64,000 nt of DNA, taken from IMG/VR virus record IMGVR_UViG_3300035698_035315, positions 1 through 64,000 of that record. One strand, written 5' to 3'. The first letter of the stretch is position 1, and each line of letters opens with the position of its first letter. The notes under the pieces were generated by a model, which saw nothing but the letters and a program-made list of their open reading frames with translations, did not search any database and had not been told where the DNA came from. Position numbers and translations under genes: made by a program. The DNA comes from a virus. Shown in pieces: positions 1-64,000 of this stretch.

Positions 1-171
1 ATGAAGCAATTATTGAATGTGATAGCTGTTATTCATTCAAATGGTTGTCGATTTTGGTATCAAAATGGCGACCGTCATAGAGATGATGGTCCAGCTATTA
101 TATGGCATGATGGGAGTCAGGCTTGGTGTCTCAACGATAAGCAAGTTACTCAGGAAGAAGTTGAAGGATGA
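1..171 (+). CDS. WY/HRDxGPA repeat protein (MORN-variant type), possibly 5'-truncated
   Basis: The frame is open from the first base of the window (an ATG) and ends at a TGA that overlaps the next start codon (ATGA), so the two genes are translationally coupled. The 56-residue product has one repeat of the pattern W-Y-x-N-G-x-x-H-R-D-D-G-P-A followed by a D-G-S-Q-x-W turn. Such repeats resemble MORN-like modules of large phages and giant viruses and are of unknown function. The true start may lie upstream of the window. It belongs to a run of at least four related units at positions 1-969, suggesting repeated duplication. Confidence 0.6.
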   Translation: MKQLLNVIAVIHSNGCRFWYQNGDRHRDDGPAIIWHDGSQAWCLNDKQVTQEEVEG

Positions 172-407
172 AAGTAGAGCAAAATTCAGTTGTTTTTCAT
201 AGTGATGAGAACCAGTTTTGGCGTAACAAGGCTGGCGAACGTCATAGGGATAATGGACCGGCTGTTATTTATTCAAATGGCAGTCAAATTTGGTATTATT
301 GCAGTCAATTACATAGGGTAGGTGGTCCCGCAGTGATAAGATCAGATGGGTCTGAGTATTGGTATTTGAATGATAAACAAGCAACTCAGAAAGCAGTTGA
401 AAGATGA
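168..407 (+). CDS. WY/HRDxGPA repeat protein
   Basis: This 79-residue protein overlaps the previous stop by ATGA. It begins with a segment (NSVVFHSDE...W) that is nearly repeated at the start of the pseudogene at 579, and contains two HR-x-x-G-P-A repeat units (HRDNGPA and HRVGGPA) with W-Y-containing strands between them. The C-terminal end (LNDKQATQKAVE) is very similar to the end of the preceding gene (LNDKQVTQEEVE), so the two are tandem paralogues. No catalytic motif is visible. The function is unknown; a small beta-strand repeat scaffold is the most that can be said. Confidence 0.7.
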   Translation: MKVEQNSVVFHSDENQFWRNKAGERHRDNGPAVIYSNGSQIWYYCSQLHRVGGPAVIRSDGSEYWYLNDKQATQKAVER

Positions 408-504
408 TTGAAGAAAAAAGTGGGATTTCTCTTTGTAATTTTCGCTTTTTAACGTGATGTGGTTAGTAGTTAGTTGAAAGCTCTGTAACGCTAAAAACAA
501 AACT

Positions 505-582
505 GGAGGTTTTGATGGTCCTGCTGAGATTTTTTCTGATGGAACACAAGAATGGCATTTGAATGGAAAAAGTGTAAAATGA
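505..582 (+). pseudogene. Fragment of an HRDxGPA repeat gene
   Basis: The reading frame GGFDGPAEIFSDGTQEW... encodes most of one repeat but has no start codon, and the half-motif H-R before D-G-P-A is missing. It stops at TGA 580-582, overlapping the ATG at 579. The roughly 100 bases before it (408-504) show no coding potential. It is best read as the 3' remnant of another tandem copy lost by recombination between repeats. Confidence 0.55.
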
Positions 583-969
583 TGATAGAAAAAGAATCAG
601 TTGTTTTTCACAGTGATGAAGCACAAAGATGGCGTAATAGAAATGGTGATTTGTATAGGGTTGATGGTCCGGCGTTGATTTTTTCTGATGGTACTCAGTA
701 TTGGTGTCGTAGTGGTGGCATCCTTCATAGGGATGGTGGTCCGGCTGTGATTGATTTTGATGGTTACGAGGCTTGGTATGTAAATGGTTTTTTTACATAG
801 AGATGATGGTCCAGCTGTTATTGATTCAGATGGAACTCAGCATTGGTATAAGAATGGTTTAAGACACAGGGATGATGGCCCGGCTATTACAAGATCAGAT
901 GGTAGTCAAGAATGGTTTAAGGATGGCGAGTATCATAGAGCAGATTGTCCAGCGCTAATTTCAAATTGA
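579..969 (+). pseudogene. HRDxGPA repeat gene broken by a frameshift in a T7 tract
   Basis: Translation from ATG 579 or 582 gives IEKESVVFHSDE and three repeat units, then hits TAG at 798-800 just after a run of seven T at 788-794. Shifting one base at that run restores HRDDGPA and further good repeats up to the TGA at 967-969. One T fewer would make a single protein of about 130 residues with five repeat units. This is either a real indel mutation in a homopolymer or a sequencing or assembly error; phase-variable slippage is a third, less supported, option. Confidence 0.6.
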
Positions 970-1005
970 CGAAATAAGTCGATTTTGTGAATTTTTGCCT
1001 TCAGT

Positions 1006-1017
1006 GGTGACATATAG
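1006..1017 (+). promoter_or_regulatory. Promoter-like GGTGAcATATAG motif
   Basis: This is a variant of the recurring GGTGATATAAT motif of this genome, with TTTTTG about nine bases upstream. It lies 30 bases before the RNA ligase start and is followed by a GGAGG-type ribosome site at about 1036. Confidence 0.4.
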
Positions 1018-1046
1018 GTAGAGGCGTAATCCATTGGAGGTAAAGA

Positions 1047-2162
1047 ATGATGTTGGCGATACAACGATATTTACGAGCAAACTCACTACAAGCCGCAGTT
1101 GACGAGTGGGCTTTCCGTGTACAAGAGCATGGCAGTCTTGTACAATTGAACTACTCTAGCGATTCCTCTTTAGGCGTTCAAGAGATTGAGGAATGTCGTG
1201 GCCTGATACTGTCCAAGCCTGATTGGGATGTCGTAGCGTATCCGTTCTATCGCTTCTACAATGAAGGCGAATCGTATGCGGCATGTCCCGACTTATCATC
1301 GTCTGTACTGCTTGAGAAGCTTGACGGCTCATTGATAACTCTGTATTGGAATCCAGAGTTGAAGGATTGGTGTGTTGCCACTCGCGGTACAATTCTGGCT
1401 GACGCAACATCAAACTGGAAGAAGTTATCGTTTCAAAGTTTGTTTTGGCAAGCAGTTCGGAAGTATTTGGATGTCGATTTTGAGCGACTTCCGAAGACTG
1501 TCAACTTGATGTTTGAGCTTATTGGCCCGGACAACCGCGTGTTGACTTGGTATCCAGAAGCCGACTTGCGATTGTTGGCGGCCCGTGACTTGACAACTTT
1601 GGAAGAATTGGACGATGAGGAACTGGACGGATTGTCTGGACTATTAGGCATTCCGCGTCCGAAGGTATTCTCATTTTTTTCTCGTGAGGATGTGTTGGCA
1701 TTACTTGACACATTGGACGAAAAGGATGAAGGTTTTGTTCTGGTTGACTATGACCACAAGAAAGATGGCAACTTTCTGCGCATCAAAGTAAAGAACAAGC
1801 GTTACTTGGAATTGGCTTATCGTCTACATGCGGGGCAATTGAGCATACTGACTCCAAAGAACATCATTCGTATGATTCGTTCTGACGAAGTAGATGAGAT
1901 GCTTGCCTATTTCCCCGAGTTCGGCTCGGACGTTGATTCGGTACGTCAAAAGCTGGGAGACTTGGCGGCTCAAATAGACCGAGATTTTGAGTCTGTCAAG
2001 CATTTGGGAATTGACCGTAAGGAATTAGCGAAGATTGTTGGCAAGATGGTTTGTCCAAAAGCCATATTCTGGCTATTGGATGGCAAGCTACAATCAGGTC
2101 GTCAATTTTTGATGACTTGCTTTGAGAAAACTTTGTTTCGATTGCTGGGATTTTTCAGCTAA
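1047..2162 (+). CDS. T4 Rnl1-family RNA ligase
   Basis: The 371-residue protein is an ATP-dependent RNA ligase (nucleotidyltransferase) expected to seal 5'-phosphate/3'-OH RNA ends in the cytoplasm, classically to repair cleaved tRNAs. Visible motifs: the ECRGLIL segment at 49-55 typical of T4 Rnl1, motif I E-K-L-D-G with the adenylated lysine at K91, motif III FELIGPDNRV near 156, motif IV EGFVLVDY near 228, and motif V RIKVKNK near 245. The length matches Rnl1 (374 residues in T4). The start ATG at 1047 (or 1050) follows GGAGG at about 1036. It sits beside tRNA genes, RtcB and a macro-domain gene, which fits an RNA-repair role. The family assignment is firm; the substrate is inferred. Confidence 0.9.
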   Translation: MMLAIQRYLRANSLQAAVDEWAFRVQEHGSLVQLNYSSDSSLGVQEIEECRGLILSKPDWDVVAYPFYRFYNEGESYAACPDLSSSVLLEKLDGSLITLYWNPELKDWCVATRGTILADATSNWKKLSFQSLFWQAVRKYLDVDFERLPKTVNLMFELIGPDNRVLTWYPEADLRLLAARDLTTLEELDDEELDGLSGLLGIPRPKVFSFFSREDVLALLDTLDEKDEGFVLVDYDHKKDGNFLRIKVKNKRYLELAYRLHAGQLSILTPKNIIRMIRSDEVDEMLAYFPEFGSDVDSVRQKLGDLAAQIDRDFESVKHLGIDRKELAKIVGKMVCPKAIFWLLDGKLQSGRQFLMTCFEKTLFRLLGFFS

Positions 2163-2170
2163 TTTTTCGC

Positions 2171-2186
2171 TATAATGGTGATATAG
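2171..2186 (+). promoter_or_regulatory. Promoter: TATAAT overlapping GGTGATATAG
   Basis: TATAAT at 2171-2176 is followed directly by GGTGATATAG, one of the recurring motif copies, with T-rich sequence upstream. It would drive the tRNA-Ile gene about 90 bases downstream. Confidence 0.45.
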
Positions 2187-2275
2187 AGATAGGCATTCCA
2201 ATTTTTCAGCATGAATGTCGTTATGGCGAAGATACGGCTAATACTGTGATTATTTGCAGGGCAATTGTGGTTTGG

Positions 2276-2348
2276 AGGGACGTAGCTCAGCAGGAAGAGC
2301 AAACGACTGATAATCGTTAGGTCGGAGGTTCAAATCCTCCCGTCCCGA
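2276..2348 (+). tRNA. tRNA-Ile (GAT)
   Basis: A cloverleaf can be drawn. The D-stem GCTC starts at 2285. The anticodon stem AACGA/TCGTT encloses the loop CTGATAA, with anticodon GAT at 2309-2311. The T-stem GGAGG/CCTCC encloses TTCAAAT. The acceptor stem has six good pairs (GGGACG with CGTCCC) and a mismatch at the first position. No CCA is encoded. Confidence 0.88.
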
Positions 2349-2388
2349 TTTTTCTTGACGTTAGTGGGCAATGTCGGCTTAGTCAATA

Positions 2389-2478
2389 ATCAACATTTTG
2401 GGCAGAAAAGATGATTTTTACGAGAAAAAATTCTGGCATAGGTGATATAGTAAGTAGAGAAAGTTTGAAAGTGGCCAA
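2389..2478 (+). repeat. Direct repeat, copy 1 (promoter-containing leader)
   Basis: These 90 bases recur at 3373-3470 with only an extra 8-bp duplication (GAAAGTTT) in the second copy. Each copy holds a GGTGATATAG promoter-like motif (here 2441-2450) and ends just before the ribosome site of the gene that follows. The two copies bracket the GC-rich gene at 2490-3356. Confidence 0.9.
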
Positions 2479-2489
2479 AGGAGATTACA

Positions 2490-3356
2490 ATGAACACCGA
2501 CATCGTATACGCCGCAGTCGGCAAAACCACACACCTTGGCAGCACACTGGCCGAAGCCAAAACCAAAGCCGCCGAAGCCGGCGATACGCCCACAATCAGC
2601 GGTCGCGTTTGGTGGGCATGGGTTGGCGCTGGGGCAGACCCGAAACCCGCAAGAGGGCCATACCCGACCTTGGCCGATGCCGACGTTGCCCTATCGACAT
2701 TTCGTGCACGGCATGGCGCCCTGGCCGGCACATACGAAGCTGCGGGCAGGATAGGGCTTCGAGGATGCATCGGACGAGAGCACTGCCGGAAGTACGCTGA
2801 TGTTTCAAGGCTAGGCGATGTAATGCGGGAACAGGTCGAGAAAAAAGACCGGGAACAGGTCGAGAAAAAAGAAATGGACGTAAACACTCCCATAGGACAA
2901 GTCAAAGTCGATGAAGTCGAGGTCAACGAAGATGGTGCTTATCCCTCCGGTTGGATCAACGCCTCCATCCTGGTAGGAGACAAAGAACACTTTACCGGGG
3001 CCTCGTGGTCGTACGACAGCCCCAGCGTAGACTATTACCGAAAACAACGCATGCCCGCCCCGCGTCTCGAAATCAAGGTGTACGGCTACGACGACCACGA
3101 ACCCTCCAATGAGACGATCATGAAGGCCATTTGCGAGGCAGGGCTAGAAGATAGCGATCTCGCGGACGACATCATCACCGCAGTCCGGGATGCTTGCCGC
3201 GACGCGGTGTATAATGCTCGTGAGTCTGTTTGCTGTCTCAGTATTGCAAAACACTTGCTAACCCGCGCAGCAGACCGTATGCGCCTCCTGGAGCTACTAC
3301 AAGACGAAATTGCCGATCTCGTATACGGTGACACGATAGCGGCACATTTTTCGTAA
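2490..3356 (+). CDS. Hypothetical protein, GC-rich and likely foreign
   Basis: A 288-residue protein with no recognised family. The N-terminal 80 residues are Ala-rich with tryptophans (a GRVWWAWVGAG segment). A short duplicated stretch, REQVEKKD/REQVEKKE, sits near residues 112-130 (the gene has the same short tandem repeat). The rest is mixed alpha/beta without obvious motifs. Base composition and codon choice (many GCC, GGC and CCC codons) differ sharply from the AT-leaning neighbours. Together with the 90-bp direct repeats on both sides this suggests a horizontally acquired cassette. The start ATG at 2490 follows AAAGGAG. The function is unknown. Confidence 0.75.
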   Translation: MNTDIVYAAVGKTTHLGSTLAEAKTKAAEAGDTPTISGRVWWAWVGAGADPKPARGPYPTLADADVALSTFRARHGALAGTYEAAGRIGLRGCIGREHCRKYADVSRLGDVMREQVEKKDREQVEKKEMDVNTPIGQVKVDEVEVNEDGAYPSGWINASILVGDKEHFTGASWSYDSPSVDYYRKQRMPAPRLEIKVYGYDDHEPSNETIMKAICEAGLEDSDLADDIITAVRDACRDAVYNARESVCCLSIAKHLLTRAADRMRLLELLQDEIADLVYGDTIAAHFS

Positions 3357-3372
3357 GCCCACTTTTCCCTTT

Positions 3373-3470
3373 ATCAACATTTTGGGCAGAAAAGATGATT
3401 TTTACGAGAAAAAATTCTGGCATAGGTGATATAGTAAGTAGAGAAAGTTTGAAAGTTTGAAAGTGGCCAA
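3373..3470 (+). repeat. Direct repeat, copy 2 (promoter-containing leader)
   Basis: This is the second copy of the 2389-2478 leader, with the promoter-like GGTGATATAG at 3425-3434 and an internal tandem duplication of GAAAGTTT. It ends 15 bases before the ATG of the next gene. Confidence 0.9.
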
Positions 3471-3485
3471 TAATGGAGATGTCTG

Positions 3486-3908
3486 ATGAGAATAACAGAA
3501 CTGACCAAGCAGGAAATAGTGGAGAGAAAGGCAATGGCAATGGCAATGTTGGAAGTTTTGGATGATTATGATTGGGGTGAGGTGTTTGCGTTTTCGGGCG
3601 GTGAAGGTTTTGGGAGTGTTGGGGACATTAGAGAGGCCATTCCGGGGCAGAACATAATTCTTGGTCCCTTTGGTCGGGCGGATGTATCCGAAATCATAGC
3701 AATGTCTCCTGGGCAAAATGATAGAGAGAGTTGGATGGTTTGTGGCGGTCTCAATGACGGTTGTTGGTTTTTCATAGAGGCTGGTTGCTGCTACACTGGT
3801 TGGGATTGTCAGGCCTACGGCAGCACTACGATTGCCAGGACTAAGGCGGAGCTAATTAGGTTTGGGCTAACGAAGGATGCTCGGGAGCGAATGGGTTTGG
3901 AGCTATAG
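3486..3908 (+). CDS. Hypothetical phage protein
   Basis: A 140-residue protein; the start ATG follows GGAGATGTCTG. It has a charged helix at 1-35, a glycine-rich centre (FSGGEGFGSVGD), then a Cys/Trp-rich segment (CGG...GCWFFIEAGCCYTGWDC, about 85-110) and a C-terminal helix (KAELIRFGLTKDARERMG). The layout resembles small conserved phage proteins of unknown role. It is preceded by a full promoter-like leader and followed after 14 bases by tRNA-Gln, so it may be transcribed with it. Confidence 0.7.
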   Translation: MRITELTKQEIVERKAMAMAMLEVLDDYDWGEVFAFSGGEGFGSVGDIREAIPGQNIILGPFGRADVSEIIAMSPGQNDRESWMVCGGLNDGCWFFIEAGCCYTGWDCQAYGSTTIARTKAELIRFGLTKDARERMGLEL

Positions 3909-3922
3909 GAAAGGCGTGTTGG

Positions 3923-3994
3923 TGCCTGGTGGTGTAATTGGTAACACACCAGATTTTGATTCTGGCATTCCAGGTTCAAGTCCTGGCCGGGCAA
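3923..3994 (+). tRNA. tRNA-Gln (TTG)
   Basis: The acceptor stem TGCCTGG pairs with CCGGGCA at 3987-3993 (one T-G pair). The anticodon stem CCAGA/TCTGG encloses TTTTGAT, with anticodon TTG at 3956-3958. The T-arm is CCAGG-TTCAAGT-CCTGG and the discriminator is A. No CCA is encoded. Confidence 0.92.
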
Positions 3995-4006
3995 TTTTGC
4001 ATTGAA

Positions 4007-4017
4007 GTTGATATAAG
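4007..4017 (+). promoter_or_regulatory. Promoter-like AGTTGATATAAG motif
   Basis: A variant of the recurring extended -10 motif (TGATATAA) with ATTTTG seven bases upstream. It lies 80 bases before the next gene. Confidence 0.4.
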
Positions 4018-4097
4018 AGTGTAGTTGATTAGTTGAGTCAACGACGTAACGGTTTCAATGGCTGTGTAGTACAAACGAAAAGAATGGAGTTGTCGTG

Positions 4098-4418
4098 ATG
4101 ACATTGGATGAGGCTCTGAAAAACGAAGCTGTTTTTGGACTGTTGTTTGCTGATTTCATCGAACGTGGTGGAAGTCTGGATGAGCTTGTCGAGGACAATC
4201 TCAATTTGAGTTTTGGGGATGTTTTTGAGAGTTTGTCTTCATGGCTGACCCAGAATGATATAGAAGTTCTCATGACCGGTGATGAAATCAACAAAATCAT
4301 CAGTTGCGTTTTTGTTTTTAGTTCTCTAAAGCAGATGGAGCGAGACGGGAAGGCTGTCTGTAATGACGGCAAGTGGATTCTGACGGACAAGGGAAAAGAG
4401 GAAGATTGTCCGAATTGA
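4098..4418 (+). CDS. Hypothetical small helical protein
   Basis: A 106-residue acidic protein. ATG 4098 is preferred over GTG 4095, with GGAG at 4086-4089. The N-terminal 60 residues are helical (EALKNEAVFGLLFADFIE). The last 30 (KQMERDGKAVCNDGKWILTDKGKE) look like the wing of a winged-helix domain, so DNA binding is possible but unproven. It ends seven bases before tRNA-Ser. Confidence 0.6.
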   Translation: MTLDEALKNEAVFGLLFADFIERGGSLDELVEDNLNLSFGDVFESLSSWLTQNDIEVLMTGDEINKIISCVFVFSSLKQMERDGKAVCNDGKWILTDKGKEEDCPN

Positions 4419-4424
4419 TTTAAT

Positions 4425-4518
4425 GGATAGGTGGCCGAGTTTGGTCTAAGGCTCTGGTTTCGAAAATCAGTAGGCGGTGTCAAACACTGTCTCGTGGGTT
4501 CAAATCCCACCCTATCCG
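4425..4518 (+). tRNA. tRNA-Ser (CGA), copy 1
   Basis: The acceptor stem GGATAGG pairs with CCTATCC at 4511-4517, and the discriminator is G. The anticodon stem CTGGT/ATCAG encloses TTCGAAA (anticodon CGA). It has the long variable arm expected for serine and a T-arm GTGGG-TTCAAAT-CCCAC. It is almost identical to the copy at 15929, differing in the D-stem (GCCGAG against GCTGAG). Confidence 0.92.
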
Positions 4519-4580
4519 TCAATGGTGGAGTTGTCTAAGAGGCTATTTGGTTTAGCAAGCAATTCAAAAAAGGGAACACA

Positions 4581-5021
4581 ATGAAGCCGAAGTTAGTCAA
4601 GGGCAACATTTTTGACACAGGATGTCAGTGGATTGGTCATGGCGTTAATTGTGTTGGCGTTATGGGTGCTGGTATTGCATTACAGGTTCGCCGCAGGTAT
4701 CCGTATTCTTTCACGGTTTACCAACAGGTCATTCATGACACTGGTTTAGTTCCGGGGCAGAACATTTATGTTGTAGAGAATCCTCATTCGATATGTCACA
4801 TGGCGACACAACCTAGGCCTGGGAGATTTGCTTGTCTTGAACTTGTTGAGATGTGTATTAGTGAGTTTATTCAAGAATACAACGAAGTGGGTGTTTCACT
4901 TGCTTTGCCGCGTATTGGTTGTGGCATAGGCGGCTTGAATTGGGAAGATGTATCACAGTTATTGGAAAAGCTGTTTACGCCCACTGCTATTGAGGTTGAG
5001 TTTTGGACGTATATGTTGTAA
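4581..5021 (+). CDS. Macro-domain protein (ADP-ribose-1''-phosphatase-like)
   Basis: The 146-residue protein is a stand-alone macro domain, a fold that binds ADP-ribose and related compounds. Its N-terminus (KGNIFDTGCQWIGHGVN) and loop GVMGAGIALQ (about 28-37) contain the ligand-binding Asn and Gly-rich loop. The second loop PRIGCGIGGLNW (about 108-119) binds the distal phosphate. The sequence most resembles the Poa1-type subgroup that removes phosphate from ADP-ribose-1''-phosphate, a by-product of tRNA repair by 2'-phosphotransferase. The start follows AAGGGA. Its place between tRNA-Ser and RtcB supports RNA end metabolism, but reversal of ADP-ribosylation is an equally fair alternative. 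Confidence 0.85.
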   Translation: MKPKLVKGNIFDTGCQWIGHGVNCVGVMGAGIALQVRRRYPYSFTVYQQVIHDTGLVPGQNIYVVENPHSICHMATQPRPGRFACLELVEMCISEFIQEYNEVGVSLALPRIGCGIGGLNWEDVSQLLEKLFTPTAIEVEFWTYML

Positions 5022-5072
5022 GAGATATGGCTCAAAGTAGATTTAGGCAAGAGATGAAAGGCAAGGTTTGCA

Positions 5073-6296
5073 ATGCAGGTTATCAATGACAATGGAAATT
5101 TGATTAAGGCTTGGATTGACGGTGTTTCCGTTGAAGATGGGGCTGTTGCGCAGTTGAAGAAGTGTGCTCAGATGCCTTTCATTTTCAAGCATGTAGCTGC
5201 AATGCCAGATGCTCATGTGGGAATGGGCGCTTGTATTGGTAGCGTAATTCCTACTATCGGTGCTGTTATGCCTTCGGCTGTTGGCGTTGACATTGGGTGT
5301 GGAATGGCTGCGGTAAGAACTACGCTTACCGAGTCTGACATTCCAGAGGCAATCAGACCCGATGTACGTTTTGCTATCGAAAATGCAATTCCAGCGGGCC
5401 GTTCGCATAACGGTGGCAAGGGCGACATTGGAGCCTGGGATAAGTTGCCAACTGTTGTAGAAGCCATTTGGCTTGACGAGCTTGCAGAGGACTACGACAA
5501 GATTACTGAGAAGCACAGGGGAGCTAAGGGATACAACGATGTAAACCAACTTGGTACGCTTGGGACGGGCAATCACTTCATTGAGATTTGTTTGGACAAG
5601 GACAACCGAGTATGGTTCATGTTGCATTCTGGTTCTCGTGGTTGCGGAAACAGAATTGGCAGCTATTTCATCAAGTTTGCAAAAGAGCTTTGCAATAAGT
5701 GGTTTATCAATTTGCCTGATTCTGATTTGGCTTATTTTCCACAGCGCACTGAAGAATTTTCAGATTACATGTTTGCGGTTGGCTGGGCGCAGAAGTTTGC
5801 CAGGTTGAATCGTGATTTAATGATGCAGTCTCTTGTTGACGCTATCAGGGGAGTGACATCTGTTCCTGAGTTTGAGTTTGAAGGCGATGTAGTCGATTGT
5901 CATCACAACTATGTTGCTTTTGAGAATCATTTTGGCAAGAATATATTAGTAACTCGCAAAGGTGCAATTCGTGCTCGCAAGGATGAGCTTGCTATTATTC
6001 CTGGTAGTATGGGCACGCGCTCGTACATTGTGCGAGGTCTTGGCAATAGGGACAGTTTTTGCAGTGCTTCGCATGGTGCTGGTCGTTGTATGTCACGAAC
6101 CCGGGCGCGCAAAACGATCACGGTAGATCAGCATGTTGCGGCTACAAAGGGTGTTGAGTGCGTTAAGGATAAGACTGTATTGGACGAATCACCTTTGGCG
6201 TATAAGGATATTGACAAGGTAATTGAAGCTGAACGGGATTTGGTAGAGCCTGTTCATACCTTACGTCAGATAATTTGCGTCAAAGGAATTGGATAA
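5073..6296 (+). CDS. rtcB: RNA-splicing ligase RtcB
   Basis: The 407-residue protein matches the length of bacterial RtcB (408 in E. coli), a GTP- and Mn-dependent ligase joining 2',3'-cyclic phosphate (or 3'-phosphate) to 5'-OH RNA ends. Metal and active-site motifs are present: PDAHVGMGACIG, VGVDIGCGM (D73, C76), GTLGTGNHFIE, HSGSRGCG, DCHHNYV, GSMGTRSYIV, and SASHGAGR with the guanylated histidine at H334. All look intact. The ribosome site is weak (AAGGCAAGG). Together with the Rnl1-type ligase at 1047 the phage covers both chemistries of RNA end joining. It is followed by three 11-bp repeats and a promoter motif. Confidence 0.96.
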   Translation: MQVINDNGNLIKAWIDGVSVEDGAVAQLKKCAQMPFIFKHVAAMPDAHVGMGACIGSVIPTIGAVMPSAVGVDIGCGMAAVRTTLTESDIPEAIRPDVRFAIENAIPAGRSHNGGKGDIGAWDKLPTVVEAIWLDELAEDYDKITEKHRGAKGYNDVNQLGTLGTGNHFIEICLDKDNRVWFMLHSGSRGCGNRIGSYFIKFAKELCNKWFINLPDSDLAYFPQRTEEFSDYMFAVGWAQKFARLNRDLMMQSLVDAIRGVTSVPEFEFEGDVVDCHHNYVAFENHFGKNILVTRKGAIRARKDELAIIPGSMGTRSYIVRGLGNRDSFCSASHGAGRCMSRTRARKTITVDQHVAATKGVECVKDKTVLDESPLAYKDIDKVIEAERDLVEPVHTLRQIICVKGIG

Positions 6297-6328
6297 AAGG
6301 ACGCAAAAAGGACGCAAAAAGGACGCAA
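6296..6328 (+). repeat. Tandem repeat, three 11-bp units (AAAGGACGCAA)
   Basis: Three perfect copies begin at the last base of the rtcB stop codon and run into an A-rich stretch before the promoter motif at 6342. They could be an operator or simple slippage products; nothing indicates which. Confidence 0.8.
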
Positions 6329-6341
6329 AAAATTGAAAAAA

Positions 6342-6352
6342 GGTGATATAAT
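6342..6352 (+). promoter_or_regulatory. Promoter: GGTGATATAAT
   Basis: A perfect copy of the recurring motif (TG-A-TATAAT extended -10), 32 bases before the split tRNA-Leu. A second TATAAT-like box (GATATAAT, 6449-6456) sits immediately before the intact tRNA-Leu. Confidence 0.6.
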
Positions 6353-6384
6353 AGGGAGCACATTTGATTGACAATTAAGTTTTT

Positions 6385-6412
6385 GCGGGTGTGGTGGAAT
6401 TGGCATACACGA
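6385..6412 (+). pseudogene. 5' part of a split tRNA-Leu (UAA) gene
   Basis: GCGGGTG (6385-6391) pairs perfectly over seven bases with CACCCGC at 7369-7375. It is followed by T8, G9 and a D-arm (GTG...CAC) up to base 26 and the first anticodon-stem base. The sequence then stops resembling a tRNA. The missing part, from the anticodon stem onward, is found at 7321-7376, about 908 bp away. Confidence 0.8.
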
Positions 6413-6456
6413 TATGCTATTTTGTTGTTTGACAATTGAGTTTGTTATGATATAAT

Positions 6457-6540
6457 GCGGGTGTAGCCGAACGGCATAGGCGACGGACTTAAAATCCGTT
6501 GGGTGTAATACCCATGTGGGTTCGAATCCCACCACCCGCA
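6457..6540 (+). tRNA. tRNA-Leu (TAA), intact copy
   Basis: The acceptor stem GCGGGTG pairs with CACCCGC at 6533-6539; the discriminator is A. The anticodon stem ACGGA/TCCGT encloses CTTAAAA (anticodon TAA). The variable arm TGGGTGTAATACCCA is long, as expected for leucine. The T-arm is GTGGG-TTCGAAT-CCCAC. It lies inside the split tRNA-Leu gene and can replace its function. Its upstream sequence (TTGACAATTGAGTTT) resembles that before the split copy (TTGACAATTAAGTTT). Confidence 0.93.
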
Positions 6541-6579
6541 TCAGTGAGGAGGAATCATGAAAATTGATAGGAAGGAGTT
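6541..6579 (+). repeat. 39-bp direct repeat, copy 1 (tRNA trailer, ribosome site and first codons)
   Basis: Identical to 7377-7415. It spans the end of the tRNA trailer, the GAGGAGG ribosome site, the ATG and the first seven codons (MKIDRKE) of the following gene. The endonuclease gene therefore begins with the same leader as the gene behind it. Confidence 0.95.
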
Positions 6580-7327
6580 TGAGAAAGCGTGGAATGGCAA
6601 TTTGGCTGTGAGAGAGATACGTAATGCGTTTGGCCTATCGGAAAGGCAAGTTAGGAAGTTCAGGGATGAATACAACTTAAAAAAGCGAAAGAGAGGCGGA
6701 GTACGGGTTAGCGAGTATCCAAAGACGAGTGAATCTGCCTATTTGCTTGGAGTGGCTTTAGGGGATGGAGATTTAGGAATCGTAGGAAGAACGATTAGGT
6801 TGAGGCTATTTTGTGACATAAAATTTCCATGCTTGATAGACAAGTGGCGTAATACATGTAATGCGGTTTTGGGATGTAATTCAAGTGTTATATCGTGGGG
6901 GAAGAATTGCAAAGCTGTGATGGCATATTCTAAGAAGTTACAAGAGTTTCCATGGAAACCTCGAAAAGGAAGAAAGTGGGAACAAAATGTTCGTATTCCA
7001 GATTGGGTCAAGGATGGTGGGTTCCTGATTGATTGTTTGGTTGGCCTCTTTGAAGCTGATGGTTGCATTTATACTCAACGGGTGAAAGTTGGAAACAGAG
7101 TCTATGAATACGAAAGGGTGAGTTTTAGCAATTCTGCAGAGTTGCTGATTCGGGATGTGATTGATTTTCTGTTGGATAATGGCATATCACATACAGTTGT
7201 TGAGCGTCCCGTAGGTGGTAAAACGATGATAAATGGAAAACCAGTAGTAAGTAGAACAATCAATTATTACATACAGATTATAGATAGGGATGGGTTTCTT
7301 GATTTAGTGCCGTTTAGTAAGACTTAA
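6557..7327 (+). CDS. LAGLIDADG homing endonuclease inserted in tRNA-Leu
   Basis: The 256-residue protein has a helix-turn-helix near residues 12-43 (AVREIRNAFGLSERQVRKF) followed by two LAGLIDADG helices: YLLGVALGDGDL (about 63-74) and CLVGLFEADGCI (about 162-173). This is the layout of single-chain DNA-cutting homing endonucleases. The start follows GAGGAGG. The first seven residues are identical to those of the gene at 7393. The stop codon TAA at 7325-7327 is exactly the TAA anticodon of the interrupted tRNA-Leu. The target site is presumably the intact tRNA-Leu anticodon arm of other phages; this is inference. Confidence 0.9.
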   Translation: MKIDRKEFEKAWNGNLAVREIRNAFGLSERQVRKFRDEYNLKKRKRGGVRVSEYPKTSESAYLLGVALGDGDLGIVGRTIRLRLFCDIKFPCLIDKWRNTCNAVLGCNSSVISWGKNCKAVMAYSKKLQEFPWKPRKGRKWEQNVRIPDWVKDGGFLIDCLVGLFEADGCIYTQRVKVGNRVYEYERVSFSNSAELLIRDVIDFLLDNGISHTVVERPVGGKTMINGKPVVSRTINYYIQIIDRDGFLDLVPFSKT

Positions 7328-7376
7328 AATCCGTTGGCCCTTTTTGGCTGTGTGGGTTCGAGTCCCACCACCCGCA
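7321..7376 (+). pseudogene. 3' part of the split tRNA-Leu (UAA) gene
   Basis: It starts with GACTTAAAATCCGT (last anticodon-stem bases, anticodon loop, 3' stem). It continues with a long variable arm (TGGCCCTTTTTGGCTG) and the T-arm GTGGG-TTCGAGT-CCCAC, and ends with CACCCGC plus discriminator A. It pairs with the 5' part at 6385. The variable arm differs from the intact copy, so this is a distinct tRNA-Leu gene, now probably inactive. Confidence 0.85.
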
Positions 7377-7415
7377 TCAGTGAGGAGGAATCATGAAAAT
7401 TGATAGGAAGGAGTT
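7377..7415 (+). repeat. 39-bp direct repeat, copy 2
   Basis: Identical to 6541-6579. It includes the ribosome site GAGGAGG and the codons for MKIDRKE. Confidence 0.95.
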
Positions 7416-7656
7416 GCTGACTGAAGCAAAGAGCAAACTCGGCAAGCAAGAGATGGCCAAGCTTGACCACTTGCTTGAAGACATAGAGAAGGTAGGCGCG
7501 AGCGTTGTCAACTTGGACGATGGCTTGCATTTGAAAGTCAATTGGTGTTTGTATTCTTTGCCTGAGTTTATGGAGGCGTATCGCAGGCATGACAAATGGC
7601 CTGATCTTTGGATGGAACGCATGCAAAAAATAGGACAATCAGTGCCTATTCATTGA
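7393..7656 (+). CDS. Hypothetical protein downstream of split tRNA-Leu
   Basis: An 87-residue protein. Its first seven residues (MKIDRKE) are duplicated at the start of the endonuclease gene. The N-terminal half is a charged helix (LLTEAKSKLGKQEMAKLDHLLEDIEKVG); the C-terminal half has strands and aromatics (LKVNWCLYSLPEFMEAYRRHDKWP). It is not recognised. It probably is the original gene behind the tRNA-Leu before the endonuclease arrived. Confidence 0.7.
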   Translation: MKIDRKELLTEAKSKLGKQEMAKLDHLLEDIEKVGASVVNLDDGLHLKVNWCLYSLPEFMEAYRRHDKWPDLWMERMQKIGQSVPIH

Positions 7657-7667
7657 GTGGAGATGTT

Positions 7668-7847
7668 ATGGGTTATCGGAGGTGCAAGTGTGGGGCGTGT
7701 ATGGAACATCTTTTGGTAGAGGGTACAAACGAAGAGTGTGTTTTTTGGTGTCCAGAATGTGGCAGGGCGTTGTGTATGTTACAAGAGGAAACAGCTTGGC
7801 ACGAGCCAAGTTGTATAAAGCAAGAGGACGAATTGGGTAAAAAATAG
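7668..7847 (+). CDS. Small zinc-ribbon-like protein
   Basis: A 59-residue protein starting at ATG 7668 after GTGGAG. Cysteines at C7, C9 and C12 (CKCGAC) and C30-x-x-C33 (CPEC) suggest a zinc-binding knuckle. The C-terminus is acidic. Such mini-proteins are common in large phages and usually unassigned; nucleic-acid or protein binding is only a guess. Confidence 0.65.
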   Translation: MGYRRCKCGACMEHLLVEGTNEECVFWCPECGRALCMLQEETAWHEPSCIKQEDELGKK

Positions 7848-7913
7848 TATTGAGATTCAGGTGTTTGATTACCACCATTGAGAAATGGTAGGACAATATG
7901 AAAAGGAGAAAAG

Positions 7914-8201
7914 ATGAGCGATACTAAGGAGAAATCTGGCAGTTTGGAAACGTATGAAACGTATGATACGAATGATTTTTTGACGGCCAATTTCTTACTG
8001 GCCAAACATGCCAGGCTTGTTGGAAGTCGCTTTGAGGGTCGTTGGCTTGTGTTCATATTTGCAAATAAAGCGGAATGTGAGAATTTGATAAATGATCTGA
8101 ATTATGGCGATGACAATGTATCCGCGTCGGTTTTCTTTGATGCTGGTAAGCGTTTGAAGAAAATCATACATTCCCAGGATAGAGGTTATGGCAAAAGATG
8201 A
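7914..8201 (+). CDS. DUF5659-like protein
   Basis: A 95-residue protein; start after AAAAGGAG. The central pattern (DFLTANFLLAKHARLVGSRFEG...WLVFIFANKAECENLINDL...VSASVFFDAGKRLKKIIH) matches the layout of the small DUF5659 family found in phages and bacteria, of unknown function. The N-terminus has a short ETYETYDT repeat. It overlaps the next gene by four bases (ATGA), so the two are coupled. Confidence 0.65.
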   Translation: MSDTKEKSGSLETYETYDTNDFLTANFLLAKHARLVGSRFEGRWLVFIFANKAECENLINDLNYGDDNVSASVFFDAGKRLKKIIHSQDRGYGKR

Positions 8202-8539
8202 GAGTTATCATAGCTGGTTCAAGAGAGGTGAAATCTTACGATGTTGTTGAAGAAGCCATAAAAGAATCAGGTTTTGCCATATCACAAGTCGTAAGTGGGA
8301 TGGCAAGCGGTGTGGATGCTCTTGGTGTATTGTGGGCAAAAGAGAATGATGTTTTATTGGCTGAGTATCCAGCCGATTGGAAAAGATATGGTCGTGCTGC
8401 CGGGATGATTCGTAACAAGCAGATGTCGGAGAATGCAGATGCTCTTGTTGCAATATGGGATGGTAAGTCACACGGCACTCAGAATATGATAGGTACTGCA
8501 AAAGCTCAAGGATTGATGGTCTATGTGAAACAAGTCTGA
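8198..8539 (+). CDS. DUF2493 / YspA-like SLOG nucleotide-binding protein
   Basis: The 113-residue protein shows the full DUF2493 signature: MRVIIAGSR at the N-terminus, VVSGMASGVDALGVLWA (about 31-47), the PADWKRYGRAAGMIRN segment (about 58-73), and ADALVAIWDGKSHGT (about 79-93). This Rossmann-like SLOG fold binds nucleotides or related ligands. The precise ligand is unknown; NAD- or ADP-ribose-derived molecules have been proposed for the superfamily. The presence of macro-domain and NAD-pathway genes nearby makes that link worth testing. Confidence 0.88.
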   Translation: MRVIIAGSREVKSYDVVEEAIKESGFAISQVVSGMASGVDALGVLWAKENDVLLAEYPADWKRYGRAAGMIRNKQMSENADALVAIWDGKSHGTQNMIGTAKAQGLMVYVKQV

Positions 8540-8563
8540 AAAGTAGAAACTTTTTGGGCATTC

Positions 8564-8573
8564 GGTGATATTA
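8564..8573 (+). promoter_or_regulatory. Promoter-like GGTGATATTA motif
   Basis: A copy of the recurring motif with TTTTTG eight bases upstream, lying between the SLOG gene and the phosphoesterase gene. Confidence 0.45.
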
Positions 8574-8617
8574 AGATAGGTTACGAATGAAAGTTTATCT
8601 TGACAAGGAATAGGACG

Positions 8618-9220
8618 ATGTTTTTCGTTGGCGATGTGCATGGGCGATTTGAGGAATACAAGCGAATCATAGTTGATTTGCCTCAAATCATTCAGCTTGG
8701 CGACATGGGATTGGGGTTTGGCAAAGATAAACAGTATCTCGACAATCCCTCTTATCGCTTTTTAAGAGGCAATCACGACAGTCCGGCTATCTGTCGGAAG
8801 CAGTTCAGCTATCTTGGGGATTGGGGCTATTTGAAGGATGAGGGCGTATTTTACGTTAGTGGTGCGTATTCAGTTGACAAGGCGATGCGTACCATTGATT
8901 TAGATTGGTGGCCTGAAGAGCAGCTTGACTATCAGACATTTTGTCGGGCAATTGAGTCGTACAAGCTTCTGAAGCCAGAGATTGTAGTTTCGCATGACTG
9001 TCCGTTTGACATTCTGCCATACGTGATGGGCAATGCTCGGAGATGTAAGCGGAATTCGACGGTAATGGCTTTGCAGCAGATGTTTGATGCTCATAGGCCT
9101 AATTTGTGGATATTTGCCCATCACCACAAGTCAAGGAAGTTTTCTGTTGATGGAACGTTGTTCATCTGTGTGGGTATCTTAGGTGTATACGATTCAGAGA
9201 TAAATCAGTTCGTAACGTGA
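8618..9220 (+). CDS. Calcineurin-like metallophosphoesterase
   Basis: The 200-residue protein has the metal-binding motifs of the calcineurin-like family in order: GDVHG (5-9), GDMG (about 31), GNHD (about 51-54), SHDCP (about 126) and AHHHKS near 168. ATG 8618 is chosen over an upstream TTG because AAGGA stands at about 8605. The family hydrolyses phosphomonoesters or diesters, and phage members include 2',3'-cyclic phosphodiesterases and DNA or RNA end phosphatases. Given the RNA ligase and RtcB genes upstream, RNA end healing is plausible but not shown. Confidence 0.85.
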   Translation: MFFVGDVHGRFEEYKRIIVDLPQIIQLGDMGLGFGKDKQYLDNPSYRFLRGNHDSPAICRKQFSYLGDWGYLKDEGVFYVSGAYSVDKAMRTIDLDWWPEEQLDYQTFCRAIESYKLLKPEIVVSHDCPFDILPYVMGNARRCKRNSTVMALQQMFDAHRPNLWIFAHHHKSRKFSVDGTLFICVGILGVYDSEINQFVT

Positions 9221-9277
9221 AAACTGCATTGTAATTCATGATTGGTTATAGTTGGCTTGCAAGTATGGGGTGTAGTT

Positions 9278-10321
9278 ATGAGAAATCGCAAGATGTTCCC
9301 GACTGAATTGTCTTATTTTGTAATTGGTCGTGGGGATTATTCGGACAAGTATTTTGTACGTACCCGTGACATTTTGCTTGCCGAAAACAGACATTCTAAT
9401 GTGTTGATGCAAGTTTTTGGTCGGCGTGAGGGTATTGTATGCGGTATTGACGAGGCTATTGATGTTTTGCGGTGTTGTTGTTTGAATGATTCGGGCAAGC
9501 AATTAGCAATAAAGGCACTTCGGGATGGGGACTCTATTGAGAATAAAGAAGTTGTCATGACCATTGAAGGCGACTTTTCTACTTTTGCTCATCTTGAGAC
9601 GGTTTATTTAGGCATTCTTGCTCGGAGTACATCCGTTGCCACAAATGTTAAAGAGGTTGTGGATGCGGCATGCGGGTTGCCGGTTATGTTTTTTCCGGCT
9701 CGATTTGATCATTGGCGCATTCAACAGGGTGATGGTTATGCGGCTCATATTGCGGGGGCGGCATCGGCGTCAACAGATGCAAATGCAGAATGGTATGGTG
9801 GCGAAGGAATGGGAACTATCCCTCATGCTTTGATTGCTTCTTACGGCGGTAATACGGTAGAGGCTTGCAAGGCATTTGACCGCAACATGCCGAAAGAAAT
9901 TAAGCGTATCGCTCTTGTGGATTTTGAGAACAATTGTGTAAAAACATCACTTGAGGTTGCAGTGGCTCTTGACAAGCGGCTATATGCTGTTAGACTTGAC
10001 ACATCGGGCAACATGGTTGATGTTTCTGTCAAGTCAGGTGAGACAGGTGTATGCCAGGAGCTTGTGTGCAATGTTAGGAAAGCTCTTGACGATAACAAGT
10101 TTCCGTGGGTCAAGATTATCGTTAGCGGAGGATTCAATGTAGAGAAAGTAACAGAGTTTCTTAATGCGAAAGTTCCGGTTGATGGTTTTGGTGTAGGTTC
10201 GACGTTTTACAAGAAGAAGACCGATTTCACGGCTGATATTGTGTTGCTTGATGGTAATTCTTGCGCAAAGGTAGGTCGTGGGATTTGGGATCATTCACGG
10301 TTGGAGTTGGTTGAGACATGA
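9278..10321 (+). CDS. Nicotinate phosphoribosyltransferase
   Basis: The 347-residue protein resembles the short archaeal/Firmicutes-type nicotinate phosphoribosyltransferase, which makes nicotinic acid mononucleotide from nicotinate and PRPP. Signs: the N-terminal strand DYSDKYFVRTRDILL (about 18-32), the loop GTIPHAL (179-185) with the histidine near the active site, VRLDTSGN (about 248), the phosphate-binding VSGGFN (about 286) and FGVGS (about 306). ATG 9278 is used; upstream TTG and GTG codons lack a ribosome site. With the NAD synthetase at 11330 it gives the first and last steps of the Preiss-Handler route; the middle adenylyltransferase is not in this window. Confidence 0.85.
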   Translation: MRNRKMFPTELSYFVIGRGDYSDKYFVRTRDILLAENRHSNVLMQVFGRREGIVCGIDEAIDVLRCCCLNDSGKQLAIKALRDGDSIENKEVVMTIEGDFSTFAHLETVYLGILARSTSVATNVKEVVDAACGLPVMFFPARFDHWRIQQGDGYAAHIAGAASASTDANAEWYGGEGMGTIPHALIASYGGNTVEACKAFDRNMPKEIKRIALVDFENNCVKTSLEVAVALDKRLYAVRLDTSGNMVDVSVKSGETGVCQELVCNVRKALDDNKFPWVKIIVSGGFNVEKVTEFLNAKVPVDGFGVGSTFYKKKTDFTADIVLLDGNSCAKVGRGIWDHSRLELVET

Positions 10322-10368
10322 GAACGGGCAAGGAAAATAAAGAAAAGTTCACAAATTCTCCATCTGAA

Positions 10369-10378
10369 GGTGATATAT
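10369..10378 (+). promoter_or_regulatory. Promoter-like GGTGATATAT motif
   Basis: A copy of the recurring motif, placed 18 bases before the ATG at 10396; TGGAGGAAA follows it as ribosome site. The leader would be very short. Confidence 0.4.
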
Positions 10379-10395
10379 GGATGGAGGAAATAGAA

Positions 10396-10548
10396 ATGAC
10401 AAAAAGAAGAAGAGCAAAGAAGGTCGGGAGGCCCGCAATTTTGGGCGTTCGGAAGTCTGTCCCTCCGAAGGGCGGGCCGATGCGGGACAAGAAGGCTTAT
10501 AAGAGAAAGGATAAGAGGAACGACAGGCTAATGGATAGAGAGTATTGA
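10396..10548 (+). CDS. Small, very basic protein
   Basis: A 50-residue protein rich in Lys and Arg (MTKRRRAKKVGRPAI at the start, KKAYKRKDKRND near the end). ATG 10396 is preferred because GGAGG lies just upstream; a longer frame from 10318 overlaps the promoter motif. It is likely to bind nucleic acid nonspecifically. No family is recognised. A second small basic protein is encoded at 15776. Confidence 0.55.
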   Translation: MTKRRRAKKVGRPAILGVRKSVPPKGGPMRDKKAYKRKDKRNDRLMDREY

Positions 10549-10551
10549 TGA

Positions 10552-10827
10552 AACGCATATCAATGGTCAAATAATCGTTTTTATGGCTTATCGTATGAGG
10601 AAGCCAATTTAGATTTGGATGTGCATTGTGGTTTGATTTGGAGCAACAAGGAGTGTTATTTGCGACCTGCCTATTGGGATTATTCTCATTCGGGAGATTT
10701 GAGTGATATTAGTTCTTATTGCATTTCGGGATTGTCGGGCTGTGTGTTTCACAATGTAGAGCAGCTTGTTGGTCATATCAAGCATGCAATAAAGGAGGCA
10801 CACCAGCGACAAATGCAAGCATATTGA
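10552..10827 (+). pseudogene. Hypothetical protein with no usable start (probable frameshift at the 5' end)
   Basis: A frame of about 92 residues (NAYQWSNNRF...LSYEEANLDLDVHCGLIWSN...) reads cleanly to TGA at 10825-10827. The only nearby ATG (10548) is out of phase by one base, at ATGAAACGC. A single-base change in the A run would join them as M-N-A-Y-Q-W. TTG 10615 could serve as an internal start for a 70-residue product. The composition (Cys, Trp, acidic helix, C-terminal HIKHAIKEAHQRQ) looks like a real phage protein of unknown role. Confidence 0.5.
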
Positions 10828-10887
10828 CAAAAATATCTCTGTTATGGGCTATAATAGGCACGTATTGTTTTTCAGAGAGGAATTGGC

Positions 10888-11223
10888 ATGGTCAAGTTTA
10901 TGACGGATAGACTGGCTTATCGCATTTACAAGGTTCTGATAGATTACTGTGGAGTGGATGATGGCGAGCAGAGCATTGTATCATTTGTCAGTTCTTTGGT
11001 GGGCGGTGTTCAACGATACAAGTTGGGCGGATTGTGTGGTGGTTTGGGAGTGTTGTATAACAGTGGAACACAATTGCGCATTGCTGTTGAGGGTGTAGAC
11101 CGGACGCCGGAGATAGCGGACATGGTTGAGGTAACAAGTCATCGAATCACTTGTGTGTATAAGGAAGAAATGAAGAAGTTCTCAAAGCGAGCAAAGATAT
11201 TGCAACAAAATGCCGTGGACTAA
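10888..11223 (+). CDS. Hypothetical protein
   Basis: A 111-residue protein; ATG after GAGAGGAATT. A TATAAT box (10850-10855) sits upstream. The sequence has a helical N-terminus, a glycine-rich centre (SSLVGG...LGGLCGGLGVL) and a basic C-terminal helix (KEEMKKFSKRAKILQQ). It is not recognised. It lies between the phosphoribosyltransferase and NAD synthetase genes, but nothing in it indicates a NAD role. Confidence 0.65.
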   Translation: MVKFMTDRLAYRIYKVLIDYCGVDDGEQSIVSFVSSLVGGVQRYKLGGLCGGLGVLYNSGTQLRIAVEGVDRTPEIADMVEVTSHRITCVYKEEMKKFSKRAKILQQNAVD

Positions 11224-11285
11224 GAAAACACGACATGGTTCAGAATGCCCGCTCGGTAAGTTCAAGACAGACATATCGGTGCCCT

Positions 11286-11296
11286 GTTGATATGAT
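11286..11296 (+). promoter_or_regulatory. Promoter-like GTTGATATGAT motif
   Basis: A variant of the recurring motif placed 35-45 bases before the NAD synthetase start; GAGGAG follows as ribosome site. Confidence 0.4.
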
Positions 11297-11329
11297 TTAG
11301 GACGATTACGTTGAGGAGAATTTTGGATA

Positions 11330-12340
11330 ATGAGCGTTGATTTAACGAACATTAGTCAAGAGGTAATTGGCAAGGTTAGGGCTTCTATTGTCGCTGTCTA
11401 TCAGGTGGTTCCTGTCAAATGGGACGAATCCAATTCAACTCTTACTGTTGCGGTGGGACCAGCCACTACAGACATTGATGATTTGAAATTCGTTTTGAAT
11501 TGTAATGTGGAGCTTGTTTTGGCTGTAAAGGCCGACTTAGAAGCAGCTATTGCCAAGTACTATGGATTTGGGTTAAAGATGGAGACACACACAGAACACA
11601 TTGCGGATTGGATTGCTGGCTACGTTGAAGACGTGGGGGCTAAAGGTGTCGTAATCGGTTTGAGTGGTGGTGTTGATTCGTCTGTCGTGGCAGCATTGAG
11701 TGTGAATGCACTTGGAGCGAACAGAGTCGCTGGCTTGTTTATGCCCTGCGATTCAAGTTATCAGGACGCAACGGACGCGAGACATTTGGCAAAATGGCTT
11801 GGTGTTGGCTTCAATACCGTTTATTTGCGGAGCACGTACAATTCAGTGATGGTTAATTTGTTTGTCGGTCAAAGTCAAATTGCTCAGGCCAATGTCAAAT
11901 CACGTCTGCGCATGATATCGTTGTATGCGTATGCGGGCCAGCTTGACTATTTAGTTGTTGGCACAACAAACAAGTCAGAAATGGCAATAGGTTATTTTAC
12001 AAAGTGGGGAGACGGTGGTGTTGACATAGAACCAATCGCTTCATACTACAAGACGGACATTTACAAAATGGCTGAGGTGCTTGGTATTGCTGAGGCATTT
12101 CCAAGCATTGTAACGAAGCCACCTTCTGCGGGTTTATGGGATGGTCAAACGGATGAAGGCGAAATTGGCGTAACATACAAAGTGCTTGACAAGTATTTGA
12201 AGTGTTGTGAAGACTCTGTTTGTTCAGTTTCTTTGGCTGAAGAAATAGGTCGAGACATGTTATCCAAGATACAGGGTTTGATTTCTCGGACGGCACACAA
12301 ACGCAAGATGCCACCTGTGTGCGACCGTCTTACGGACTAA
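11330..12340 (+). CDS. nadE: NAD synthetase with a GspE/MshEN-like N-terminal domain
   Basis: The 336-residue protein makes NAD from deamido-NAD. The C-terminal 250 residues are a clear NadE ATP-pyrophosphatase domain: SGGVDSS P-loop at 112-118, FMPCDSSYQD near 142, VVGTTNKSEMAIGYFTKWGDGG near 206, and KPPSAGLWDGQTDEGEIG near 265. It has no glutaminase domain, so it should use ammonia. The N-terminal 80 residues (VVPVKWDESNSTLTVAV, DDLKFVL, VELVLAVKADLEAAIAKYYG) instead match the second half of the type II secretion GspE N-terminal domain, the family that includes the c-di-GMP-binding MshEN module. That fusion is unusual. The c-di-GMP-binding first half is absent, so ligand binding is uncertain. 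Confidence 0.88.
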   Translation: MSVDLTNISQEVIGKVRASIVAVYQVVPVKWDESNSTLTVAVGPATTDIDDLKFVLNCNVELVLAVKADLEAAIAKYYGFGLKMETHTEHIADWIAGYVEDVGAKGVVIGLSGGVDSSVVAALSVNALGANRVAGLFMPCDSSYQDATDARHLAKWLGVGFNTVYLRSTYNSVMVNLFVGQSQIAQANVKSRLRMISLYAYAGQLDYLVVGTTNKSEMAIGYFTKWGDGGVDIEPIASYYKTDIYKMAEVLGIAEAFPSIVTKPPSAGLWDGQTDEGEIGVTYKVLDKYLKCCEDSVCSVSLAEEIGRDMLSKIQGLISRTAHKRKMPPVCDRLTD

Positions 12341-12352
12341 AGGGCAGGCAAT

Positions 12353-12421
12353 ATGAAAGTCGCGTGGCAATGTGGAATTTGTAGGCTGGATGATTCAGGA
12401 CAGTTGGAAAGACTCTGGTAG
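12353..12421 (+). CDS. Very short ORF with one CxxC, possibly a truncated gene
   Basis: A 22-residue frame (MKVAWQCGICRLDDSGQ...) starts 12 bases after nadE with AGGGCAGG upstream. One CxxC knuckle suggests the first half of a zinc ribbon whose remainder is missing. It is followed by an IS605-type end-like hairpin at 12462, so it may have been cut off by a past insertion or deletion. Confidence 0.3.
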   Translation: MKVAWQCGICRLDDSGQLERLW

Positions 12422-12461
12422 TTTGGAGTAATTTCATTACAAGGTTCTCCTCGCAAGGAAA

Positions 12462-12490
12462 CCCCGCCCTTTGTGGGTGGGGTAGTTGAC
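12462..12490 (+). mobile_element. Solo IS605/IS607-type right-end-like hairpin
   Basis: An 8-bp hairpin (CCCCGCCC/GGGTGGGG with a 5-base loop) is followed by TAGTTGAC. The same arrangement (8-bp hairpin then TAGTTGAC) ends the TnpB element at 39221-39248. No transposase or tnpB lies nearby, so this looks like an orphan element end or a small non-autonomous relic. Confidence 0.5.
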
Positions 12491-12540
12491 ATTGATTCCA
12501 GTAGAACAGTGGCACAATACACATCAAGGAGGATATTAAA

Positions 12541-13065
12541 ATGGAAAAACGCACGTCTTGCTATTTAGAAGTCAAGGCTATGGCTCTTGATAAAGCTTTG
12601 GACTTTTTTCTTGCTGACATAGGCAGCACTATCAAAGCAGGGGCTATTGAGCGGCGTATGGTTTTCTTAGCCCAGATTGAGTTTTGGGATTGGGAGATGA
12701 GTGAGTTGATTTACTCATTTGTGTCTTTTGCTGAGCGTGCTGAGTTATGGGATGATTGGGCAAAGCTTAAGGATCATTTACTCAAGATGGGAGTCTGTCT
12801 AAGTGTTCGCAATACAAAGAATACAGATTGGCACAAGAAGTGGGAGAAATGGCAGGAACAAAGGGGATACAGTAGAAAGATTACGAAGGTAGAACCGCCT
12901 TTCCCATTGCTTGAGAAGATTATCGAGAAGTGGAATATGATACTTGATGATTGTGAGAAATCCATCATTCGGCGCGGTTCACAGGAGGCTGTTGAAAAAT
13001 GGGGTGTTCAAATAATAGGCTTGGACAAGTATATAAAGAAGATTCCCTCAACTGAAGCTACTTGA
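12541..13065 (+). CDS. Hypothetical helical protein
   Basis: A 174-residue protein; ATG after AGGAGGATATTAAA. It is rich in Trp and charged helices (DWHKKWEKWQEQRGYSRK near the middle). No motifs or membrane segments are visible and it is not recognised. Confidence 0.65.
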   Translation: MEKRTSCYLEVKAMALDKALDFFLADIGSTIKAGAIERRMVFLAQIEFWDWEMSELIYSFVSFAERAELWDDWAKLKDHLLKMGVCLSVRNTKNTDWHKKWEKWQEQRGYSRKITKVEPPFPLLEKIIEKWNMILDDCEKSIIRRGSQEAVEKWGVQIIGLDKYIKKIPSTEAT

Positions 13066-13096
13066 TTATGGTTTTTGCGATATACAAGGGTGAATT

Positions 13097-13899
13097 TTGA
13101 AGCGTCCTTTTTTTACTCGTTTGGGCGGCAAAAGTCGTTTACGCAAAACGATTCTACGTGCGTTGCCATCTGAGTGTGGGCTTTATTGTGAGCCATTTGT
13201 AGGTGCTGGCTGGGTATTTATGGCTTATGAAGGTGCTGTAAAGTATGTGATTTCCGACATGGATTCACAGGTAACTGACATGTGGAATGTTCTCAGAAGT
13301 GTTCCTATTGAACGATTTAAGGCCGCTGTGTTTGATTTCAAGCGTTCTGATAGGTTTTATCGCAACAAGGCAAATACAAATCAGGGCAATGGAAGAGCAG
13401 AGAAGAATTACTCTATTTGTATCGCTATTTACAGTATTATGGAGTTTTAGGAGATTACGAAACTCCTATATCTCGCGATTCTGATTTATCGAAGAAAGAG
13501 GTTTAGCCTCTTGAACATTATCATCCTGTTCATGAGGAATTGAATAGTCGAGATTTGACAATCATAAATGGCGATTATCAAGATGTTATTGACGCCTATG
13601 ATACTACACGGACGGTATTCTATTTTGACCCGCCGTGGATAGACAACATCTGTCAGGATAGATATGGTGGTTGTCACATTAGTTATTCTGATATTGTGCA
13701 ATGGATGAAAAGGTTGAAAGGTTTTGTTTTGATGACTTGCAATCCTGCATCGCTTGCGGGATTAGATATGTCGAATCTATTTTGGGCTAAGGTCAATCAG
13801 AAGTACGGCTCATGCAATTTCGTAAAATGTTCTGGTGGCAGGCGAGTATTAGCTAGTAAAATAGTGATGGTGTCCAATAGAGAATTGGGCACATTTTGA
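13097..13899 (+). pseudogene. DNA adenine methyltransferase (Dam/D12 class), disrupted
   Basis: The N-terminal frame (13097-13450, TTG start after AAGGGTGA) encodes FFTRLGGKSRLRKTI and CEPFVGAGWVF, the SAM-binding motif I of D12-class N6-adenine methylases. It goes out of frame near 13380-13400. A different frame then gives REELLYLYRYLQYYGVLGDY up to TAG at about 13504-13506, and the same frame continues with HPVHEELNSRDLTIINGDY and the catalytic DPPW (FYFDPPWIDN) to 13899. So one frameshift and one in-frame stop separate the two halves. Unless these are sequence errors the enzyme is dead, and loss of self-methylation could follow. Confidence 0.75.
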
Positions 13900-13928
13900 C
13901 ACTTTTTTTTGGCACTTTTCCAAACTCA

Positions 13929-13939
13929 GGTGATATAAT
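13929..13939 (+). promoter_or_regulatory. Promoter: GGTGATATAAT
   Basis: A perfect copy of the recurring motif, 40 bases before the HNH endonuclease gene, with a strong AAGGAGA ribosome site between them. Confidence 0.6.
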
Positions 13940-13977
13940 ACTATTAGTTGGATTATGCGTAAGAAGGAGACAACAAG

Positions 13978-14517
13978 ATGAGACAAGTTCTACTATTGAA
14001 CAACGGGGGCGAAGTGCTCGATGTTGTTCCGTGGTCAAGAGCTATCTCTCTTGAGTGCCGGGGCAAGGTCAGGATTCAGGCGCTTTATGATGATGTTGAA
14101 ATCCGGTCAGGACAAGGTTCGTGGCAACTGCCAAGTATCATAATGTTGAACCGCTACATTAACATTCCTTTTGAGAAGCGTGTTTCCGTCAACAAGAGAA
14201 ATCTTTCGCTGCGAGACAATTTCACCTGTCAGTACTGTGGCGAACTTTTGACGTTAGGGTCAGCCACGATTGACCATATTATTCCCGTTAGTAGGGGCGG
14301 CAAGACAACATGGCGTAATGTTACTTTGTCTTGTAAGAAGTGCAATAATCGCAAGGATAATAGGACTCCTCAAGAGGCCAAGATGCACTTGCGGCGTAAG
14401 CCGTTTACGCCTACGCGAGAGCTTTTCTTTTTGGCTTACGTTCGGAAGCCAGGGTATGAATCTTGGAGACCTTTCTTCAAAAAGTCCATTCGTAGGCGTG
14501 AGGTCGGGCAGAACTAA
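13978..14517 (+). CDS. HNH endonuclease
   Basis: A 179-residue protein. The HNH nuclease core is at residues 84-128: C84-x-x-C87 (CQYC), the catalytic IDHIIPVSRGG (D99-H100), and C119-x-x-C122 with NNRKDNRTP. The N-terminal 75 residues (LLLNNGGEVLDVVPWSRAI) match a common stand-alone HNH family in bacteria and phages. It may be a free-standing homing nuclease or a DNA-processing enzyme. It has its own promoter motif, which suits a selfish gene. All catalytic residues are present. Confidence 0.9.
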   Translation: MRQVLLLNNGGEVLDVVPWSRAISLECRGKVRIQALYDDVEIRSGQGSWQLPSIIMLNRYINIPFEKRVSVNKRNLSLRDNFTCQYCGELLTLGSATIDHIIPVSRGGKTTWRNVTLSCKKCNNRKDNRTPQEAKMHLRRKPFTPTRELFFLAYVRKPGYESWRPFFKKSIRRREVGQN

Positions 14518-14551
14518 ATTGTCCACATTTTTGAGAATCAGATTTGTTAGC

Positions 14552-14623
14552 GCTGGCGTGGCTCAACGGTAGAGCACCTCTTTCGTAAAGAGGAGGTCGT
14601 GGGTTCGACTCCCACCGTCAGCT
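14552..14623 (+). tRNA. tRNA-Thr (CGT)
   Basis: The acceptor stem GCTGGCG pairs with CGTCAGC at 14616-14622 (one G-T). The anticodon stem CCTCT/AGAGG encloses TTCGTAA, with anticodon CGT at 14584-14586. The T-arm is GTGGG-TTCGACT-CCCAC. The discriminator is T and no CCA is encoded. Confidence 0.93.
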
Positions 14624-14667
14624 TGTTTTCAGGTTTTTGATGTTGTGATAATAGCAAGGGGCATACG

Positions 14668-15030
14668 ATGTATATTATTGGCAATGTGGTTTATGGTATT
14701 TCGTTGACGGAAGAGGTTGGCAAGGCTGCTGAAGAATGGAGGCCGGATGGCCTTGGTGTCTTGGCCAAAAAGGGCATCGTGACAACGCTGTATAGTGGTG
14801 CTGTTTGGCACACTGTTGGCTATTGTGGGATTTGCTTGGGGCGTTTCGATGAGTGCGATGGGGATGTTCTTATCAAGGCCGACGAGGGCGAAATGGAAGA
14901 GCTTTTCAGGTTTATCGTGACCGACGAACAACGAGCAAAAGCATCAGAAAAGATCGCCAAGTTGCCGGATGAAATTAAAGCAGTGATGCCAAAGGTTGGA
15001 ATCCATTTTGTGTTTTCAACTTCGTGTTGA
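14668..15030 (+). CDS. Hypothetical protein
   Basis: A 120-residue protein; ATG after AAGGGGCATACG. The N-terminus MYIIGNVVYGISLTEE, the central aromatic strand region (TTLYSGAVWHTVGYCGICLGRFDECD) and the helical tail (DEQRAKASEKIAKLPDEIKAVMP) recur in small phage proteins of unknown function. It lies between two tRNA genes. Confidence 0.65.
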   Translation: MYIIGNVVYGISLTEEVGKAAEEWRPDGLGVLAKKGIVTTLYSGAVWHTVGYCGICLGRFDECDGDVLIKADEGEMEELFRFIVTDEQRAKASEKIAKLPDEIKAVMPKVGIHFVFSTSC

Positions 15031-15048
15031 CGTTTTTTCAGAAATTGA

Positions 15049-15126
15049 GGAAAGGTGGCCGAAGGAGCACGTCTGGAAAGCGTATAGACGACGAAAGTTT
15101 CGTGGGTTTAAATCTCACTCTTTCCG
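15049..15126 (+). tRNA. tRNA-Ser (GGA)
   Basis: The acceptor stem GGAAAGG pairs with TCTTTCC at 15119-15125 (one G-T). The anticodon loop CTGGAAA gives GGA at 15075-15077, with a slightly weak anticodon stem (one mismatch at its base). It has a long variable arm (GACGACGAAAGTTTC) and a T-arm GTGGG-TTTAAAT-CTCAC. No CCA is encoded. Confidence 0.82.
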
Positions 15127-15317
15127 TCAGCAAGGTATTTTCGAGAAGGGATTGCTGGACGGTGAACTTATTGACGATTTGTGGTTTTGCGGTATAAAAG
15201 TCAAATCCATCTTGACTACAAATACGGTTATCCGAACGCCTGAACATTTGCTGTTACTCAGAGGCGTCATAGAAAACTGCGAAAAAGTGACGATTTTTGA
15301 GAAACTTTTTGAGCTAT

Positions 15318-15328
15318 GGTGATATAAA
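15318..15328 (+). promoter_or_regulatory. Promoter: GGTGATATAAA
   Basis: A near-perfect copy of the recurring motif with TTTTTG seven bases upstream. The downstream leader (15355-15400) holds a short tandem repeat (AACTGCCGGTAT/AACTGCCGGCAC) before the gene at 15411. The stretch 15127-15317 before it holds no gene I can support. Confidence 0.5.
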
Positions 15329-15410
15329 GGTGGTTGATAAAAGAGTTTTGAGTGGAGATTGTCGGTATAACTGCCGGTATAACTGCCGGCACAACTGAAG
15401 GAGAGAAATA

Positions 15411-15605
15411 ATGAACAAGCAACAGATGAGTGACCTTGAAGACCGCGTGGTTTTCTGGCGACACAATCAGCAAGCAAATGAGGAGGCGAAGGCACTGCTG
15501 GAGCAGGTCTTGGGTAGCGAGTCGGGGACGGACATTCTCGTAAAGCTTGTTGAGCGTTTGGCTCTTGTCTCCAAAGAGGTAGAGCGTGATGGAGCAGCTC
15601 TTTAA
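15411..15605 (+). CDS. Hypothetical small helical protein
   Basis: A 64-residue, almost fully helical acidic protein (NEEAKALLEQVLG, DILVKLVERLALVSKEVE). ATG after GAAGGAGAGA. It is followed directly by a strong terminator, so it forms a one-gene unit from the promoter at 15318. It is not recognised. Confidence 0.65.
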   Translation: MNKQQMSDLEDRVVFWRHNQQANEEAKALLEQVLGSESGTDILVKLVERLALVSKEVERDGAAL

Positions 15606-15613
15606 TTGACAAC

Positions 15614-15640
15614 TCCGGCGCCCCGAAGGGCGCCGGATTT
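15614..15640 (+). terminator. Rho-independent terminator
   Basis: A perfect 10-bp GC-rich stem (TCCGGCGCCC/GGGCGCCGGA) with a CGAA loop is followed by TTT. It closes the unit ending with the gene at 15411. Confidence 0.85.
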
Positions 15641-15775
15641 CTCAACATCGAATTCTCTGTTGGGGTCAATTTTTTGACAATGTGATAAGGAAAAGTGACG
15701 TTGTGGAAGAAGGCGTGACTTGTGTAGAGCTAATTGGTTGTCTTTTGGCTAGTGACATCATAGAAGGGAGCAGTA

Positions 15776-15922
15776 ATGGATAACGGGAAGCAACTTGGCA
15801 AAGATGAGGTAATGGTTTCTTCTAAGAGTCAACGCAAGAAGGAGAAGGACAAGAAGAAACGAAAAATGGGAAGGGCTTCTCTTGCTTTCAATAGAAAACG
15901 AGCACGTCAGAAGAAGAAATAG
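15776..15922 (+). CDS. Small, very basic protein
   Basis: A 48-residue frame with GGGAGCAGTA before the ATG. The product is rich in Lys and Arg (KSQRKKEKDKKKRKMGR, then FNRKRARQKKK). It resembles the basic mini-protein at 10396 in composition only. A promoter-like TTGACAATGTGATAAGG precedes it at about 15674. It probably binds nucleic acid. It ends seven bases before tRNA-Ser. Confidence 0.5.
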   Translation: MDNGKQLGKDEVMVSSKSQRKKEKDKKKRKMGRASLAFNRKRARQKKK

Positions 15923-15928
15923 AGAATT

Positions 15929-16025
15929 GGATAGGTGGCTGAGTTTGGTCTAAGGCTCTGGTTTCGAAAATCAGTAGGCGGTGTCAAACACTGTCTCGTG
16001 GGTTCAAATCCCACCCTATCCGCCA
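15929..16025 (+). tRNA. tRNA-Ser (CGA), copy 2, with encoded CCA
   Basis: Same structure as the gene at 4425, with one visible difference in the D-stem (GCTGAG). The discriminator G16022 is followed by CCA at 16023-16025, the only intact tRNA here with an encoded 3' CCA. The near identity of the two copies points to a recent duplication or exchange. Confidence 0.92.
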
Positions 16026-16180
16026 ATGGAACAATGACGAATCCTGAATTAAGATAATGCCCCGCTCTTGGTATTTACATCAGAACCGCTTAGAATTCTG
16101 CCAGACGCACATTCTCGCCTTACTAAATGTCTTGTCTTATTGACGAGTTTTGCAAACTTGTCTATTTGTACGTCGAATTT

Positions 16181-16200
16181 TGTCACAATTTTCTTATAGT
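16181..16200 (+). promoter_or_regulatory. Candidate late promoter (CACAATTTTCTTATAG), in a gene-free stretch
   Basis: The interval 16026-16332 has no gene. The only structure seen is this motif, whose ACAATTxTxTTATA core recurs before other putative late units at 26856, 39847 and 56564. It lies 133 bases before the first gene of the helicase operon. The assignment rests on recurrence only. Confidence 0.35.
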
Positions 16201-16332
16201 TGGCCTTATGGGGTAGGGTTGGCCCGATTCACGTGAGAGTTGGGTCTGGATATTTAGCTATATTTTTTTGATATTTGCATCTTAGTGAGGGGATAGCAAT
16301 GCGCATTAGATTTTGAAAAGGGGATTTTGATA

Positions 16333-16725
16333 GTGAACAGGAAAAGGTTAGCGAAGGAATTTGTTGAAGTTGCAAAGTTGTTATTAGCTACGGATGAGAT
16401 TGACGAAGAACAGGATTACATTACGCTTGACGAGATGGAGAATATATGTGCATCTTGTGCCGAGAAGATGCGCGAATCAGGCATTGAGAGAGTAAGCAAA
16501 TCAATTTTAGAAGGCAATGAGAAGGAAGCGGCGAAATGGGAAGGTCCGTATCCCAAGGGTTGGACTAAAGAAAGTCTCAAGAAGTATTGGAACACATTAG
16601 TTGGCGATTTGAAACACAAAGTTAGCGCCTGTATGCGACGCATGGAGGGGAAGGTAAGTGACCCAGGGGGTTTTTGCGCTGCATTAGCAGACCGTGTTGA
16701 TCCAGGTTGGCGTTCGCGTGTTTAA
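16333..16725 (+). CDS. Head-type protein with KRxAxELxxLAK N-terminal module
   Basis: A 130-residue protein starting at GTG 16333 after AAGGGG. The N-terminal helix (NRKRLAKEFVEVAKLLL) belongs to the shared N-terminal module of this phage. The middle (DYITLDEMENICASCAEKMRESGIERVSKS, read in two parts) matches a segment of the protein at 59683 (DYLTFEEVKVLC...SCADKMKEAG), so they are paralogues. The C-terminus has a CMRRM...DPGGFCAAL pattern, again mirrored at 59683. It heads the operon with the SNF2-type helicase, and is probably a virion protein. Confidence 0.7.
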   Translation: MNRKRLAKEFVEVAKLLLATDEIDEEQDYITLDEMENICASCAEKMRESGIERVSKSILEGNEKEAAKWEGPYPKGWTKESLKKYWNTLVGDLKHKVSACMRRMEGKVSDPGGFCAALADRVDPGWRSRV

Positions 16726-16757
16726 TATCGTGAAACTCGTAAAAAGTTAGAGGCAAG

Positions 16758-19700
16758 ATGAAAAATATCGTACAACCTAAGCTTTTGACGTTGGCGCGCC
16801 AGGTAAATCCGTTCTATTTTAGATTCATCAAGAACTATTCTGACTTTTATGAGTTCATATCGGAATTATTGGAAGGCAAGTTTGATGGCGATCCAGTAGT
16901 CGCTTTTGAAGAATGGTATGAGACATTTTTGGGTTTGAAGCCCAAGATAAAGAAAATTGTTGGCAATGAATCATACATTCAATTCAACAAATGGATGAGT
17001 AGGATTATTCGTAACAAAGAAATGTTGAATTTAGAATATCGCAAGTTGGCTTCTAAGGCAGTATTTCGCGCCGCCATGAAGCGAGCTACTTTTGTATATG
17101 TAGCGATGGTTGAAAAAGTATTGGATATGGTATTAGAAGGCAGTGATATTTTCTATGTTAGTCGTATTCGTAAAATCAAGAGTATTCCTATCAATCGTTT
17201 TCGCAAGAAATCTAAGGAAGAAACAGAACTTGAGCAAAAGGATTTGAGAATAAAAGAGGAGTTAGACAAGGTTGCTCAATTGCGTCGCGAGAACGAGGCA
17301 CTGGCAGAAATGAAAGCTGCCGACAATGATCACATATTAGAGCGTGCTCGTATAATGGGCGAAGTTGTGCAAATAGGCATGCGTCCTGAAGATGCTGATG
17401 CGATGAATGAAATCACTTCTGATTTAAGTGTCAAGAAAGACGAACTTACTGAAGAATTATCTAAACGTAGGTCTGTCATTAAGAAAGCTCAAAGGTTACG
17501 CAATAAGGCAATGAAGGCTGGTAATGAAGAAGTTGCCAATATATTGAACAATACGATAATGACTGACAAGGCTGATATTGAAGGTGAGTTTGGCGGCCCA
17601 TGGTTTGATGAAGAGGGTGATTCAGGGACATGGGAAGCGGTACGGGAGTTTATTAGAGTTCCTGGCATGACGGCTTCTGCAACAGGCGTAAAAGGCTTCA
17701 AAAACATGCTTGGTGGTTGGAGCATTCGTGGTATTGGCAGTGACCTAGAACATGTATATCGGGTTTTATCGACTGAAAAAGGAAATGTCAAGGGTCGTGA
17801 TCCTGGGGCACACATTTCAGGCAAATTATATTTAGAAGGTGGTAACTTATCAGGTTGGCTTAAAATAGACAAGAGCAAATTGACCATAGGTGAAGGCACT
17901 ATGGGTGGTGAAAGATTACGTCAACAGCTTGTTGATATTAAGAGCGAGATGAATGAGGTAAAAGACGGTTTTGATAGATATATGTATACCAAAGAAGGCG
18001 AGGTAGTTCCCGCCAATGAGTGGATGAAAAAGAAAGTAGCAGAGAATCGTGAAAAATCAGGCTTGAATAACATTCACAAAATTGACAAGTATATCAAATC
18101 TCACGAGGACCAGATGGTTCCGTCAGCGGATATAGACAAAGCAATTGAAGAGGGCACTCAAATAGAGTGGTTTGCTCTTAGTGATGAAAAAGTGCCGGAC
18201 AATGTAGCTTTGACAAGAATGTTTCCTGCTGTGAATATGGATGGACAATCTATTGTAGCTGATGGCATTTTCAAGGGTGTTCCGCTTGATTTATTGATCA
18301 ATCAGGCTGATAGATTCATCAAAGGCACATCGTATTCTGTAGATGATGATGGTTCTATTCGTCCTATGGAACTACATACAGATAATGGCGAATTGGATTA
18401 TCTTGTTCAGTGCGAGCCTCATGTATCAGTAACATCAAAAAACGAATTGATGTTAGTGTTACCAAAGTCGAAAACGGTCATCAAAAAGGGACCGAAGCGT
18501 ATGGAATTAACCCCTGCGTTTCAGGTTGTTAAAGAATTATCGGAGTATAGTTCCACTGTTAGAACGGTTGTTCGTCCAGGTTCTGAAGAAGAGAAGCGTG
18601 TGCGAACCGTTATGCCGATTTCCACGTTTATCGTTTCACCGCAAGATTTAGATGACATTCGTAATAGAATAGGTTCTCTCACAATGACTGCTGCTGCTGC
18701 TAAGATAATGCAGGAGTATTATGAGATGCGGAAAAATCTAAGCAAATCATTATTAGAAAATGAATACGGCGATATCACTCCTGAATCTATTCCCGGTTTC
18801 AAGCAAACTTATTTGAACGCAGATGGTGATTCCAAACCAGTAGAGTTTAGGTCGTTCCAGAAGAAGGCGATTAGTTATTTAACTTCCCGAGGAAATGGCT
18901 TATGCGGTTTAGATACCGGACTCGGTAAGAGTGTGGTTTCCATTGGGACATTGCTCACGTGGATAGATGATGGCACGTTGAAAGAAAGTGGTAAGAATGG
19001 TAGGGCTTTGTATGTTGTTCCAGCTTCCCTTAGAGGCAATATCCCTGCTGAGGTAAGGAAGTTCTGTGAGAATCCAGATGAGATTCTCGACCAGGTTGAC
19101 ATAGTAAGCTATGATGAGTTTCGTCGAACAGACAATAGTGAAATTGAGTCGTATGGGGCGGTTTTCTTTGATGAAGCTCAGGAAATGAAAAACGCTACTG
19201 GTAAGGGTGCATCTAGGGTTGCCAATAAGGCGTTAAAACTCAATCATCCTCACAAGGTTTTATTGACGGCTTCCGTGCTTGAAAAATCGCCGGCTGATTT
19301 GTACAATTTGGTTATGATTTCTGACAATCTTTACAATGTGGATGAGGCAGAGGCATCTAAACAGCGCAGCAGATTTTTGAACGAGACGTGTGAGACTGTA
19401 GGTGGTCGTGCCGTTGGTGTTAAAAATAGTGAAGGTGCTATAGCTCGAATGCGTGATTGGGTAAAAACAAATTGTTTATATGTTGACAAACAGCAAGTTG
19501 CTGAGGAAATAGATTTACCACCCGTTACTCCTCCTGATGAGCAATCAGTGTCGATAAGTATGTCTCCTAAAGTAATAGAAATGTACAAATCGGTTTCATC
19601 TGAGATAACAGAAACAATAACTCGGATGAAAGAGAAGTATAAGAACAAGCGCTTATCCATGGGTGATGTTAACCGCGAGATGGCTCGTGGTAACATAATG

Positions 19701-20702
19701 GGTGCTATAATAAGGTTACGTGAGATTAGCAATGATCCTGAATTGTATTTAAGAAAGCATAAGATGCGTGAACTTGCGCTGGAGATGTTTGGGAAAAACA
19801 TCAAAAAGGGTGATAAATTAACTTCATTTGAGCGTGAAGAGCTTGATGCTGCGGTTGATAATGCTGTTCCTTCTATACCAAATCCCAAATTAGACAGGTG
19901 TATTGAAAGCACAAAGAGCAAGGTTGCTCAAGGCAAGCGAGTTGTAGCTTGGACAGACCAGCCTACTTTTGCCTTAAAGGCTGGTACAGAATTAGCAAAA
20001 GAGTTTCCAGGAAAACGTATAGCAGTTTGTTTATCGGATCATATTGAGGTGTATACGCCTGAAGGTGATGTTGCAGATTATGCTGGTTCTACAAAGGGCA
20101 AGTTTTGTGTTCCTGTAGAGGTTGTAGGTTGGAAGAGTTGTGGTGGCAAGTATACTTTTCGCCCGTCGTCAAAATATGTTTATCCAAATGGCGAATCAGT
20201 TCCGAAGCAGCAATGGCAGAAATATGTAATGGATTATGTTTTAGCACCTAATCCAAACATTGCAGTTGTTGTGTTGACTTCGGCGTATGCAACAGGACAC
20301 AATTTACAATGGTGTTCTTCTGTTATTCATTTGGACAGAGACAATTGGAATAATGAGGTAATGAAGCAGCGGACGGCTCGTTGTTGGCGTCAGGGTCAAA
20401 AAGAGCCTGTTGAAGTTGAGATTTTAGATGCTACAATTCCCGGTGGTGGTGAAGAAGAAAACACTACTATCAACGAGGTTCAGCGTTGGATGATGGAAAT
20501 AGAGGAGGATTTATTTGATAAGGTTATTAGGCAAAGTGTAGGTGGCATTTTCAACAGTGCCCATGTTCAATTTGGTACAGCCCAAAAAGTGATTAGTGAG
20601 AGACAGCAGGAAATTGATCTTCGTGACTTAACTTATGTTTTGGACCCAAGTGTAGCGGCAGAAGCCAATTTACCAGGCGTTAGTTTGCCAGTTCAGGAGT
20701 AA
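16758..20702 (+). CDS. Giant SNF2-type helicase with a large novel N-terminal region
   Basis: A 1314-residue protein. The SNF2 ATPase occupies about 695-1250: FRSFQKKAISYL (Q-like region), motif I GLDTGLGKS (about 715), VVPASLRGN, motif II FFDEAQEMKN (DEAQ box, about 804), motif III LLTAS (about 835), and motifs V-VI ATGHNLQW...QRTARCWRQGQ (about 1180-1210). The first 690 residues match nothing I recognise; they include a coiled coil (about 150-260) and beta-rich stretches. Large helicases of this kind in other big phages can be packaged and injected. Co-transcription with head-type proteins supports a virion role here, by inference. The start has a weak site (AGAGGCAAG). Confidence 0.88.
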   Translation: MKNIVQPKLLTLARQVNPFYFRFIKNYSDFYEFISELLEGKFDGDPVVAFEEWYETFLGLKPKIKKIVGNESYIQFNKWMSRIIRNKEMLNLEYRKLASKAVFRAAMKRATFVYVAMVEKVLDMVLEGSDIFYVSRIRKIKSIPINRFRKKSKEETELEQKDLRIKEELDKVAQLRRENEALAEMKAADNDHILERARIMGEVVQIGMRPEDADAMNEITSDLSVKKDELTEELSKRRSVIKKAQRLRNKAMKAGNEEVANILNNTIMTDKADIEGEFGGPWFDEEGDSGTWEAVREFIRVPGMTASATGVKGFKNMLGGWSIRGIGSDLEHVYRVLSTEKGNVKGRDPGAHISGKLYLEGGNLSGWLKIDKSKLTIGEGTMGGERLRQQLVDIKSEMNEVKDGFDRYMYTKEGEVVPANEWMKKKVAENREKSGLNNIHKIDKYIKSHEDQMVPSADIDKAIEEGTQIEWFALSDEKVPDNVALTRMFPAVNMDGQSIVADGIFKGVPLDLLINQADRFIKGTSYSVDDDGSIRPMELHTDNGELDYLVQCEPHVSVTSKNELMLVLPKSKTVIKKGPKRMELTPAFQVVKELSEYSSTVRTVVRPGSEEEKRVRTVMPISTFIVSPQDLDDIRNRIGSLTMTAAAAKIMQEYYEMRKNLSKSLLENEYGDITPESIPGFKQTYLNADGDSKPVEFRSFQKKAISYLTSRGNGLCGLDTGLGKSVVSIGTLLTWIDDGTLKESGKNGRALYVVPASLRGNIPAEVRKFCENPDEILDQVDIVSYDEFRRTDNSEIESYGAVFFDEAQEMKNATGKGASRVANKALKLNHPHKVLLTASVLEKSPADLYNLVMISDNLYNVDEAEASKQRSRFLNETCETVGGRAVGVKNSEGAIARMRDWVKTNCLYVDKQQVAEEIDLPPVTPPDEQSVSISMSPKVIEMYKSVSSEITETITRMKEKYKNKRLSMGDVNREMARGNIMGAIIRLREISNDPELYLRKHKMRELALEMFGKNIKKGDKLTSFEREELDAAVDNAVPSIPNPKLDRCIESTKSKVAQGKRVVAWTDQPTFALKAGTELAKEFPGKRIAVCLSDHIEVYTPEGDVADYAGSTKGKFCVPVEVVGWKSCGGKYTFRPSSKYVYPNGESVPKQQWQKYVMDYVLAPNPNIAVVVLTSAYATGHNLQWCSSVIHLDRDNWNNEVMKQRTARCWRQGQKEPVEVEILDATIPGGGEEENTTINEVQRWMMEIEEDLFDKVIRQSVGGIFNSAHVQFGTAQKVISERQQEIDLRDLTYVLDPSVAAEANLPGVSLPVQE

Positions 20703-20706
20703 TGGA

Positions 20707-20973
20707 ATGAATGATAAACTGAAGCCATACTTTGTAGACATTTATCGTAAAAGTCCTTGCAATTTGATAACAGTCGTGGCTGGTTGTAATACAATGTCTT
20801 TTGTAGAGGATTTGAAGCAAGATGGGCTTGATAATGATGAAATAGAAGATTTTTTCATAGAACTTAGCAAGGTATGTCTTGATAGAGATGTAACTTTGCC
20901 GATTAGTGGTTATATGAATATGGTTAGTTTTGCTGCTGGTAATGGATTGCTTGAAAGTTTCAAATCAAAATGA
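20707..20973 (+). CDS. Hypothetical small acidic protein
   Basis: An 88-residue protein; the start overlaps the end of the helicase gene region, with CAGGAGTAATGGA as ribosome site, and its end overlaps the next gene by four bases. It has two short helices (FVEDLKQDGLDNDEIEDFFIELSKV) and no motif. Tight coupling suggests that it works with the helicase or the ferritin-like protein. Confidence 0.65.
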   Translation: MNDKLKPYFVDIYRKSPCNLITVVAGCNTMSFVEDLKQDGLDNDEIEDFFIELSKVCLDRDVTLPISGYMNMVSFAAGNGLLESFKSK

Positions 20974-21950
20974 AAAAAACTGCTGAATTCATCAGCCCAT
21001 TTACTGGTGTTTTACCTTATGGCAAGACTCATGCAATGACTCCTCGTGAGCTTGAGCGTGCTATTAGGCAAAGTCTTGCTGCTGAAGAAGAGGCGGTTCA
21101 TTTGTATGAGGCGATTGCAGATGCTTCAGCAAATGAGTTTGTAAGTAAGGTGATGCAGGATGTAGCTGATGAGGAGAAGGTTCACGCTGGCGAGTTTCAA
21201 CGGCTTTTAGACATACTTGCCCCACAAGAGGAGAAGTTTATCTCCGAGGGCAAAGAAGAGGTTGACGAAATGGCTGAAAAAAAGGGAGTATTTGGAATGG
21301 ATGAGAAAAGAGTAGCGAGTGAACTAGTCAAGTTGGCTAAACAAATAGTATCAAATCAACCTACAAACAGGCGAGCAAATGTTAGACAAAGGACAGCAAT
21401 TGATTTGAAACGTGATTTGGATACCAATGAAGAAGGCATTGCGGATATGATTTATGGGTGTTTGAAAGATATTGATAAGGATTTTCTTTCTGTTGAGGTT
21501 AAGGCAGAGGAAACAGATAGAGGTTGGCGTTGGGATGATTGGCAGGTTGACGAGTATGGGGTAGAATTTTCATGTGATAGTGTGAAAACTTTCAGACTTG
21601 ATAAAGTGATGCGTTTGTTTTCGCAAGAAAGTTTTGAAATAACTCATGATGGCGAGTTGATACCTGTTGATGAATTACTCAACAAAAAAACAATTGCTCA
21701 ATTCAACAAGATATTGAGCAAGCCACGTGAGGCTGATGAGGACGGTTTTTATATTTGTGATGATGATGTGGAAGATTGTACTGGTAAAATTGACAGCGAT
21801 GCCATATATGTTATTTGGTCAGCTAAGATTTCTGGCAATAAATTCGTTCTCAATGTTAAACCTGTTCCTTCTGAATGGAGGGAACTAGAAGAACAGTTGT
21901 TGGAGTGGGCAACAGAGGTTGAAATTGAACGTTGTGAACCATCTTTGTGA
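20970..21950 (+). CDS. Ferritin-like domain fused to a KRVAxELVKLAK-module protein
   Basis: A 326-residue protein in two parts. Residues 25-85 form a ferritin/rubrerythrin-like helical pair with metal-type residues (LAAEEEAVHLYEAIA at 37-51, VADEEKVHAGEF at 65-76), like the ferritin-like proteins found in phage head operons and encapsulin cargo. At residue 110 a second methionine opens the shared N-terminal module (DEKRVASELVKLAKQIV), followed by about 200 residues of unknown mixed alpha/beta fold. The internal ATG at 21297 has its own ribosome site, AGGGAG at 21283-21288. So the ORF may be a fusion of two genes, or may yield a second, shorter protein. Confidence 0.75.
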   Translation: MKKTAEFISPFTGVLPYGKTHAMTPRELERAIRQSLAAEEEAVHLYEAIADASANEFVSKVMQDVADEEKVHAGEFQRLLDILAPQEEKFISEGKEEVDEMAEKKGVFGMDEKRVASELVKLAKQIVSNQPTNRRANVRQRTAIDLKRDLDTNEEGIADMIYGCLKDIDKDFLSVEVKAEETDRGWRWDDWQVDEYGVEFSCDSVKTFRLDKVMRLFSQESFEITHDGELIPVDELLNKKTIAQFNKILSKPREADEDGFYICDDDVEDCTGKIDSDAIYVIWSAKISGNKFVLNVKPVPSEWRELEEQLLEWATEVEIERCEPSL

Positions 21951-21988
21951 GAAACTTGACACATGTCCGTTTGTAGAAAGGAAAAACT

Positions 21989-22393
21989 GTGAACAGGAAA
22001 AGAGTAGCAAGAGAGCTTTTGAAGTTAGCACGTGAACTACAGGCAATGCCAATGTTGGTTCATGAAACGGTTGTAAAGCAAAGATTGCCAATTGCTGACA
22101 AGTTACGTGCTGCTTGCGGTATTCAGGAAAGAATCAGGCCCACATTTAGTCGTTATATGACATTCAAGAATGAGCGAAGCAACAAGTTTCATTATTTTGC
22201 TGTTTATAAGAATCCTGATGATCCAGAAGAGTACATTGGCGGCAATGCCTGGGGTCGTATTGGTTACATGAAGACTGGCAGAGCAATGGAATTAGCTCGT
22301 GGGGATAGGGCTTCTGTGATAAAGGCTGTTGAAAGCAAGATAAAGAAGAAGTTGTCAAAGGGTTATGAGTTTGATACATATTCTGCAAGGTAG
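21989..22393 (+). CDS. KRVAxELLKLAR-module protein
   Basis: A 134-residue protein starting at GTG 21989 after AAAGGAAAAACT. It opens with the shared module (NRKRVARELLKLARELQ). The remainder (RYMTFKNERSNKFHYFAVYKN and a NAWGRIGYMKTGRAMELA stretch) resembles a WGR-like or DNA-associated small domain, which is uncertain. It is the last gene before a strong terminator. A virion or head role is inferred from the module and operon. Confidence 0.65.
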   Translation: MNRKRVARELLKLARELQAMPMLVHETVVKQRLPIADKLRAACGIQERIRPTFSRYMTFKNERSNKFHYFAVYKNPDDPEEYIGGNAWGRIGYMKTGRAMELARGDRASVIKAVESKIKKKLSKGYEFDTYSAR

Positions 22394-22447
22394 TATCACA
22401 AATTAACCAAGCGACATCACTCCCTAGATGTACGTTTGGATAGATGG

Positions 22448-22488
22448 ACCCCGGCTTTTGTTCCCCCTCAAGCCGGGGTTCTATTTTT
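22448..22488 (+). terminator. Rho-independent terminator
   Basis: A 10-bp stem ACCCCGGCTT/AAGCCGGGGT (22448-22457 with 22470-22479) is followed by TCTATTTTT. It ends the helicase operon. Confidence 0.88.
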
Positions 22489-22578
22489 GTGTCTTGTTTG
22501 CGCCGTAGATTTGTTTTGCAATATTCTGGTCGGAGTTTTTTGGCCAGAGCATTTTTTTGTACAGAATTAGGCTCCAAT

Positions 22579-22598
22579 TTGATATAATGTTGATATAG
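22579..22598 (+). promoter_or_regulatory. Double promoter motif (TTGATATAAT, GTTGATATAG)
   Basis: Two adjacent copies of the TGATATAAT-type motif precede the glycosyltransferase gene by 36-55 bases. Between motif and gene is a duplicated GAGAGGAGTTTGA/AAGAGGAGTTTGA ribosome-site region. Confidence 0.5.
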
Positions 22599-22633
22599 TA
22601 TGCGAGAGGAGTTTGAGTGCAAGAGGAGTTTGA

Positions 22634-23401
22634 ATGAAGAAAGCAGTTTTCACGGCAGTTAGAGATGAGGGCATTTTTCTCGACATTTGGCTGAAGTATT
22701 ATTCGAGTCATTTTGATGGTTGTGATATTCATGTTTTCGACCACCAGACAGCCGATGGCACTGTCGAAGCGGCAAAGCAGAAGTATGAGTTTAATCACAC
22801 TATTTGGGATTATGAAGTATTTGGGGACATGAAATGGTATTGTGACAAAGTTTGCGAAACACAGAGAATGTTACTGAGCGATTATGAGTATGTGTTGTTT
22901 GTTGAAGCAGATGAGATAGTTTGTCACAGAAATGGCTTAGGGCATTACATTGACACTTTGGACGAAGATTGTGTCAAGTGTAAAGGTTATGAAGTGTTTC
23001 ACAGAGTAGATGAGGAACCACCTTTTGATGCGGGGCGTTCGGTATTATCTCAGCGAAGGTATTGGTTCAGGAATAGTGTACATTATGACAAGGTATTGTT
23101 ATCAAGAGTTCCGATGAATTGGCATATTGGATTTCACACAACACACAACGCTGCTGACTATGGTGATGGTCTATTGTTGATACATTTGCATAGAATGGAC
23201 TATGAGATAGCATTACAGCGTAATCGTCGTTGTTTGACCTATAAGTGGCCCACTGTTGTTGAGCAAGGTCAGAGCAAATGGGGATTTCACAAGCGACTTG
23301 ATGGTGATGCTTTTCGGCAGTGGTTTCACACACAAGATATAAGCCATATTGAAGTCATCTCAAATGATGTAAAAAAAAGCAGTTTTTTTGAAATTTTTTA
23401 A
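22634..23401 (+). CDS. Family 2/92-like glycosyltransferase
   Basis: A 255-residue protein; ATG after AAGAGGAG. The N-terminus AVFTAVRDEGIFLDIWLKYY and the segment VFDHQTADGTVEAA are typical of the Glyco_tranf_2_4 group; VLFVEADEI (about 88-96) carries the DxD-like metal site, and GFHTTHN and LIHLHRMD appear later. It likely transfers a sugar to phage DNA, virion protein or host glycan; the acceptor cannot be told. No signal peptide or membrane helix is seen, so it is cytoplasmic. Confidence 0.82.
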   Translation: MKKAVFTAVRDEGIFLDIWLKYYSSHFDGCDIHVFDHQTADGTVEAAKQKYEFNHTIWDYEVFGDMKWYCDKVCETQRMLLSDYEYVLFVEADEIVCHRNGLGHYIDTLDEDCVKCKGYEVFHRVDEEPPFDAGRSVLSQRRYWFRNSVHYDKVLLSRVPMNWHIGFHTTHNAADYGDGLLLIHLHRMDYEIALQRNRRCLTYKWPTVVEQGQSKWGFHKRLDGDAFRQWFHTQDISHIEVISNDVKKSSFFEIF

Positions 23402-23504
23402 GACGATAGGATATTTAGTTGACTGCTGAGTGTTCTGCGAGCAATTTTCAGACAAATCGTTTTGAGGGGGCTTGCATTGTGCTATAATTCTTTTATATTC
23501 GTTC

Positions 23505-24479
23505 TTGAGTGGTAGTAATTTCGGTTTTTCTGAATCATGCCACCCAGATGAAGCCATTCCTGTCGAAGCAGTAGCAGAAGAATGGATTTGGGCAAGGCTT
23601 GCGAGGCTTGGAATTTACAAGGATGACGAATCTTATGAGCTTCTTTTGAGTGCTGATTGTACTGAAGGTGAAGCTCGTAGAGTATTTTGTGAGAATGGCG
23701 AGCCGAACATTCCTCCGGTACGTTTCAAGCGCGTATGGTCAATTCTCAAGGCAACAGAAGTTCCGGCTTCTGAGGAACCTTCTGTAGATTCGTCTGTGAT
23801 TTGTCCAGAAGGTTTCAAGGATGGCTTGAAAGAAATTGGCAAAGAGTTGGCAGGCAGTTTCAGGCCAATTGGACAGTGGAGCGATGCAGACCTGCTTAAC
23901 AATTACAATCAAGATTGTGAAAGTGGAGTTATTGACGAGCTTGATAGGCGTGCAAAAGGCTGTGCGTTTATCATTTTTTCAAATGAGGTTGAAGGGGTAG
24001 TGGATATAGATGCGAGTTTACGAATGCTTCGTGAGGCTCGTAGGGGTCGTACATTACCCATTCACTACAAGATGGCTGATATGTTGAAGAAGCTTTATCG
24101 TGTTGGCGAATTTCCAGGTTATGTGATGTATGAGTGCCCTTTCCATCCGGGGACAATGCTTTTGGAAGGGTATTGTGACAAATGTGGTCATACCTGGGAT
24201 GCTGTGTCATACGAATTGCTGCAGTTTGCTCGCGTTGTTTACAATTTGGGTGATGCTCCCAATAGATGTCCGGGCATTCGTCAATTCATCAATTCGGCCA
24301 TGTGTCATTCTCCTTCAAATCCTTTTGGCGGTTTGACTGAGGATTATCCAAAGGCCAAGTTGTTGTTTGATGAAAGCTATTTGGATGACACTTTACCTAG
24401 TTTGAAGCGTCGGATGTCCACAACAGACAGCAATTCTGGTTCGGCTGATCCGTTTAATCCCGGAAATAAAAGATACTGA
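23505..24479 (+). CDS. Hypothetical protein with a CPxH...CxxCGH zinc module
   Basis: About 324 residues if TTG 23505 is the start; no good ribosome site is visible, and an earlier TTG at 23472 lies on a promoter-like TATAAT (23483-23488). The central part has helical segments; near residue 209 there is a zinc-type site ECPFHPGTMLLEGYCDKCGHTW. A similar site occurs in the protein at 25654 (NCPVH...CEKCGYEW), suggesting a shared module. The C-terminus is Ser/Asn/Gly-rich and probably disordered. The function is unknown. Confidence 0.65.
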   Translation: MSGSNFGFSESCHPDEAIPVEAVAEEWIWARLARLGIYKDDESYELLLSADCTEGEARRVFCENGEPNIPPVRFKRVWSILKATEVPASEEPSVDSSVICPEGFKDGLKEIGKELAGSFRPIGQWSDADLLNNYNQDCESGVIDELDRRAKGCAFIIFSNEVEGVVDIDASLRMLREARRGRTLPIHYKMADMLKKLYRVGEFPGYVMYECPFHPGTMLLEGYCDKCGHTWDAVSYELLQFARVVYNLGDAPNRCPGIRQFINSAMCHSPSNPFGGLTEDYPKAKLLFDESYLDDTLPSLKRRMSTTDSNSGSADPFNPGNKRY

Positions 24480-24496
24480 TATTACTATTGTTTTCT

Positions 24497-24565
24497 GTCC
24501 TTGTTATGGTGTGAAACCTGTTGTATAATATGTTGGTTACGACAGTTTTATGCCATAACAAGGAC
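24497..24565. repeat. 13-bp inverted repeat bracketing a TATAAT box
   Basis: GTCCTTGTTATGG (24497-24509) and CCATAACAAGGAC (24553-24565) are perfect inverted repeats separated by 43 bases that contain TGTATAAT (about 24521-24528). The right arm ends 11 bases before the ATG of the endonuclease gene and overlaps its ribosome site. It could be an operator or an attenuating stem. Confidence 0.75.
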
Positions 24566-24575
24566 GGAGAGAAAA

Positions 24576-25661
24576 ATGATGAATCCTTGGGTAATCGGCT
24601 GGGTTGCATCGGACGGTCATAATAATGGAGAAAGGTGGAGCGTATCGCAAAATTCAGATGACGCAGATGTTATGTGGATTATATACAACTTGTTTTCGGA
24701 TGCGAAGATTTCTATATCGTGTGGAAACAAGGCAGGTCGTTACGGCACTAAGGATCAAGTAATAGTTTGTAGAAAATCATCTCGTGACTGTGAAATATTG
24801 GAAGAGTGGGGAATACAGGTTGGTAATAAGACAATCAGTCTTAGATTTCCTAACGGTAAGGAAAGAGGCGATATATGGATGTATCTTCGGGGAATGTTTG
24901 AAGGTGACGGCACTGCTTATTTAGAAAATGGCAGAAATCCGAGATTAGAAATTGTGTCCAGTAGGCTTTGGTGTAATGACTGTAAGAAATGGCTTGACGA
25001 GCAAAATATTGATGCGTCGGTTTATGACGAGAAGAGGTCGCATGGCATTGCGTATTTGAGAATTGGTAGCTCATCAGATGTGACGAAGTTCATTAGAGGC
25101 ATTTATGATGTCGAATCTGGGCAGCGTATGGGTCGTAAGTTCGGCATTTGTTCTAAGGTAATGATTGCAATGAATATCTTCGATATAGAAGCCAGAAACA
25201 ATTTATCATGTGACAAAAGAAACAGACTCAGGTCTTTGATAGAAAATGATGTGAGGGATGGCTTGTCTGCTGTTGAGATTTCTAGGAGGTTGAATTGTCC
25301 TTTAAGTTTTGCAATGAGGGTTAGACGTGAGCTTGTTGGTTCTCGCAAACAAATAAAACAAAAAAAGGCATCTGAAATTCATAATCTTCTGAAGGATGGA
25401 AGAAGCCGGGCCGACATCGTGCGTCTTGGATATGGATATAAGTTAGTTCGGCAGGTCGCAGATGAAACTGTTGGAAGCGTAAAGGAGAAACAAGAGAAGA
25501 AAGTGGCAGCCATAAGGGAAATGATATTAAAAGGAGAGAGTGTTAGTGGAATAGTAGATGCGGCTCAGTGTAGTGCTGGGCGTGTCATAAGGGAAAGACG
25601 ATGGCTTGCTGAGCACGGTTACACAGTGAAGCTTAATAAGAGGAGAAGAAAGAATGAATGA
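24576..25661 (+). CDS. LAGLIDADG homing endonuclease with C-terminal HTH repeats
   Basis: A 361-residue protein; ATG 24576 (or 24579) after GGACGGAGAG. Two LAGLIDADG helices are seen: VIGWVASDGHNN (about 5-16) and YLRGMFEGDGTAYL (about 104-117). The last 150 residues hold three helix-turn-helix-like units (GLSAVEISRRLNCPLSFAMRV, SRADIVRLGYGYKLVRQV and SVSGIVDAAQCSAGRVIRE), an arrangement used for DNA binding by some homing endonucleases. It overlaps the next gene by eight bases. No split host gene is evident, so it is free-standing between genes. Confidence 0.85.
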   Translation: MMNPWVIGWVASDGHNNGERWSVSQNSDDADVMWIIYNLFSDAKISISCGNKAGRYGTKDQVIVCRKSSRDCEILEEWGIQVGNKTISLRFPNGKERGDIWMYLRGMFEGDGTAYLENGRNPRLEIVSSRLWCNDCKKWLDEQNIDASVYDEKRSHGIAYLRIGSSSDVTKFIRGIYDVESGQRMGRKFGICSKVMIAMNIFDIEARNNLSCDKRNRLRSLIENDVRDGLSAVEISRRLNCPLSFAMRVRRELVGSRKQIKQKKASEIHNLLKDGRSRADIVRLGYGYKLVRQVADETVGSVKEKQEKKVAAIREMILKGESVSGIVDAAQCSAGRVIRERRWLAEHGYTVKLNKRRRKNE

Positions 25662-26772
25662 TTGGAATAAGCCGTTGCCATGGTTGAATTTTACAGAACA
25701 TTCAATGGCTAACGAAATAAAGTTTGAAGGTGATAGTTTGAGGATAATGTTTGCTCCTCGTCTTGAGGGAAATGGCGTACATTCATTGCCTTCTGGAAGA
25801 GCGGCGGAAGTCGTACATTTAGACAGTCTTCCTGGTGCGCCGAGTGAATGGACTCGTGGTAGACATAGTTATGTCGTTCCAGTTGAGGTAGGCATAGGTA
25901 TATGGTTTGATTGGCGCAATAAAGTATGGGGAACTATAAATCCCAACCTAACTTGTCTTTTGTCGATAAAAGGAATTAACCCAGTTACTGGACAAAAGAT
26001 TGAAAGTTTACGGCTTGAGGAATATGTTGAGAACTGTCCTGTTCATAATGCACCGTTTGCTGGGCCGTATCGCCTATGTGAGAAATGTGGATACGAGTGG
26101 CCTCCGCAGAATCATGTGTGTCCAGACAATCCAGCATGGTGGGATGGTTTTCGGCAGCCTGATGGCAAGGTAAGACAGTTTTTCTTTTCTGACGAGGATG
26201 CTCGTGACATTGCGAGCATAGTGATTGGTAGGGAGAATACTGTTCCTGCATTTGGTTTTGCCTTTTACAAGCCCAAGAATCCACGTGCTTTGCTTAAAGC
26301 GGCGTTGCGTGGCGATGTGACATTGGGCAGTTTTGGCTTGATTGGCCCGATTGGCCTGATTGGCCCGATTGGCCTGATTGGCCCGACTGGCCCGACTGGC
26401 CCGACTGGCCCGACTGGCCCTGTTGGCATATCATATTCGACAACTGTTTGTGGTTCTGAACTGGAGATTGGGGCGTCATTGGTTTTTAATGATGCTGGAA
26501 TCACATCAGCAGAAAATTTTGTGAATGCTAGTTCTGATAAAGTTTTCCCGCAGAACAAAACCAAGAGTGTATCGGTAGGTGCTGGCGCTCAGATAACACA
26601 GCAGCTTACACAATGCAGTCTTGGAGTAGAAGGCTGGCAGGCCGAGCCAAGTGCCGTAATTAGGCTCTATTTCTGTTTTGAGCAACAGTTTAGGGAGATA
26701 GTAGAACGTGGAGGCGTAGTTGACTTGAAGGGCAACAGTGAAGGTTATTTAGCGGGAATGCCTACTGGATAA
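25654..26772 (+). CDS. Collagen-like repeat protein with a zinc module
   Basis: A 372-residue protein; ATG 25654 follows AGAGGAG. The N-terminal 130 residues are strand-rich (a GIGIWFDWRNKVWGTINPN stretch). A zinc-type site (NCPVH...CEKCGYEWPP) lies near 128-150. Residues about 227-258 form a collagen-like G-x-y tract (GLIGPIG, then GPTGPTG). The C-terminal 110 residues (GASLVFNDAG..., AVIRLYFCFEQQF) look globular. Collagen tracts in phages usually occur in fibres or decoration proteins that trimerise, so a surface-exposed trimer is possible. The family is otherwise unknown. Confidence 0.7.
   Translation: MNDWNKPLPWLNFTEHSMANEIKFEGDSLRIMFAPRLEGNGVHSLPSGRAAEVVHLDSLPGAPSEWTRGRHSYVVPVEVGIGIWFDWRNKVWGTINPNLTCLLSIKGINPVTGQKIESLRLEEYVENCPVHNAPFAGPYRLCEKCGYEWPPQNHVCPDNPAWWDGFRQPDGKVRQFFFSDEDARDIASIVIGRENTVPAFGFAFYKPKNPRALLKAALRGDVTLGSFGLIGPIGLIGPIGLIGPTGPTGPTGPTGPVGISYSTTVCGSELEIGASLVFNDAGITSAENFVNASSDKVFPQNKTKSVSVGAGAQITQQLTQCSLGVEGWQAEPSAVIRLYFCFEQQFREIVERGGVVDLKGNSEGYLAGMPTG
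26332..26426 (+). repeat. Tandem repeat coding for a collagen-like tract
   Basis: About ten copies of the 9-base theme GGCCxGATT / GGCCCGACT alternate here, encoding G-L-I-G-P-I and G-P-T triplets. Slippage at such a repeat could change tract length. Confidence 0.85.
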
Positions 26773-26804
26773 AACAAAAACTGAAGAACATAGTTTGACA
26801 CAAG

Positions 26805-26840
26805 TTGGGCCAACTGCTTATGGTGGTTGGCTCAATTTTT
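26805..26840 (+). terminator. Rho-independent terminator
   Basis: A 10-bp stem TTGGGCCAAC/GTTGGCTCAA (one G-T pair) is followed by TTTTT. It ends the unit containing the collagen-repeat gene. Confidence 0.85.
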
Positions 26841-26852
26841 GTCTCTAAATCT

Positions 26853-26880
26853 CAACAATTTTTTGATTATTCTTATTATA
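26853..26880 (+). promoter_or_regulatory. Candidate late-type promoter (ACAATTTTTT...TTCTTATTATA)
   Basis: It sits just after the terminator and before the gene at 26966, and shares the ACAATT and TTCTTAT elements with the candidates at 16181, 39847 and 56561. Confidence 0.35.
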
Positions 26881-26965
26881 GGACGGATGGCAACAGGACA
26901 TAGCTATATCACAGGGTCTGTATTAGCTATGGTACAGGGTTTGCATAATCTGAAGGAGGGTAATA

Positions 26966-27307
26966 ATGGCGGAAAAGGTATTGGGTTTGGCTAGGTATCT
27001 TGAGATATATGGCCCTTGGGCAGTATGTGTCGTGTTGTTTGTTGGTATTGGGGCATTGTATTCACACAGTTCAAAGCAATCAGAAAAGTACATGAAATGG
27101 TTTATTGAGCAGAACGAACGCAACATAATTATCTTACAGCAGAACGCGGCGGTATTGAATACAGTGGCGGAGACGAATAGACATAATGTAGAGGTTCTCA
27201 ATAATGTTTCGGAGTTGATGATTTCTTTGCAGCTAGATATAGAGCGATTTCACAGGGACATTGCAGCTTGTGAAGACTTACAGAGGCAGATTCGTGGAAA
27301 TAGATAG
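26966..27307 (+). CDS. Single-pass membrane protein with coiled coil
   Basis: A 113-residue protein; ATG after GAAGGAGGGTAATA. One transmembrane helix at about 15-36 (GPWAVCVVLFVGIGALYS) is followed by a long heptad-rich coiled coil (IILQQNAAVLNTVAET...VEVLNNVSELMISLQ). The layout resembles small phage membrane proteins (holin-like or spanin-like), but it lacks a diagnostic motif. A role in lysis or membrane association is only a possibility. Confidence 0.7.
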   Translation: MAEKVLGLARYLEIYGPWAVCVVLFVGIGALYSHSSKQSEKYMKWFIEQNERNIIILQQNAAVLNTVAETNRHNVEVLNNVSELMISLQLDIERFHRDIAACEDLQRQIRGNR

Positions 27308-27397
27308 GGGGGAAATGTGATAATCAAATTGTGTTTGTGGGCGGTTTGTGTTTCTGGCGGTTTTCATTTAGTTTTGTCAATATAGTTGGGGCTTCAA

Positions 27398-27967
27398 ATG
27401 GAAAAGGATAGCAATGTATTGTTAGACAAGGGTTACGGACCAGAATCGAGTTTTGATGTGATGAACAGGCACACGGTTGATGCTTTTCGACAGTATTTCA
27501 AAGCGAGTAGGCGGCTCAGAATAGGGAATCGTAGTAATGATGGTCTTGTTTTGTATTTTGACAAAGACCCTGATTATGTAAGATTTTTCAATGAAGTGGT
27601 AGAAGCGTGTGGCGGGAAGTGGGATATTGTCAGGGTTACTATTGAATCAGAGGCTATGCGGCTAGTTGAAGAATGTGGTGAAGGTGGAATAAAAGCAGTG
27701 ATAAATGAGTTGACCGATGTCAATCCTTTGTTGAACGGTAACGGCATGGGATTGAGTTTTGTGAATTGGATGATGGAGAGATTTCCATTGATTCCGATGA
27801 TTGTTATCACTAGCCATACGCATTTGATTCATAGTTTACGCTTTCAATTGCCAAGTATTGAGTTCATTCCTAAAGGACTATCTGCTGAAGAATATGCGGA
27901 CGTAATTGGTATGTTTCCGAAAGATAGTGAGTTTGCGCGTCTTTCGGCTATTGTTCCGCCAAAGTAA
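27398..27967 (+). CDS. Receiver-domain-like protein lacking a clear phosphoacceptor
   Basis: A 189-residue protein from ATG 27398; the ribosome site is weak. From about residue 48 it has the strand order of a CheY-like receiver: LVLYFDKDPDYVRFF with acidic pocket, AVINELTDVNP where the phosphoacceptor strand should end, PMIVITSHT with the conserved Thr position, and IEFIPKG with the conserved Lys. The Asp that is normally phosphorylated is not convincingly placed, so it may be a pseudo-receiver. It is followed by a terminator. Confidence 0.55.
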   Translation: MEKDSNVLLDKGYGPESSFDVMNRHTVDAFRQYFKASRRLRIGNRSNDGLVLYFDKDPDYVRFFNEVVEACGGKWDIVRVTIESEAMRLVEECGEGGIKAVINELTDVNPLLNGNGMGLSFVNWMMERFPLIPMIVITSHTHLIHSLRFQLPSIEFIPKGLSAEEYADVIGMFPKDSEFARLSAIVPPK

Positions 27968-27991
27968 ATCTATTCGCTTTGAATCAAAAGG

Positions 27992-28031
27992 ACCACTGAG
28001 GTCGAATTTTCGGCCTTGGTGGTTTTTTTTT
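27992..28031 (+). terminator. Rho-independent terminator
   Basis: ACCACTGAGG (27992-28001) pairs fully with CCTTGGTGGT (28014-28023, with G-T pairs) and is followed by eight further T residues. Confidence 0.88.
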
Positions 28032-28049
28032 GGAATTATTTGGTCTGAA

Positions 28050-28060
28050 GGTGATATAAT
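28050..28060 (+). promoter_or_regulatory. Promoter: GGTGATATAAT
   Basis: A perfect copy of the recurring motif just downstream of the terminator at 27992; it starts the unit 28096-29980. Confidence 0.65.
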
Positions 28061-28095
28061 CATAGAGTTGGTTTTGTATATGAAAGGACTACGTT

Positions 28096-28596
28096 GTGAG
28101 TGATGAAGTTGAAAAGACAACGGTGGTTTTGCTGGATTTTGGCAATGGGGGTGTGAATCTCAAGTGTTTTGAGTCAAGTGATAAGGGTGTTCGTTTTGCG
28201 TGGACTACGAAGAGCATAGATGGGTATTTTTATGCTGTTCAGTTGGTGAATGAGAGTTTAGGGGGTCATTGTTGGATAGAAGACAAGCGCAGAAAGCGTA
28301 TGCGTTTAGTGCGACGTTGGAAGGCACGAAATAGGGCTTTTCGTTGGTTTTGCAAGCGCGAGGGCAAATCGTATCATTCGTTGCATAGTCATGCTCTTCA
28401 GGGCTGCAACGTTTTTGAGCGAGTTTATCGGTGTGCCAACCATGAGCTTTCGGATTGCTATGATGTTGGGGTAGAATACTTTGGTCATTCTGCGGGGTCG
28501 GGCAATCATGGCAAAGATATGCTTTGGGTAGAAGATCGTTTTGGAGAAAAAAATTGTGTTCCTTTTGAGTTTTTTGAGGAGGTAAAAGATGGCTAA
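28096..28596 (+). CDS. Hypothetical protein
   Basis: A 166-residue protein starting at GTG 28096 after AAAGGACTACGTT. It has a strand-rich N-terminus (TTVVLLDFGNGGVNLKCFE), a basic middle (KRRKRMRLVRRWKARNRAFRWF) and many His and Cys residues. It is not recognised. Its end overlaps the next gene by eight bases. Confidence 0.65.
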   Translation: MSDEVEKTTVVLLDFGNGGVNLKCFESSDKGVRFAWTTKSIDGYFYAVQLVNESLGGHCWIEDKRRKRMRLVRRWKARNRAFRWFCKREGKSYHSLHSHALQGCNVFERVYRCANHELSDCYDVGVEYFGHSAGSGNHGKDMLWVEDRFGEKNCVPFEFFEEVKDG

Positions 28597-28966
28597 TGTC
28601 AAGGATGTGAAAGATGTCTTGAAGAAGGTTCATGATAACAGCACTGGTTTGGCTGCGTGGCGGGAAATTAGGGGTCAAGAGTTTTCGCATGAGGAAGCTC
28701 GTCAGGCGGCGGATTTTGCTGATTGTTTGGAAAGTTACGGTATTACGGAAGAATACGAAGTTGTCAATTCTGAATTGCTTGTTGATTTTCTTGATGAAGC
28801 AGAGCTGAAAGTTGGTCAACGACTTTTCTTGGCTGAGAAAGCTCCATTGTATTTGATGGGTGTTATCATGTTGAAAGAGGATGATAATCGTTTGATGCGT
28901 GTTGCGAAGGCACGTGCTAAGGAAGATAGTCGTGAGAGTAGTGTCATTCTTTTGCCTGGGGATTGA
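28589..28966 (+). CDS. Hypothetical protein
   Basis: A 125-residue, mostly helical acidic protein; ATG within the end of the previous gene and preceded by GAGGAGG. The sequence (SHEEARQAADFADCLESYGITEEYE..., then LYLMGVIMLKEDDNRLMRVAKARA) has no known motif. Confidence 0.65.
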   Translation: MANVKDVKDVLKKVHDNSTGLAAWREIRGQEFSHEEARQAADFADCLESYGITEEYEVVNSELLVDFLDEAELKVGQRLFLAEKAPLYLMGVIMLKEDDNRLMRVAKARAKEDSRESSVILLPGD

Positions 28967-28984
28967 TTGAATTGGTGGGTAGAA

Positions 28985-29980
28985 ATGAGAGTTGATGTCA
29001 CAACACTTTCGGTTCTTATTGGTAGTCGGGCATGTAACGCCAAATGTCCGTTTTGTGTTTCCCAGATGACACCTGATTGTGGTATTGGTATTAAAGAGCC
29101 TGTCATAAATTGGCGCAACTTTGACTTGTCCTGTAGATATGCTCAGAAGAATGATATTTCAACTGTTATGTTGACTGGTAAGGGCGAGCCTACACTTTTC
29201 CCGAATCAGATTACTACTGTTCTTAGCGTATTGCGTGGCTATGATTTTCCTTTTAAGGAATTACAGACAAATGGCATAAAGTTGATGGAGGTTGAATACT
29301 GTTCTTAGCGTTTGCGGTCGTGGAGTTATTTTGGGCTAAACACGATTTCTATTTCGGTTGTGCATTGGAGCGATGATAGAAGTAAAGAAATCTATGGATT
29401 CGACAACTACAATCTTGCGTCTTTGGTCAGGATTCTGCATAGCTACGGATTTTCAATTCGTCTATCTTGTGTGATGGTTAAAGGCTATGTTGATTCTTGG
29501 GACGTTGTAGATAGATTCCTGCACTTCTGTATGTCGAGAAACAGACTGAGGCGATTTGTTTTGTTGCTGTTACGCAGAATGGTCTTGCGCTTCAGCGTGT
29601 CAAGAAACGGACTGAGGCGATTTGTCTTGCTGCGATTACGCAGAATGGTCCTGCACTTCTGTCGTTGCAACAATGTAAAGCAATTCACATTGCGCGAGTT
29701 AGGGCGTTCTGACGAAACGAAAGACAAAGCTGTTTCGCAGTGGGTTTTGGAACATCATGTTTCTTCTGAAACCATTTATGGAATTGAGGTGATATTGAGG
29801 AAAAAGGGAACGGTTCTTTTGTCGCTTCCACATGGTGCAACGATATACGACCATGATGGTCAGAATGTATGTTTGACGAATTGTCTTACATTGCCGTTGA
29901 AGGATGAGATTCGTCAGCTCATATTTCATCCTGATGGTCATTTGCGCTATGACTGGAAAGAAGGCGCAATTTTACTTTGA
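28985..29980 (+). pseudogene. Radical SAM protein interrupted by an amber codon and a repeat insertion
   Basis: The gene begins at ATG 28985 and encodes the 4Fe-4S site C17-N-A-K-C21-P-F-C24 and the GGE-like VMLTGKGEPTL (about 57-67), hallmarks of radical SAM enzymes. The same frame is stopped by TAG at 29306-29308 (residue 108) and then continues for another 222 codons with good family-like sequence (NTISISVVHWSDDR, NNVKQFTLRELG). At 29518-29649 a 132-bp insertion of two 66-bp repeats adds 44 basic-hydrophobic residues in the middle. Both lesions make the enzyme probably inactive, unless the amber is read through. The substrate is unknown. Confidence 0.75.
29518..29662 (+). repeat. Two 66-bp DUF4116-like repeat units inserted out of frame
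   Basis: Units at 29518-29583 and 29584-29649 are followed by a 13-bp partial copy (CCTGCACTTCTGT) at 29650, the same as the start of unit 1. In a different frame from the host gene the units read YVEKQTEAICFVAVTQNGLAL and RVKKRTEAICLAAITQNG in succession, the classic 22-residue DUF4116 repeat. The insertion is a multiple of three, so the host frame is kept. Confidence 0.85.
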
Positions 29981-30007
29981 TAGCATGTTTGGCGAAGGAG
30001 AGCAATC

Positions 30008-31237
30008 ATGGAAAGCAATTATTTTGGTGACTTCAAATTGCAAAGAAATTCTCAATCGATCAATGGCACTTTTTCGGATTTATTGATTGAGAACTTTGTT
30101 CTGTATAAGATGCGTCAAAAAGTGACTACACATCGTTTCAGCATTTGTTTGTACAAACAGAACAGGGATTTATTATTTCCGACTATTGACCAGAGTATGA
30201 CGAATTGCGAATTATCGAGGACATTGGAGGATATTGAGGACGGGGCGCCTATTGAGAGTGGCAGAGACATTCTTGTTCGCGCAAAGTTTCTTGCTGCATT
30301 GGATGCCATAGTTGAAGACATGAAGTGTGATGTGAAAGTGGTGTATACATCGCTTGACAGTGGTCTTTTGATTTTGGATGGTGATGACTTTGATAGTGCA
30401 AATACTGTAGCAAGCATTGGGATTCGTAGTGACCACAACATTCAGTTGAGTATTGTGAGCACGGAATACAAGCAGGCAAGTGATGTTGTGTTCTTATTTG
30501 ATGGGATAGACAATTGGTCTCATGTACGTAATGAGAGTAGTCAGATGGTTGTCGGAGTATGGTGGTCGGATCATTATGGCTGGTCTAGCCGAGAAGTACC
30601 TTTGGCTTGTGATAATTTTGACGCTTATTTGGATGCCAATTATTCAGACAAAGTGGCATCTTCTACTCGAACTTTGATAGATAGAGTAATTGGCGAGAAG
30701 TTGATTGGCAAATTGGTATTGTGTCATGGCAATGCTGGCACTGGGAAGTCGTTTTGGATTCGTGGCTTGTCGGTAGCTTTGAAACAGAAGTATGATGTTG
30801 CCTACATTTCGGAGTTTGAGAACTTTTTGTCATCGGCTGCTGGCTATTATCAGGTGGTTGACGAAGATCGTCCTGTTGTTTTTGTTTTTGAGGATGCTGG
30901 TTGTGTTTTTGCTGCTGATGCTCAAAACAGATATGAGCAGCTTACCACAACACTTTTGAATTTGACTTCTGGTCTTATTTCGGCTGGTCGAAAAGACATT
31001 TTTGTTTTCACCTATAACGGTGCTATGGGTGATATGGACGAAGCAATGATTCGTCCCGGCAGGGCGTTGAGTGTTATAAAGTTTGGAGAATTAGATTCTT
31101 CAAAAGCCAATGCTTTTTTGAAAGCTCATGGGTCAGATGAGTGTGTTTGTTCTTCCATGCGATTGGCGGATTTGTATGCGATGATTTATGGTTTTGATGA
31201 TGTTTTGAAGGAATCCAGAGGTGTTCTGGGTTTTTAA
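30008..31237 (+). CDS. AAA-family ATPase
   Basis: A 409-residue protein; ATG after CGAAGGAGAGCAATC. The ATPase core is C-terminal: Walker A GNAGTGKS at 241-248, Walker B-like VVFVFEDAG (about 294-302), sensor-1-like FVFTYNG (about 334) and the RPGRALSVIKF arginine segment (about 351). The N-terminal 230 residues are of unknown fold. It lies three genes before a DUF2201/VWA protein, a pairing reminiscent of MoxR-VWA systems, though its core is not clearly of the MoxR type. Confidence 0.8.
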   Translation: MESNYFGDFKLQRNSQSINGTFSDLLIENFVLYKMRQKVTTHRFSICLYKQNRDLLFPTIDQSMTNCELSRTLEDIEDGAPIESGRDILVRAKFLAALDAIVEDMKCDVKVVYTSLDSGLLILDGDDFDSANTVASIGIRSDHNIQLSIVSTEYKQASDVVFLFDGIDNWSHVRNESSQMVVGVWWSDHYGWSSREVPLACDNFDAYLDANYSDKVASSTRTLIDRVIGEKLIGKLVLCHGNAGTGKSFWIRGLSVALKQKYDVAYISEFENFLSSAAGYYQVVDEDRPVVFVFEDAGCVFAADAQNRYEQLTTTLLNLTSGLISAGRKDIFVFTYNGAMGDMDEAMIRPGRALSVIKFGELDSSKANAFLKAHGSDECVCSSMRLADLYAMIYGFDDVLKESRGVLGF

Positions 31238-31263
31238 ATAACGAACAAAGGGAGATGTTAGCT

Positions 31264-31719
31264 ATGTCTACTCGTTGTCAGGTGAAAATTCTCAACTGTT
31301 TTTCAGATTTGACTGATATTGCCAATACAGAGGGTGTTTTGTTGTATCATCATTGTGATGGTTATCCTAGTTTTATGGGGCCATATCTTGAGAGAGTTCT
31401 CGACAAGGCTTCTGAGTATCTTATTCGGGTCAATAAGGAATGTTGGTGGGACGATGAGCGTGTAGCCGCCATGATGGTATTACTTTCGTCGGTTGATTCT
31501 TCTACTCCCGTGCTTCCTTGGGAAGTTGCAGGCATTGATAGTTCGCAAGATCATATACCGAGTTTTCAACCTTCGTATGTTTTGCATGGTGATATAGAAT
31601 TTCTTTGGGTTGTTATTCTTGGGGAAGATGATGGAGAGTATGATATAAAGTGTTTCGACCTCAATAAAGACGAAAAGGTTAGTATTGGGAAAGAGATTGA
31701 TTGGCGGGCAGAGATATAG
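31264..31719 (+). CDS. Conserved phage hypothetical protein
   Basis: A 151-residue protein from ATG 31264 after AAAGGGAG. The N-terminus (TRCQVKILN...GVLLYHHCDGYPSFMGPYLERVL) is a pattern seen in many phage hypothetical proteins, with the LYHHxDGYPS core. The C-terminal strand (IEFLWVVILGEDDGEYDIKCF) is also typical. The function is not known. Confidence 0.72.
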   Translation: MSTRCQVKILNCFSDLTDIANTEGVLLYHHCDGYPSFMGPYLERVLDKASEYLIRVNKECWWDDERVAAMMVLLSSVDSSTPVLPWEVAGIDSSQDHIPSFQPSYVLHGDIEFLWVVILGEDDGEYDIKCFDLNKDEKVSIGKEIDWRAEI

Positions 31720-31732
31720 AAAGGAGGTGTTG

Positions 31733-32197
31733 ATGAAGAGTGATTTATGTCCTTTTTGTGGCGAAGTCAAGCGGGTGTATTATCCGCCCTATGAAAACAG
31801 GGGCGAAACGATGGGTCTTTTATGGTGTCCAAATTGTAAGAAAGCTGTGGACATTACAAATGTAGGCGCTATTAGCGAGATTAGCTTTGCGTTTGATTTA
31901 CCGGACGGGGTTTACAGCTACAATAGCGAGATATGCAAAAAGTGTTTCAAGAGTAGAGATGTGGAATGGCAGGATGATTATGATGAGGAATGGTTGTCTG
32001 ATGGTTTTGCAATGTGTCCGCAAATTATGCAAGATGACATGACAACTATTGATTATGATGATATGATGGGAATCTTCAAACCTGTTCCAAAATCTTGTTC
32101 ATATCTTATTGAGCATATGATGTCTCGACTCAAACGTAAGGATTGGGTTACTATCGCTATGGAGAAAAGGGAAAAACACAGACGCAAGAAAATGTGA
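31733..32197 (+). CDS. Zinc-ribbon protein
   Basis: A 154-residue protein from ATG 31733 behind a full AAGGAGGTG site. Cysteine pairs: CPFC (6-9), CPNC (about 34-37), CKKC (about 66-69) and a single C near 94; the first two pairs form a likely zinc ribbon. The C-terminus is basic (KREKHRRKKM). It may bind nucleic acid. The family is unrecognised. Confidence 0.68.
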   Translation: MKSDLCPFCGEVKRVYYPPYENRGETMGLLWCPNCKKAVDITNVGAISEISFAFDLPDGVYSYNSEICKKCFKSRDVEWQDDYDEEWLSDGFAMCPQIMQDDMTTIDYDDMMGIFKPVPKSCSYLIEHMMSRLKRKDWVTIAMEKREKHRRKKM

Positions 32198-32213
32198 CAA
32201 TTTTTGGCTTATC

Positions 32214-32224
32214 GGTGATATAAT
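32214..32224 (+). promoter_or_regulatory. Promoter: GGTGATATAAT
   Basis: A perfect motif copy with TTTTTG eight bases upstream, 37 bases before the DUF2201 gene. It is the last clear copy of the motif in the window. Confidence 0.65.
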
Positions 32225-32260
32225 AACAGAGACCTTTGTATAACATTGGAGGATTAGGAA

Positions 32261-33481
32261 ATGGCAAAAGTAGATGTAAGACGAATGGTGATGAGTGGCG
32301 TCATTGACTTGATTCGCCACAAGGTTTTTTATGGCCATATTTTGCAACAGTTGTCGAAAGTGTATATCAGCGGAATTGAAGCTTACGCTCCTATTCCTAC
32401 AATGGGTGTAGGCAAGCAAAAGGAAGAGTTGCTTGTCAAGTTGTACGTCAATGAAAAATGGGTACAAGAAGAAATCTTTGACAAGGCTGAGAGCGAAGAT
32501 CAAGCGTGGGGTTGGCTTTTGGGTGTGCTTGAGCATGAGACGTTGCATTTGGTATTTGACCATCTTACTTTGTCATTCAGTGACAAGTTGCGTGGCAACG
32601 TGGCTGTTGATCTGGTCGTGAACAGTTGCCTTGACAAGTCACATCTTCCCGACAGCGCGATGTTGCCAGAAATGTTTGATTTTGAGCCGCACAAGTCGTC
32701 TTTTTGGTATTATCAGCATTTGCTTGACAATGACAAGTATAAGGATATGTGTCAAAATGGTTCTTTTGGAGAAGGTGGTATTTTTTCAGATGCTGTTGAT
32801 TCTCACAAGGCGTGGGAATCGGCGGCGCAGGACCCTATTCTTGGAGAATTCATCAAGGACATTGTTCGCAAGTCAAAAGAGCTTTGCAGCAAGGATTTTG
32901 GCAACATTCCGGCAGAGGTTGTATATCAGATTGGCGAGCTTCTCAAGACTAAAAAACCTATTGTGCCTTGGGGTCGTGTGTTGCGGTTGTTTTGTGCGAG
33001 TGCTATGGAGAGCACTCTTGATTATACGATGAAGCGTATAAGCAAAAGATTTGGCACTCGCCCTGGAACCAAAAAAGAGGATGTTCTGAATTTGTGTGTT
33101 GCTGTTGATACTTCGGGATCTATCAGCGAAGATCAGATAAAGCTGTTTTTCAACGAGATTAAGTGGATTTGGAAGAACGGTGCTCAGGTTACGATTATTG
33201 AGTGCGATTGTGTCATTCAGCGGACTTACCCTTATAAGGGCAAGTTCAGGGGCGAGGTTCATGGTCGTGGCGGGACTGATCTTGAGCCGCCGTTGCAGGA
33301 AGCAGAGGGGCATTTTGATGCTCTTGTGTACTTTACTGACTTTTATGCACCGAGTATAGAGCATAGGTATAAGATACCCGTTTTGTGGGTATTGACTACA
33401 GAGCTATCCAGGGATCAGTTCCCGTACAAGTGGGGAAAGCACATCAAGATTGAGGCCAATCAGGCTGTTGCTGTAAGCTGA
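32261..33481 (+). CDS. DUF2201-type metallopeptidase/VWA protein
   Basis: A 406-residue protein; ATG after GGAGGATTAGGAA. The N-terminal half has the zinc site H92-E-T-L-H96-LVFDH of the DUF2201 N-terminal domain. The C-terminal half is a VWA-like domain with the metal-ion site DTSGS (about 283-287), a later GRGGTDLEPP and TDFYAP. In bacteria such proteins are often paired with an AAA ATPase; here an AAA gene lies at 30008. A role as a chaperone-like or proteolytic system in phage infection is inference. Confidence 0.85.
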   Translation: MAKVDVRRMVMSGVIDLIRHKVFYGHILQQLSKVYISGIEAYAPIPTMGVGKQKEELLVKLYVNEKWVQEEIFDKAESEDQAWGWLLGVLEHETLHLVFDHLTLSFSDKLRGNVAVDLVVNSCLDKSHLPDSAMLPEMFDFEPHKSSFWYYQHLLDNDKYKDMCQNGSFGEGGIFSDAVDSHKAWESAAQDPILGEFIKDIVRKSKELCSKDFGNIPAEVVYQIGELLKTKKPIVPWGRVLRLFCASAMESTLDYTMKRISKRFGTRPGTKKEDVLNLCVAVDTSGSISEDQIKLFFNEIKWIWKNGAQVTIIECDCVIQRTYPYKGKFRGEVHGRGGTDLEPPLQEAEGHFDALVYFTDFYAPSIEHRYKIPVLWVLTTELSRDQFPYKWGKHIKIEANQAVAVS

Positions 33482-33540
33482 TGATAGTTGGTTATAGGTC
33501 CTATGCGGGGCGTTGAGTGAACATTGGGAAGGCGTAGAGT

Positions 33541-33981
33541 ATGCTTGTGTTTCCGGGGCCGTCAGTTGAGAACATTTTTTGGATGGTGTTTTGGACTGTG
33601 TTTTGGCTGGCTTTGGTCTACATCGTAATCGCAGTCGTGAATACGTATGTGCTGAGGCCATTTGCGAAAAAACTACCGCGCTTTGTGTATACGTTGCCTA
33701 TGGTTGCGGCGGTTGTTTGGCTGCTCATTGGTATTGTTTTTGTTGGTCATGAGCCTCAAGAGGGTCCAAAAGACCAGTGGAAAGACCCAGAAGTTATCGA
33801 GGTTACTCCGGTGGAAGAAGTCAGAGAAAAAGGAAAGGAGCTTACCGAAGAGATTGAGACTGACGTAAAGAAGGCGAGTGACGAGAAGCGTGATGAGTTG
33901 CGTGGGAAGTCAGATGATATGTTTGACAAGCTGTGGAAAAAGGAAAAAACACAGCGCGAAGCCGAAAAGAAATCTGACTAA
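33541..33981 (+). CDS. Two-pass membrane protein with charged C-terminal helix
   Basis: A 146-residue protein; ATG after GGGAAGGCGTAGAGT. Two membrane helices at about 12-38 (WMVFWTVFWLALVYIVIAVV) and 50-70 (TLPMVAAVVWLLIGIVFVG) are followed by a 75-residue highly charged coiled-coil-like tail. It is paired with the SPFH lipoprotein that follows, and the two may form one envelope complex. Confidence 0.72.
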   Translation: MLVFPGPSVENIFWMVFWTVFWLALVYIVIAVVNTYVLRPFAKKLPRFVYTLPMVAAVVWLLIGIVFVGHEPQEGPKDQWKDPEVIEVTPVEEVREKGKELTEEIETDVKKASDEKRDELRGKSDDMFDKLWKKEKTQREAEKKSD

Positions 33982-34025
33982 GCAAAGTTGACAGTGACAA
34001 CATTAAATTGAAAGGTTTTTTGGAA

Positions 34026-35024
34026 ATGAGAAGCAGACAGTTGTACATACTCGGTTTGATTGTGGTTATGGCGGGACTTTGCGGTTGTGGTAAGAACGTA
34101 CCTGTTGGTTATAAGGCGCGCATCAAGACGAGATCAGGATGGAGTAATACGCTTCACTCGCCCGGCAGAATAGCGTGTTACGGTTATGATGTGATGTGGA
34201 TTGTCGAAACACGTGAGACTACAAGGGATACGAAACTCAACATCCTGCTACAGAAAGACCAGGTAAACTTCGGCGTTACGGTTACGGTTGCGGTTCGTTT
34301 CACGCTAAAGGACAAAGATGCCGATGTTTTGCCTGTTTTTGACAAGGTGCGACCGTTCTCTTCTGATAACAAATATGCTGGGGTTATTACGCTTGATGGC
34401 ATTTGGGATACTTATCTTGCTCCTGTAGTGGCGAGTGTACCAAAGCAGATTATTCGCCCATACACTACGGAGCAGATTCTTGCCGAAAGCGCGAAAATAG
34501 AAAAGGAAGTACAATCGGCAATTATCAAGGCGATGGAAGAAACTCCTGTAAAAGTTAGGTTGGTTACGATTGTCAATATGGACTTTCCGAAGTTTATCAC
34601 ACTGGCACAAGAGGAGGCCAAGAAAGAGGAAATCGAAATAAGGCGTGAGACAAACAAGCAAAAGAAGCGCCTGATTGAAGAACAGAACAAGCTGAAGCTT
34701 AAGGAGCTTGAGTATCAGCAGGCGATGCTTGACGGCAAGAAGATTGCCGACCAAAATCGTCTCATTGGAAAATCTCTGTTGGGCGAAGCAGGGCGTCAAT
34801 ACTTGCGCTGGCATGAGATACGGGTATATGGTGAAGCTGCTCAAGGGCCGAACAACTGCTTGTTCCTGCCAATGACATTGCTTGGCGGTCAAGGCTCAGT
34901 CGGGGCGACTATGATGAACGAAGCGGCTTTGACCATTCCGCGAGAGGAATTGCGTAAGGCAATTTTGCCGAAGGTAAAAAATGATAGAGAGGCCGAGGGA
35001 CCATGGGTTTCTGAAACTGAGTAA
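34026..35024 (+). CDS. SPFH/band-7 domain lipoprotein
   Basis: A 332-residue protein from ATG 34026. A signal peptide (LYILGLIVVMAGLCGC) ends in a lipobox-like L-C-G-C, so lipidation at C20 is likely although Cys at -2 is uncommon. The segment VNFGVTVTVAVRFTLKDKDADVLPVF is typical of SPFH/prohibitin domains, followed by a long charged helix (about 195-245, QEEAKKEEIEIRRETNKQKK). Such proteins form ring-like membrane scaffolds. In a phage this could alter the host envelope, for example in superinfection exclusion; that is inference. Confidence 0.78.
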   Translation: MRSRQLYILGLIVVMAGLCGCGKNVPVGYKARIKTRSGWSNTLHSPGRIACYGYDVMWIVETRETTRDTKLNILLQKDQVNFGVTVTVAVRFTLKDKDADVLPVFDKVRPFSSDNKYAGVITLDGIWDTYLAPVVASVPKQIIRPYTTEQILAESAKIEKEVQSAIIKAMEETPVKVRLVTIVNMDFPKFITLAQEEAKKEEIEIRRETNKQKKRLIEEQNKLKLKELEYQQAMLDGKKIADQNRLIGKSLLGEAGRQYLRWHEIRVYGEAAQGPNNCLFLPMTLLGGQGSVGATMMNEAALTIPREELRKAILPKVKNDREAEGPWVSETE

Positions 35025-35126
35025 GAGAATGTGAGGCGTGGCTGTATGTCATCTGCTGTTTCCCAAATAGTAGAAGTCGGGAGTCACGTCTCAAAGGCAT
35101 CATGACTTCAATGAAGGGAGTAACGA

Positions 35127-35447
35127 ATGAAAACTTTTTTGATTTATGACGAGTTTAGTGTTGAAGATCATGAGGGAGAGGAGTATGATGAGATTTTAGA
35201 GGTTGAGCAAGCTCCTACGGCGGGCAACATTCAAGAATGGGCGAATAGGGTTAGATGTCGTATTCGTAGGGCATGGGTAGCAAGTCAAAAAGAGGAGTTA
35301 GCAGAAGAACAGGGCGTAAGAATCTTTTTTGATTCGTCTGCGGTGTATAAGGCAATGCTCATCAATTTGCAGATATTGATGAAGAAAGAAGAGGACATTG
35401 TAATAGACTTGGCAGACATTGATATTGCAATAAGACAAGATTTTTGA
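35127..35447 (+). CDS. Hypothetical acidic protein
   Basis: A 106-residue protein; ATG after GAAGGGAGTAACGA. It is acidic at the N-terminus (EDHEGEEYDEILEVE), with helices in the middle (IQEWANRVRCRIRRAWVASQ). It is not recognised. Confidence 0.62.
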   Translation: MKTFLIYDEFSVEDHEGEEYDEILEVEQAPTAGNIQEWANRVRCRIRRAWVASQKEELAEEQGVRIFFDSSAVYKAMLINLQILMKKEEDIVIDLADIDIAIRQDF

Positions 35448-35459
35448 AAACTTTGCTCA

Positions 35460-35512
35460 AAAAACTGTATAATAGAGATGTTGCCCCTTGGTGAGAGTGC
35501 CTTCCAAGGGGT
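35460..35512 (+). promoter_or_regulatory. TATAAT promoter with an 8-bp hairpin in the leader
   Basis: TATAAT (35467-35472) is followed by CCCCTTGG (35483-35490) and CCAAGGGG (35503-35510), which form an 8-bp stem with a 12-base loop. No T-run follows, so it is not a plain terminator. It lies 41 bases before the gene at 35551 and could protect the mRNA 5' end or act as a regulator site. Confidence 0.5.
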
Positions 35513-35550
35513 ATGTGTTGTATTAGTTTTCGGACGCAGGAGTAGTTAGA

Positions 35551-36144
<594 letters not shown>

Positions 36145-36194
36145 GATGAAGTTTAAGAAGAAATGACTACGTTCAAGCAATCCAGGATGTGTGA

Positions 36195-36812
36195 ATGGAT
36201 TCGGTAGTTGAGCGAGTTTTAGCGATGCAGTCTGAGAAACGTCGCTTGCTGCGTTTAAAGCGGCGTTCTCGTGGTCCTTATCGCAAGATTAGGTTTACGC
36301 GAGATGAATTGATTGATTATCTTGTTGATAACAGTATCAGTTCTGTAAGACAACTTGCTCGACTTCGCAAAGCGGATGACCCTAAGCGGTATGATTATGA
36401 CATAGAGTTTGGCAAATGGAGTGAGGCCCAAAAAGCAGCTTTTGGGCCTCCTTCCATATTAGAAGACAAGACTCCTAGCAGTGCGGAGTATTTGGTAAAG
36501 TTACTTGTTCAATATGATGTGTGGACTGTGAACAAGTATCTTGAGTGGTGTCGAAAACGCCCGGATGTTTTCCCTTCATTTTACTATGTCAAAAAGCACT
36601 GGGGTCGTTTTTCCAATTTGACGTATATTGCTCGGAGATTTTCTTACAAGCAACGGCTTGAGTCTTATTTGTGCATCAAAAGGCGTTTAGGGCATTGGCC
36701 GACTGTGGTGGAATGCCTGGCTGAAGGTCTTGACGTGAGTGCGGTCATAAAGGAATTGTTTGGCTCTAGGAAAGAAATGATTATTCTTTTTGAGAAATAT
36801 GGGAAGGCTTAG
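36195..36812 (+). CDS. DNA-binding repeat protein (homing-endonuclease-associated repeat type)
   Basis: A 205-residue basic protein; ATG after CAGGATGTGTGA. It contains three helical units with the pattern of homing-endonuclease-associated repeats: ISSVRQLARLRK...EFGKW, VNKYLEWCRKRPDVFPSFYYVKKHWGRFSNL, and IKRRLGHWPTVVECLAEG...IKELFGS. Such repeats bind DNA and accompany nuclease domains, but no nuclease motif is seen here. It could be a regulator. It is immediately followed by the next start codon. Confidence 0.6.
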   Translation: MDSVVERVLAMQSEKRRLLRLKRRSRGPYRKIRFTRDELIDYLVDNSISSVRQLARLRKADDPKRYDYDIEFGKWSEAQKAAFGPPSILEDKTPSSAEYLVKLLVQYDVWTVNKYLEWCRKRPDVFPSFYYVKKHWGRFSNLTYIARRFSYKQRLESYLCIKRRLGHWPTVVECLAEGLDVSAVIKELFGSRKEMIILFEKYGKA

Positions 36813-37439
36813 ATGCGAAAAGAAACCAAGATTACGGCCAAGTTTCAAGAACAATGTTGTAGGCATTTGAAAGAGCGCAAACAGAAGTATCTTTGCGTAA
36901 GTCCATTGAATTGTGTGCACAATGTAAGGCATCGAGTGAAGCAGAAAGGGATGATAGGGTTTTGTGAGAATCCTATTATACTTGAGAAATCCAAACGACA
37001 CGTTGTAGTATGCGAGGGTGATGTCACGGCTTCGGCTTGTTTTGAGTATGAATGTGTTCATACTACGGCAACTGTGGAATCTGATTTTCATGAGATTTTA
37101 CGCAACCCAAGTCGTTGTGGGCAGGAGTATCCCAGGTTGGGGGCTTTGATATGGTGTTTGCAGGATGGCACTAATGGCAACGCAATAGGCGAAGCAATAG
37201 CTGATGCCATAGGTGATGAAACAGATGGGCCTGATGCAATAGAGGACACAATAAAGGACACAATAGAGGACACAATAGAGGACACAATAGAGGACAATGC
37301 AGTAGTGCCTGATGCAATAGAAGACGGAGCAATAGAAGCAATAGATTGTGAGATAGAGATTGAGAATATTGGGGCTAAAACACGATTAAAACGTTTAGCA
37401 GGATTATTGTGGAAGCTTGGAAGTTGTTCATGGTGGTGA
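36813..37439 (+). CDS. Cys-rich protein with short IEDT repeats
   Basis: A 208-residue protein starting directly after the previous stop. Residues 1-110 contain several Cys and His (CCRHLKERKQKYLCVSPLNC) that may bind metal. Residues 130-175 hold a 4-residue repeat (DTIEDTIEDTIED) encoded by 12-bp tandem units at about 37252-37290. It is not recognised. Confidence 0.58.
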   Translation: MRKETKITAKFQEQCCRHLKERKQKYLCVSPLNCVHNVRHRVKQKGMIGFCENPIILEKSKRHVVVCEGDVTASACFEYECVHTTATVESDFHEILRNPSRCGQEYPRLGALIWCLQDGTNGNAIGEAIADAIGDETDGPDAIEDTIKDTIEDTIEDTIEDNAVVPDAIEDGAIEAIDCEIEIENIGAKTRLKRLAGLLWKLGSCSWW

Positions 37440-37448
37440 GGTATTTTT

Positions 37449-38009
37449 ATGTCCGGGCAATGGGTTTGCATCATTATTGATTTCCAAGTTACAAAATCTA
37501 CGGATGCTATAAAAAGAATTCATCAAGAGGCATTGGGCATATTCGGCAGTGATTTCATTGATATGGTTATTATTGATGGTGATTTGATGTGTGGCGCAAG
37601 TGATCTTGAGGTGTTTCATTATGTGTTTGTGAAGTGTCGCAATTTTAGTGCTCATATTGACAAGTTGAGAAATAGCACAATTGTATCGGGCGTGATGGAC
37701 GACTATCATAGGCCAAGATTTGTGCCAGAAGATGAGATAAATGAGATGCGACATAGGATTAGGAAGCCCAAGTTAGGTAGTTTATTTGAGGGTGATGTTG
37801 TTATTGCGCAAGATGGATATTTGAAGGGTTTATCAGGTATAGTTGTGTGTGCGGACAATGGTTTATATATGGTGATGTTCAAGTTTTATACTCGCAGTTT
37901 TGTTGAGGAATTGAATAGGGAAATGTTGGAGCATAGCGGAAACATATTTGATAATATGAAGTTTCCTGTTACCCTAAATCGGAACAGGCGTATAGGTGAT
38001 TCACGATGA
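37449..38009 (+). CDS. NusG-like transcription factor (NGN plus KOW)
   Basis: A 186-residue protein. The N-terminal 110 residues follow the NGN fold pattern: WVCIIIDFQ start, a helix with the spacing of NusG, EVFHYVFVKCRNFSAHIDKLRN, and PEDEINEMRHR at the end. A KOW motif follows at about 115-135 (EGDVVIAQDGYLKGLSGIV). NusG paralogues bind RNA polymerase and change pausing or termination. Lying just before the putative sigma-like gene and the structural module, it may act in late antitermination; that is inference. The end lies 11 bases before the TnpB element. Confidence 0.75.
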   Translation: MSGQWVCIIIDFQVTKSTDAIKRIHQEALGIFGSDFIDMVIIDGDLMCGASDLEVFHYVFVKCRNFSAHIDKLRNSTIVSGVMDDYHRPRFVPEDEINEMRHRIRKPKLGSLFEGDVVIAQDGYLKGLSGIVVCADNGLYMVMFKFYTRSFVEELNREMLEHSGNIFDNMKFPVTLNRNRRIGDSR

Positions 38010-38020
38010 TGGAGCCAGAA

Positions 38021-39248
38021 AGCCCACTGCTTTAGCTGTGGGAGGAATGGCGACCTACTAAGATTGGCCAACAGGAAAAATAATTTATTTTCTATACCTG
38101 ACAACCTTCCCTTTTCGGGATACGATGCTGCTATGAAGCTAACAGCTAAAGTGAAGTTGCTGCCCAGCAAGGAACAAGCGGTAGGTCTCAAGGAAACGCT
38201 CAAGCAGGCTAACGTCGCTTGCAACAGTGTCAGCGACATAGCATGGGAACACAAAGAGTTCCACAAGTATGGTCTGCACAAGATCGCTTACCACGAGACA
38301 CGAGCTTCGTCCGGCTTAACAGCCCAAGTCGTTGTACGCTGTATATCTCGTGTGGCGGATGCTTACAAGTTGGATAAGAAGACCAAGCGCAAGTTCAAGC
38401 CTCTCAGCTCGATTGCCTACGATGATCGAATCCTGCGCTGGTACGTTGATAAGTCGGAAGTGTCCATCTGGACTGTGAATGGACGACAACGTATTACATT
38501 CGTCTGCGGGGAGCGTCAAAGGTGTCTGCTCAGTTCTCGACAGGGCGAGACAGACTTGATGCTTCACCGAGGCAAGTTCTATCTTGCAACGATTTGTAAC
38601 GTGGACGAGCTCGACCCGAAAGACGTGGACGATGCTCTTGGTATTGACCTTGGAATCGTCAACATTGCCGTCGATAGTGACGGGGAGGTCCATTCTGGCA
38701 GCCAGGTCAAAAGTGTTCGTCACAGACATCGTAGGTTGCGTACCAAGCTCAAACGTAAGGGTACGAAGTCTGCCAAGCGGTTGTTCAATAAGATGGCTGG
38801 CAAAGAGGCTCGCTTTGCCAAGGACGTGAACCACACGATTGCGAAGCACATTGTAGTGAAGGCGAAAGGCACTCATCGAGGTATCGTTCTCGAAGATTTG
38901 AACGGTATCCGAGATAGAGTAACGGCTCGTCGCTCTCAGCGCGCTACACTTAGTTCGTGGTCGTTTTTTCAACTGCGGCAGTACATCAGCTACAAGGCGA
39001 GACTCGTAGGCGTCCCTGTGTTCCTGGTTGACCCTCGGAACACATCTCGTACCTGTCCAGCCTGTGGCTGTATTGACAAAAGGAACAGACCTAACCAAGC
39101 TACTTTCTCCTGTGTCTCTTGCAGCTTTGCTGGGCCAGCAGACACTATCGCTGCGGATAACATCCGCAGGGTTGCAGTCAACCAACCATACGCGGATAGG
39201 CTTCGTGCCTGATCTGCAAGCCCATGGCTTTAGCCGTGGGTAGTTGAC
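38021..39248 (+). mobile_element. IS605/IS1341-type element with tnpB only
   Basis: The element begins with a hairpin (CCCACTGC-TTTA-GCTGTGGG, 38023-38042, followed by AGGAATGG) and ends with CCCATGGC-TTTA-GCCGTGGG plus TAGTTGAC (39221-39248), both typical of this family. It carries tnpB and no tnpA. The right-end sequence would form the 3' part of an omega RNA, with the guide read from the flank after 39248. GC content is higher than in the surroundings. Confidence 0.82.
38133..39212 (+). CDS. tnpB: TnpB RNA-guided endonuclease
   Basis: A 359-residue protein from ATG 38133 (MKLTAKVKLLPS, the usual TnpB start). RuvC residues are all present: D172 in GIDLGIVNIAV, E254 in IVLEDLNGI, and D337 in the ADTIAADNI segment. 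The zinc ribbon has C308-x-x-C311 and C327-x-x-C330. TnpB cuts DNA next to a short motif using an RNA from the element's right end, which helps the element persist. It is full length and apparently intact. The codon use is more GC-rich than in the neighbours, a sign of recent arrival. Confidence 0.95.
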   Translation: MKLTAKVKLLPSKEQAVGLKETLKQANVACNSVSDIAWEHKEFHKYGLHKIAYHETRASSGLTAQVVVRCISRVADAYKLDKKTKRKFKPLSSIAYDDRILRWYVDKSEVSIWTVNGRQRITFVCGERQRCLLSSRQGETDLMLHRGKFYLATICNVDELDPKDVDDALGIDLGIVNIAVDSDGEVHSGSQVKSVRHRHRRLRTKLKRKGTKSAKRLFNKMAGKEARFAKDVNHTIAKHIVVKAKGTHRGIVLEDLNGIRDRVTARRSQRATLSSWSFFQLRQYISYKARLVGVPVFLVDPRNTSRTCPACGCIDKRNRPNQATFSCVSCSFAGPADTIAADNIRRVAVNQPYADRLRA

Positions 39249-39281
39249 ATCTAAGGGCTTGTGGTAACAGAGGAGATAAGA

Positions 39282-39839
39282 GTGAAGGTCTGCTACATCG
39301 GACATGTCATAGAAATACAAACAGGAAACTCAAAAGCATGGGGCAGGCGCCCCAGAATACCGAAATTTACGATTGAACAAGTTAGAGAACTTGACCATAT
39401 ACTTCGATTTCTCAACAGCAAAGACCGCGATATTTTATATTTGATTTTCGTTTCCCGCAAGAAGCAAAACAATGTACAGTACATACTGAATCGCAGCCAG
39501 CCTTCCCTATGCTATGACGTGAGGCGCATCAAGAAGCGTCTTGAGTTCATTTACTACCTGCATTCCGTCTTTGACATTTTCATTGATTTTGTCGAAGAAC
39601 GTTCCTCCCTATACGATCCAATCTTCATCGAGATTCTCGTTTTGATGTTTTACACCTCGTCCTTTACGTTGACTGCAAAGATATTAAGAATGTCGCAGCT
39701 TCACGTCCGTTATAGGTTCGATAAAGCAATGAATCAGATGGAGGAGTTAGGCCATTGGGATATTTTTGAGATATTCTATGCTATTCGTTCCAACTTGAAC
39801 ATCATCCGCCGGGTCTATGGTGATCGAAATTCGTCATAG
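39282..39839 (+). CDS. Sigma-like double HTH protein
   Basis: A 185-residue protein starting at GTG 39282 after GAGGAGATAAGA. Residues about 25-100 resemble sigma-70 region 4: LNSKDRDILYLIF, KKQNNVQYILNRSQPSLCYDVRRIKKRLEF. A second HTH (SSFTLTAKILRMSQLHVRYRFDKAM) follows at about 135-160. Single-copy proteins like this, next to phage structural genes, may direct RNA polymerase to late promoters. It is next to a NusG-like gene, with the TnpB element inserted between the two. Confidence 0.6.
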   Translation: MKVCYIGHVIEIQTGNSKAWGRRPRIPKFTIEQVRELDHILRFLNSKDRDILYLIFVSRKKQNNVQYILNRSQPSLCYDVRRIKKRLEFIYYLHSVFDIFIDFVEERSSLYDPIFIEILVLMFYTSSFTLTAKILRMSQLHVRYRFDKAMNQMEELGHWDIFEIFYAIRSNLNIIRRVYGDRNSS

Positions 39840-39846
39840 ATTTTCA

Positions 39847-39872
39847 TAATTTTTTGAATTCTCTTCTTATAT
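39847..39872 (+). promoter_or_regulatory. Candidate late promoter (ATAATTTTTTGAATTCTCTTCTTATAT)
   Basis: An AT-rich segment just before the first structural gene. Its TTCTTATA core recurs at 16191, 26870 and, as TTCTTTTATAT, at 56570. A TGGAGGGGG ribosome site follows. Confidence 0.4.
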
Positions 39873-39890
39873 GGAGGGGGAAGTATAGCT

Positions 39891-40163
39891 ATGGGAAAAA
39901 GGAAGGTTGAAATGAAAGACTTTTTGGAAGATTTTAACTGGCATAGTTCTATTGGTATTGACGAGGAAATTGCCGGTCATAAGACTTTTGTGAGCCGGAT
40001 GAAGAATACAAAGAAGGCTCGTTCCATGTTTATAACGGCTGGCAATAGCTTGCTTATCCACAAGTCTACCAAGGCTTTATGGAAGCTATCAGATGACCAA
40101 AAGTCTATTGAGCCGGTATTTGATACAGATGTTTTGACTGGTGAAGAAGTAAAGGAGGATTAG
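39891..40163 (+). CDS. Hypothetical small protein, first gene of the head module
   Basis: A 90-residue protein; ATG behind TGGAGGGGGAAGTATAGCT. Motif-free, basic at both ends (KRKVEMKDFLEDFNW, KNTKKARSMFI). It ends two bases before the next gene, so the two are coupled. Position suggests a packaging or head role. Confidence 0.6.
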   Translation: MGKRKVEMKDFLEDFNWHSSIGIDEEIAGHKTFVSRMKNTKKARSMFITAGNSLLIHKSTKALWKLSDDQKSIEPVFDTDVLTGEEVKED

Positions 40164-40164
40164 G

Positions 40165-41727
40165 ATGAATCTCAAAAGGGCTCTTGCGGACGAATCATTG
40201 GCCAATTTTAGTTGGCTCAAGAATCCTGAAACATACGAGCCTAAAGACAAGGACATTGATAAAAAAGATGATCTTGAAATTGAATGGGGTTCGGCTAGTG
40301 GAGTCGATATAGGTCAAGAAAATTATCCGCCGCCAACGACTATTGAAGACGAGCTTCCAGATTCAGATGATCAAGTTATTCGATTTGCTCGTGAACGGAT
40401 GTTGCAAGGTGTGATGGGTAGTTCGTTGGTTGCTCAACTTCAGAAACGTTTTGGAAGTGCTGGTGTAAATTCGGCGTTCAAACAGTTGAAGGATTTGTTT
40501 GAGAATGATGGGATAGTTGGTTGTGTGGCTGTTGACACTCGTGACTATAAAAAGTGTCAGGATGCTCTAAAGATTGCATCGAAGTCGCCCTATAAGAGAT
40601 ATATGCGTTATGCTATCATTCATGAGCGGTGTGCGAATTGCCAATTTTTGACGAACATCAAGGACAATAAGGATGAAATAGCGGTTGCTACATCTGGCAA
40701 TCCGCTTGATGATTTTTTTATGGAAAGCCAGGGTAGCACACGTTTGCGACCTTTTTGTGCAAACTTGAATAGGTTGCTGATTTCGGGACATGGAGATATT
40801 GATGAGTCTGAAGTAGATGAGACTTTGATTGACCTTATGATGTTGGGAATGTTGACAGAAGAAGAAGCAGACGGGATTCGTAAGAAAAAGAAGAATGCCT
40901 TTGAGAAAATCAGATTGGCATTCAGGACGATTGCTCAGCGAAAGCCGGACAAGTATAAAGAAACGATAGATGTTAGTGAGCATACAATTGAGGCTACTGA
41001 TATTCAAGTAGGCGTTGTTCCTGTCAAGAAGATTATTCCCTTGGATGTTGATACAGTTGACTATGAGACGGCTCAGCAGGTTGATTTTGAATCGGCGCCT
41101 CCTGGTATGATTGAGGTTAGCGAAAAGTCTGCTCAGTTAGATATTGAAGTAGCCAAGCAGAAGAAGACAGATTACTTGGATGTTGACAATGTTGACCATG
41201 AGGCTTCCATGGATGTTCAGGTGTTTGATGAGCCGGCGAGATTGTCTCAGCTTTCTGTAGACAAGTTATCATCTGAAATTCTGTCAGATATTGAAGTGGC
41301 CAAAGAAGTCAAGACAGAACACATAGAAGTTGATCCGGTAGATCATGTTATGGATCGTGAAGTAGAAGTTGCAAAAGCGAAAAAGGTTGATAAGCCTTTA
41401 GATGTTGGAGAAGTAACAGCAAGTCTTAGCAAGTTTAGTTTGGACAAAAAGTCTAAGAAGGACATAGATGTTGATGTTGAAGATGACAGAATTGACAAGC
41501 ATATCACTATAGATGCTGAGCGTGATGAGAGTTTAGAAATCTTTGGTAGCTCGTCTATATTGGATGGCATTGAAATGGATGCTTCGGCTGAGTCTATAGA
41601 TATTGATGGTTCTGCTTTTGTTGAGCCTGAGTTTCAGGGCATTGACGAGATAGCTATCAACAAGAAGGCGAAGAAGAGGGATGACTTGAATGTTGATATG
41701 AGTGGTGGTTTTGATTGGGAATGGTAG
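40165..41727 (+). CDS. Large acidic protein with degenerate repeats, upstream of terminase
   Basis: A 520-residue protein. Residues 60-260 are helical with a possible metal site (HERCANCQFL...RPFCANLNRL). Residues 275-510 form low-complexity repeats around DIEVAK(Q/E)xKT and LDVD(N/T)VDxE, very acidic, ending in MSGGFDWEW. The short aromatic tail may be a docking peptide. It could be a scaffold, an internal head protein or a terminase partner; no family is recognised. The start is preceded by AAAGGAGGATTAGG. Confidence 0.6.
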   Translation: MNLKRALADESLANFSWLKNPETYEPKDKDIDKKDDLEIEWGSASGVDIGQENYPPPTTIEDELPDSDDQVIRFARERMLQGVMGSSLVAQLQKRFGSAGVNSAFKQLKDLFENDGIVGCVAVDTRDYKKCQDALKIASKSPYKRYMRYAIIHERCANCQFLTNIKDNKDEIAVATSGNPLDDFFMESQGSTRLRPFCANLNRLLISGHGDIDESEVDETLIDLMMLGMLTEEEADGIRKKKKNAFEKIRLAFRTIAQRKPDKYKETIDVSEHTIEATDIQVGVVPVKKIIPLDVDTVDYETAQQVDFESAPPGMIEVSEKSAQLDIEVAKQKKTDYLDVDNVDHEASMDVQVFDEPARLSQLSVDKLSSEILSDIEVAKEVKTEHIEVDPVDHVMDREVEVAKAKKVDKPLDVGEVTASLSKFSLDKKSKKDIDVDVEDDRIDKHITIDAERDESLEIFGSSSILDGIEMDASAESIDIDGSAFVEPEFQGIDEIAINKKAKKRDDLNVDMSGGFDWEW

Positions 41728-41737
41728 GAGACAAATG

Positions 41738-42295
41738 ATGTCTGAAACATTTGAAAAAGATGACACGTTTTCGGTTGTTGAGGGCGGTTCTACAGCTATG
41801 GTTGTAGATGGCCCTCACAGTGTTTCTGAGCATCGCAAACGTCTCATTTCAAAATATCATGATGGTCATGGCGGCTTGATGGAGCGTCTATCCGCTAGTG
41901 GTGGGGAGACGTTTGAAGGATTGCTGATAGCTCTTGTAAATGAGATAGTTGGCGAGACGGATCATTTGCTTGGTAATGAGCTTATTGCTACTGAGGAAGG
42001 TTCTTTACGTGATTCTTCGGTAATTTCTTTCAAGAGAGCAGAAGTTCTTGAGAAAGCTTTGAAGGCAATTCAAGCCAAGCAGCAATTTGAGCGTGAGAAT
42101 GGTCTTGATCTTGACTCGCCTGCAATGCGTGTAGTTTTCAGATATTTCATGTCTAAGGTGAAGTTGACTTTTGAGATGTTAGGTTATGAGGACGAGGCAT
42201 CGGATGTATTTTTTAGAACGCTTGGTGTGAATATGGAAATTTGGAAGAAAGAGTTGGAAGAAGAGCTTAGCATTGACAGTATGAGCGAGGAGTAA
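41738..42295 (+). CDS. Hypothetical helical protein, possible small terminase partner
   Basis: A 185-residue protein (ATG 41738 or 41735, site GGAGACAA). It is mostly helical (LMERLSASGGETFEGLLIALVNEIVGE, AEVLEKALKAIQAKQQFERENG). It overlaps the terminase large subunit start by one base (TAATG). By position and fold it may be the small terminase subunit, but no HTH is clear, so this is only a suggestion. Confidence 0.55.
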   Translation: MSETFEKDDTFSVVEGGSTAMVVDGPHSVSEHRKRLISKYHDGHGGLMERLSASGGETFEGLLIALVNEIVGETDHLLGNELIATEEGSLRDSSVISFKRAEVLEKALKAIQAKQQFERENGLDLDSPAMRVVFRYFMSKVKLTFEMLGYEDEASDVFFRTLGVNMEIWKKELEEELSIDSMSEE

Positions 42296-45204
42296 TGGCT
42301 AAAGACGTTTTCATGCGCGACTTGACAGAATCTTTCCTGTCAGGCAATACAACTGACATAGTAGATGCCATTACGTTTATGGAGTCTGCATGGGGCTTAC
42401 ATATCAGGTTCAAGCCAGCTCAGAAGTTTATTATCAAGATGTTTTATGGCTTGGAGCTGGAAGACAAAGAGAAGCTTGTTGAAGTTCCTGACATTGTAAA
42501 TGACCGCATTTTGTACAAGTTTACAGAGGTTGAATTCCTCAAGTATCTTTACGAAGAGGGACGGACAAATATAAAAGAGTCAACTGGGTTACAGTTTAGA
42601 GAGCTTGTTTTGGTACTTGGCAGACGTTCCGGCAAGTGCTTGTATAAGCAAGATTGGGCTAATACGACGATAGGAACTATAACTTATGGAGAATTACTTG
42701 AAAGAAATGGAAAAGGAGAGCGAATAGGGATTCTCACATATAACCCTGTCACGTTGAAAAGATGTATAACTTATGACTATTCTATTTGGTCGAATGGCAT
42801 AAAGAGATGTTATGAACTTAGAACACGGAGAGGTAGCGTTCAGATAGCTTCGGCCAATCATCCTTTTTTGATATGGCGTGACAATGAAGAAATCCCTGGA
42901 TTTGTCAATTTGGAAGATTTGAGAAGCGGCGATAGGATTGCTGTTTCTAGTGAAACAGCAACTTTTGGTTGTGAGGGAATTGGTATAAGCAGGGCAAAGT
43001 TGTTGGGTTATTTGCAGGGTGACGGCGGAACAACTCATTCAGTAGTTTTTACTACAGATAATGCGAAACATTTGTTAGATTTCAAAGAGTTGATTTCTCA
43101 AGAATTTCTTGATTATCAAGTCAAAGGCAAAGACTCAAAGGGTTATGATGTTATCAAAAGCTTACAGGGACATAAGCAGAATGGTAGTCAGAAAAACGAG
43201 GTTGTAGAGTGGCTGACAAGTATTGGATGTTTTGAAAAAAAGTCAATTCCAGAGTGTATTTTGAGAGGTTCGAAAGCAGAGGTAGCTGCATTTCTATCGA
43301 GACTTTTTGCTTGTGATGGTTGTACTTCTGTCAAAAATGGCAAGGATAAATCTCATAGTTTATCATCAGTTGAAATAGGATATTGTTCGTCATCATGGGA
43401 CTTGATTCAAGGTGTAAGACATTTATTGTTGAAGTTTGGCATTCATTGTTCTATCAGAGATAGGAAGATTATGTTAGATGGGAAGGAACATCAATCATAT
43501 TCTCTTTCTATTTGTATGAGTGAATCAGTATGTAGATTTGCGGAAGAGATTGGAATTTTTGGCAAAGAAGATGCTTTGGATAAAGTTTCTGTAGTAAATC
43601 AGCGTAATGATATGGCTTTTTCAGATGTTGCATGGGATGAAGTTGAGGCTGTTGAATTTGCTGGCGAGTTGGAAACTATAGATTTGACAGTAGAAGGGAC
43701 AAACATCATAGGTGGAGATATCATCTCACATAATAGTACGATGGCGGCCTGTATGTCGAATTATGAGATGTATAAGCTCATCAAGCGTGGTGATCCTTCG
43801 GCATATTATGGATTTCCTCCTGAGACGAACATATCAATTACGAATGTTGCTCCCACGGATGATCAAGCGGGTGTTGTGTTCAATATGATTCTTGGACAGG
43901 CGATGAATTGTCCATTTTTGCGAGACCGTTCTATCAATCAGACTCAGACGTATTTCAATTTGCGTACAGATGCAGACATGAAATCACTTGCTAAGCGGAA
44001 GCGTGCGAGTATTACATCTTTGGCGGGCGGTTGTGCATCGAACAGTTTACGTGGTCGGAACAATATAACAATTATATTGGATGAGATGGCATTTTTTATT
44101 GACAACAATGGCCGGTTTTCTGGTGGTGAGGTATATCGAGCGCTTACTCCTTCTACAGCAACATTTGAGGGTGATGGCAAGATTATCTGTATCAGTTCTC
44201 CGCGTGCCAAGTATGGGGCATTTTATGATCGGTTTTCACAGAGTGTAGATGAAAAAGATTCCACATTGATGTTCCAGATGTATTCTGCAATGTGTAATCC
44301 AAACGTTGATTCCATGCATCTCAAGAACGAGCGTCGGCGTGATAGAAGTGGGTTTATGTGCGAGTATGGCGGAGAATTTTCAGATACGATTACAGCTTGG
44401 ATAGATGATGAGCCATCTTTCAAAGCTTGTTTATCCGAGCGTGTTGGACGTTCAAGGGGTGATGTTGGTGTACCATATTTTATGGGCATAGACCTTGGCT
44501 TGAAGAATGATGGAACGGCGGTAGTGATTGTACATCGGGACGATGAGACGAAGAAGATATTTTTGGATTATGCTGAAGTATGGTACTCGGCGTCATCGGA
44601 TGTATGGGAATCAGAAAGCAGCATTTACTCTGATTGTAGGCATTTTGCTCATCGCGATGTAATTCAGGTTTCGGAAGTAGCTAAGGAAATAGGGCGTCTT
44701 TGTTTGTGGTTTCCTACAAAGAGTGGTTGGTTTGATCAGTACAATGGATATTCTTTACACGAGCAATTACACAACATGGGCTTGAATCAATTCAAGATGG
44801 AGCAGGTTACTGATGTTTTGAATAACAAGGTTTATCAATTGTTAAAGATGCTATTGATGGACAAACTGATTGACATGTTCAATCATCCTGTTTTGGTTTC
44901 TGAGATGTTGATGTTAGAAGCCGAGCGTAAGGCCAGGAATAAGGTTCAGGTTCGTGCTCCGAGTAGACGTGGCGCTCACGACGACATGTCTGATGCATTT
45001 GCAAGAGCAGTTTGGGAGTGTTACCAGCATTATCAAACCAAGTCTATTGACAACATAACATCGCTTGTTGGTGGGGGCCGTTCCGTAACATCGAGGGATG
45101 TTGCGAGTTCAAGTCTTGATGCTTTTCGGTTACAGCGCATGAAGGCCCATGGGGTTAACATTCGCAATATAAGTCAAAATCGGCGTGCAAAAAGAAGTTT
45201 TTGA
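42295..45204 (+). CDS. terL: Terminase large subunit, interrupted by an intein in Walker A
   Basis: A 969-residue precursor; after intein removal (366 residues) the mature protein is about 603 residues, normal for TerL. ATPase: Walker A LVLGRRSGK/S (split between K114 and S481 of the precursor) and Walker B TIILDEMAFF (about 590). Nuclease: YFMGIDLGLKNDGTAVV (about 730) and the C-terminal AHDDMSDAFARAVW (about 895). It packages DNA into proheads together with the portal. The gene is coupled to the preceding gene (TAATG). Confidence 0.95.
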   Translation: MAKDVFMRDLTESFLSGNTTDIVDAITFMESAWGLHIRFKPAQKFIIKMFYGLELEDKEKLVEVPDIVNDRILYKFTEVEFLKYLYEEGRTNIKESTGLQFRELVLVLGRRSGKCLYKQDWANTTIGTITYGELLERNGKGERIGILTYNPVTLKRCITYDYSIWSNGIKRCYELRTRRGSVQIASANHPFLIWRDNEEIPGFVNLEDLRSGDRIAVSSETATFGCEGIGISRAKLLGYLQGDGGTTHSVVFTTDNAKHLLDFKELISQEFLDYQVKGKDSKGYDVIKSLQGHKQNGSQKNEVVEWLTSIGCFEKKSIPECILRGSKAEVAAFLSRLFACDGCTSVKNGKDKSHSLSSVEIGYCSSSWDLIQGVRHLLLKFGIHCSIRDRKIMLDGKEHQSYSLSICMSESVCRFAEEIGIFGKEDALDKVSVVNQRNDMAFSDVAWDEVEAVEFAGELETIDLTVEGTNIIGGDIISHNSTMAACMSNYEMYKLIKRGDPSAYYGFPPETNISITNVAPTDDQAGVVFNMILGQAMNCPFLRDRSINQTQTYFNLRTDADMKSLAKRKRASITSLAGGCASNSLRGRNNITIILDEMAFFIDNNGRFSGGEVYRALTPSTATFEGDGKIICISSPRAKYGAFYDRFSQSVDEKDSTLMFQMYSAMCNPNVDSMHLKNERRRDRSGFMCEYGGEFSDTITAWIDDEPSFKACLSERVGRSRGDVGVPYFMGIDLGLKNDGTAVVIVHRDDETKKIFLDYAEVWYSASSDVWESESSIYSDCRHFAHRDVIQVSEVAKEIGRLCLWFPTKSGWFDQYNGYSLHEQLHNMGLNQFKMEQVTDVLNNKVYQLLKMLLMDKLIDMFNHPVLVSEMLMLEAERKARNKVQVRAPSRRGAHDDMSDAFARAVWECYQHYQTKSIDNITSLVGGGRSVTSRDVASSSLDAFRLQRMKAHGVNIRNISQNRRAKRSF
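42637..43734 (+). mobile_element. TerL intein with LAGLIDADG endonuclease
   Basis: 366 residues from C115 (CLYKQDW) to the terminal Ser-His-Asn (IISHN), followed by Ser481 as the first C-extein residue. The splicing blocks are complete (TRRGSVQIASANHPFL as block B). Two LAGLIDADG motifs (KLLGYLQGDGGT and FLSRLFACDGCT) mark an active-type homing endonuclease domain. The insertion falls directly inside the P-loop, between the conserved Lys and Ser. Confidence 0.93.
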
Positions 45205-45272
45205 ATCGTTTAATGGAAAAAATCTGTTTATGTTATCAAGAAGGATTGCAGTTGAGACAGGGAGTTATGTAG

Positions 45273-47225
45273 ATGGCTAAGAAGTCTCAAATTGAGGTTA
45301 CGGAAGAGGAAGTCAAGCGGCGTCGCAAGAAGGTAAATTCTGTACGTCGTATTGCGGAGAATATTCATAAGCTCCGCAGGCAGATAACTACTGATCTCAA
45401 GTCAGATAACGAGAAAACCAATTTGACTGCTCTTGTCGTTTCCATTATGGACAAAACTGCCGAACGTGTTGGAAACGAATCATCGGCAGATAGTGGTCAT
45501 TATGGTGTTACTGGATTTCGTGTTAAGCATGTAAGCGTAGAAGGCAACAAGGTACGGTTGAATTATGTTGGAAAGTCGGGCGTAGAGCAAATTAAAGAGT
45601 TTACTGATAGTAACATGGCCAACATGCTCGTAAAGTGCATGGAGAGGGCTGAAAACAGCGAATTCCCGGTGTTTACCACGTCTGACGGTTTCAAGATAAA
45701 GGCTGATAGAATCAATAGGTATTTGTCCAAGTTTGGGATTACTGCTAAAGACATTCGGGGATATTCGGCAAATCGTTTTTTGGTTGATTCTCTCAAAAAT
45801 GCTGAGATTTCAGGAGATGAGAAAGATCGCCAGAAAAAGTTTCGTGAGGTTATCAAATCGGTAGCCGAGCGAGTAGGTCATCAGGCGGCCACCTTACGGA
45901 AACACTATTTATTGCCTAATCTTGAAGACGAGTATGTTAAGAAGGGAAATGTTGTATCTGTCAAAGAAGCTGCTGTTGTTACGGAAGGCAGTATTAGCAT
46001 TATAGCAAGTCGTTTAGTTAGGGCATTTGTTAGGCAATATAAAGAGAATAGTGATGGCTCAGTTACATTTTTTTCAACAAAGTATTGGCCGAAGTTTTTA
46101 GTGATTCCTCAAGGCAAAAACAAGTATGAAGTAGTGCAGTTTGCATCCAAAAAAAAGGTCATGAATGCGTATAAAAAACTACCTATTTCAAGGCTACTCA
46201 GATATCTTTTGGCGTTACAGATTGAGATTTTCCATTTAGATAAGTTTATGGCGAAAGTTGAAGAGGGCGATTTTGAACGAGCCTATAAGGGTTATGTTGA
46301 GACCTATGTGGGAATAGCTTTGTGTAAGTTGGCATCTTCTGGGGCCGGTTTTAAGAAGTTAAAGTCTACTGGTAGGAAAGCGTATGATTTCATTGTAGAG
46401 AAGGATTTTGATGTTGACAAGATTGGTTTGTTTGATTTTCTTGTTGTAAAGAACAAGATGGAATTGTCATTTTTTGAGCCTTTGTTTGGCGAGATTGAGG
46501 CTACAAAGAGCGAGAGTATAGAAGAATACAATTATAAGGACTGGAATATACTCGTTGATGTCAAAACAAAGTATGATACGGCCAGTATTACGAAACTTTT
46601 GGATAAGGTAGAGTCTGCATTACGGTCAAAAGGTATGGGAAAATTGGCTTATGGTAGTGTGTTCGTACATCCCACATTACCTGGGGGTGATATGGCTGAT
46701 TATGATGAGAGTAAAGATTCTTTGCGTCTTCGCTCAAAGGGACTTAAAGGAACATCGCGGCAAGTGTATGATGTGCTTCATGAATTGGCTCATCGTAATT
46801 GGAGTAAGTTTGCAAGTAAGCAATTGAAGTCTATGATGATAAAGAAGTATCGCATGTCGGAATTTGCTGAGCCAACTTCAAGGGATTTAAAATTGAATAT
46901 TGGCGACGTAATTATTGATAAAAGTGCAGGCGATAAATATGAAGTATTGGAGTGTGGGTATGTTGATGTTATTGTGGAGCTGATTGAGACGACAAAACGT
47001 CGTCAAAGGAGTATTGGGAAAAAATATAAGATTTTCACAAAAACAATTGCAACTGATAGTCTTACTATAGAGGGTAAAAAGAAGCCTGATTTGGATTACA
47101 GTTCGTATTTTCCCACATCGTACAGTCAGACTGATTATGAAGAAATGTATGCTGAGTTGTTTTCTGTATGGGCAACTAAGGGTCTTAATGACCCTGCTCG
47201 TTCGTGGTTTGAGGATTTGCATTGA
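45273..47225 (+). CDS. Topoisomerase IB fused to a zinc metallopeptidase-like domain
   Basis: A 650-residue protein. Residues 20-225 are a poxvirus/bacterial-type topoisomerase IB: R65 (AERVGN), K101 (VGKSG), R162 (KDIRGYSAN), H203 (ERVGH) and Y212 (RKHYLLP), with the H-Y spacing of nine seen in the vaccinia enzyme. The C-terminal part (about 250-650) is different: it holds H503-E-L-A-H507 (DVLHELAH) and a downstream acidic helix (YEEMYAELFSVW, about 625), typical of metallopeptidases, with an SH3/KOW-like insert between. Lying between TerL and portal, it is likely packaged. The topoisomerase call is firm; protease activity is inferred. Confidence 0.87.
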   Translation: MAKKSQIEVTEEEVKRRRKKVNSVRRIAENIHKLRRQITTDLKSDNEKTNLTALVVSIMDKTAERVGNESSADSGHYGVTGFRVKHVSVEGNKVRLNYVGKSGVEQIKEFTDSNMANMLVKCMERAENSEFPVFTTSDGFKIKADRINRYLSKFGITAKDIRGYSANRFLVDSLKNAEISGDEKDRQKKFREVIKSVAERVGHQAATLRKHYLLPNLEDEYVKKGNVVSVKEAAVVTEGSISIIASRLVRAFVRQYKENSDGSVTFFSTKYWPKFLVIPQGKNKYEVVQFASKKKVMNAYKKLPISRLLRYLLALQIEIFHLDKFMAKVEEGDFERAYKGYVETYVGIALCKLASSGAGFKKLKSTGRKAYDFIVEKDFDVDKIGLFDFLVVKNKMELSFFEPLFGEIEATKSESIEEYNYKDWNILVDVKTKYDTASITKLLDKVESALRSKGMGKLAYGSVFVHPTLPGGDMADYDESKDSLRLRSKGLKGTSRQVYDVLHELAHRNWSKFASKQLKSMMIKKYRMSEFAEPTSRDLKLNIGDVIIDKSAGDKYEVLECGYVDVIVELIETTKRRQRSIGKKYKIFTKTIATDSLTIEGKKKPDLDYSSYFPTSYSQTDYEEMYAELFSVWATKGLNDPARSWFEDLH

Positions 47226-47251
47226 TGGTTTGTCAAGTAAGGAGGTTTTTT

Positions 47252-47602
47252 ATGGACAGTAAAAGAATAGCAAGCCATTTGGTCAAGTTGTCAAAACAAT
47301 TGATGGGCGCTCGCATGCGTAAGACGTATTCCGGGAACGTGGCCACCATGGTTTGGCCACTGAGGGCATTCAGAATTTACACATCCCAGATTCCCACACA
47401 GATCAAGAAGTTTGAATCTCAGGTCAAACGTGCAAAAGGTCAGTTGAAGCGTGGTGGCCTTGAGATTGTTGCGGAGGAGCCGTCCGTGTTGATTAGTGAG
47501 AGGGGTGATAAGGGGTTGACGCTTAATTGGTCTTGTAACATTCAGATGACAGATGGCATGGAGTCCATTTTAGAGTCTCTGGGTTGGAATCTTTCTGTTT
47601 AG
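47252..47602 (+). CDS. KRIAxxLVKLSK-module protein
   Basis: A 116-residue protein from ATG 47252 behind AAGGAGG. It opens with the shared module (DSKRIASHLVKLSKQLM), then a mixed domain with long helix (IPTQIKKFESQVKRAKGQLKRGG). The upstream 17 bases (GTTTGTCAAGTAAGGAG) are repeated before the next gene, so leader plus module were duplicated as a unit. The role is unknown; likely a virion protein. Confidence 0.7.
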   Translation: MDSKRIASHLVKLSKQLMGARMRKTYSGNVATMVWPLRAFRIYTSQIPTQIKKFESQVKRAKGQLKRGGLEIVAEEPSVLISERGDKGLTLNWSCNIQMTDGMESILESLGWNLSV

Positions 47603-47630
47603 AAAGTTTGTCAAGTAAGGAGTTTTGCTG

Positions 47631-48065
47631 ATGGACAGAAAAAGGGTAGCGAGAGAATTGGTCAAGTTGGCTAAAGGGATTATGGCTAGGGATAAGGTTG
47701 TTGTTACGCGGGCAAACATAGATGTTTCCACCCCCGAGAGTTTGAGCTATTATATGGGATGTGGTTCAGGTAGGTATGATTACAGCGTAACTGGTATTGG
47801 TCAATCAGAGTATGAGGCGTATGAAGACGCTATAGAAGCGATTTACCAAAGTCATAATATAGATGATAAAGACCGTAAAACCAAGAAGATTTTTAAGGAT
47901 TTAGGTAGAGGTTTGAGCAAAGACGAGGATATTGAGCAATATGTAGATGATTACGTTGATGATGATTATGATACTACAAGAGAATATGAAGAAGCGGTTT
48001 CTGAGGCAATGTCCGATGTGAATTATTACGCTTGCATACAGTATGACATTGAAGAGAGTGGTTGA
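47631..48065 (+). CDS. KRVAxELVKLAK-module protein, acidic
   Basis: A 144-residue protein from ATG 47631. It opens with DRKRVARELVKLAKGIM, the clearest form of the module. The remainder is acidic and Tyr-rich (YYMGCGSGRYDYSVTGIGQ, DDYVDDDYDTTREYEEA). No known family. Probably packaged with the head by means of its N-terminus (inference). Confidence 0.7.
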   Translation: MDRKRVARELVKLAKGIMARDKVVVTRANIDVSTPESLSYYMGCGSGRYDYSVTGIGQSEYEAYEDAIEAIYQSHNIDDKDRKTKKIFKDLGRGLSKDEDIEQYVDDYVDDDYDTTREYEEAVSEAMSDVNYYACIQYDIEESG

Positions 48066-48068
48066 TAA

Positions 48069-48686
48069 ATGGGCGATTTATGTTACATGCTGAAAGACGG
48101 AGAAGAAATACCCGTTGAACCGGCGGGTATTCTTCTTACGTCTGGTTGGTTGCCAGGCACCTGGGTCAAGTATCACCCTGTTGCTCCGGTATTTACTGCT
48201 GGCGCTATAGGTGCTGTTGACCGTTCGGATGGAACTGGCGTGTTGGCTGGATTTTTGATAACAGGTCCACAGCATAAACAGCCAGTCGAGCTTGAGAGTG
48301 ACATGTGGACAACGGATACTCGTCAAAGGGCTGGTGGTTCTACTAAAGCGGATTGGACGGCCATTGATGCCGGGGATACTATTTCGTTTGACAAAGAAGG
48401 TTTGTTGCAGCACATGGGAAGTCGTATTGTTACGATGTATGTGCCTCCTACCGGATTTTTCAAGTTTTATGTATTTGAGACAGAAACAAAGGCTAAGCGT
48501 CATACTGGTGTTGGCGCAGATTTAACATACACACCGGGCGACCCGTTATATGTTAGCGAGAATGGGTTGTTGACTTCTGAAAAGGAAACTGTTAGTCACA
48601 TTTGGTCGGGGTATGTAGTAGCTCGTTATGGTTCCGATTTTGAGGGCAATTTCATCATAGCAGCGGCTGCTACGGCGAAATTTTAA
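48069..48686 (+). CDS. Probable capsid-associated (decoration-like) protein
   Basis: A 205-residue beta-rich protein without charged helices. Segments such as PAGILLTSGWLPGTWVKYHPVAPVFTAG (read in parts) and GDPLYVSENGLL resemble small beta-barrel head proteins that decorate capsids and control surface loops. It ends with WSGYVVARYGSDFEGN. It follows the module proteins and precedes the coiled-coil protein and portal; position supports a head role. A short AACCG/CGGTT hairpin follows. Confidence 0.6.
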   Translation: MGDLCYMLKDGEEIPVEPAGILLTSGWLPGTWVKYHPVAPVFTAGAIGAVDRSDGTGVLAGFLITGPQHKQPVELESDMWTTDTRQRAGGSTKADWTAIDAGDTISFDKEGLLQHMGSRIVTMYVPPTGFFKFYVFETETKAKRHTGVGADLTYTPGDPLYVSENGLLTSEKETVSHIWSGYVVARYGSDFEGNFIIAAAATAKF

Positions 48687-48724
48687 CCGTTTTTTTCAAC
48701 GGTTGACAATATAAGGAGGTGGGC

Positions 48725-49228
48725 ATGTCAGACGAAGTTGTTGATGCTAGTTTATTAGGTGCCGCGATGGAAGCAGACAAGAAGCTATCAGATAGGGACA
48801 AAAAAGATACGGGTGGGTTACCTCCTGGCCATCCAGCATTGATAGCTATTGAGGATGCCCAGTTGAGATTTCAATTGCGCCAACAGATGGAGGAAGAACG
48901 AGAGCGAGAGAACATCAAGCATGTAAAGAAGCTGGGTGTTAAGGAAAAGAAGGAAAACCGCAGAAAAGAAGCACAGCAACGGATTGAAAATGATAAGCAG
49001 AACGAAAAGTTAGGCCAAACAGCAAAATTGGTAAATGCCGGGATTGATGGCGTAATTGATTCGATGAACGAGTTTACGGAAAAAATGGAAGAGGCAAAAA
49101 AGATTTTTGAGAAGTGTCCTGCTGTCATGATGCGAATAACTCGATTGGAAAGATTGATGGCTGCTTGTCATAGGGGCATTTTGGAATCGCGGTTACGTCC
49201 GCAACACCTAAGTAGCGTGATAGAATAA
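48725..49228 (+). CDS. Coiled-coil protein upstream of portal
   Basis: A 167-residue protein from ATG 48725 behind AAGGAGGTGGGC. A long charged coiled coil runs from about 50 to 145 (QMEEERERENIKHVKKLGVK, RKEAQQRIENDKQNEKLGQ). It is a candidate structural or scaffold accessory. It is not recognised. Confidence 0.65.
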   Translation: MSDEVVDASLLGAAMEADKKLSDRDKKDTGGLPPGHPALIAIEDAQLRFQLRQQMEEERERENIKHVKKLGVKEKKENRRKEAQQRIENDKQNEKLGQTAKLVNAGIDGVIDSMNEFTEKMEEAKKIFEKCPAVMMRITRLERLMAACHRGILESRLRPQHLSSVIE

Positions 49229-49241
49229 AGAGGATGTGGAT

Positions 49242-52200
49242 ATGGCTAAGCAAAATGATAAAACAGTAGCTGCTTCTGCAGAGGGTGTTGTAAGAGTTCC
49301 GGTAACAGAAGATTACGTAAAGCAACGTATTGCTTCTGTTCAGGCAGTCAAAGCGGGTATGGTAACTCCGGGTGTTACTGTTGGGGCAGTTGATTCTAAC
49401 AGAGCCGTGCAGGCTCGTTTTCTTGAGAAGAATGCTACGGCTACTGCTGCTTATTTTGGCAGTAACGGCGGACGTGGGCGAACAGGCGGCATGATGATGG
49501 ATGCTCTTCCTTCGTTTACTTCTCCTTATGGTACAAATAGTTTACCAGCATATCGCACTTCGTATGCTTCGGGGGCTCAGTCGCAAGGGGGCGCTCGTGA
49601 TATTCCGCCGTATTTTGTGATGATGAATGAGCAAAATGGTGGAATCTTATATTGGCCTGTTACTTTACGTGAGAAATATGATTGGTATAGGTACTTTGCT
49701 CGATGTATCTACTTGTCTGACAACGACTTAGGGCAAATCTTGATGGCAGACGGAACTATCAAGAGTGTAGATGATGTTCAAATTGGCGATGAGGTTATAA
49801 CTGGCTTTGGAACTATTCGCAAGGTCAAAAATAAGTTTGAACGTCGATGTATTGAAGACAAGGCTGTTACCATCAAAGCATGGTGTTTGCAAAACCATCT
49901 CAAAACGACACATCACCATCCATATTGGATTATTCGTAGAGATGTTGTCAAGGATGGAAATGGATACAGGGATAATATTGATTTCAATCCTGAGTGGATA
50001 AATGCTGACAGGGTGAATGTTGGTGATTACGTTTTGATGGCTCCTGTTGCTTCTGACCCTGATAATACGATGACTTCCGGTGAGGCTCGTTTTCTCGGTT
50101 ATTATGCTGCCGAGGGGTCAATTGTGTGGGGCAAGCGTTGTGTTGGGACTGATGTGGATGGTAAGGGATACAAATGGCATCAAGAAAAGATTAAGGTTCC
50201 TGTTGGTGTGGCGTTTACCATCAATGCATCTGAGAAGGATACTTTGGGTAAAGGTATTCTTCGTACTGCTAAGGAAGTATTTGGCATTGACGGTTGTATT
50301 GTCCACGAACGCGGCAATAGTGTAGAAATTGTCGTCAATGGTCGAGAGGTAGGCGAATTCTGTTTTTATCACGTTGGAACGGGAAGCGCAACTAAGAAGT
50401 TGTCTTCTGAACTATTAATGTCTTCTAAGGAAGCACGTCGTGAGTTTTTAGTAGGATATATGGAAGGTGATGGTTGTCAATATGACGAAAAAACAACCAA
50501 TAAAGGCAAGATTGTAATTGGAACTTCTTCTCCAATGCTGGCATCGCAGGTTCAAGTGATGGCAATTGGCGCTGGTATAATGTGTCGTATAGCAAAATAC
50601 GAGCGTTCCAAGACGTGCAAGACAGGATACAAGAGTGATACTGACCAATGGCATATAACAATACCTTCATGGAGTGCTGACAGTTTTATAGCATCTTCTG
50701 ACAAGTGGGATGCTATCGACGGAATAAAGCAAAAGCGCGGCGCTTTCTTTATCAATGGATATGCTGCTTTTAAGGTCAAGGAAGTCACATATTCAGAAGA
50801 AGATGATGTTGTTTATAACATAGAAGTTGATGCAGATGGTGATGAGAAATCGTATATTTGCAATGGAATGGTGACTCACAATACTGATGCATATTGCGGG
50901 CGTGCTCTTGAGCTTTTGACTGATTTACCAATGAGCAAGCTTACTCTCAATATGCCTAAGATGGAGAAGCAATCCAAAAAGAAGAAGCAAGAGATACATG
51001 AGTTCTTTACCTATATGTGTGATGAGTTGAATTTATTTGAGAAGTTACATCAGATACTTTGGGAATTTAACGTCATTGGAAATTGTTTCAAGCCAGATGC
51101 TCTTGTTCACGTTCCCGGTGGCATGATGCCGATAGACAAAGTTCGAGTTAGAGACAAGGTTTTGAATGCCAATGGTGGTTATGATAAGGTCTCAAGAGTG
51201 ATGAGGCGTTGGGTAGATGAGTATTTGGTCGAGATAAAGATAGATAGGCTCACAGGTATTGATTGGCAAGCAACTAAGGAACATCCTGTTCTGGCTCTCA
51301 GAGATGGTGTTGAGCAGTTTGTTGATGCGAAAAACATTTGTAAGGGAGATTATGTCGGAATTGCATTCAACGACAATGTAGAGGACATGATAGAGTATGA
51401 GATTGTGAATGATGTCATCTCTCTTATGTCTGGCATGTTTGACCAGTTGTTGGTTGACCGGTCAGAAGACTCTCTTACGTTATCTGGCAAGATGACTCGT
51501 TTGTTGAGTATTTCAACAAGTGAAGACTTCCTGTATGTATTGGGATATTGGCTTGGGGATGGGTGGCTTTGGTCTACTAAGAATAATGGCCCGTGGGGAT
51601 TCTTGGCATGGGATGTAGTTTTTGATAAGAATTCCATAACTATTGACAAAATACGAGATGCAACGAGGTCGGTCTTTGGAAGTCAACTCAAGGAGAATGA
51701 AGGCGGCTATTGCAATGACAATTTGCTGCACCTGACGGTAAAAGACCCTATTTTTTGTGAGTGGTGGAATCATCATTTTGGTAAAGATTCACAAAGCAAA
51801 AAGATTCCAGCATGGGTAGAGTTGCTTCCGAAGGACAAATTGATATGGCTTCTTCGTGGGATGATAGACAGTGACGGTTGTATTAACAAAGAGAAGAAAA
51901 AGGGTATTGTATCGGCATCAATTACTACCACGAATGAAAAGTTGATGCATCAAGTCTTTCAAATAGGAATTAAATGTGGTATTCCTTTTTCATTCAAGAA
52001 GAATGACGGACGTATGGTCGAAATTGCCAATCATAGACAAAGTATGGGAAGAGACTCGTTTACTGTTTATATTTCTGATGCCGAGAAAACTTCTTCTTTG
52101 ATTCGTGGATGTGCAAAAGAGCTTCCTATTTCTATTGGAAAACCAACCGTTAATCAGAACTACAAGGAGATTGATGGTAGATTCTATTATCGGATTGGTG

Positions 52201-53585
52201 GTGTATCTGAAGTCCCATATCATGGTTGGGTCTACAATCTTGAAGTTGATGGAGACCATACTTATTGTACTGCTCAAGTCCGTCATCATAATTGCTACAT
52301 ATTTCATGAGTGGGATGAGAAGTCTAAGAAATGGGATAGGATAGTTATACTTCCTCCTGAAGAGGTTGCAGTATTTCAGTATCCATTTTCTGATATTGCT
52401 CGTGTAGAGTATAAGCCTGAGCGTTTAATGCAGTTACTTGAGTCTTCGGAGGATATGCAAACATCTGAAATGGATGATTTGTCTCGTGAGATTGTGTTGA
52501 ACACTCCAGATGAAATCAAGAAGATGGTTAGAAAGAACGGGGCTATCATAATGGACACTGATCCAACAAGTGGGTCTTTTGTTCATCACATGGCTCGGAT
52601 GCGGTCCCCATACATGGATTTGGGCGTATCTGTTCTTGAGCGAGTTTTGATACCGATGCTCATGAAAGAGCATTACAGGTATACGCAGTTATCGTTAGCA
52701 AGTCGTAATATGACACCGAAGAACAAGATACAGGCTCCGATGTTGACGGGGGATCAGCTTGAGGATTTACGGACTCAGATAGACCTTTCGTATTTAGACC
52801 CTGAGTATTCTATTGTTACGAATTACGAATGGGATTGGGAGCAAATTGGTGCTGACGCAAGATTGCTTGATTTGTCGCGTGAGTATGAGGTAATTGAGAG
52901 TCAGGTTTTTGCAGGCTTAGGAGTAACTCGCGAGCTTTTGACTGGCGAAGGTTCGTATAGTGGCAATCGTATAACAGTTGAAATTCTCAACACAATGTTT
53001 CTCATTGTTCGTGAGGTATTACAAGAGTATGTTGAGCACAAGTTGTTCAAGCCTGTTGCCGAGGCACATGGCTGGTATGAAGAGGGCAAGAATGGCGTAA
53101 AGAAGTATTGGTATCCTAGACTTGGGTTCAACCGGCTTACGATTCGTGACAATCAGGAAGTATTTGACAGTCTTTTTCAGTTGTATCAGAAGGGCAGTTT
53201 ACCTGTTGATATCATCTATGAATTGTTCAATCTTGATCCTGATTCCATTCACGAGAAGATTTACGAAGACTTGTTTACCGTAAAGGACCCCACTTTCAAT
53301 CGTGCAGTAGAGAACATCAATGATGATACTGGCCGCGCTCTTGTAGAGCGTAGTGATGTTGTTGACAGGGTTGGTAAATATCTTGGATTGAAAGTAAAGC
53401 CACCTGAAGGTGAAGAAGATGGCGGATTTGGTGATTTTGGTGGCGGATTTGGCGATGAAGAGGGCGGTGATGGTGGTTTAGAAGCTGAAGCTGAAGAATT
53501 GGCATCGACCATTTCAGAGGAATTACCAGCAGACTCTTCTGATGAGGAAATTGAAGAAGTAGTTGATTCGGTTTTAGAGGAGTAA
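49242..53585 (+). CDS. Portal protein precursor with two inteins
   Basis: A 1448-residue precursor from ATG 49242; removing 393 and 403 intein residues leaves about 652, a normal portal size for a large phage. Host parts read continuously: RYFAR/TDAYCGRALELLTDLP and EFNVIGN/CYIFHEWDEKSKKW, followed by the portal-like VFQYPFSDIARVEYKPERL, VLERVLIPMLMKEHYRYTQ and RNMTPKNKIQAP. The C-terminus is Gly/Glu-rich (GGFGDFGGGFGDEEGGDGG). The portal forms the 12-mer ring through which DNA enters. Identification rests on these portal-like segments and location after TerL. Confidence 0.88.
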   Translation: MAKQNDKTVAASAEGVVRVPVTEDYVKQRIASVQAVKAGMVTPGVTVGAVDSNRAVQARFLEKNATATAAYFGSNGGRGRTGGMMMDALPSFTSPYGTNSLPAYRTSYASGAQSQGGARDIPPYFVMMNEQNGGILYWPVTLREKYDWYRYFARCIYLSDNDLGQILMADGTIKSVDDVQIGDEVITGFGTIRKVKNKFERRCIEDKAVTIKAWCLQNHLKTTHHHPYWIIRRDVVKDGNGYRDNIDFNPEWINADRVNVGDYVLMAPVASDPDNTMTSGEARFLGYYAAEGSIVWGKRCVGTDVDGKGYKWHQEKIKVPVGVAFTINASEKDTLGKGILRTAKEVFGIDGCIVHERGNSVEIVVNGREVGEFCFYHVGTGSATKKLSSELLMSSKEARREFLVGYMEGDGCQYDEKTTNKGKIVIGTSSPMLASQVQVMAIGAGIMCRIAKYERSKTCKTGYKSDTDQWHITIPSWSADSFIASSDKWDAIDGIKQKRGAFFINGYAAFKVKEVTYSEEDDVVYNIEVDADGDEKSYICNGMVTHNTDAYCGRALELLTDLPMSKLTLNMPKMEKQSKKKKQEIHEFFTYMCDELNLFEKLHQILWEFNVIGNCFKPDALVHVPGGMMPIDKVRVRDKVLNANGGYDKVSRVMRRWVDEYLVEIKIDRLTGIDWQATKEHPVLALRDGVEQFVDAKNICKGDYVGIAFNDNVEDMIEYEIVNDVISLMSGMFDQLLVDRSEDSLTLSGKMTRLLSISTSEDFLYVLGYWLGDGWLWSTKNNGPWGFLAWDVVFDKNSITIDKIRDATRSVFGSQLKENEGGYCNDNLLHLTVKDPIFCEWWNHHFGKDSQSKKIPAWVELLPKDKLIWLLRGMIDSDGCINKEKKKGIVSASITTTNEKLMHQVFQIGIKCGIPFSFKKNDGRMVEIANHRQSMGRDSFTVYISDAEKTSSLIRGCAKELPISIGKPTVNQNYKEIDGRFYYRIGGVSEVPYHGWVYNLEVDGDHTYCTAQVRHHNCYIFHEWDEKSKKWDRIVILPPEEVAVFQYPFSDIARVEYKPERLMQLLESSEDMQTSEMDDLSREIVLNTPDEIKKMVRKNGAIIMDTDPTSGSFVHHMARMRSPYMDLGVSVLERVLIPMLMKEHYRYTQLSLASRNMTPKNKIQAPMLTGDQLEDLRTQIDLSYLDPEYSIVTNYEWDWEQIGADARLLDLSREYEVIESQVFAGLGVTRELLTGEGSYSGNRITVEILNTMFLIVREVLQEYVEHKLFKPVAEAHGWYEEGKNGVKKYWYPRLGFNRLTIRDNQEVFDSLFQLYQKGSLPVDIIYELFNLDPDSIHEKIYEDLFTVKDPTFNRAVENINDDTGRALVERSDVVDRVGKYLGLKVKPPEGEEDGGFGDFGGGFGDEEGGDGGLEAEAEELASTISEELPADSSDEEIEEVVDSVLEE
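49704..50882 (+). mobile_element. Portal intein 1 with LAGLIDADG endonuclease
   Basis: 393 residues from C155 (CIYLSDNDLG...LMADGTIKSVDDV) to MVTHN; the C-extein starts with Thr (TDAYCGR). It has block-B-like HLKTTHHHPYWI, and LAGLIDADG motifs RFLGYYAAEGSI and FLVGYMEGDGCQ. Splicing residues are complete. Confidence 0.93.
51084..52292 (+). mobile_element. Portal intein 2 with LAGLIDADG endonuclease
   Basis: 403 residues from C615 (CFKPDALVHVPGG) to VRHHN; the C-extein starts with Cys (CYIFHEW). It has block-B-like WQATKEHPVLAL, and LAGLIDADG motifs YVLGYWLGDGWL and LLRGMIDSDGCI. It lies 201 bp (67 host codons) after intein 1. Confidence 0.94.
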
Positions 53586-53589
53586 TCTG

Positions 53590-55455
53590 ATGAGAATGGA
53601 AGCTAGGATGTTGATTCGACTGGCTATGCTTGAGCATGGTATTATTGCTCAAGACGAACAGTCTGTCGAAGAAAAAGACAAGCAACCGCCAGTTGAAGAA
53701 TCCGAAGAGAAGCAGTCAGAGGGGGATGAAAAATCTGATGATTCGGGTTCATCTGAATCCGAAGTTGACAAACAATCTGAATTCAAAAAACTCGTTATTG
53801 ACAAAGTAAAAGAGAAGTTGCAGTCGAATGGAAAAGCAGAAGATATAGTAATTGTTTCTTCTGATAGTTCCAAGGTTTCCAAGGTTGCTAAAGACATTGG
53901 TCTCAATATGGAAGTGACTGAGGACAATGTTCATGACGTGCTATATTCTCTTGGCGAAATGATGGACGAAGAGGCGCCCGGCGATGAAGAGGAAAAAGCA
54001 GAAGAACGTGAAAAGCCAAACAAGATGACAGAAGAGGAGGCGGAAGAGGCGGAGAGGTCTGATGATAACCAGTCTGATAAAAAACAGTCTGAAGAAGAGA
54101 CAGAGAATTCTGACACAGAACCAGTTAAGAAGAAAGACAATTCAAAGAGTAACAAGATTGAGAAGGAAGTAAAAGAAAAGGCAGAGGATGTCAAGGAGAA
54201 GGCTGAAGATGTGGCAAAGGCGATGAATACAGAAGATGTAGTTGAGCTTTTCAATCGTGTAGTTGAAATGGTCACACTTTTGATAAAAGCTAATCCTCCC
54301 CGTATTCGTCGTAAGTCGTCTGATAACGCATATATGGAAAATGTTATAGACCGAATGGCAGATCGATATCTACGAGTAGCTACTCAGCTTGTAGTGGCTG
54401 CGGATAAAGATATTCCAGAAGGATATGAATTGCATGTTTTTGAGAAAGGTCCTGACGAAGGAAAAAAGATATACAGAACAAAGAAGCAGGTGAAGGGCGA
54501 ATATCATTATGCTCCGGTTGAGGGTGAGAAGTATAGTGTTGACCGTTTCAAGAAAAAGAAAGAAGAGCCAGGAACAGAGAAGCCTGTTGAGAAACAATTT
54601 GAATCTTTTGGTAATGCTGATTCGGTAGGTACGGCCAAATGGCACAATTCAGAAGAGCCTTTGGATGTTGAGAATGAAGGATTGATGGCGAAACGTGGTT
54701 TTACAAAGATAGAGCCTGATTCGATTCAATTGGATGATGATATGCAGGTTGCTGATATCAAGACAGGGAAAATTTATCGTTTTGGCGATTTACCCCAGGA
54801 GTTTCAAGATAGAATAAAGTCTATTGTGGCTACAAAAGGTGCATGGAGGGCTCCTACGGATGCTGTTCTATCAAAAAAGCCAAATGAAGAATCTGAGAAG
54901 CCCAAAGCAGAGTCGGAAAAGCCCAAAGTAGAATCGAAAAAGATAGATAAAGCCAAGAGTAGTGTAGGTGAAATTGGCAAGGTCAAAGATTTCAAAGAGC
55001 TGATTAGCAAGTTCAATGCAATTTTGAAGGATACTGGGGTAGATGAGGGATTTGCCAAGTTTATGCAATCCTATGTTTACAATTTACCAGAAAGTGAAAT
55101 GGCACATTTACAAGGCAAGACTACACGGGAAATAATGGAATTGGTTATGAGTGAAATGTTGGACGGATATGCTTCCACAAAGGCTGCCTCAATGCGCTCT
55201 GCTGCAATAGCTGAAAGATTAGCAGAAGATTTGATTGCATTGAGTCTTGTTCGTCAAGCTGTTCGAGGATTACAGGTAAAACGTAAAGACAAGGACACAA
55301 TGAGCGACACAGGTGGTAGTAGTAAAGGGCGACAGCGAGAACCTGAAATTAAGCCGCCTCGTGATGACTTGAAAAAGCATTTTCGTAAGAAGCGTAAACG
55401 TCCCGGCGAGATGGATAAGGATGTAGATTGCGACCCAGATAAGCGGCCAGACTGA
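53590..55455 (+). CDS. Large acidic, disordered scaffold-like protein
   Basis: A 621-residue protein beginning MRMEARMLIRLAMLEHG, a variant of the short N-terminal helix. Residues 20-190 are extremely rich in Glu, Asp, Ser and Lys (disordered); a helical hairpin follows (KEVKEKAEDVKEKAEDVAKAM, read in parts). Residues 280-350 hold a small folded domain (GYELHVFEKGPDEGKKIYRT), and the C-terminus is basic (DDLKKHFRKKRKRPGE). Its place after the portal suggests a scaffold or internal head protein. Confidence 0.6.
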   Translation: MRMEARMLIRLAMLEHGIIAQDEQSVEEKDKQPPVEESEEKQSEGDEKSDDSGSSESEVDKQSEFKKLVIDKVKEKLQSNGKAEDIVIVSSDSSKVSKVAKDIGLNMEVTEDNVHDVLYSLGEMMDEEAPGDEEEKAEEREKPNKMTEEEAEEAERSDDNQSDKKQSEEETENSDTEPVKKKDNSKSNKIEKEVKEKAEDVKEKAEDVAKAMNTEDVVELFNRVVEMVTLLIKANPPRIRRKSSDNAYMENVIDRMADRYLRVATQLVVAADKDIPEGYELHVFEKGPDEGKKIYRTKKQVKGEYHYAPVEGEKYSVDRFKKKKEEPGTEKPVEKQFESFGNADSVGTAKWHNSEEPLDVENEGLMAKRGFTKIEPDSIQLDDDMQVADIKTGKIYRFGDLPQEFQDRIKSIVATKGAWRAPTDAVLSKKPNEESEKPKAESEKPKVESKKIDKAKSSVGEIGKVKDFKELISKFNAILKDTGVDEGFAKFMQSYVYNLPESEMAHLQGKTTREIMELVMSEMLDGYASTKAASMRSAAIAERLAEDLIALSLVRQAVRGLQVKRKDKDTMSDTGGSSKGRQREPEIKPPRDDLKKHFRKKRKRPGEMDKDVDCDPDKRPD

Positions 55456-55484
55456 GGCGAGGCCACAAGAACCGAGGACATAAG

Positions 55485-55742
55485 ATGAAAAGAGAAAGGA
55501 TAGCAAAGATGGTTGATCGTATTGCACAGGATGAAGAAAGCAAGCCTTTGATGAATGTTGATCAGGCGATAGATAACATGGTAGCTGCAATAGTGACTAT
55601 TGATGAGAATCTTTCGGCCATTGATACCGAAACTCCAGCACAGAAAAAAGCCCTTGTGACTGTTCGGGATTTAGTAGAAACGGCAGTAGCCCCATACACG
55701 GCTGACATTATCAAAGCCATGGAGGCTTTTGAAACGGGGTAG
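55485..55742 (+). CDS. Small helical head-type protein
   Basis: An 85-residue protein; the N-terminus RERIAKMVDRIAQ is a weaker form of the shared module. The rest is a helical bundle (VDQAIDNMVAAIVTIDENLSAI, KKALVTVRDLVETAVAPY). The TAG stop is directly followed by the next ATG. Confidence 0.65.
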   Translation: MKRERIAKMVDRIAQDEESKPLMNVDQAIDNMVAAIVTIDENLSAIDTETPAQKKALVTVRDLVETAVAPYTADIIKAMEAFETG

Positions 55743-56135
55743 ATGATGGCTAATAATACAGGTCTTGATACTGATATTACTCAGAAGACTTTGACGGCTG
55801 CTGATCTTGTTCAAAATGATGAATTGACGTTCCCATATCCTGAAGGTGGTGGGCCACGTCGTGCACCTGGAAATGGTTGCACGGTTTGTGTTCACAAGGG
55901 ATATTGTACGGCTTTGTATTACTTTAGGCGTTACACAAAAGCAGAACCTGACAAGAACAATGGCACGGATTGCAAATCATGGTCTAAGAATCCTAAAGAC
56001 CAAATCAAGAAATGGTCACAGCATGATGTTGATGAAAACATTCGCTTGACTGCGATAGATGGCATTCTCACCGAGCCGAATCGTAATGGAATTGTAGAGC
56101 CTACGACTGGCGCACCTAACAAACCGTTCATGTGA
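55743..56135 (+). CDS. Cys-cluster protein
   Basis: A 130-residue protein (ATG 55743 or 55746). A compact cysteine site (NGCTVCVHKGYCTALYYFRRY, then GTDCKSW) near residues 37-78 could bind zinc or an iron-sulfur cluster. The flanks are polar. The pattern is known from several phage structural operons, without an assigned function. Confidence 0.65.
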   Translation: MMANNTGLDTDITQKTLTAADLVQNDELTFPYPEGGGPRRAPGNGCTVCVHKGYCTALYYFRRYTKAEPDKNNGTDCKSWSKNPKDQIKKWSQHDVDENIRLTAIDGILTEPNRNGIVEPTTGAPNKPFM

Positions 56136-56145
56136 GAGGGGAATT

Positions 56146-56550
56146 ATGCCTCGTGATATTCAAGAAGTTGTGAAGCGTGGAGTTAATCGGGACGATTTTA
56201 TTCGTGGCGTTGAGTCAAAAGCATCGCGCAGGCGTCCTACTCGCACAAGAGTAAAGGTTAAAGGGACATTATTTGCGATACGAAACAAGCGTTTGGCAAT
56301 ACGTGAGGCGGCATTACGTAAAGTTCAAATAGCGTTCACTTACAAAAAGATTACTACGAACAAGTCCAAAAAGTACATTGTGGCTCCGTATGAATTCAAA
56401 TATCGTCGTCTAAAGATAGGTGTGCGTAAGATGTTGTATGCTTATGATATGGAAGCAAAACATATCAAGTCGTTTGCTTTGAAGAACATTCGAAATGTAG
56501 CTCTTACTGATAGGAAGTTTCGACCGAAATGGCCCATTTTGATTACTTGA
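56146..56550 (+). CDS. WYL-like or SH3-like basic protein
   Basis: A 134-residue basic protein; ATG after GAGGGGAATT. The C-terminal half (VQIAFTYKKITT, YIVAPYEFKYRRLKIG, KMLYAYDMEAKHIKSFAL) follows the pattern of WYL-type beta-barrels, ending RKFRPKWPILI. It may bind nucleic acid in the virion, but this is not shown. Confidence 0.6.
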   Translation: MPRDIQEVVKRGVNRDDFIRGVESKASRRRPTRTRVKVKGTLFAIRNKRLAIREAALRKVQIAFTYKKITTNKSKKYIVAPYEFKYRRLKIGVRKMLYAYDMEAKHIKSFALKNIRNVALTDRKFRPKWPILIT

Positions 56551-56560
56551 TATAGTCAAA

Positions 56561-56580
56561 AGTTCACAATTCTTTTATAT
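56561..56580 (+). promoter_or_regulatory. Candidate late promoter (TTCACAATTCTTTTATAT)
   Basis: It follows the WYL-like gene and is placed 43 bases before the ATG at 56623. It shares CACAATT and TTxTTATA with the candidate at 16181. Confidence 0.4.
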
Positions 56581-56622
56581 TTAGGTTTGTAGTAGAGAAA
56601 AAAAGTTAATGGAGGCTTACTG

Positions 56623-57405
56623 ATGAAACGACGTGGAAGCTCATTTTATAGGTCGGAAGTTGCTCCAATGTTCCAACAATTTAGTGTTGGCGACATTGTG
56701 ACGCCGCTCTTTTTGGACACTTACCCGGTCGTTCATGGGACGATTGTTGATGTGCGGCCCAAAGAGGCCAAGATTTATGTAGCGTGGAATAATGGTCCTA
56801 TAAAACAACATGACCCTGATGAGATACAGGTTGTGCCTTTTGAGGCTCGCCGGGTATCACGAGTTGTCAAGAAAAGCAAAGATTTGAAGTCTGAAGACAA
56901 GTATGTTGGTGATCCCAAGACGCATGGAATTGATAAGCCCCGTGGCGGCGGCTTTTCGATATTACAAGATTTAGCTGATGACTTACATGAAGAGAGTTAT
57001 GAAGAGGCCCAAAAGCAGACTAAAGAAATTGAGAAAGAATTGAAGAATCGTCGTGGGAGCAGATTAGGCGAAACTCTTCTCGAAAAGTCTACGACTTGGC
57101 ATGAAGATGGTTCAGTAGAAAAGAAAGTAAGGATGTGGGAAGACGATTACGACTATGATGGTGATGAATACGATGATGAAGACGATGAAGATGAGGTTTT
57201 TGAGGTTAGTGATTTGCGTCGTGCTGTTTATCATAATGAACGTGGTAGAATATACAGGCGGACTCGTCTTGAAGGTGATTCAAGCGTGTTGATATGTCCA
57301 CGTTGCAAGAGTGATGGCTTAGAATTACAGCCATTTACGAAAAGCGTGAAGATATACATTTGTCCTGAATGTGGATGGAAAATTACAACTGACAAGCTTA
57401 TATAG
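56623..57405 (+). CDS. KOW-like and zinc-ribbon protein
   Basis: A 260-residue protein; ATG after AATGGAGGCTTACTG. The N-terminus has an SH3/KOW-like strand set (FSVGDIVTPLF..., TIVDVRPKEAKIYVAWNNG). A charged, partly disordered middle follows (DYDYDGDEYDDEDDEDEV). The C-terminus is a zinc ribbon (LICPRCKSDGLELQPF, then YICPECGWK). A likely structural or nucleic-acid binding protein of the head operon. Confidence 0.68.
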   Translation: MKRRGSSFYRSEVAPMFQQFSVGDIVTPLFLDTYPVVHGTIVDVRPKEAKIYVAWNNGPIKQHDPDEIQVVPFEARRVSRVVKKSKDLKSEDKYVGDPKTHGIDKPRGGGFSILQDLADDLHEESYEEAQKQTKEIEKELKNRRGSRLGETLLEKSTTWHEDGSVEKKVRMWEDDYDYDGDEYDDEDDEDEVFEVSDLRRAVYHNERGRIYRRTRLEGDSSVLICPRCKSDGLELQPFTKSVKIYICPECGWKITTDKLI

Positions 57406-57414
57406 GAGAATCTG

Positions 57415-57807
57415 ATGAACGAGAAAAGAGTAGCAAAAAAACTGCTTAGATTAGCAAAAGAGTGTTTGGGTGTAAGTCTGAGTGATGAAGCTAGTGAATT
57501 ATTATTATACATAAATAACGATGCTCAATTGTACAGACAACAATTTATTCCGATAGTAAAGAATTTGATGCTCAAGCGCGCGAAGGGCATCTATGATAGT
57601 CTTAAGGCTGTGAAGTTGTTTATGTATTTGGTAGATGCTGGTGCCAAGAAGTATATTAAGGAATTTGGTTCGCCAGGTGATAGTATGCGCAGTATGTTTC
57701 CCAAGTCTGTGCGTCTTAAAGTTGCCGAAGAGTTGCGTGATGACTTTGAGGATGAGGCAGACCTTGGGAATTGGGACGATTTCATTCCTGCGAAGTATCA
57801 GGTATAA
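57415..57807 (+). CDS. KRVAKKLLRLAK-module protein
   Basis: A 130-residue protein; ATG after TAGGAGAATCTG. Opens with NEKRVAKKLLRLAKECL. The remainder is helical (FIPIVKNLMLKRAKGIYDSLKAVKLFMYLVDAG in parts), ending DLGNWDDFIPAKYQV. This kind of helical tail recurs in phage proteins with the same N-terminus. The function is unknown. Confidence 0.7.
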   Translation: MNEKRVAKKLLRLAKECLGVSLSDEASELLLYINNDAQLYRQQFIPIVKNLMLKRAKGIYDSLKAVKLFMYLVDAGAKKYIKEFGSPGDSMRSMFPKSVRLKVAEELRDDFEDEADLGNWDDFIPAKYQV

Positions 57808-57827
57808 AATCATAAAAGGATTTGTTG

Positions 57828-59168
57828 ATGAGGACAGCTTCAATTGAGATGCGTGAAGAAAGGGGCCAGTTGATTGTAACTGGTCCTTTTATAGAGATGA
57901 GAGAAGTATTCCCTAAGTTGAAAAGCAGGGGATTCAAGTATAATAGTTCGGACAAGAGTTGGCGCATAGAGAAGTCACAGTTGACTGCTCGCAAGTTGAA
58001 GAATTTAGACAAATTATTGGACAATAGCAGGAATGAGACATTAGTTCAAATGGCGTCAGCGAAGGATGTTTTGGACAAGCTAGATGGCTTACAGTTTTTT
58101 CGTGTTGAGTATAATGGCAAAAAGGGATTTGCCATTCATGGCAATGTTTTTGATTTCAAAGAAATTGTCAAGAAAGCTGGGGGGCGCTGGAATAGGGGTG
58201 CTTCAAGATATGATTTTGAGTACTATAATTTTGACGTAGACAAATTAGAATTGGTAGTAGACAAGATACTCAAGGCAGAGAAAGATTCAAAGCGTTTACG
58301 GTCGGAAATACGCGGCAAGTTGGACAACAAGGATTTTGGGATAGTTTCTACGCATTTACGTGATTCGTATTTGTATATTATGTCAACATCCAAGAAGTAT
58401 CGTGATATCATCAAGCAACATTTTCCAAAAGCTCGTTGGAAATTGCCTTATTGGATGATAAAAGTCTCTGATATTGAGTATACTAACGTAGACAAGTTCA
58501 TAAAGAAAGTCAATGAATTAGAAGAATCATCGTTTCAAGACAAGTCTAAGCCGAAGAAAGACAAGAAGCGTTCTACTTCGGCAGATTATTCATGGTCTGT
58601 CGGTGAGGGTTATGGTGGTAAGTCTTACAAGCGTGGCACTGTTGTGGTAGCTCCTCTTTCTGATCAGAAAAAAGGATGGCCTAAGTATTTGTATATTTTG
58701 AAGACTGAGAGTACATATTTTAGGGAAGATGGTATGAGTTTTGGCGTTGGGGATGATAGTGGTAAGTTATTTTATTATTCTGCTAGGGCGGCCACTCCTG
58801 AAGAGGCTCAGCCTTTGATAGATGAGTCAACTGAAAGGGCAAGCAAGTCAAAGGCTTTGAAGGAATTGAAAGATATTGGGCTTGATATACGCAAAAAAGG
58901 TCGTTGTCCTAAAGTTATGGTAAAGCCAAAGGGTAACAAATACGTATTGAATAGCAATTTGATACCTTATGGTGGCGGTTCATGGTTTGTAGTAGATAGT
59001 GGAGTGGTGTGGTATGTGGTGAATAATGGCAGTGATGGGGATAATTGGGATTTAAACAATGTTCAAACTGGTGGTGCTGGCGCTATTGGGCATCGTATTA
59101 GAGATAGATTTATAGCACAAAGAGTAGAGTATTTGGCTGGTATTATGGGCATCAAACCGAGCAAGTAG
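57828..59168 (+). CDS. Protein with three repeated alpha-beta units
   Basis: A 446-residue protein from ATG 57828. Three similar units occur in the first 230 residues: LIVTGPFIEMREVFPKLKSRGFKYNSSDKSW (in parts), GFAIHGNVFDFKEIVKKAGGRWNRG, and YLYIMSTSKKYRDIIKQHFP...LPYWMIKV. They recall HARP/DUF5710-like units found beside helicases and primases. The C-terminal 200 residues include a Gly/Ser-rich linker and the folded YGGGSWFVVDSGVVWYVVNNG segment. The role is unknown. Confidence 0.62.
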   Translation: MRTASIEMREERGQLIVTGPFIEMREVFPKLKSRGFKYNSSDKSWRIEKSQLTARKLKNLDKLLDNSRNETLVQMASAKDVLDKLDGLQFFRVEYNGKKGFAIHGNVFDFKEIVKKAGGRWNRGASRYDFEYYNFDVDKLELVVDKILKAEKDSKRLRSEIRGKLDNKDFGIVSTHLRDSYLYIMSTSKKYRDIIKQHFPKARWKLPYWMIKVSDIEYTNVDKFIKKVNELEESSFQDKSKPKKDKKRSTSADYSWSVGEGYGGKSYKRGTVVVAPLSDQKKGWPKYLYILKTESTYFREDGMSFGVGDDSGKLFYYSARAATPEEAQPLIDESTERASKSKALKELKDIGLDIRKKGRCPKVMVKPKGNKYVLNSNLIPYGGGSWFVVDSGVVWYVVNNGSDGDNWDLNNVQTGGAGAIGHRIRDRFIAQRVEYLAGIMGIKPSK

Positions 59169-59183
59169 ACTTTTGGGGTTGAT

Positions 59184-59648
59184 ATGTCAGAACACGAACG
59201 TATGATTGGATTGTTGTTGAGTAATCCGACTATTTTGGGAAAAGCGTTAGATTTTCCAAAGGTTTGGATACGTTGCAAAGAATATATAATTGATCCGGTT
59301 ACACAAGAGAAAGCGGACTTGATATTTCAGAACAAGTATAATGCTTATCGTGCCGAACTTGATACAGTTTGTTTTGTAGTAGAGTTGAAGAGTGATCAGG
59401 CCGATCATGAGGTAGTTGGTCAGCTTCAGAAAGCAGTTGATCTTATGGCCAAGACTGGGCCGCGAATAGGCCATTGGTATGACACCAAGGGTATAGCCAT
59501 TGCTAAACAGTATACAGCTAGTGGGTTGCGCTTGCTTCATAATGCGGGTTTTCGTGCGTTTTTATGGGGAGAGTCGGAAGAATCAGGTGTTTTTCTTAGA
59601 GAGCTTAGTTCTAAGAAACGCAAGAAAAAATCGTTTGCGGTAACATAG
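59184..59648 (+). CDS. PD-(D/E)xK-like nuclease
   Basis: A 154-residue protein. The segment EKADLIFQNKYNAYRAELDTVCFVVELKS (parts, about 43-71) followed by QADHEVVGQLQKAVDLMA fits the catalytic core of NucS/RecB-like nucleases (D, then ExK, then Q). The tail is basic (SSKKRKKKSF). It may cut DNA or repair ends during packaging; no experiments are implied. Confidence 0.68.
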   Translation: MSEHERMIGLLLSNPTILGKALDFPKVWIRCKEYIIDPVTQEKADLIFQNKYNAYRAELDTVCFVVELKSDQADHEVVGQLQKAVDLMAKTGPRIGHWYDTKGIAIAKQYTASGLRLLHNAGFRAFLWGESEESGVFLRELSSKKRKKKSFAVT

Positions 59649-59682
59649 CAATTTGAATTATTTGTTACCAAGGAGTCAAGTA

Positions 59683-60105
59683 ATGAATTGCAAAAAATTG
59701 GCACAGGAGTTAGTGAGGCTTGCAAAGGTTTTGATAAGTGAGGATGATGGATTTATGGATAGCGAGGCTTATCTTTCTCAGGACGATGTTGATCTTGCGA
59801 TTGGCCAGCAGTTTGTTGCGAGCATGAATGACCGTGATTATTTGACTTTTGAAGAAGTAAAAGTTCTTTGTGTTTCATGTGCTGACAAGATGAAAGAAGC
59901 CGGCGTAACACGAATCAAGAAGTCGAGTTTTTCTCGTGTTGCCAAAATGACTTGGGATGAATGTATTGCTGAGGCAAAAGCTACTGGCAAGACCAACCCC
60001 GAGGCTTTTTGTGGATGGCTTCGTGCTTATGGACCACATGGAACGGTAAAGCCTTCGAAGCCTGGCAAAGTCCCAAAGGGGTATCATCCACAAAAGGGGA
60101 AGTAA
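59683..60105 (+). CDS. KRLAxELVRLAK-module protein with CxxC region
   Basis: A 140-residue protein from ATG 59683 behind CCAAGGAG. Opens with NCKKLAQELVRLAKVLI. The middle (DYLTFEEVKVLCVSCADKMKEAG) matches the protein at 16333, and the C-terminal W-D-E-C...NPEAFCGWL pattern is also shared. The extreme C-terminus is Pro/Lys-rich (KPSKPGKVPKGYHPQ). It confirms that the gene at 16333 belongs to the same virion-type family. Confidence 0.7.
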   Translation: MNCKKLAQELVRLAKVLISEDDGFMDSEAYLSQDDVDLAIGQQFVASMNDRDYLTFEEVKVLCVSCADKMKEAGVTRIKKSSFSRVAKMTWDECIAEAKATGKTNPEAFCGWLRAYGPHGTVKPSKPGKVPKGYHPQKGK

Positions 60106-60106
60106 A

Positions 60107-60403
60107 ATGAACGGAAAGCAAGTAGCACAACAATTAGTAAGATTAGCAAAAGAGCTTTCTTCTGCTAGAGAGACAAAGCTTCAGAAAGAAGTAGCGAAGC
60201 GGATTGATAAAGCCTATGAGTTGATATATCAAGCAGACATTCTTTTGAGTAATTGTTATGAAGGTGACAAGAGTAGCCCAAATGACAAAGCTGTAAAAGA
60301 GATAAGGTTTGGGGTTTTGCGTCCTGCATTGAAAGAGATGGGTTCTCTCGGTTGGTCCAAACCACTTTCAAGTGTGACTTTTGTGCCTGAAAAGTTTAGG
60401 TAA
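60107..60403 (+). CDS. KQVAxQLVRLAK-module protein
   Basis: A 98-residue protein, one base after the previous stop, with GGGGAAGTAAA before the ATG. Opens with NGKQVAQQLVRLAKELS. The rest is helical (KRIDKAYELIYQADILLSN). No other motif. Confidence 0.68.
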   Translation: MNGKQVAQQLVRLAKELSSARETKLQKEVAKRIDKAYELIYQADILLSNCYEGDKSSPNDKAVKEIRFGVLRPALKEMGSLGWSKPLSSVTFVPEKFR

Positions 60404-60465
60404 TCTTCAGCCATTGTGGTTTGAAGAAAAAACTGGTTGAAGGGAAAGAGAAACAGGAGTGAAAA

Positions 60466-60711
60466 ATGGCTTACAGTAAATCGTATCAGACAGTAGTAGC
60501 AGGTCGTGTTCGTGAGGACGAGATGCCTTTTTTCCGTCAGAACCGGATTGCGGCGCCGCCTAACACGTTCATAATTTCAAGTATTGGCGGGCAGAAGCAG
60601 CCTACAATTACACTTACTCCTTTGGAAGACGTGAATGTAGGCAAGAAAGACAATCGCACTCAGGGTGATAATGCCTATTTACCCGGCTCCTACAACTGCA
60701 TCTCGCAATAA
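60466..60711 (+). CDS. Small conserved structural-type protein
   Basis: An 81-residue protein; ATG after AACAGGAGTGAAAA. The sequence (VREDEMPFFRQNRIAAPPNTFIISSIGG, DNRTQGDNAYLPGSYN) follows a pattern common in phage structural operons. It could be a minor head or tail component. Confidence 0.6.
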   Translation: MAYSKSYQTVVAGRVREDEMPFFRQNRIAAPPNTFIISSIGGQKQPTITLTPLEDVNVGKKDNRTQGDNAYLPGSYNCISQ

Positions 60712-60800
60712 TTATGCTATATTGTGGATTGTTTAGGACGCAGATTGTCCGATTTTGCATTTGTGTAAAGCCGGCATAAGGAACAGATAGGAGGATTGTT

Positions 60801-61172
60801 ATGACTGGAATCAACAATTGGGAATATGCAAAGTGGGCGATTGTTATTGGGCGTTCTTTGCGCTTCAATCCGCCCGTTGCAAATAGTGTAGAGTACAACA
60901 CCGTTTTGAGTTTCATTGGTTCTGTTACGAACATAAGTCGTCAATGGCTTAAAGAGAGTGTGTATTGGAAAATGCGTACTCCTAATGTCAATTACAACAT
61001 TACTCCAAATGATTTAGGTGAAGCAGTTGTGTCAATTGGTCGCGACATGATGAAGATACCGGTTAGAGATGCCGTTGAAAGAACATGGGTTCAATGGTTG
61101 ATTATAGCTACTGGTAATCGTCGTTATGGGGCCAAGGGCAATACGATTGGTTCCAAAGTAACGGTGCCCTAA
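60801..61172 (+). CDS. Hypothetical protein of the head operon
   Basis: A 123-residue protein; ATG after ATAGGAGGATTGTT. It has a Trp-rich helix (NNWEYAKWAIVIGRSL), polar middle and a C-terminal TWVQWLIIATGNRRYG. It is not recognised. A structural role is likely by position. Confidence 0.58.
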   Translation: MTGINNWEYAKWAIVIGRSLRFNPPVANSVEYNTVLSFIGSVTNISRQWLKESVYWKMRTPNVNYNITPNDLGEAVVSIGRDMMKIPVRDAVERTWVQWLIIATGNRRYGAKGNTIGSKVTVP

Positions 61173-61207
61173 TCTTAGCAAACAGTAATGAAAACAGGAG
61201 GAAAAGG

Positions 61208-62023
61208 ATGAGAACGCGGAAGTCGTCTAAGGCGGAATTATATCGTGTTGCAAAGTTTATGGTTGGTGAAGAACAATACGATACGCAAGATGAAATCAAA
61301 TGGCTGACTCCTAATGGTTCAGTTATAACAGCTTCAATCTCGAAGAAGGCAAGGCAAGTAGTTGCCGGTATGTTTGGCAAGACGGCAGCACGGCCTACTC
61401 CAATTGCTTTACGCAAGCCTGAAAAAGTCAAAGCGTTGATGAAGAAGTCGGGTTTTGCTTTGTTAGAGGATGGTTCGGTTGCTTTTTGGCCGATGGTTCC
61501 GTGGGGGCCAATTCCTGATTATCGCAAGAAACCACGTAGGTTAGCGGGTGGTTTTCCTGAAGGCGACAGAGCTTGCATGTATGCGATAAATGGAAATGAC
61601 GAGAAAGTAGTTCTATACAAGGCGCTGCTTGATAAGTTGATTCGTTTTAATAGGTCATTGAAAGCTGCCGGTAGTGGTGTTGTTTCGGAAGAAGAAGCTG
61701 TTAGTGATGCTACTGATTCATTTGATGGCTTGTTTGGCGAAGCAAAGACAAAGAATCCTTATATGAGTCCTCGTTTCAGGAAGCCGCGTAAAGAGATTGG
61801 CAATGAGCTTATTGCAATGCGCTCAGACGTTGAAAGCGGCAAGTTTGATGTAGCTATGAAGCGTTTTGGCAAGCTTGAAGAGCTTGTGTTTGTTGCATTG
61901 CAAGTTTGGGAAGGTCAGAGTGAAGCTTTGACCAAACGTAGACAGCTTATGCGTACTATCATGAACGCATTTGCTAAGAATCGCGAGGAAATCATTCAGG
62001 CTCTAGCTACTGCTAAAGTGTAA
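61208..62023 (+). CDS. Hypothetical helical protein before the protease
   Basis: A 271-residue protein; ATG after ACAGGAGGAAAAGG. The N-terminus (KSSKAELYRVAKFMVGEEQY) is distantly like the shared module. The C-terminal 100 residues are helical (EIGNELIAMRSDVESG, KRRQLMRTIMNAFAKNREE). It could be a scaffold-type protein; there is no firm assignment. Confidence 0.6.
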   Translation: MRTRKSSKAELYRVAKFMVGEEQYDTQDEIKWLTPNGSVITASISKKARQVVAGMFGKTAARPTPIALRKPEKVKALMKKSGFALLEDGSVAFWPMVPWGPIPDYRKKPRRLAGGFPEGDRACMYAINGNDEKVVLYKALLDKLIRFNRSLKAAGSGVVSEEEAVSDATDSFDGLFGEAKTKNPYMSPRFRKPRKEIGNELIAMRSDVESGKFDVAMKRFGKLEELVFVALQVWEGQSEALTKRRQLMRTIMNAFAKNREEIIQALATAKV

Positions 62024-62105
62024 TTATACGTGGGGAGAACTCATTTTACGATGGGTTTTTCCCCATAACTAACTCAATTCACCTCTTGTAGTAAGCCGGA
62101 TAACA

Positions 62106-64000
62106 ATGCCAGCAAGACGTTGCACCTCAGAGTCATGTTTGTTGGAAGCGGCTCACAAGAGTCGTCTTTTTTCTTTAGAACTTCCTGTTGCTGACATTTT
62201 ACACAATCCGCAACGGGAATGGTTGATTCGTTCGTTGGGCAATCGAAAGCGTGTAGCATCTGATCGTAAGATCTCGGTTGATTGGAAAAAGTTCAACGTA
62301 GAAGACTATTTTTTCACTCATTGTACAATCGTTTGTTCGGTTGTCACAGCTTCAAACGGGTACTACATAGAGCCTCCTTGTGATGAGCTTGTGAACAACA
62401 ATGGAAATGCTTGGAATAACGAAGTTTTGTTATCCACGTTTAGGTCATTTGTTGGGGCTGAGAACTATTTTGAACACATGCAGGCGCCTGAGCTTTCTAA
62501 AGGAAAGATTTTAGATGCGGTTATACGCCCAGTAAACTATAAGGGCAAGAATGGCAAAACAGCCGATATTTACTATACAGATATTTTGGTAGCAACTGAC
62601 CGCAAGCACATTGATTTGGTAGAGCGGATTGAGAAAGGCGAGTTGAATACATTATCCATGGGCTGTTTTGAAGCTGGTACTTTGGTAACTATGGCTAATG
62701 GCACTCGTAAGCCTATTGAGACTATAGAAAAAGGCGAGCGAGTAATTAGTCATCGTGGTTATGCAAGAGAAGTATTGCGTCCAATTAAAACGCAATGGCT
62801 TGGCGATATGTACAAGGTTCATGTTGAAGGAAGACCTGAGCCGATAGTTTGTACTGGGAATCATAAGTTTTGGTCATGGCAAAGACCTCCGTATTGTGCC
62901 TGTGGTTGTGGGGAATCTTTGCCTGATGCGAGTGTTTGGAATAAGCGAAAAAGTTTGAAAACGTCATTTGTAAATGGCCATAGAATGCGTGTTTTGAATC
63001 CGATGGTTGAATATAGTGTAAGTGAGAAAGAACGACGGCTGGCGATTTTGGACGAGGCGGCGCAACCGCATTTTGAATGGAAGGAAGCTCGCGGTCTTGA
63101 GGCAGGAGCCTATCTTACAATTCCAAGTGAATACTCGATTGGCTCAGAAGATGTTTCTGTTGCTCGTGCTCGTTTGTTGGGTCTTTATTTGGCAGAGGGT
63201 TCAATAAACAACTGTGGTGGCTATAAATCAGTTGGGTTTACTTATTCACTCTATGAGAAAGATACTCTTGCTCAAGAGACAAAAGAACTGCTTGCTAAAG
63301 AGTTTGGAGTCGAATCATCAGTTTATGAACGAAGTGACAGAAATACGTGTGAAACCAGAACACACAAGAATGATTTTGTTACAGAATGGTTTCAAAGTCA
63401 TGGCGGGCATTATTCTTGGGCTAAGGCTATTACTGAGGGTGTATTGCATTGGCCGCTTGATGCGTTACGAGCACTTGTCGGTGGATGGCTTGATGGTGAT
63501 GGGTGTATGCATGAGGGCGGTCGTAAACGAATTATAGGTGTTACTGTTAGTGCTGACTTGGCGAGTCAGATAAGTCTTATTTTGGCTCGTTTGGGAATCT
63601 ATCATACGTGGAATGTGAAGGATGAATATGAGTCTGTTGAAAATGGAGTTATTGTTCCGCATCGTAAAAGCCACTATATTACAATTCCTTCAAGTGTTGT
63701 TCATTTAGTAACACCATTTACAATGCGGTGGAATGATGGTGACCCAAGGCCAATTCACTCGCGTTGTCATATTCAGCCATCTTCAGAGAACGTAGTTGTG
63801 CGCGTGAAGAAGGTTGAACAGTTACGTCCGATACATGATGATAATGAACTATCGACAGTATATTGTCTTGAAGTTGAAGAAGAGCATAGTCTGTTAGTTG
63901 GTGGTAGTGTAGGAGTTCAGAACTGCGTCGCCCATTGGGTTACATGTAGTAAATGTGGCAAAGAGATAGCTGATGAGAAAGACAATTGTGAGCATATCAA
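62106..64000 (+). CDS. Prohead maturation protease with intein (3' end outside window)
   Basis: The frame is open from ATG 62106 to the window end. The host part resembles a T4-type/HK97-type prohead protease: FRSFVGAENYFEHMQAPELSKGKILDAVIR (in parts), YYTDILVATDRKHIDLVERIEKGELNTLSMG, and after the intein CVAHWVTCSKCGKEIADEKDNCEHI with a CxxCG...C zinc knuckle. It should cut scaffold and head proteins inside the prohead. The C-terminal rest lies outside the window. The start has only a weak site. Confidence 0.82.
   Translation, partial: MPARRCTSESCLLEAAHKSRLFSLELPVADILHNPQREWLIRSLGNRKRVASDRKISVDWKKFNVEDYFFTHCTIVCSVVTASNGYYIEPPCDELVNNNGNAWNNEVLLSTFRSFVGAENYFEHMQAPELSKGKILDAVIRPVNYKGKNGKTADIYYTDILVATDRKHIDLVERIEKGELNTLSMGCFEAGTLVTMANGTRKPIETIEKGERVISHRGYAREVLRPIKTQWLGDMYKVHVEGRPEPIVCTGNHKFWSWQRPPYCACGCGESLPDASVWNKRKSLKTSFVNGHRMRVLNPMVEYSVSEKERRLAILDEAAQPHFEWKEARGLEAGAYLTIPSEYSIGSEDVSVARARLLGLYLAEGSINNCGGYKSVGFTYSLYEKDTLAQETKELLAKEFGVESSVYERSDRNTCETRTHKNDFVTEWFQSHGGHYSWAKAITEGVLHWPLDALRALVGGWLDGDGCMHEGGRKRIIGVTVSADLASQISLILARLGIYHTWNVKDEYESVENGVIVPHRKSHYITIPSSVVHLVTPFTMRWNDGDPRPIHSRCHIQPSSENVVVRVKKVEQLRPIHDDNELSTVYCLEVEEEHSLLVGGSVGVQNCVAHWVTCSKCGKEIADEKDNCEHI
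62664..63923 (+). mobile_element. Prohead protease intein with LAGLIDADG endonuclease
   Basis: 420 residues from C187 (CFEAGTLVTMANGTRK) to GVQN, followed by Cys (CVAHWV). The penultimate residue is Gln, not the usual His. It has a block-B-like IVCTGNHKFW, an embedded Cys-rich CACGCGESL segment, and LAGLIDADG motifs RLLGLYLAEGSI and LVGGWLDGDGCM. It is inserted just behind the SMG strand near the active site. Confidence 0.92.

Follow-up and report, generated by a model that had tools for sequence, protein, structure and literature searches.

Selfish DNA appears to spread in phages by breaking a tRNA-Leu gene and replacing it

In the 64,000-nt stretch of DNA analysed here (the window), which is part of a 71.7-kb virus record (IMGVR_UViG_3300035698_035315), a tRNA-Leu(UAA) gene is split into two halves that enclose a LAGLIDADG endonuclease gene together with a complete tRNA-Leu(UAA) of different sequence (Table 1). 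This insert is probably an intron-less homing cassette, in which the endonuclease gene is accompanied by a replacement tRNA-Leu with the anticodon of the target, and by which the target tRNA-Leu itself was destroyed. An earlier note on this DNA had proposed that an element split the tRNA gene and supplies its replacement. That proposal is not proved on the window alone, but it is strongly supported by parallels involving an unrelated endonuclease family, HNH_3, by the empty sites known for some of these and by a cassette common to two contigs. It thus appears that selfish DNA can spread at the expense of a tRNA gene, which it breaks and then replaces.

Table 1. Features of the split tRNA-Leu locus and its neighbours in the window
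Feature	Position	Strand	Evidence or remarks
RtcB RNA ligase gene	5073-6296	+	Pfam E=1.5e-122; neighbour of the split tRNA, outside the cassette
19-bp repeat TTGATTGACAATTAAGTTT	6364-6382 and 6425-6443	+	The first copy precedes the 5' half, the second the complete tRNA
tRNA-Leu 5' half	6385-6411	+	Acceptor GCGGGTG, D arm, base 26; 5'-half HMM E=7e-6
Inserted cassette	6412-7320	+	About 909 bp; takes the place of 2-3 anticodon-stem nt (near positions 27-29); junction analysis
Sigma-70-like promoter	6429-6456	+	Perfect TTGACA-16-TATAAT with TG; abuts the complete tRNA directly
Complete (replacement) tRNA-Leu(UAA)	6457-6540	+	ARAGORN; Rfam 64.7 bits
Direct repeat of about 94 bp, copy 1	6486-6579	+	3' half of the complete tRNA, leader and codons 1-7
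LAGLIDADG homing endonuclease gene (256 aa)	6557-7327	+	Pfam LAGLIDADG_3 E=3e-6; two motifs; N-terminal helix-turn-helix
tRNA-Leu 3' half	7321-7376	+	Anticodon-stem base 30 to A73: variable arm, T arm, acceptor CACCCGC; 3'-half HMM E=3e-9
Direct repeat of about 94 bp, copy 2	7321-7415	+	Orphan 3' half, leader and codons 1-7 of the next gene
Stop codon/anticodon TAA	7325-7327	+	Ends the endonuclease gene and forms the anticodon of the 3' half; L033 has a counterpart (1960-1962)
Next gene (87 aa)	7393-7656	+	First seven codons duplicated at the start of the endonuclease gene

The two halves were confirmed by a direct check of the sequence, in which the acceptor strand GCGGGTG begins at 6385 and its partner strand CACCCGC at 7369, on either side of the insert. 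The 5' half reads GCGGGTG TG GTGG AATTGGCATA CAC G, with T8 and G9, the D-stem pairs G10-C25, U11-A24 and G12-C23, and base 26; its D arm (TGGTGGAATTGGCATACAC) is also present in intact phage tRNA-Leu genes. The 3' half opens with GACTTAAAATCC at 7321, carries the variable arm TTGGCCCTTTTTGGCTGT and closes at A73 (7376). Under a strict pattern, the T arm at 7357 is the only one outside an intact tRNA on either strand of the whole 64 kb, which, together with the scores of the half-models (Table 1), indicates that the split gene is more than a chance resemblance. The breakpoints are complementary within the anticodon stem, falling after base 26 in the 5' half and before base 30 in the 3' half, with an uncertainty of 1-6 nt in the cassette boundary. 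About 80 bp of the insert remain outside the ORF and the complete tRNA.

The LAGLIDADG gene that had been reported between the halves was verified by its Pfam match (LAGLIDADG_3, 27.8 bits against a curated cut-off of 22.5), and its translation contains the motifs LLGVALGDGDL and LVGLFEADGCIY; a match to HTH_28 at the N-terminus is below the cut-off (E=0.004). The protein is presumably active as a nuclease. It has no match amongst PDB sequences, and an AlphaFold2 model made with three sequences only (mean pLDDT 42) was too poor for a fold search. No close kin of the endonuclease was found amongst viral contigs or by tblastn in phage records, and no second LAGLIDADG cassette of the window type was found. 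The only non-viral relative, a weak one (28%), is in an Elusimicrobia MAG (L088, 2665-3723), where the gene stops 3 bp ahead of a complete tRNA-Ser(CGA) and no orphan tRNA half was seen when the locus was inspected by eye. Six weak viral relatives (L089-L094) have no tRNA nearby and were rejected as further cassettes; at least one of them (L094) is a terminase intein.

Other features of the window include a second free-standing LAGLIDADG_3 gene (24501-25661, Pfam E=1.4e-6) with C-terminal helix-turn-helix-like repeats and, judging from translations only, apparent LAGLIDADG inteins in a terminase-like ORF (one, 42295-45204) and a portal-like ORF (two, 49236-53585). A TnpB-like ORF (38064-39212) has zinc-finger CPxC motifs in its translation. 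Two tRNA-Ser(CGA) genes (4424-4525 and 15928-16029) are 98% identical over 102 bp. Genes for a macro-domain protein and RtcB lie side by side (4581-6296) just upstream of the split tRNA, which suggests tRNA repair against anticodon nucleases.

The complete tRNA-Leu(UAA) between the halves, also described in the earlier note, was recovered by both ARAGORN and Rfam. It shares the anticodon of the broken gene and is nearly identical to it in the T arm, the acceptor and 17 bases around the anticodon, but the D and variable arms are divergent. The D arms differ with compensating changes (GTGG..CAC in the 5' half and GCCG..GGC in the complete tRNA), and the variable arms, GGCCCTTTTTGGCT in the split pieces and GGGTGTAATACCC in the complete tRNA, are wholly unlike, each being able to form a stem. 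The acceptor stem is identical in both halves and the complete tRNA, so pairing between the halves is weaker evidence in the window than at the HNH loci. About 17 bp separate the 5' half from the predicted promoter at 6429. Transcription from this promoter would start within the abutting tRNA itself, so that it may not drive that tRNA.

The two copies of the 94-bp repeat match except in the variable arm and at one further base. They bracket the body of the endonuclease gene exactly, copy 1 stopping where the body starts and copy 2 beginning where it ends; a duplicate of the start of the next gene thus supplies the endonuclease gene with its first codons and ribosome-binding site. The repeat is not seen in the HNH cassettes described below and requires an extra step. 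In the simplest account, the carried tRNA-Leu would have been acquired from a related phage at its orthologous locus, or gene conversion may have homogenized its leader and 3' part.

Searches of viral contigs with the downstream gene, the endonuclease, a 44-bp junction pattern and a variable-arm pattern found no relatives of the window locus, and the RtcB relatives (L003-L005), which are distant ones, lack a neighbouring tRNA. A scan with the D arm of the 5' half returned 16 viral contigs, in 15 of which the sequence belongs to an unsplit tRNA-Leu (an intact gene in 14, and in L021 one truncated by the contig end). The remaining contig, L020, is split, and contains in order a 5' piece, an HNH gene, a complete tRNA-Leu(UAA), a small ORF and a 3' piece. 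Its 3' strand CACCGGC pairs 7/7 with the 5' strand GCCGGTG, and the complete tRNA has a different acceptor. The HNH gene belongs to the HNH_3 family, which is unrelated to LAGLIDADG, and its relatives in named phages also adjoin tRNA-Leu. Blastn matches to the halves in phiAS5, Serratia WSPA, MT836718 and MT840028, which lack tRNA annotation, were rejected as intact unannotated tRNA-Leu genes; BcepSauron, found by the same route, has a genuine split tRNA-Leu.

With an alignment of four HNH proteins as the query, 58 viral loci were collected, 46 of which have an intact tRNA-Leu no more than 200 bp from the HNH gene. Orphan 5' and 3' halves enclose the HNH gene and a complete tRNA-Leu in L030 (the same as L020), L033, L054, L055 and L085 (BcepSauron). 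L033 copies the order in the window: 5' half, complete tRNA-Leu(UAA), gene and 3' half. There are 5' orphan halves with no recognizable 3' half in L045, L060 and L066 and, judged by eye, in L036-L040, L047/L071, L049 and L053. Strong 5' orphans number 13 and 3' orphans 12 in the HNH loci (counts that take in intron-split genes and one contig-end case, L037), against one of each in 19 control tRNA-Leu loci without an HNH gene (131 kb), where the 5' orphan is a tRNA cut by the contig end and the 3' match is on the opposite strand. Orphan acceptor strands pair 7/7 inside each locus; all 42 of 42 pairs were reached by one of 720 permutations, the true pairing, in a test that includes the window, whose acceptor is common. 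In several HNH cassettes a promoter of the TTGACA/TATAAT type, as read from the sequence, stops 8-9 bp before the carried tRNA.

Two further observations concern these loci. In L072 and L081 the HNH relatives have a tRNA-Ile(UAU) call just downstream instead of tRNA-Leu, a possible shift of target. In L045, 80 nt (2026-2105) match the tmRNA model over its full length (65 bits), and may represent a shortened tmRNA or its tRNA-like part.

The coincidence between the endonuclease stop codon and the anticodon of the split tRNA, to which the earlier note drew attention, is real. It recurs in L033, whose HNH gene likewise stops at the anticodon TAA of the 3' half; in L031 and L052 (PVP-SE1) it is found on the complete tRNA. 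The idea that the element makes use of the anticodon fared less well: the coincidence in the window is probably an incidental by-product of an insertion that fell just 5' of a UAA anticodon, rather than a regulatory device.

Comparison of related phages provides empty and filled sites for the HNH elements. At a site where BcepSaruman has an intact tRNA-Leu(UAG), BcepSauron has a 5' half that extends to base 25, followed by an HNH gene, a complete but different tRNA-Leu(UAG) and a 3' half. The two are about 93-97% identical on both flanks, with about 12 anticodon-arm bases replaced in BcepSauron, and the BcepSauron pieces demonstrably derive from one tRNA. Similarly, the tRNA-Leu(UAA) that is intact in Salmonella phage KE23 and Cronobacter phage GAP31 survives in SalP219 and SSE121 only as its 5' half, together with an HNH gene and a different tRNA-Leu(UAA); the old 3' half has disappeared. 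Escherichia phage 4MG, which can be grown on laboratory K-12, likewise lacks the insert. In both comparisons (BcepSaruman with BcepSauron, and KE23 and GAP31 with SalP219), the tRNA-Leu lost and the one supplied share an anticodon. In Salmonella phage NINP13076 (L098, approx. 1000-1164) the HNH gene is mostly deleted and the replacement tRNA-Leu is kept.

L054 and L055 share a 603-bp unit (98.3% identity) that opens with the first base of the 5' half and closes with the CCA of the 3' half. They have no similarity outside it, and their acceptors differ by one compensatory pair, T-A against A-T. Identity limited to this unit is the trace expected if it was transferred horizontally, the tRNA halves serving as homology arms, and the comparison shows one HNH cassette to have moved, as judged at the sequence level, between contigs with unrelated flanks. 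To judge from these genome comparisons, then, HNH elements have inserted into tRNA-Leu genes and replaced them with genes of the same anticodon, and one such cassette has spread.

For the window's own locus, neither an uninterrupted nor an interrupted allele was found, whereas the HNH parallels have their intact sites in BcepSaruman and in KE23 and GAP31. We therefore infer the insertion of the endonuclease gene into the window tRNA-Leu from anatomy and by analogy. An origin of the pieces from two unrelated tRNAs, a possibility raised in the earlier note, is excluded for BcepSauron by BcepSaruman; for the window pieces it is unlikely.

The most likely mechanism is that, in a co-infecting phage without the cassette, the endonuclease cuts tRNA-Leu in the region of the anticodon arm, and that recombination repair then copies the cassette in, the tRNA halves and flanks acting as homology arms. 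The target tRNA-Leu would be broken, and the recipient genome would gain the cassette's tRNA-Leu, which could take over. Because this has the anticodon of the target, insertion would cost little. The carried tRNA-Leu and the target are unlike each other on the D-arm side of the cut, and the former may be cut poorly. The scheme supposes the site of the cut, the expression of the carried tRNA-Leu and its resistance to cleavage.

Alternatively, the LAGLIDADG gene could have landed between tandem copies of tRNA-Leu, the pieces being remnants of two tRNAs that arose by separate deletions or by tandem duplication of a 3' half and leader. The 94-bp repeat around the endonuclease body resembles a segmental duplication, and the 19-bp upstream repeat is compatible with duplicated loci. 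In addition, ATATG after the 5' half is unpaired with TCCGT of the 3' half, and the three acceptor stems are identical. A recent duplication, however, would not yield a wholly different variable arm with a new pairing stem in a sequence otherwise about 99% identical. The complementary placing of the breakpoints in the anticodon stem also argues against decay, as does the recurrence of the nested order with an unrelated nuclease, including the BcepSauron case in which the pieces came from one tRNA. Such an origin is unlikely, and a homing cassette remains the preferred explanation.

It is far less probable that the insert is an intron or part of a split-tRNA system, in which the halves would be joined after transcription by self-splicing or by cutting and ligation by the neighbouring RtcB. 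The RtcB gene is 88 bp upstream of the 5' half, and HNH genes related to those above accompany group I introns in tRNA-Leu(UAA), detected by Rfam in L061, L062 and L065 and read from the sequence, without an Rfam match, in L069 and L078. The same Rfam search (RF00028) found no group I intron in the window, either at the gathering threshold or at E<5, and an intron would have only the 80 bp or so outside the ORF and complete tRNA. When the halves were joined at 196 junctions, none yielded a normal anticodon arm; only two joins gave five pairs, with the wrong length or with bases borrowed from the D stem, and no normally spaced join gave a full anticodon stem. The halves cannot rebuild the arm because 2-3 bases of the target are missing. 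RtcB is present in at least 513 phage records, so its position beside a split tRNA is not specific, and in the window we take it to be more likely a tRNA-repair gene. An archaeal-type tRNA splicing endonuclease, acting on a bulge-helix-bulge, is not known in bacteria or phages. An insertion rather than an intron, as the earlier note held, is thus borne out by the missing group I match and the failure of any junction to restore the anticodon arm.

Amongst the HNH relatives, splicing and replacement occur side by side. In L062, L069 and L078 the HNH gene is within an intron-split tRNA-Leu. In L061 (1480-2243) and L065 (1466-2276), an orphan 5' half and HNH gene are followed by a tRNA-Leu with an ORF-less group I intron, the HNH gene and the intron thus being separate at one target. 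Replacement-type and intron-associated members are intermixed in the HNH tree, so that both strategies are employed within one family; this tree has no root and some weak parts, and we do not read from it which strategy came first.

Least probable of all is a site-specific integrase element that restores its tRNA target and carries the endonuclease gene as a passenger: the tRNA target and the direct repeat of the tRNA 3' part are what integrases leave, and there is a 17-bp tRNA repeat, but the endonuclease gene is the only gene in the insert, no integrase gene is present at the locus or in the analogous HNH inserts, and the complete tRNA is a copy divergent in its D and variable arms, not one rebuilt by crossover in an identical core. 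The likeness to integrases drawn in the earlier note is a loose comparison, since a whole tRNA gene is carried rather than the missing half, and without an integrase.

The chances seem evenly balanced that the window and the HNH loci represent a widespread natural home-and-rescue class in phages, in which at least two unrelated endonuclease families (LAGLIDADG and HNH_3) home into the anticodon arm of tRNA-Leu genes, destroy these, bring a tRNA-Leu of the same anticodon that their own enzyme spares and in this way also drive the turnover of phage tRNA genes. Cassettes of this kind would account for orphan tRNA halves and for otherwise unexplained tRNA-Leu turnover in phage tRNA clusters, and offer one plausible explanation for the movement of certain tRNA genes together with nucleases. 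The usual view is that homing endonuclease genes require a harmless seat, such as an intron, an intein or an intergenic gap. Phages appear to use another solution, which is to break an RNA gene and pay with a spare copy. In engineered home-and-rescue drives, the nuclease inserts a copy of itself into a gene that is needed and supplies a resistant version of that gene. Such drives use engineered Cas9, whereas the window cassette is natural and the resistance of its carried copy only putative; it may provide a natural, testable counterpart.

In the open-licence papers searched, no endonuclease gene was described that splits a tRNA and brings a replacement tRNA, in agreement with the earlier note, which knew of no such case for a homing endonuclease. 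What seems new is this combination; intron-less homing and the replacement of a gene end are already known. The closest known logic is that of fungal mitochondrial mORFs, intron-less LAGLIDADG or GIY-YIG genes in atp6, atp9, cox2 and nad3 of Allomyces macrogynus and Glomus, which split the host gene and carry a divergent replacement of the severed part, the native end persisting as a remnant (PMC3630166). Like the window cassette, they combine a gene-splitting, intron-less endonuclease with a divergent replacement. In mORFs, however, this is a protein C-terminus fused in frame, in mitochondria, whereas in the window it is a whole RNA gene, in a phage, with remnants on both sides.

Free-standing, intron-less homing endonucleases are also known in phage T4 (Seg and Mob), where SegB favours the inheritance or amplification of tRNA genes (PMC2988022; PMC13096335). 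SegB resembles the window gene in being a free-standing endonuclease gene associated with phage tRNA genes, but it is of the GIY-YIG type and occupies an intergenic position amongst tRNA genes, and descriptions of it mention neither a split tRNA nor a replacement carried along. In Aeromonas phage Aeh1, mobE is inserted in nrdA and the split protein reassembles (PMC2988022). Here too, a homing endonuclease splits a critical coding region without an intron or intein; NrdA is repaired by reassembly, whereas the damage in the window is offset by a second copy of the gene. Group I introns, some with homing endonucleases, occupy the anticodon loop of tRNA-Leu(UAA) and other tRNAs (PMC3984707). They target the same gene and region as the window cassette, but restore the tRNA by splicing, whereas in the window there is no intron and the tRNA is replaced. 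As it also accompanies tRNA-Leu introns, the HNH family permits a direct comparison of these two rescue strategies, splicing and replacement.
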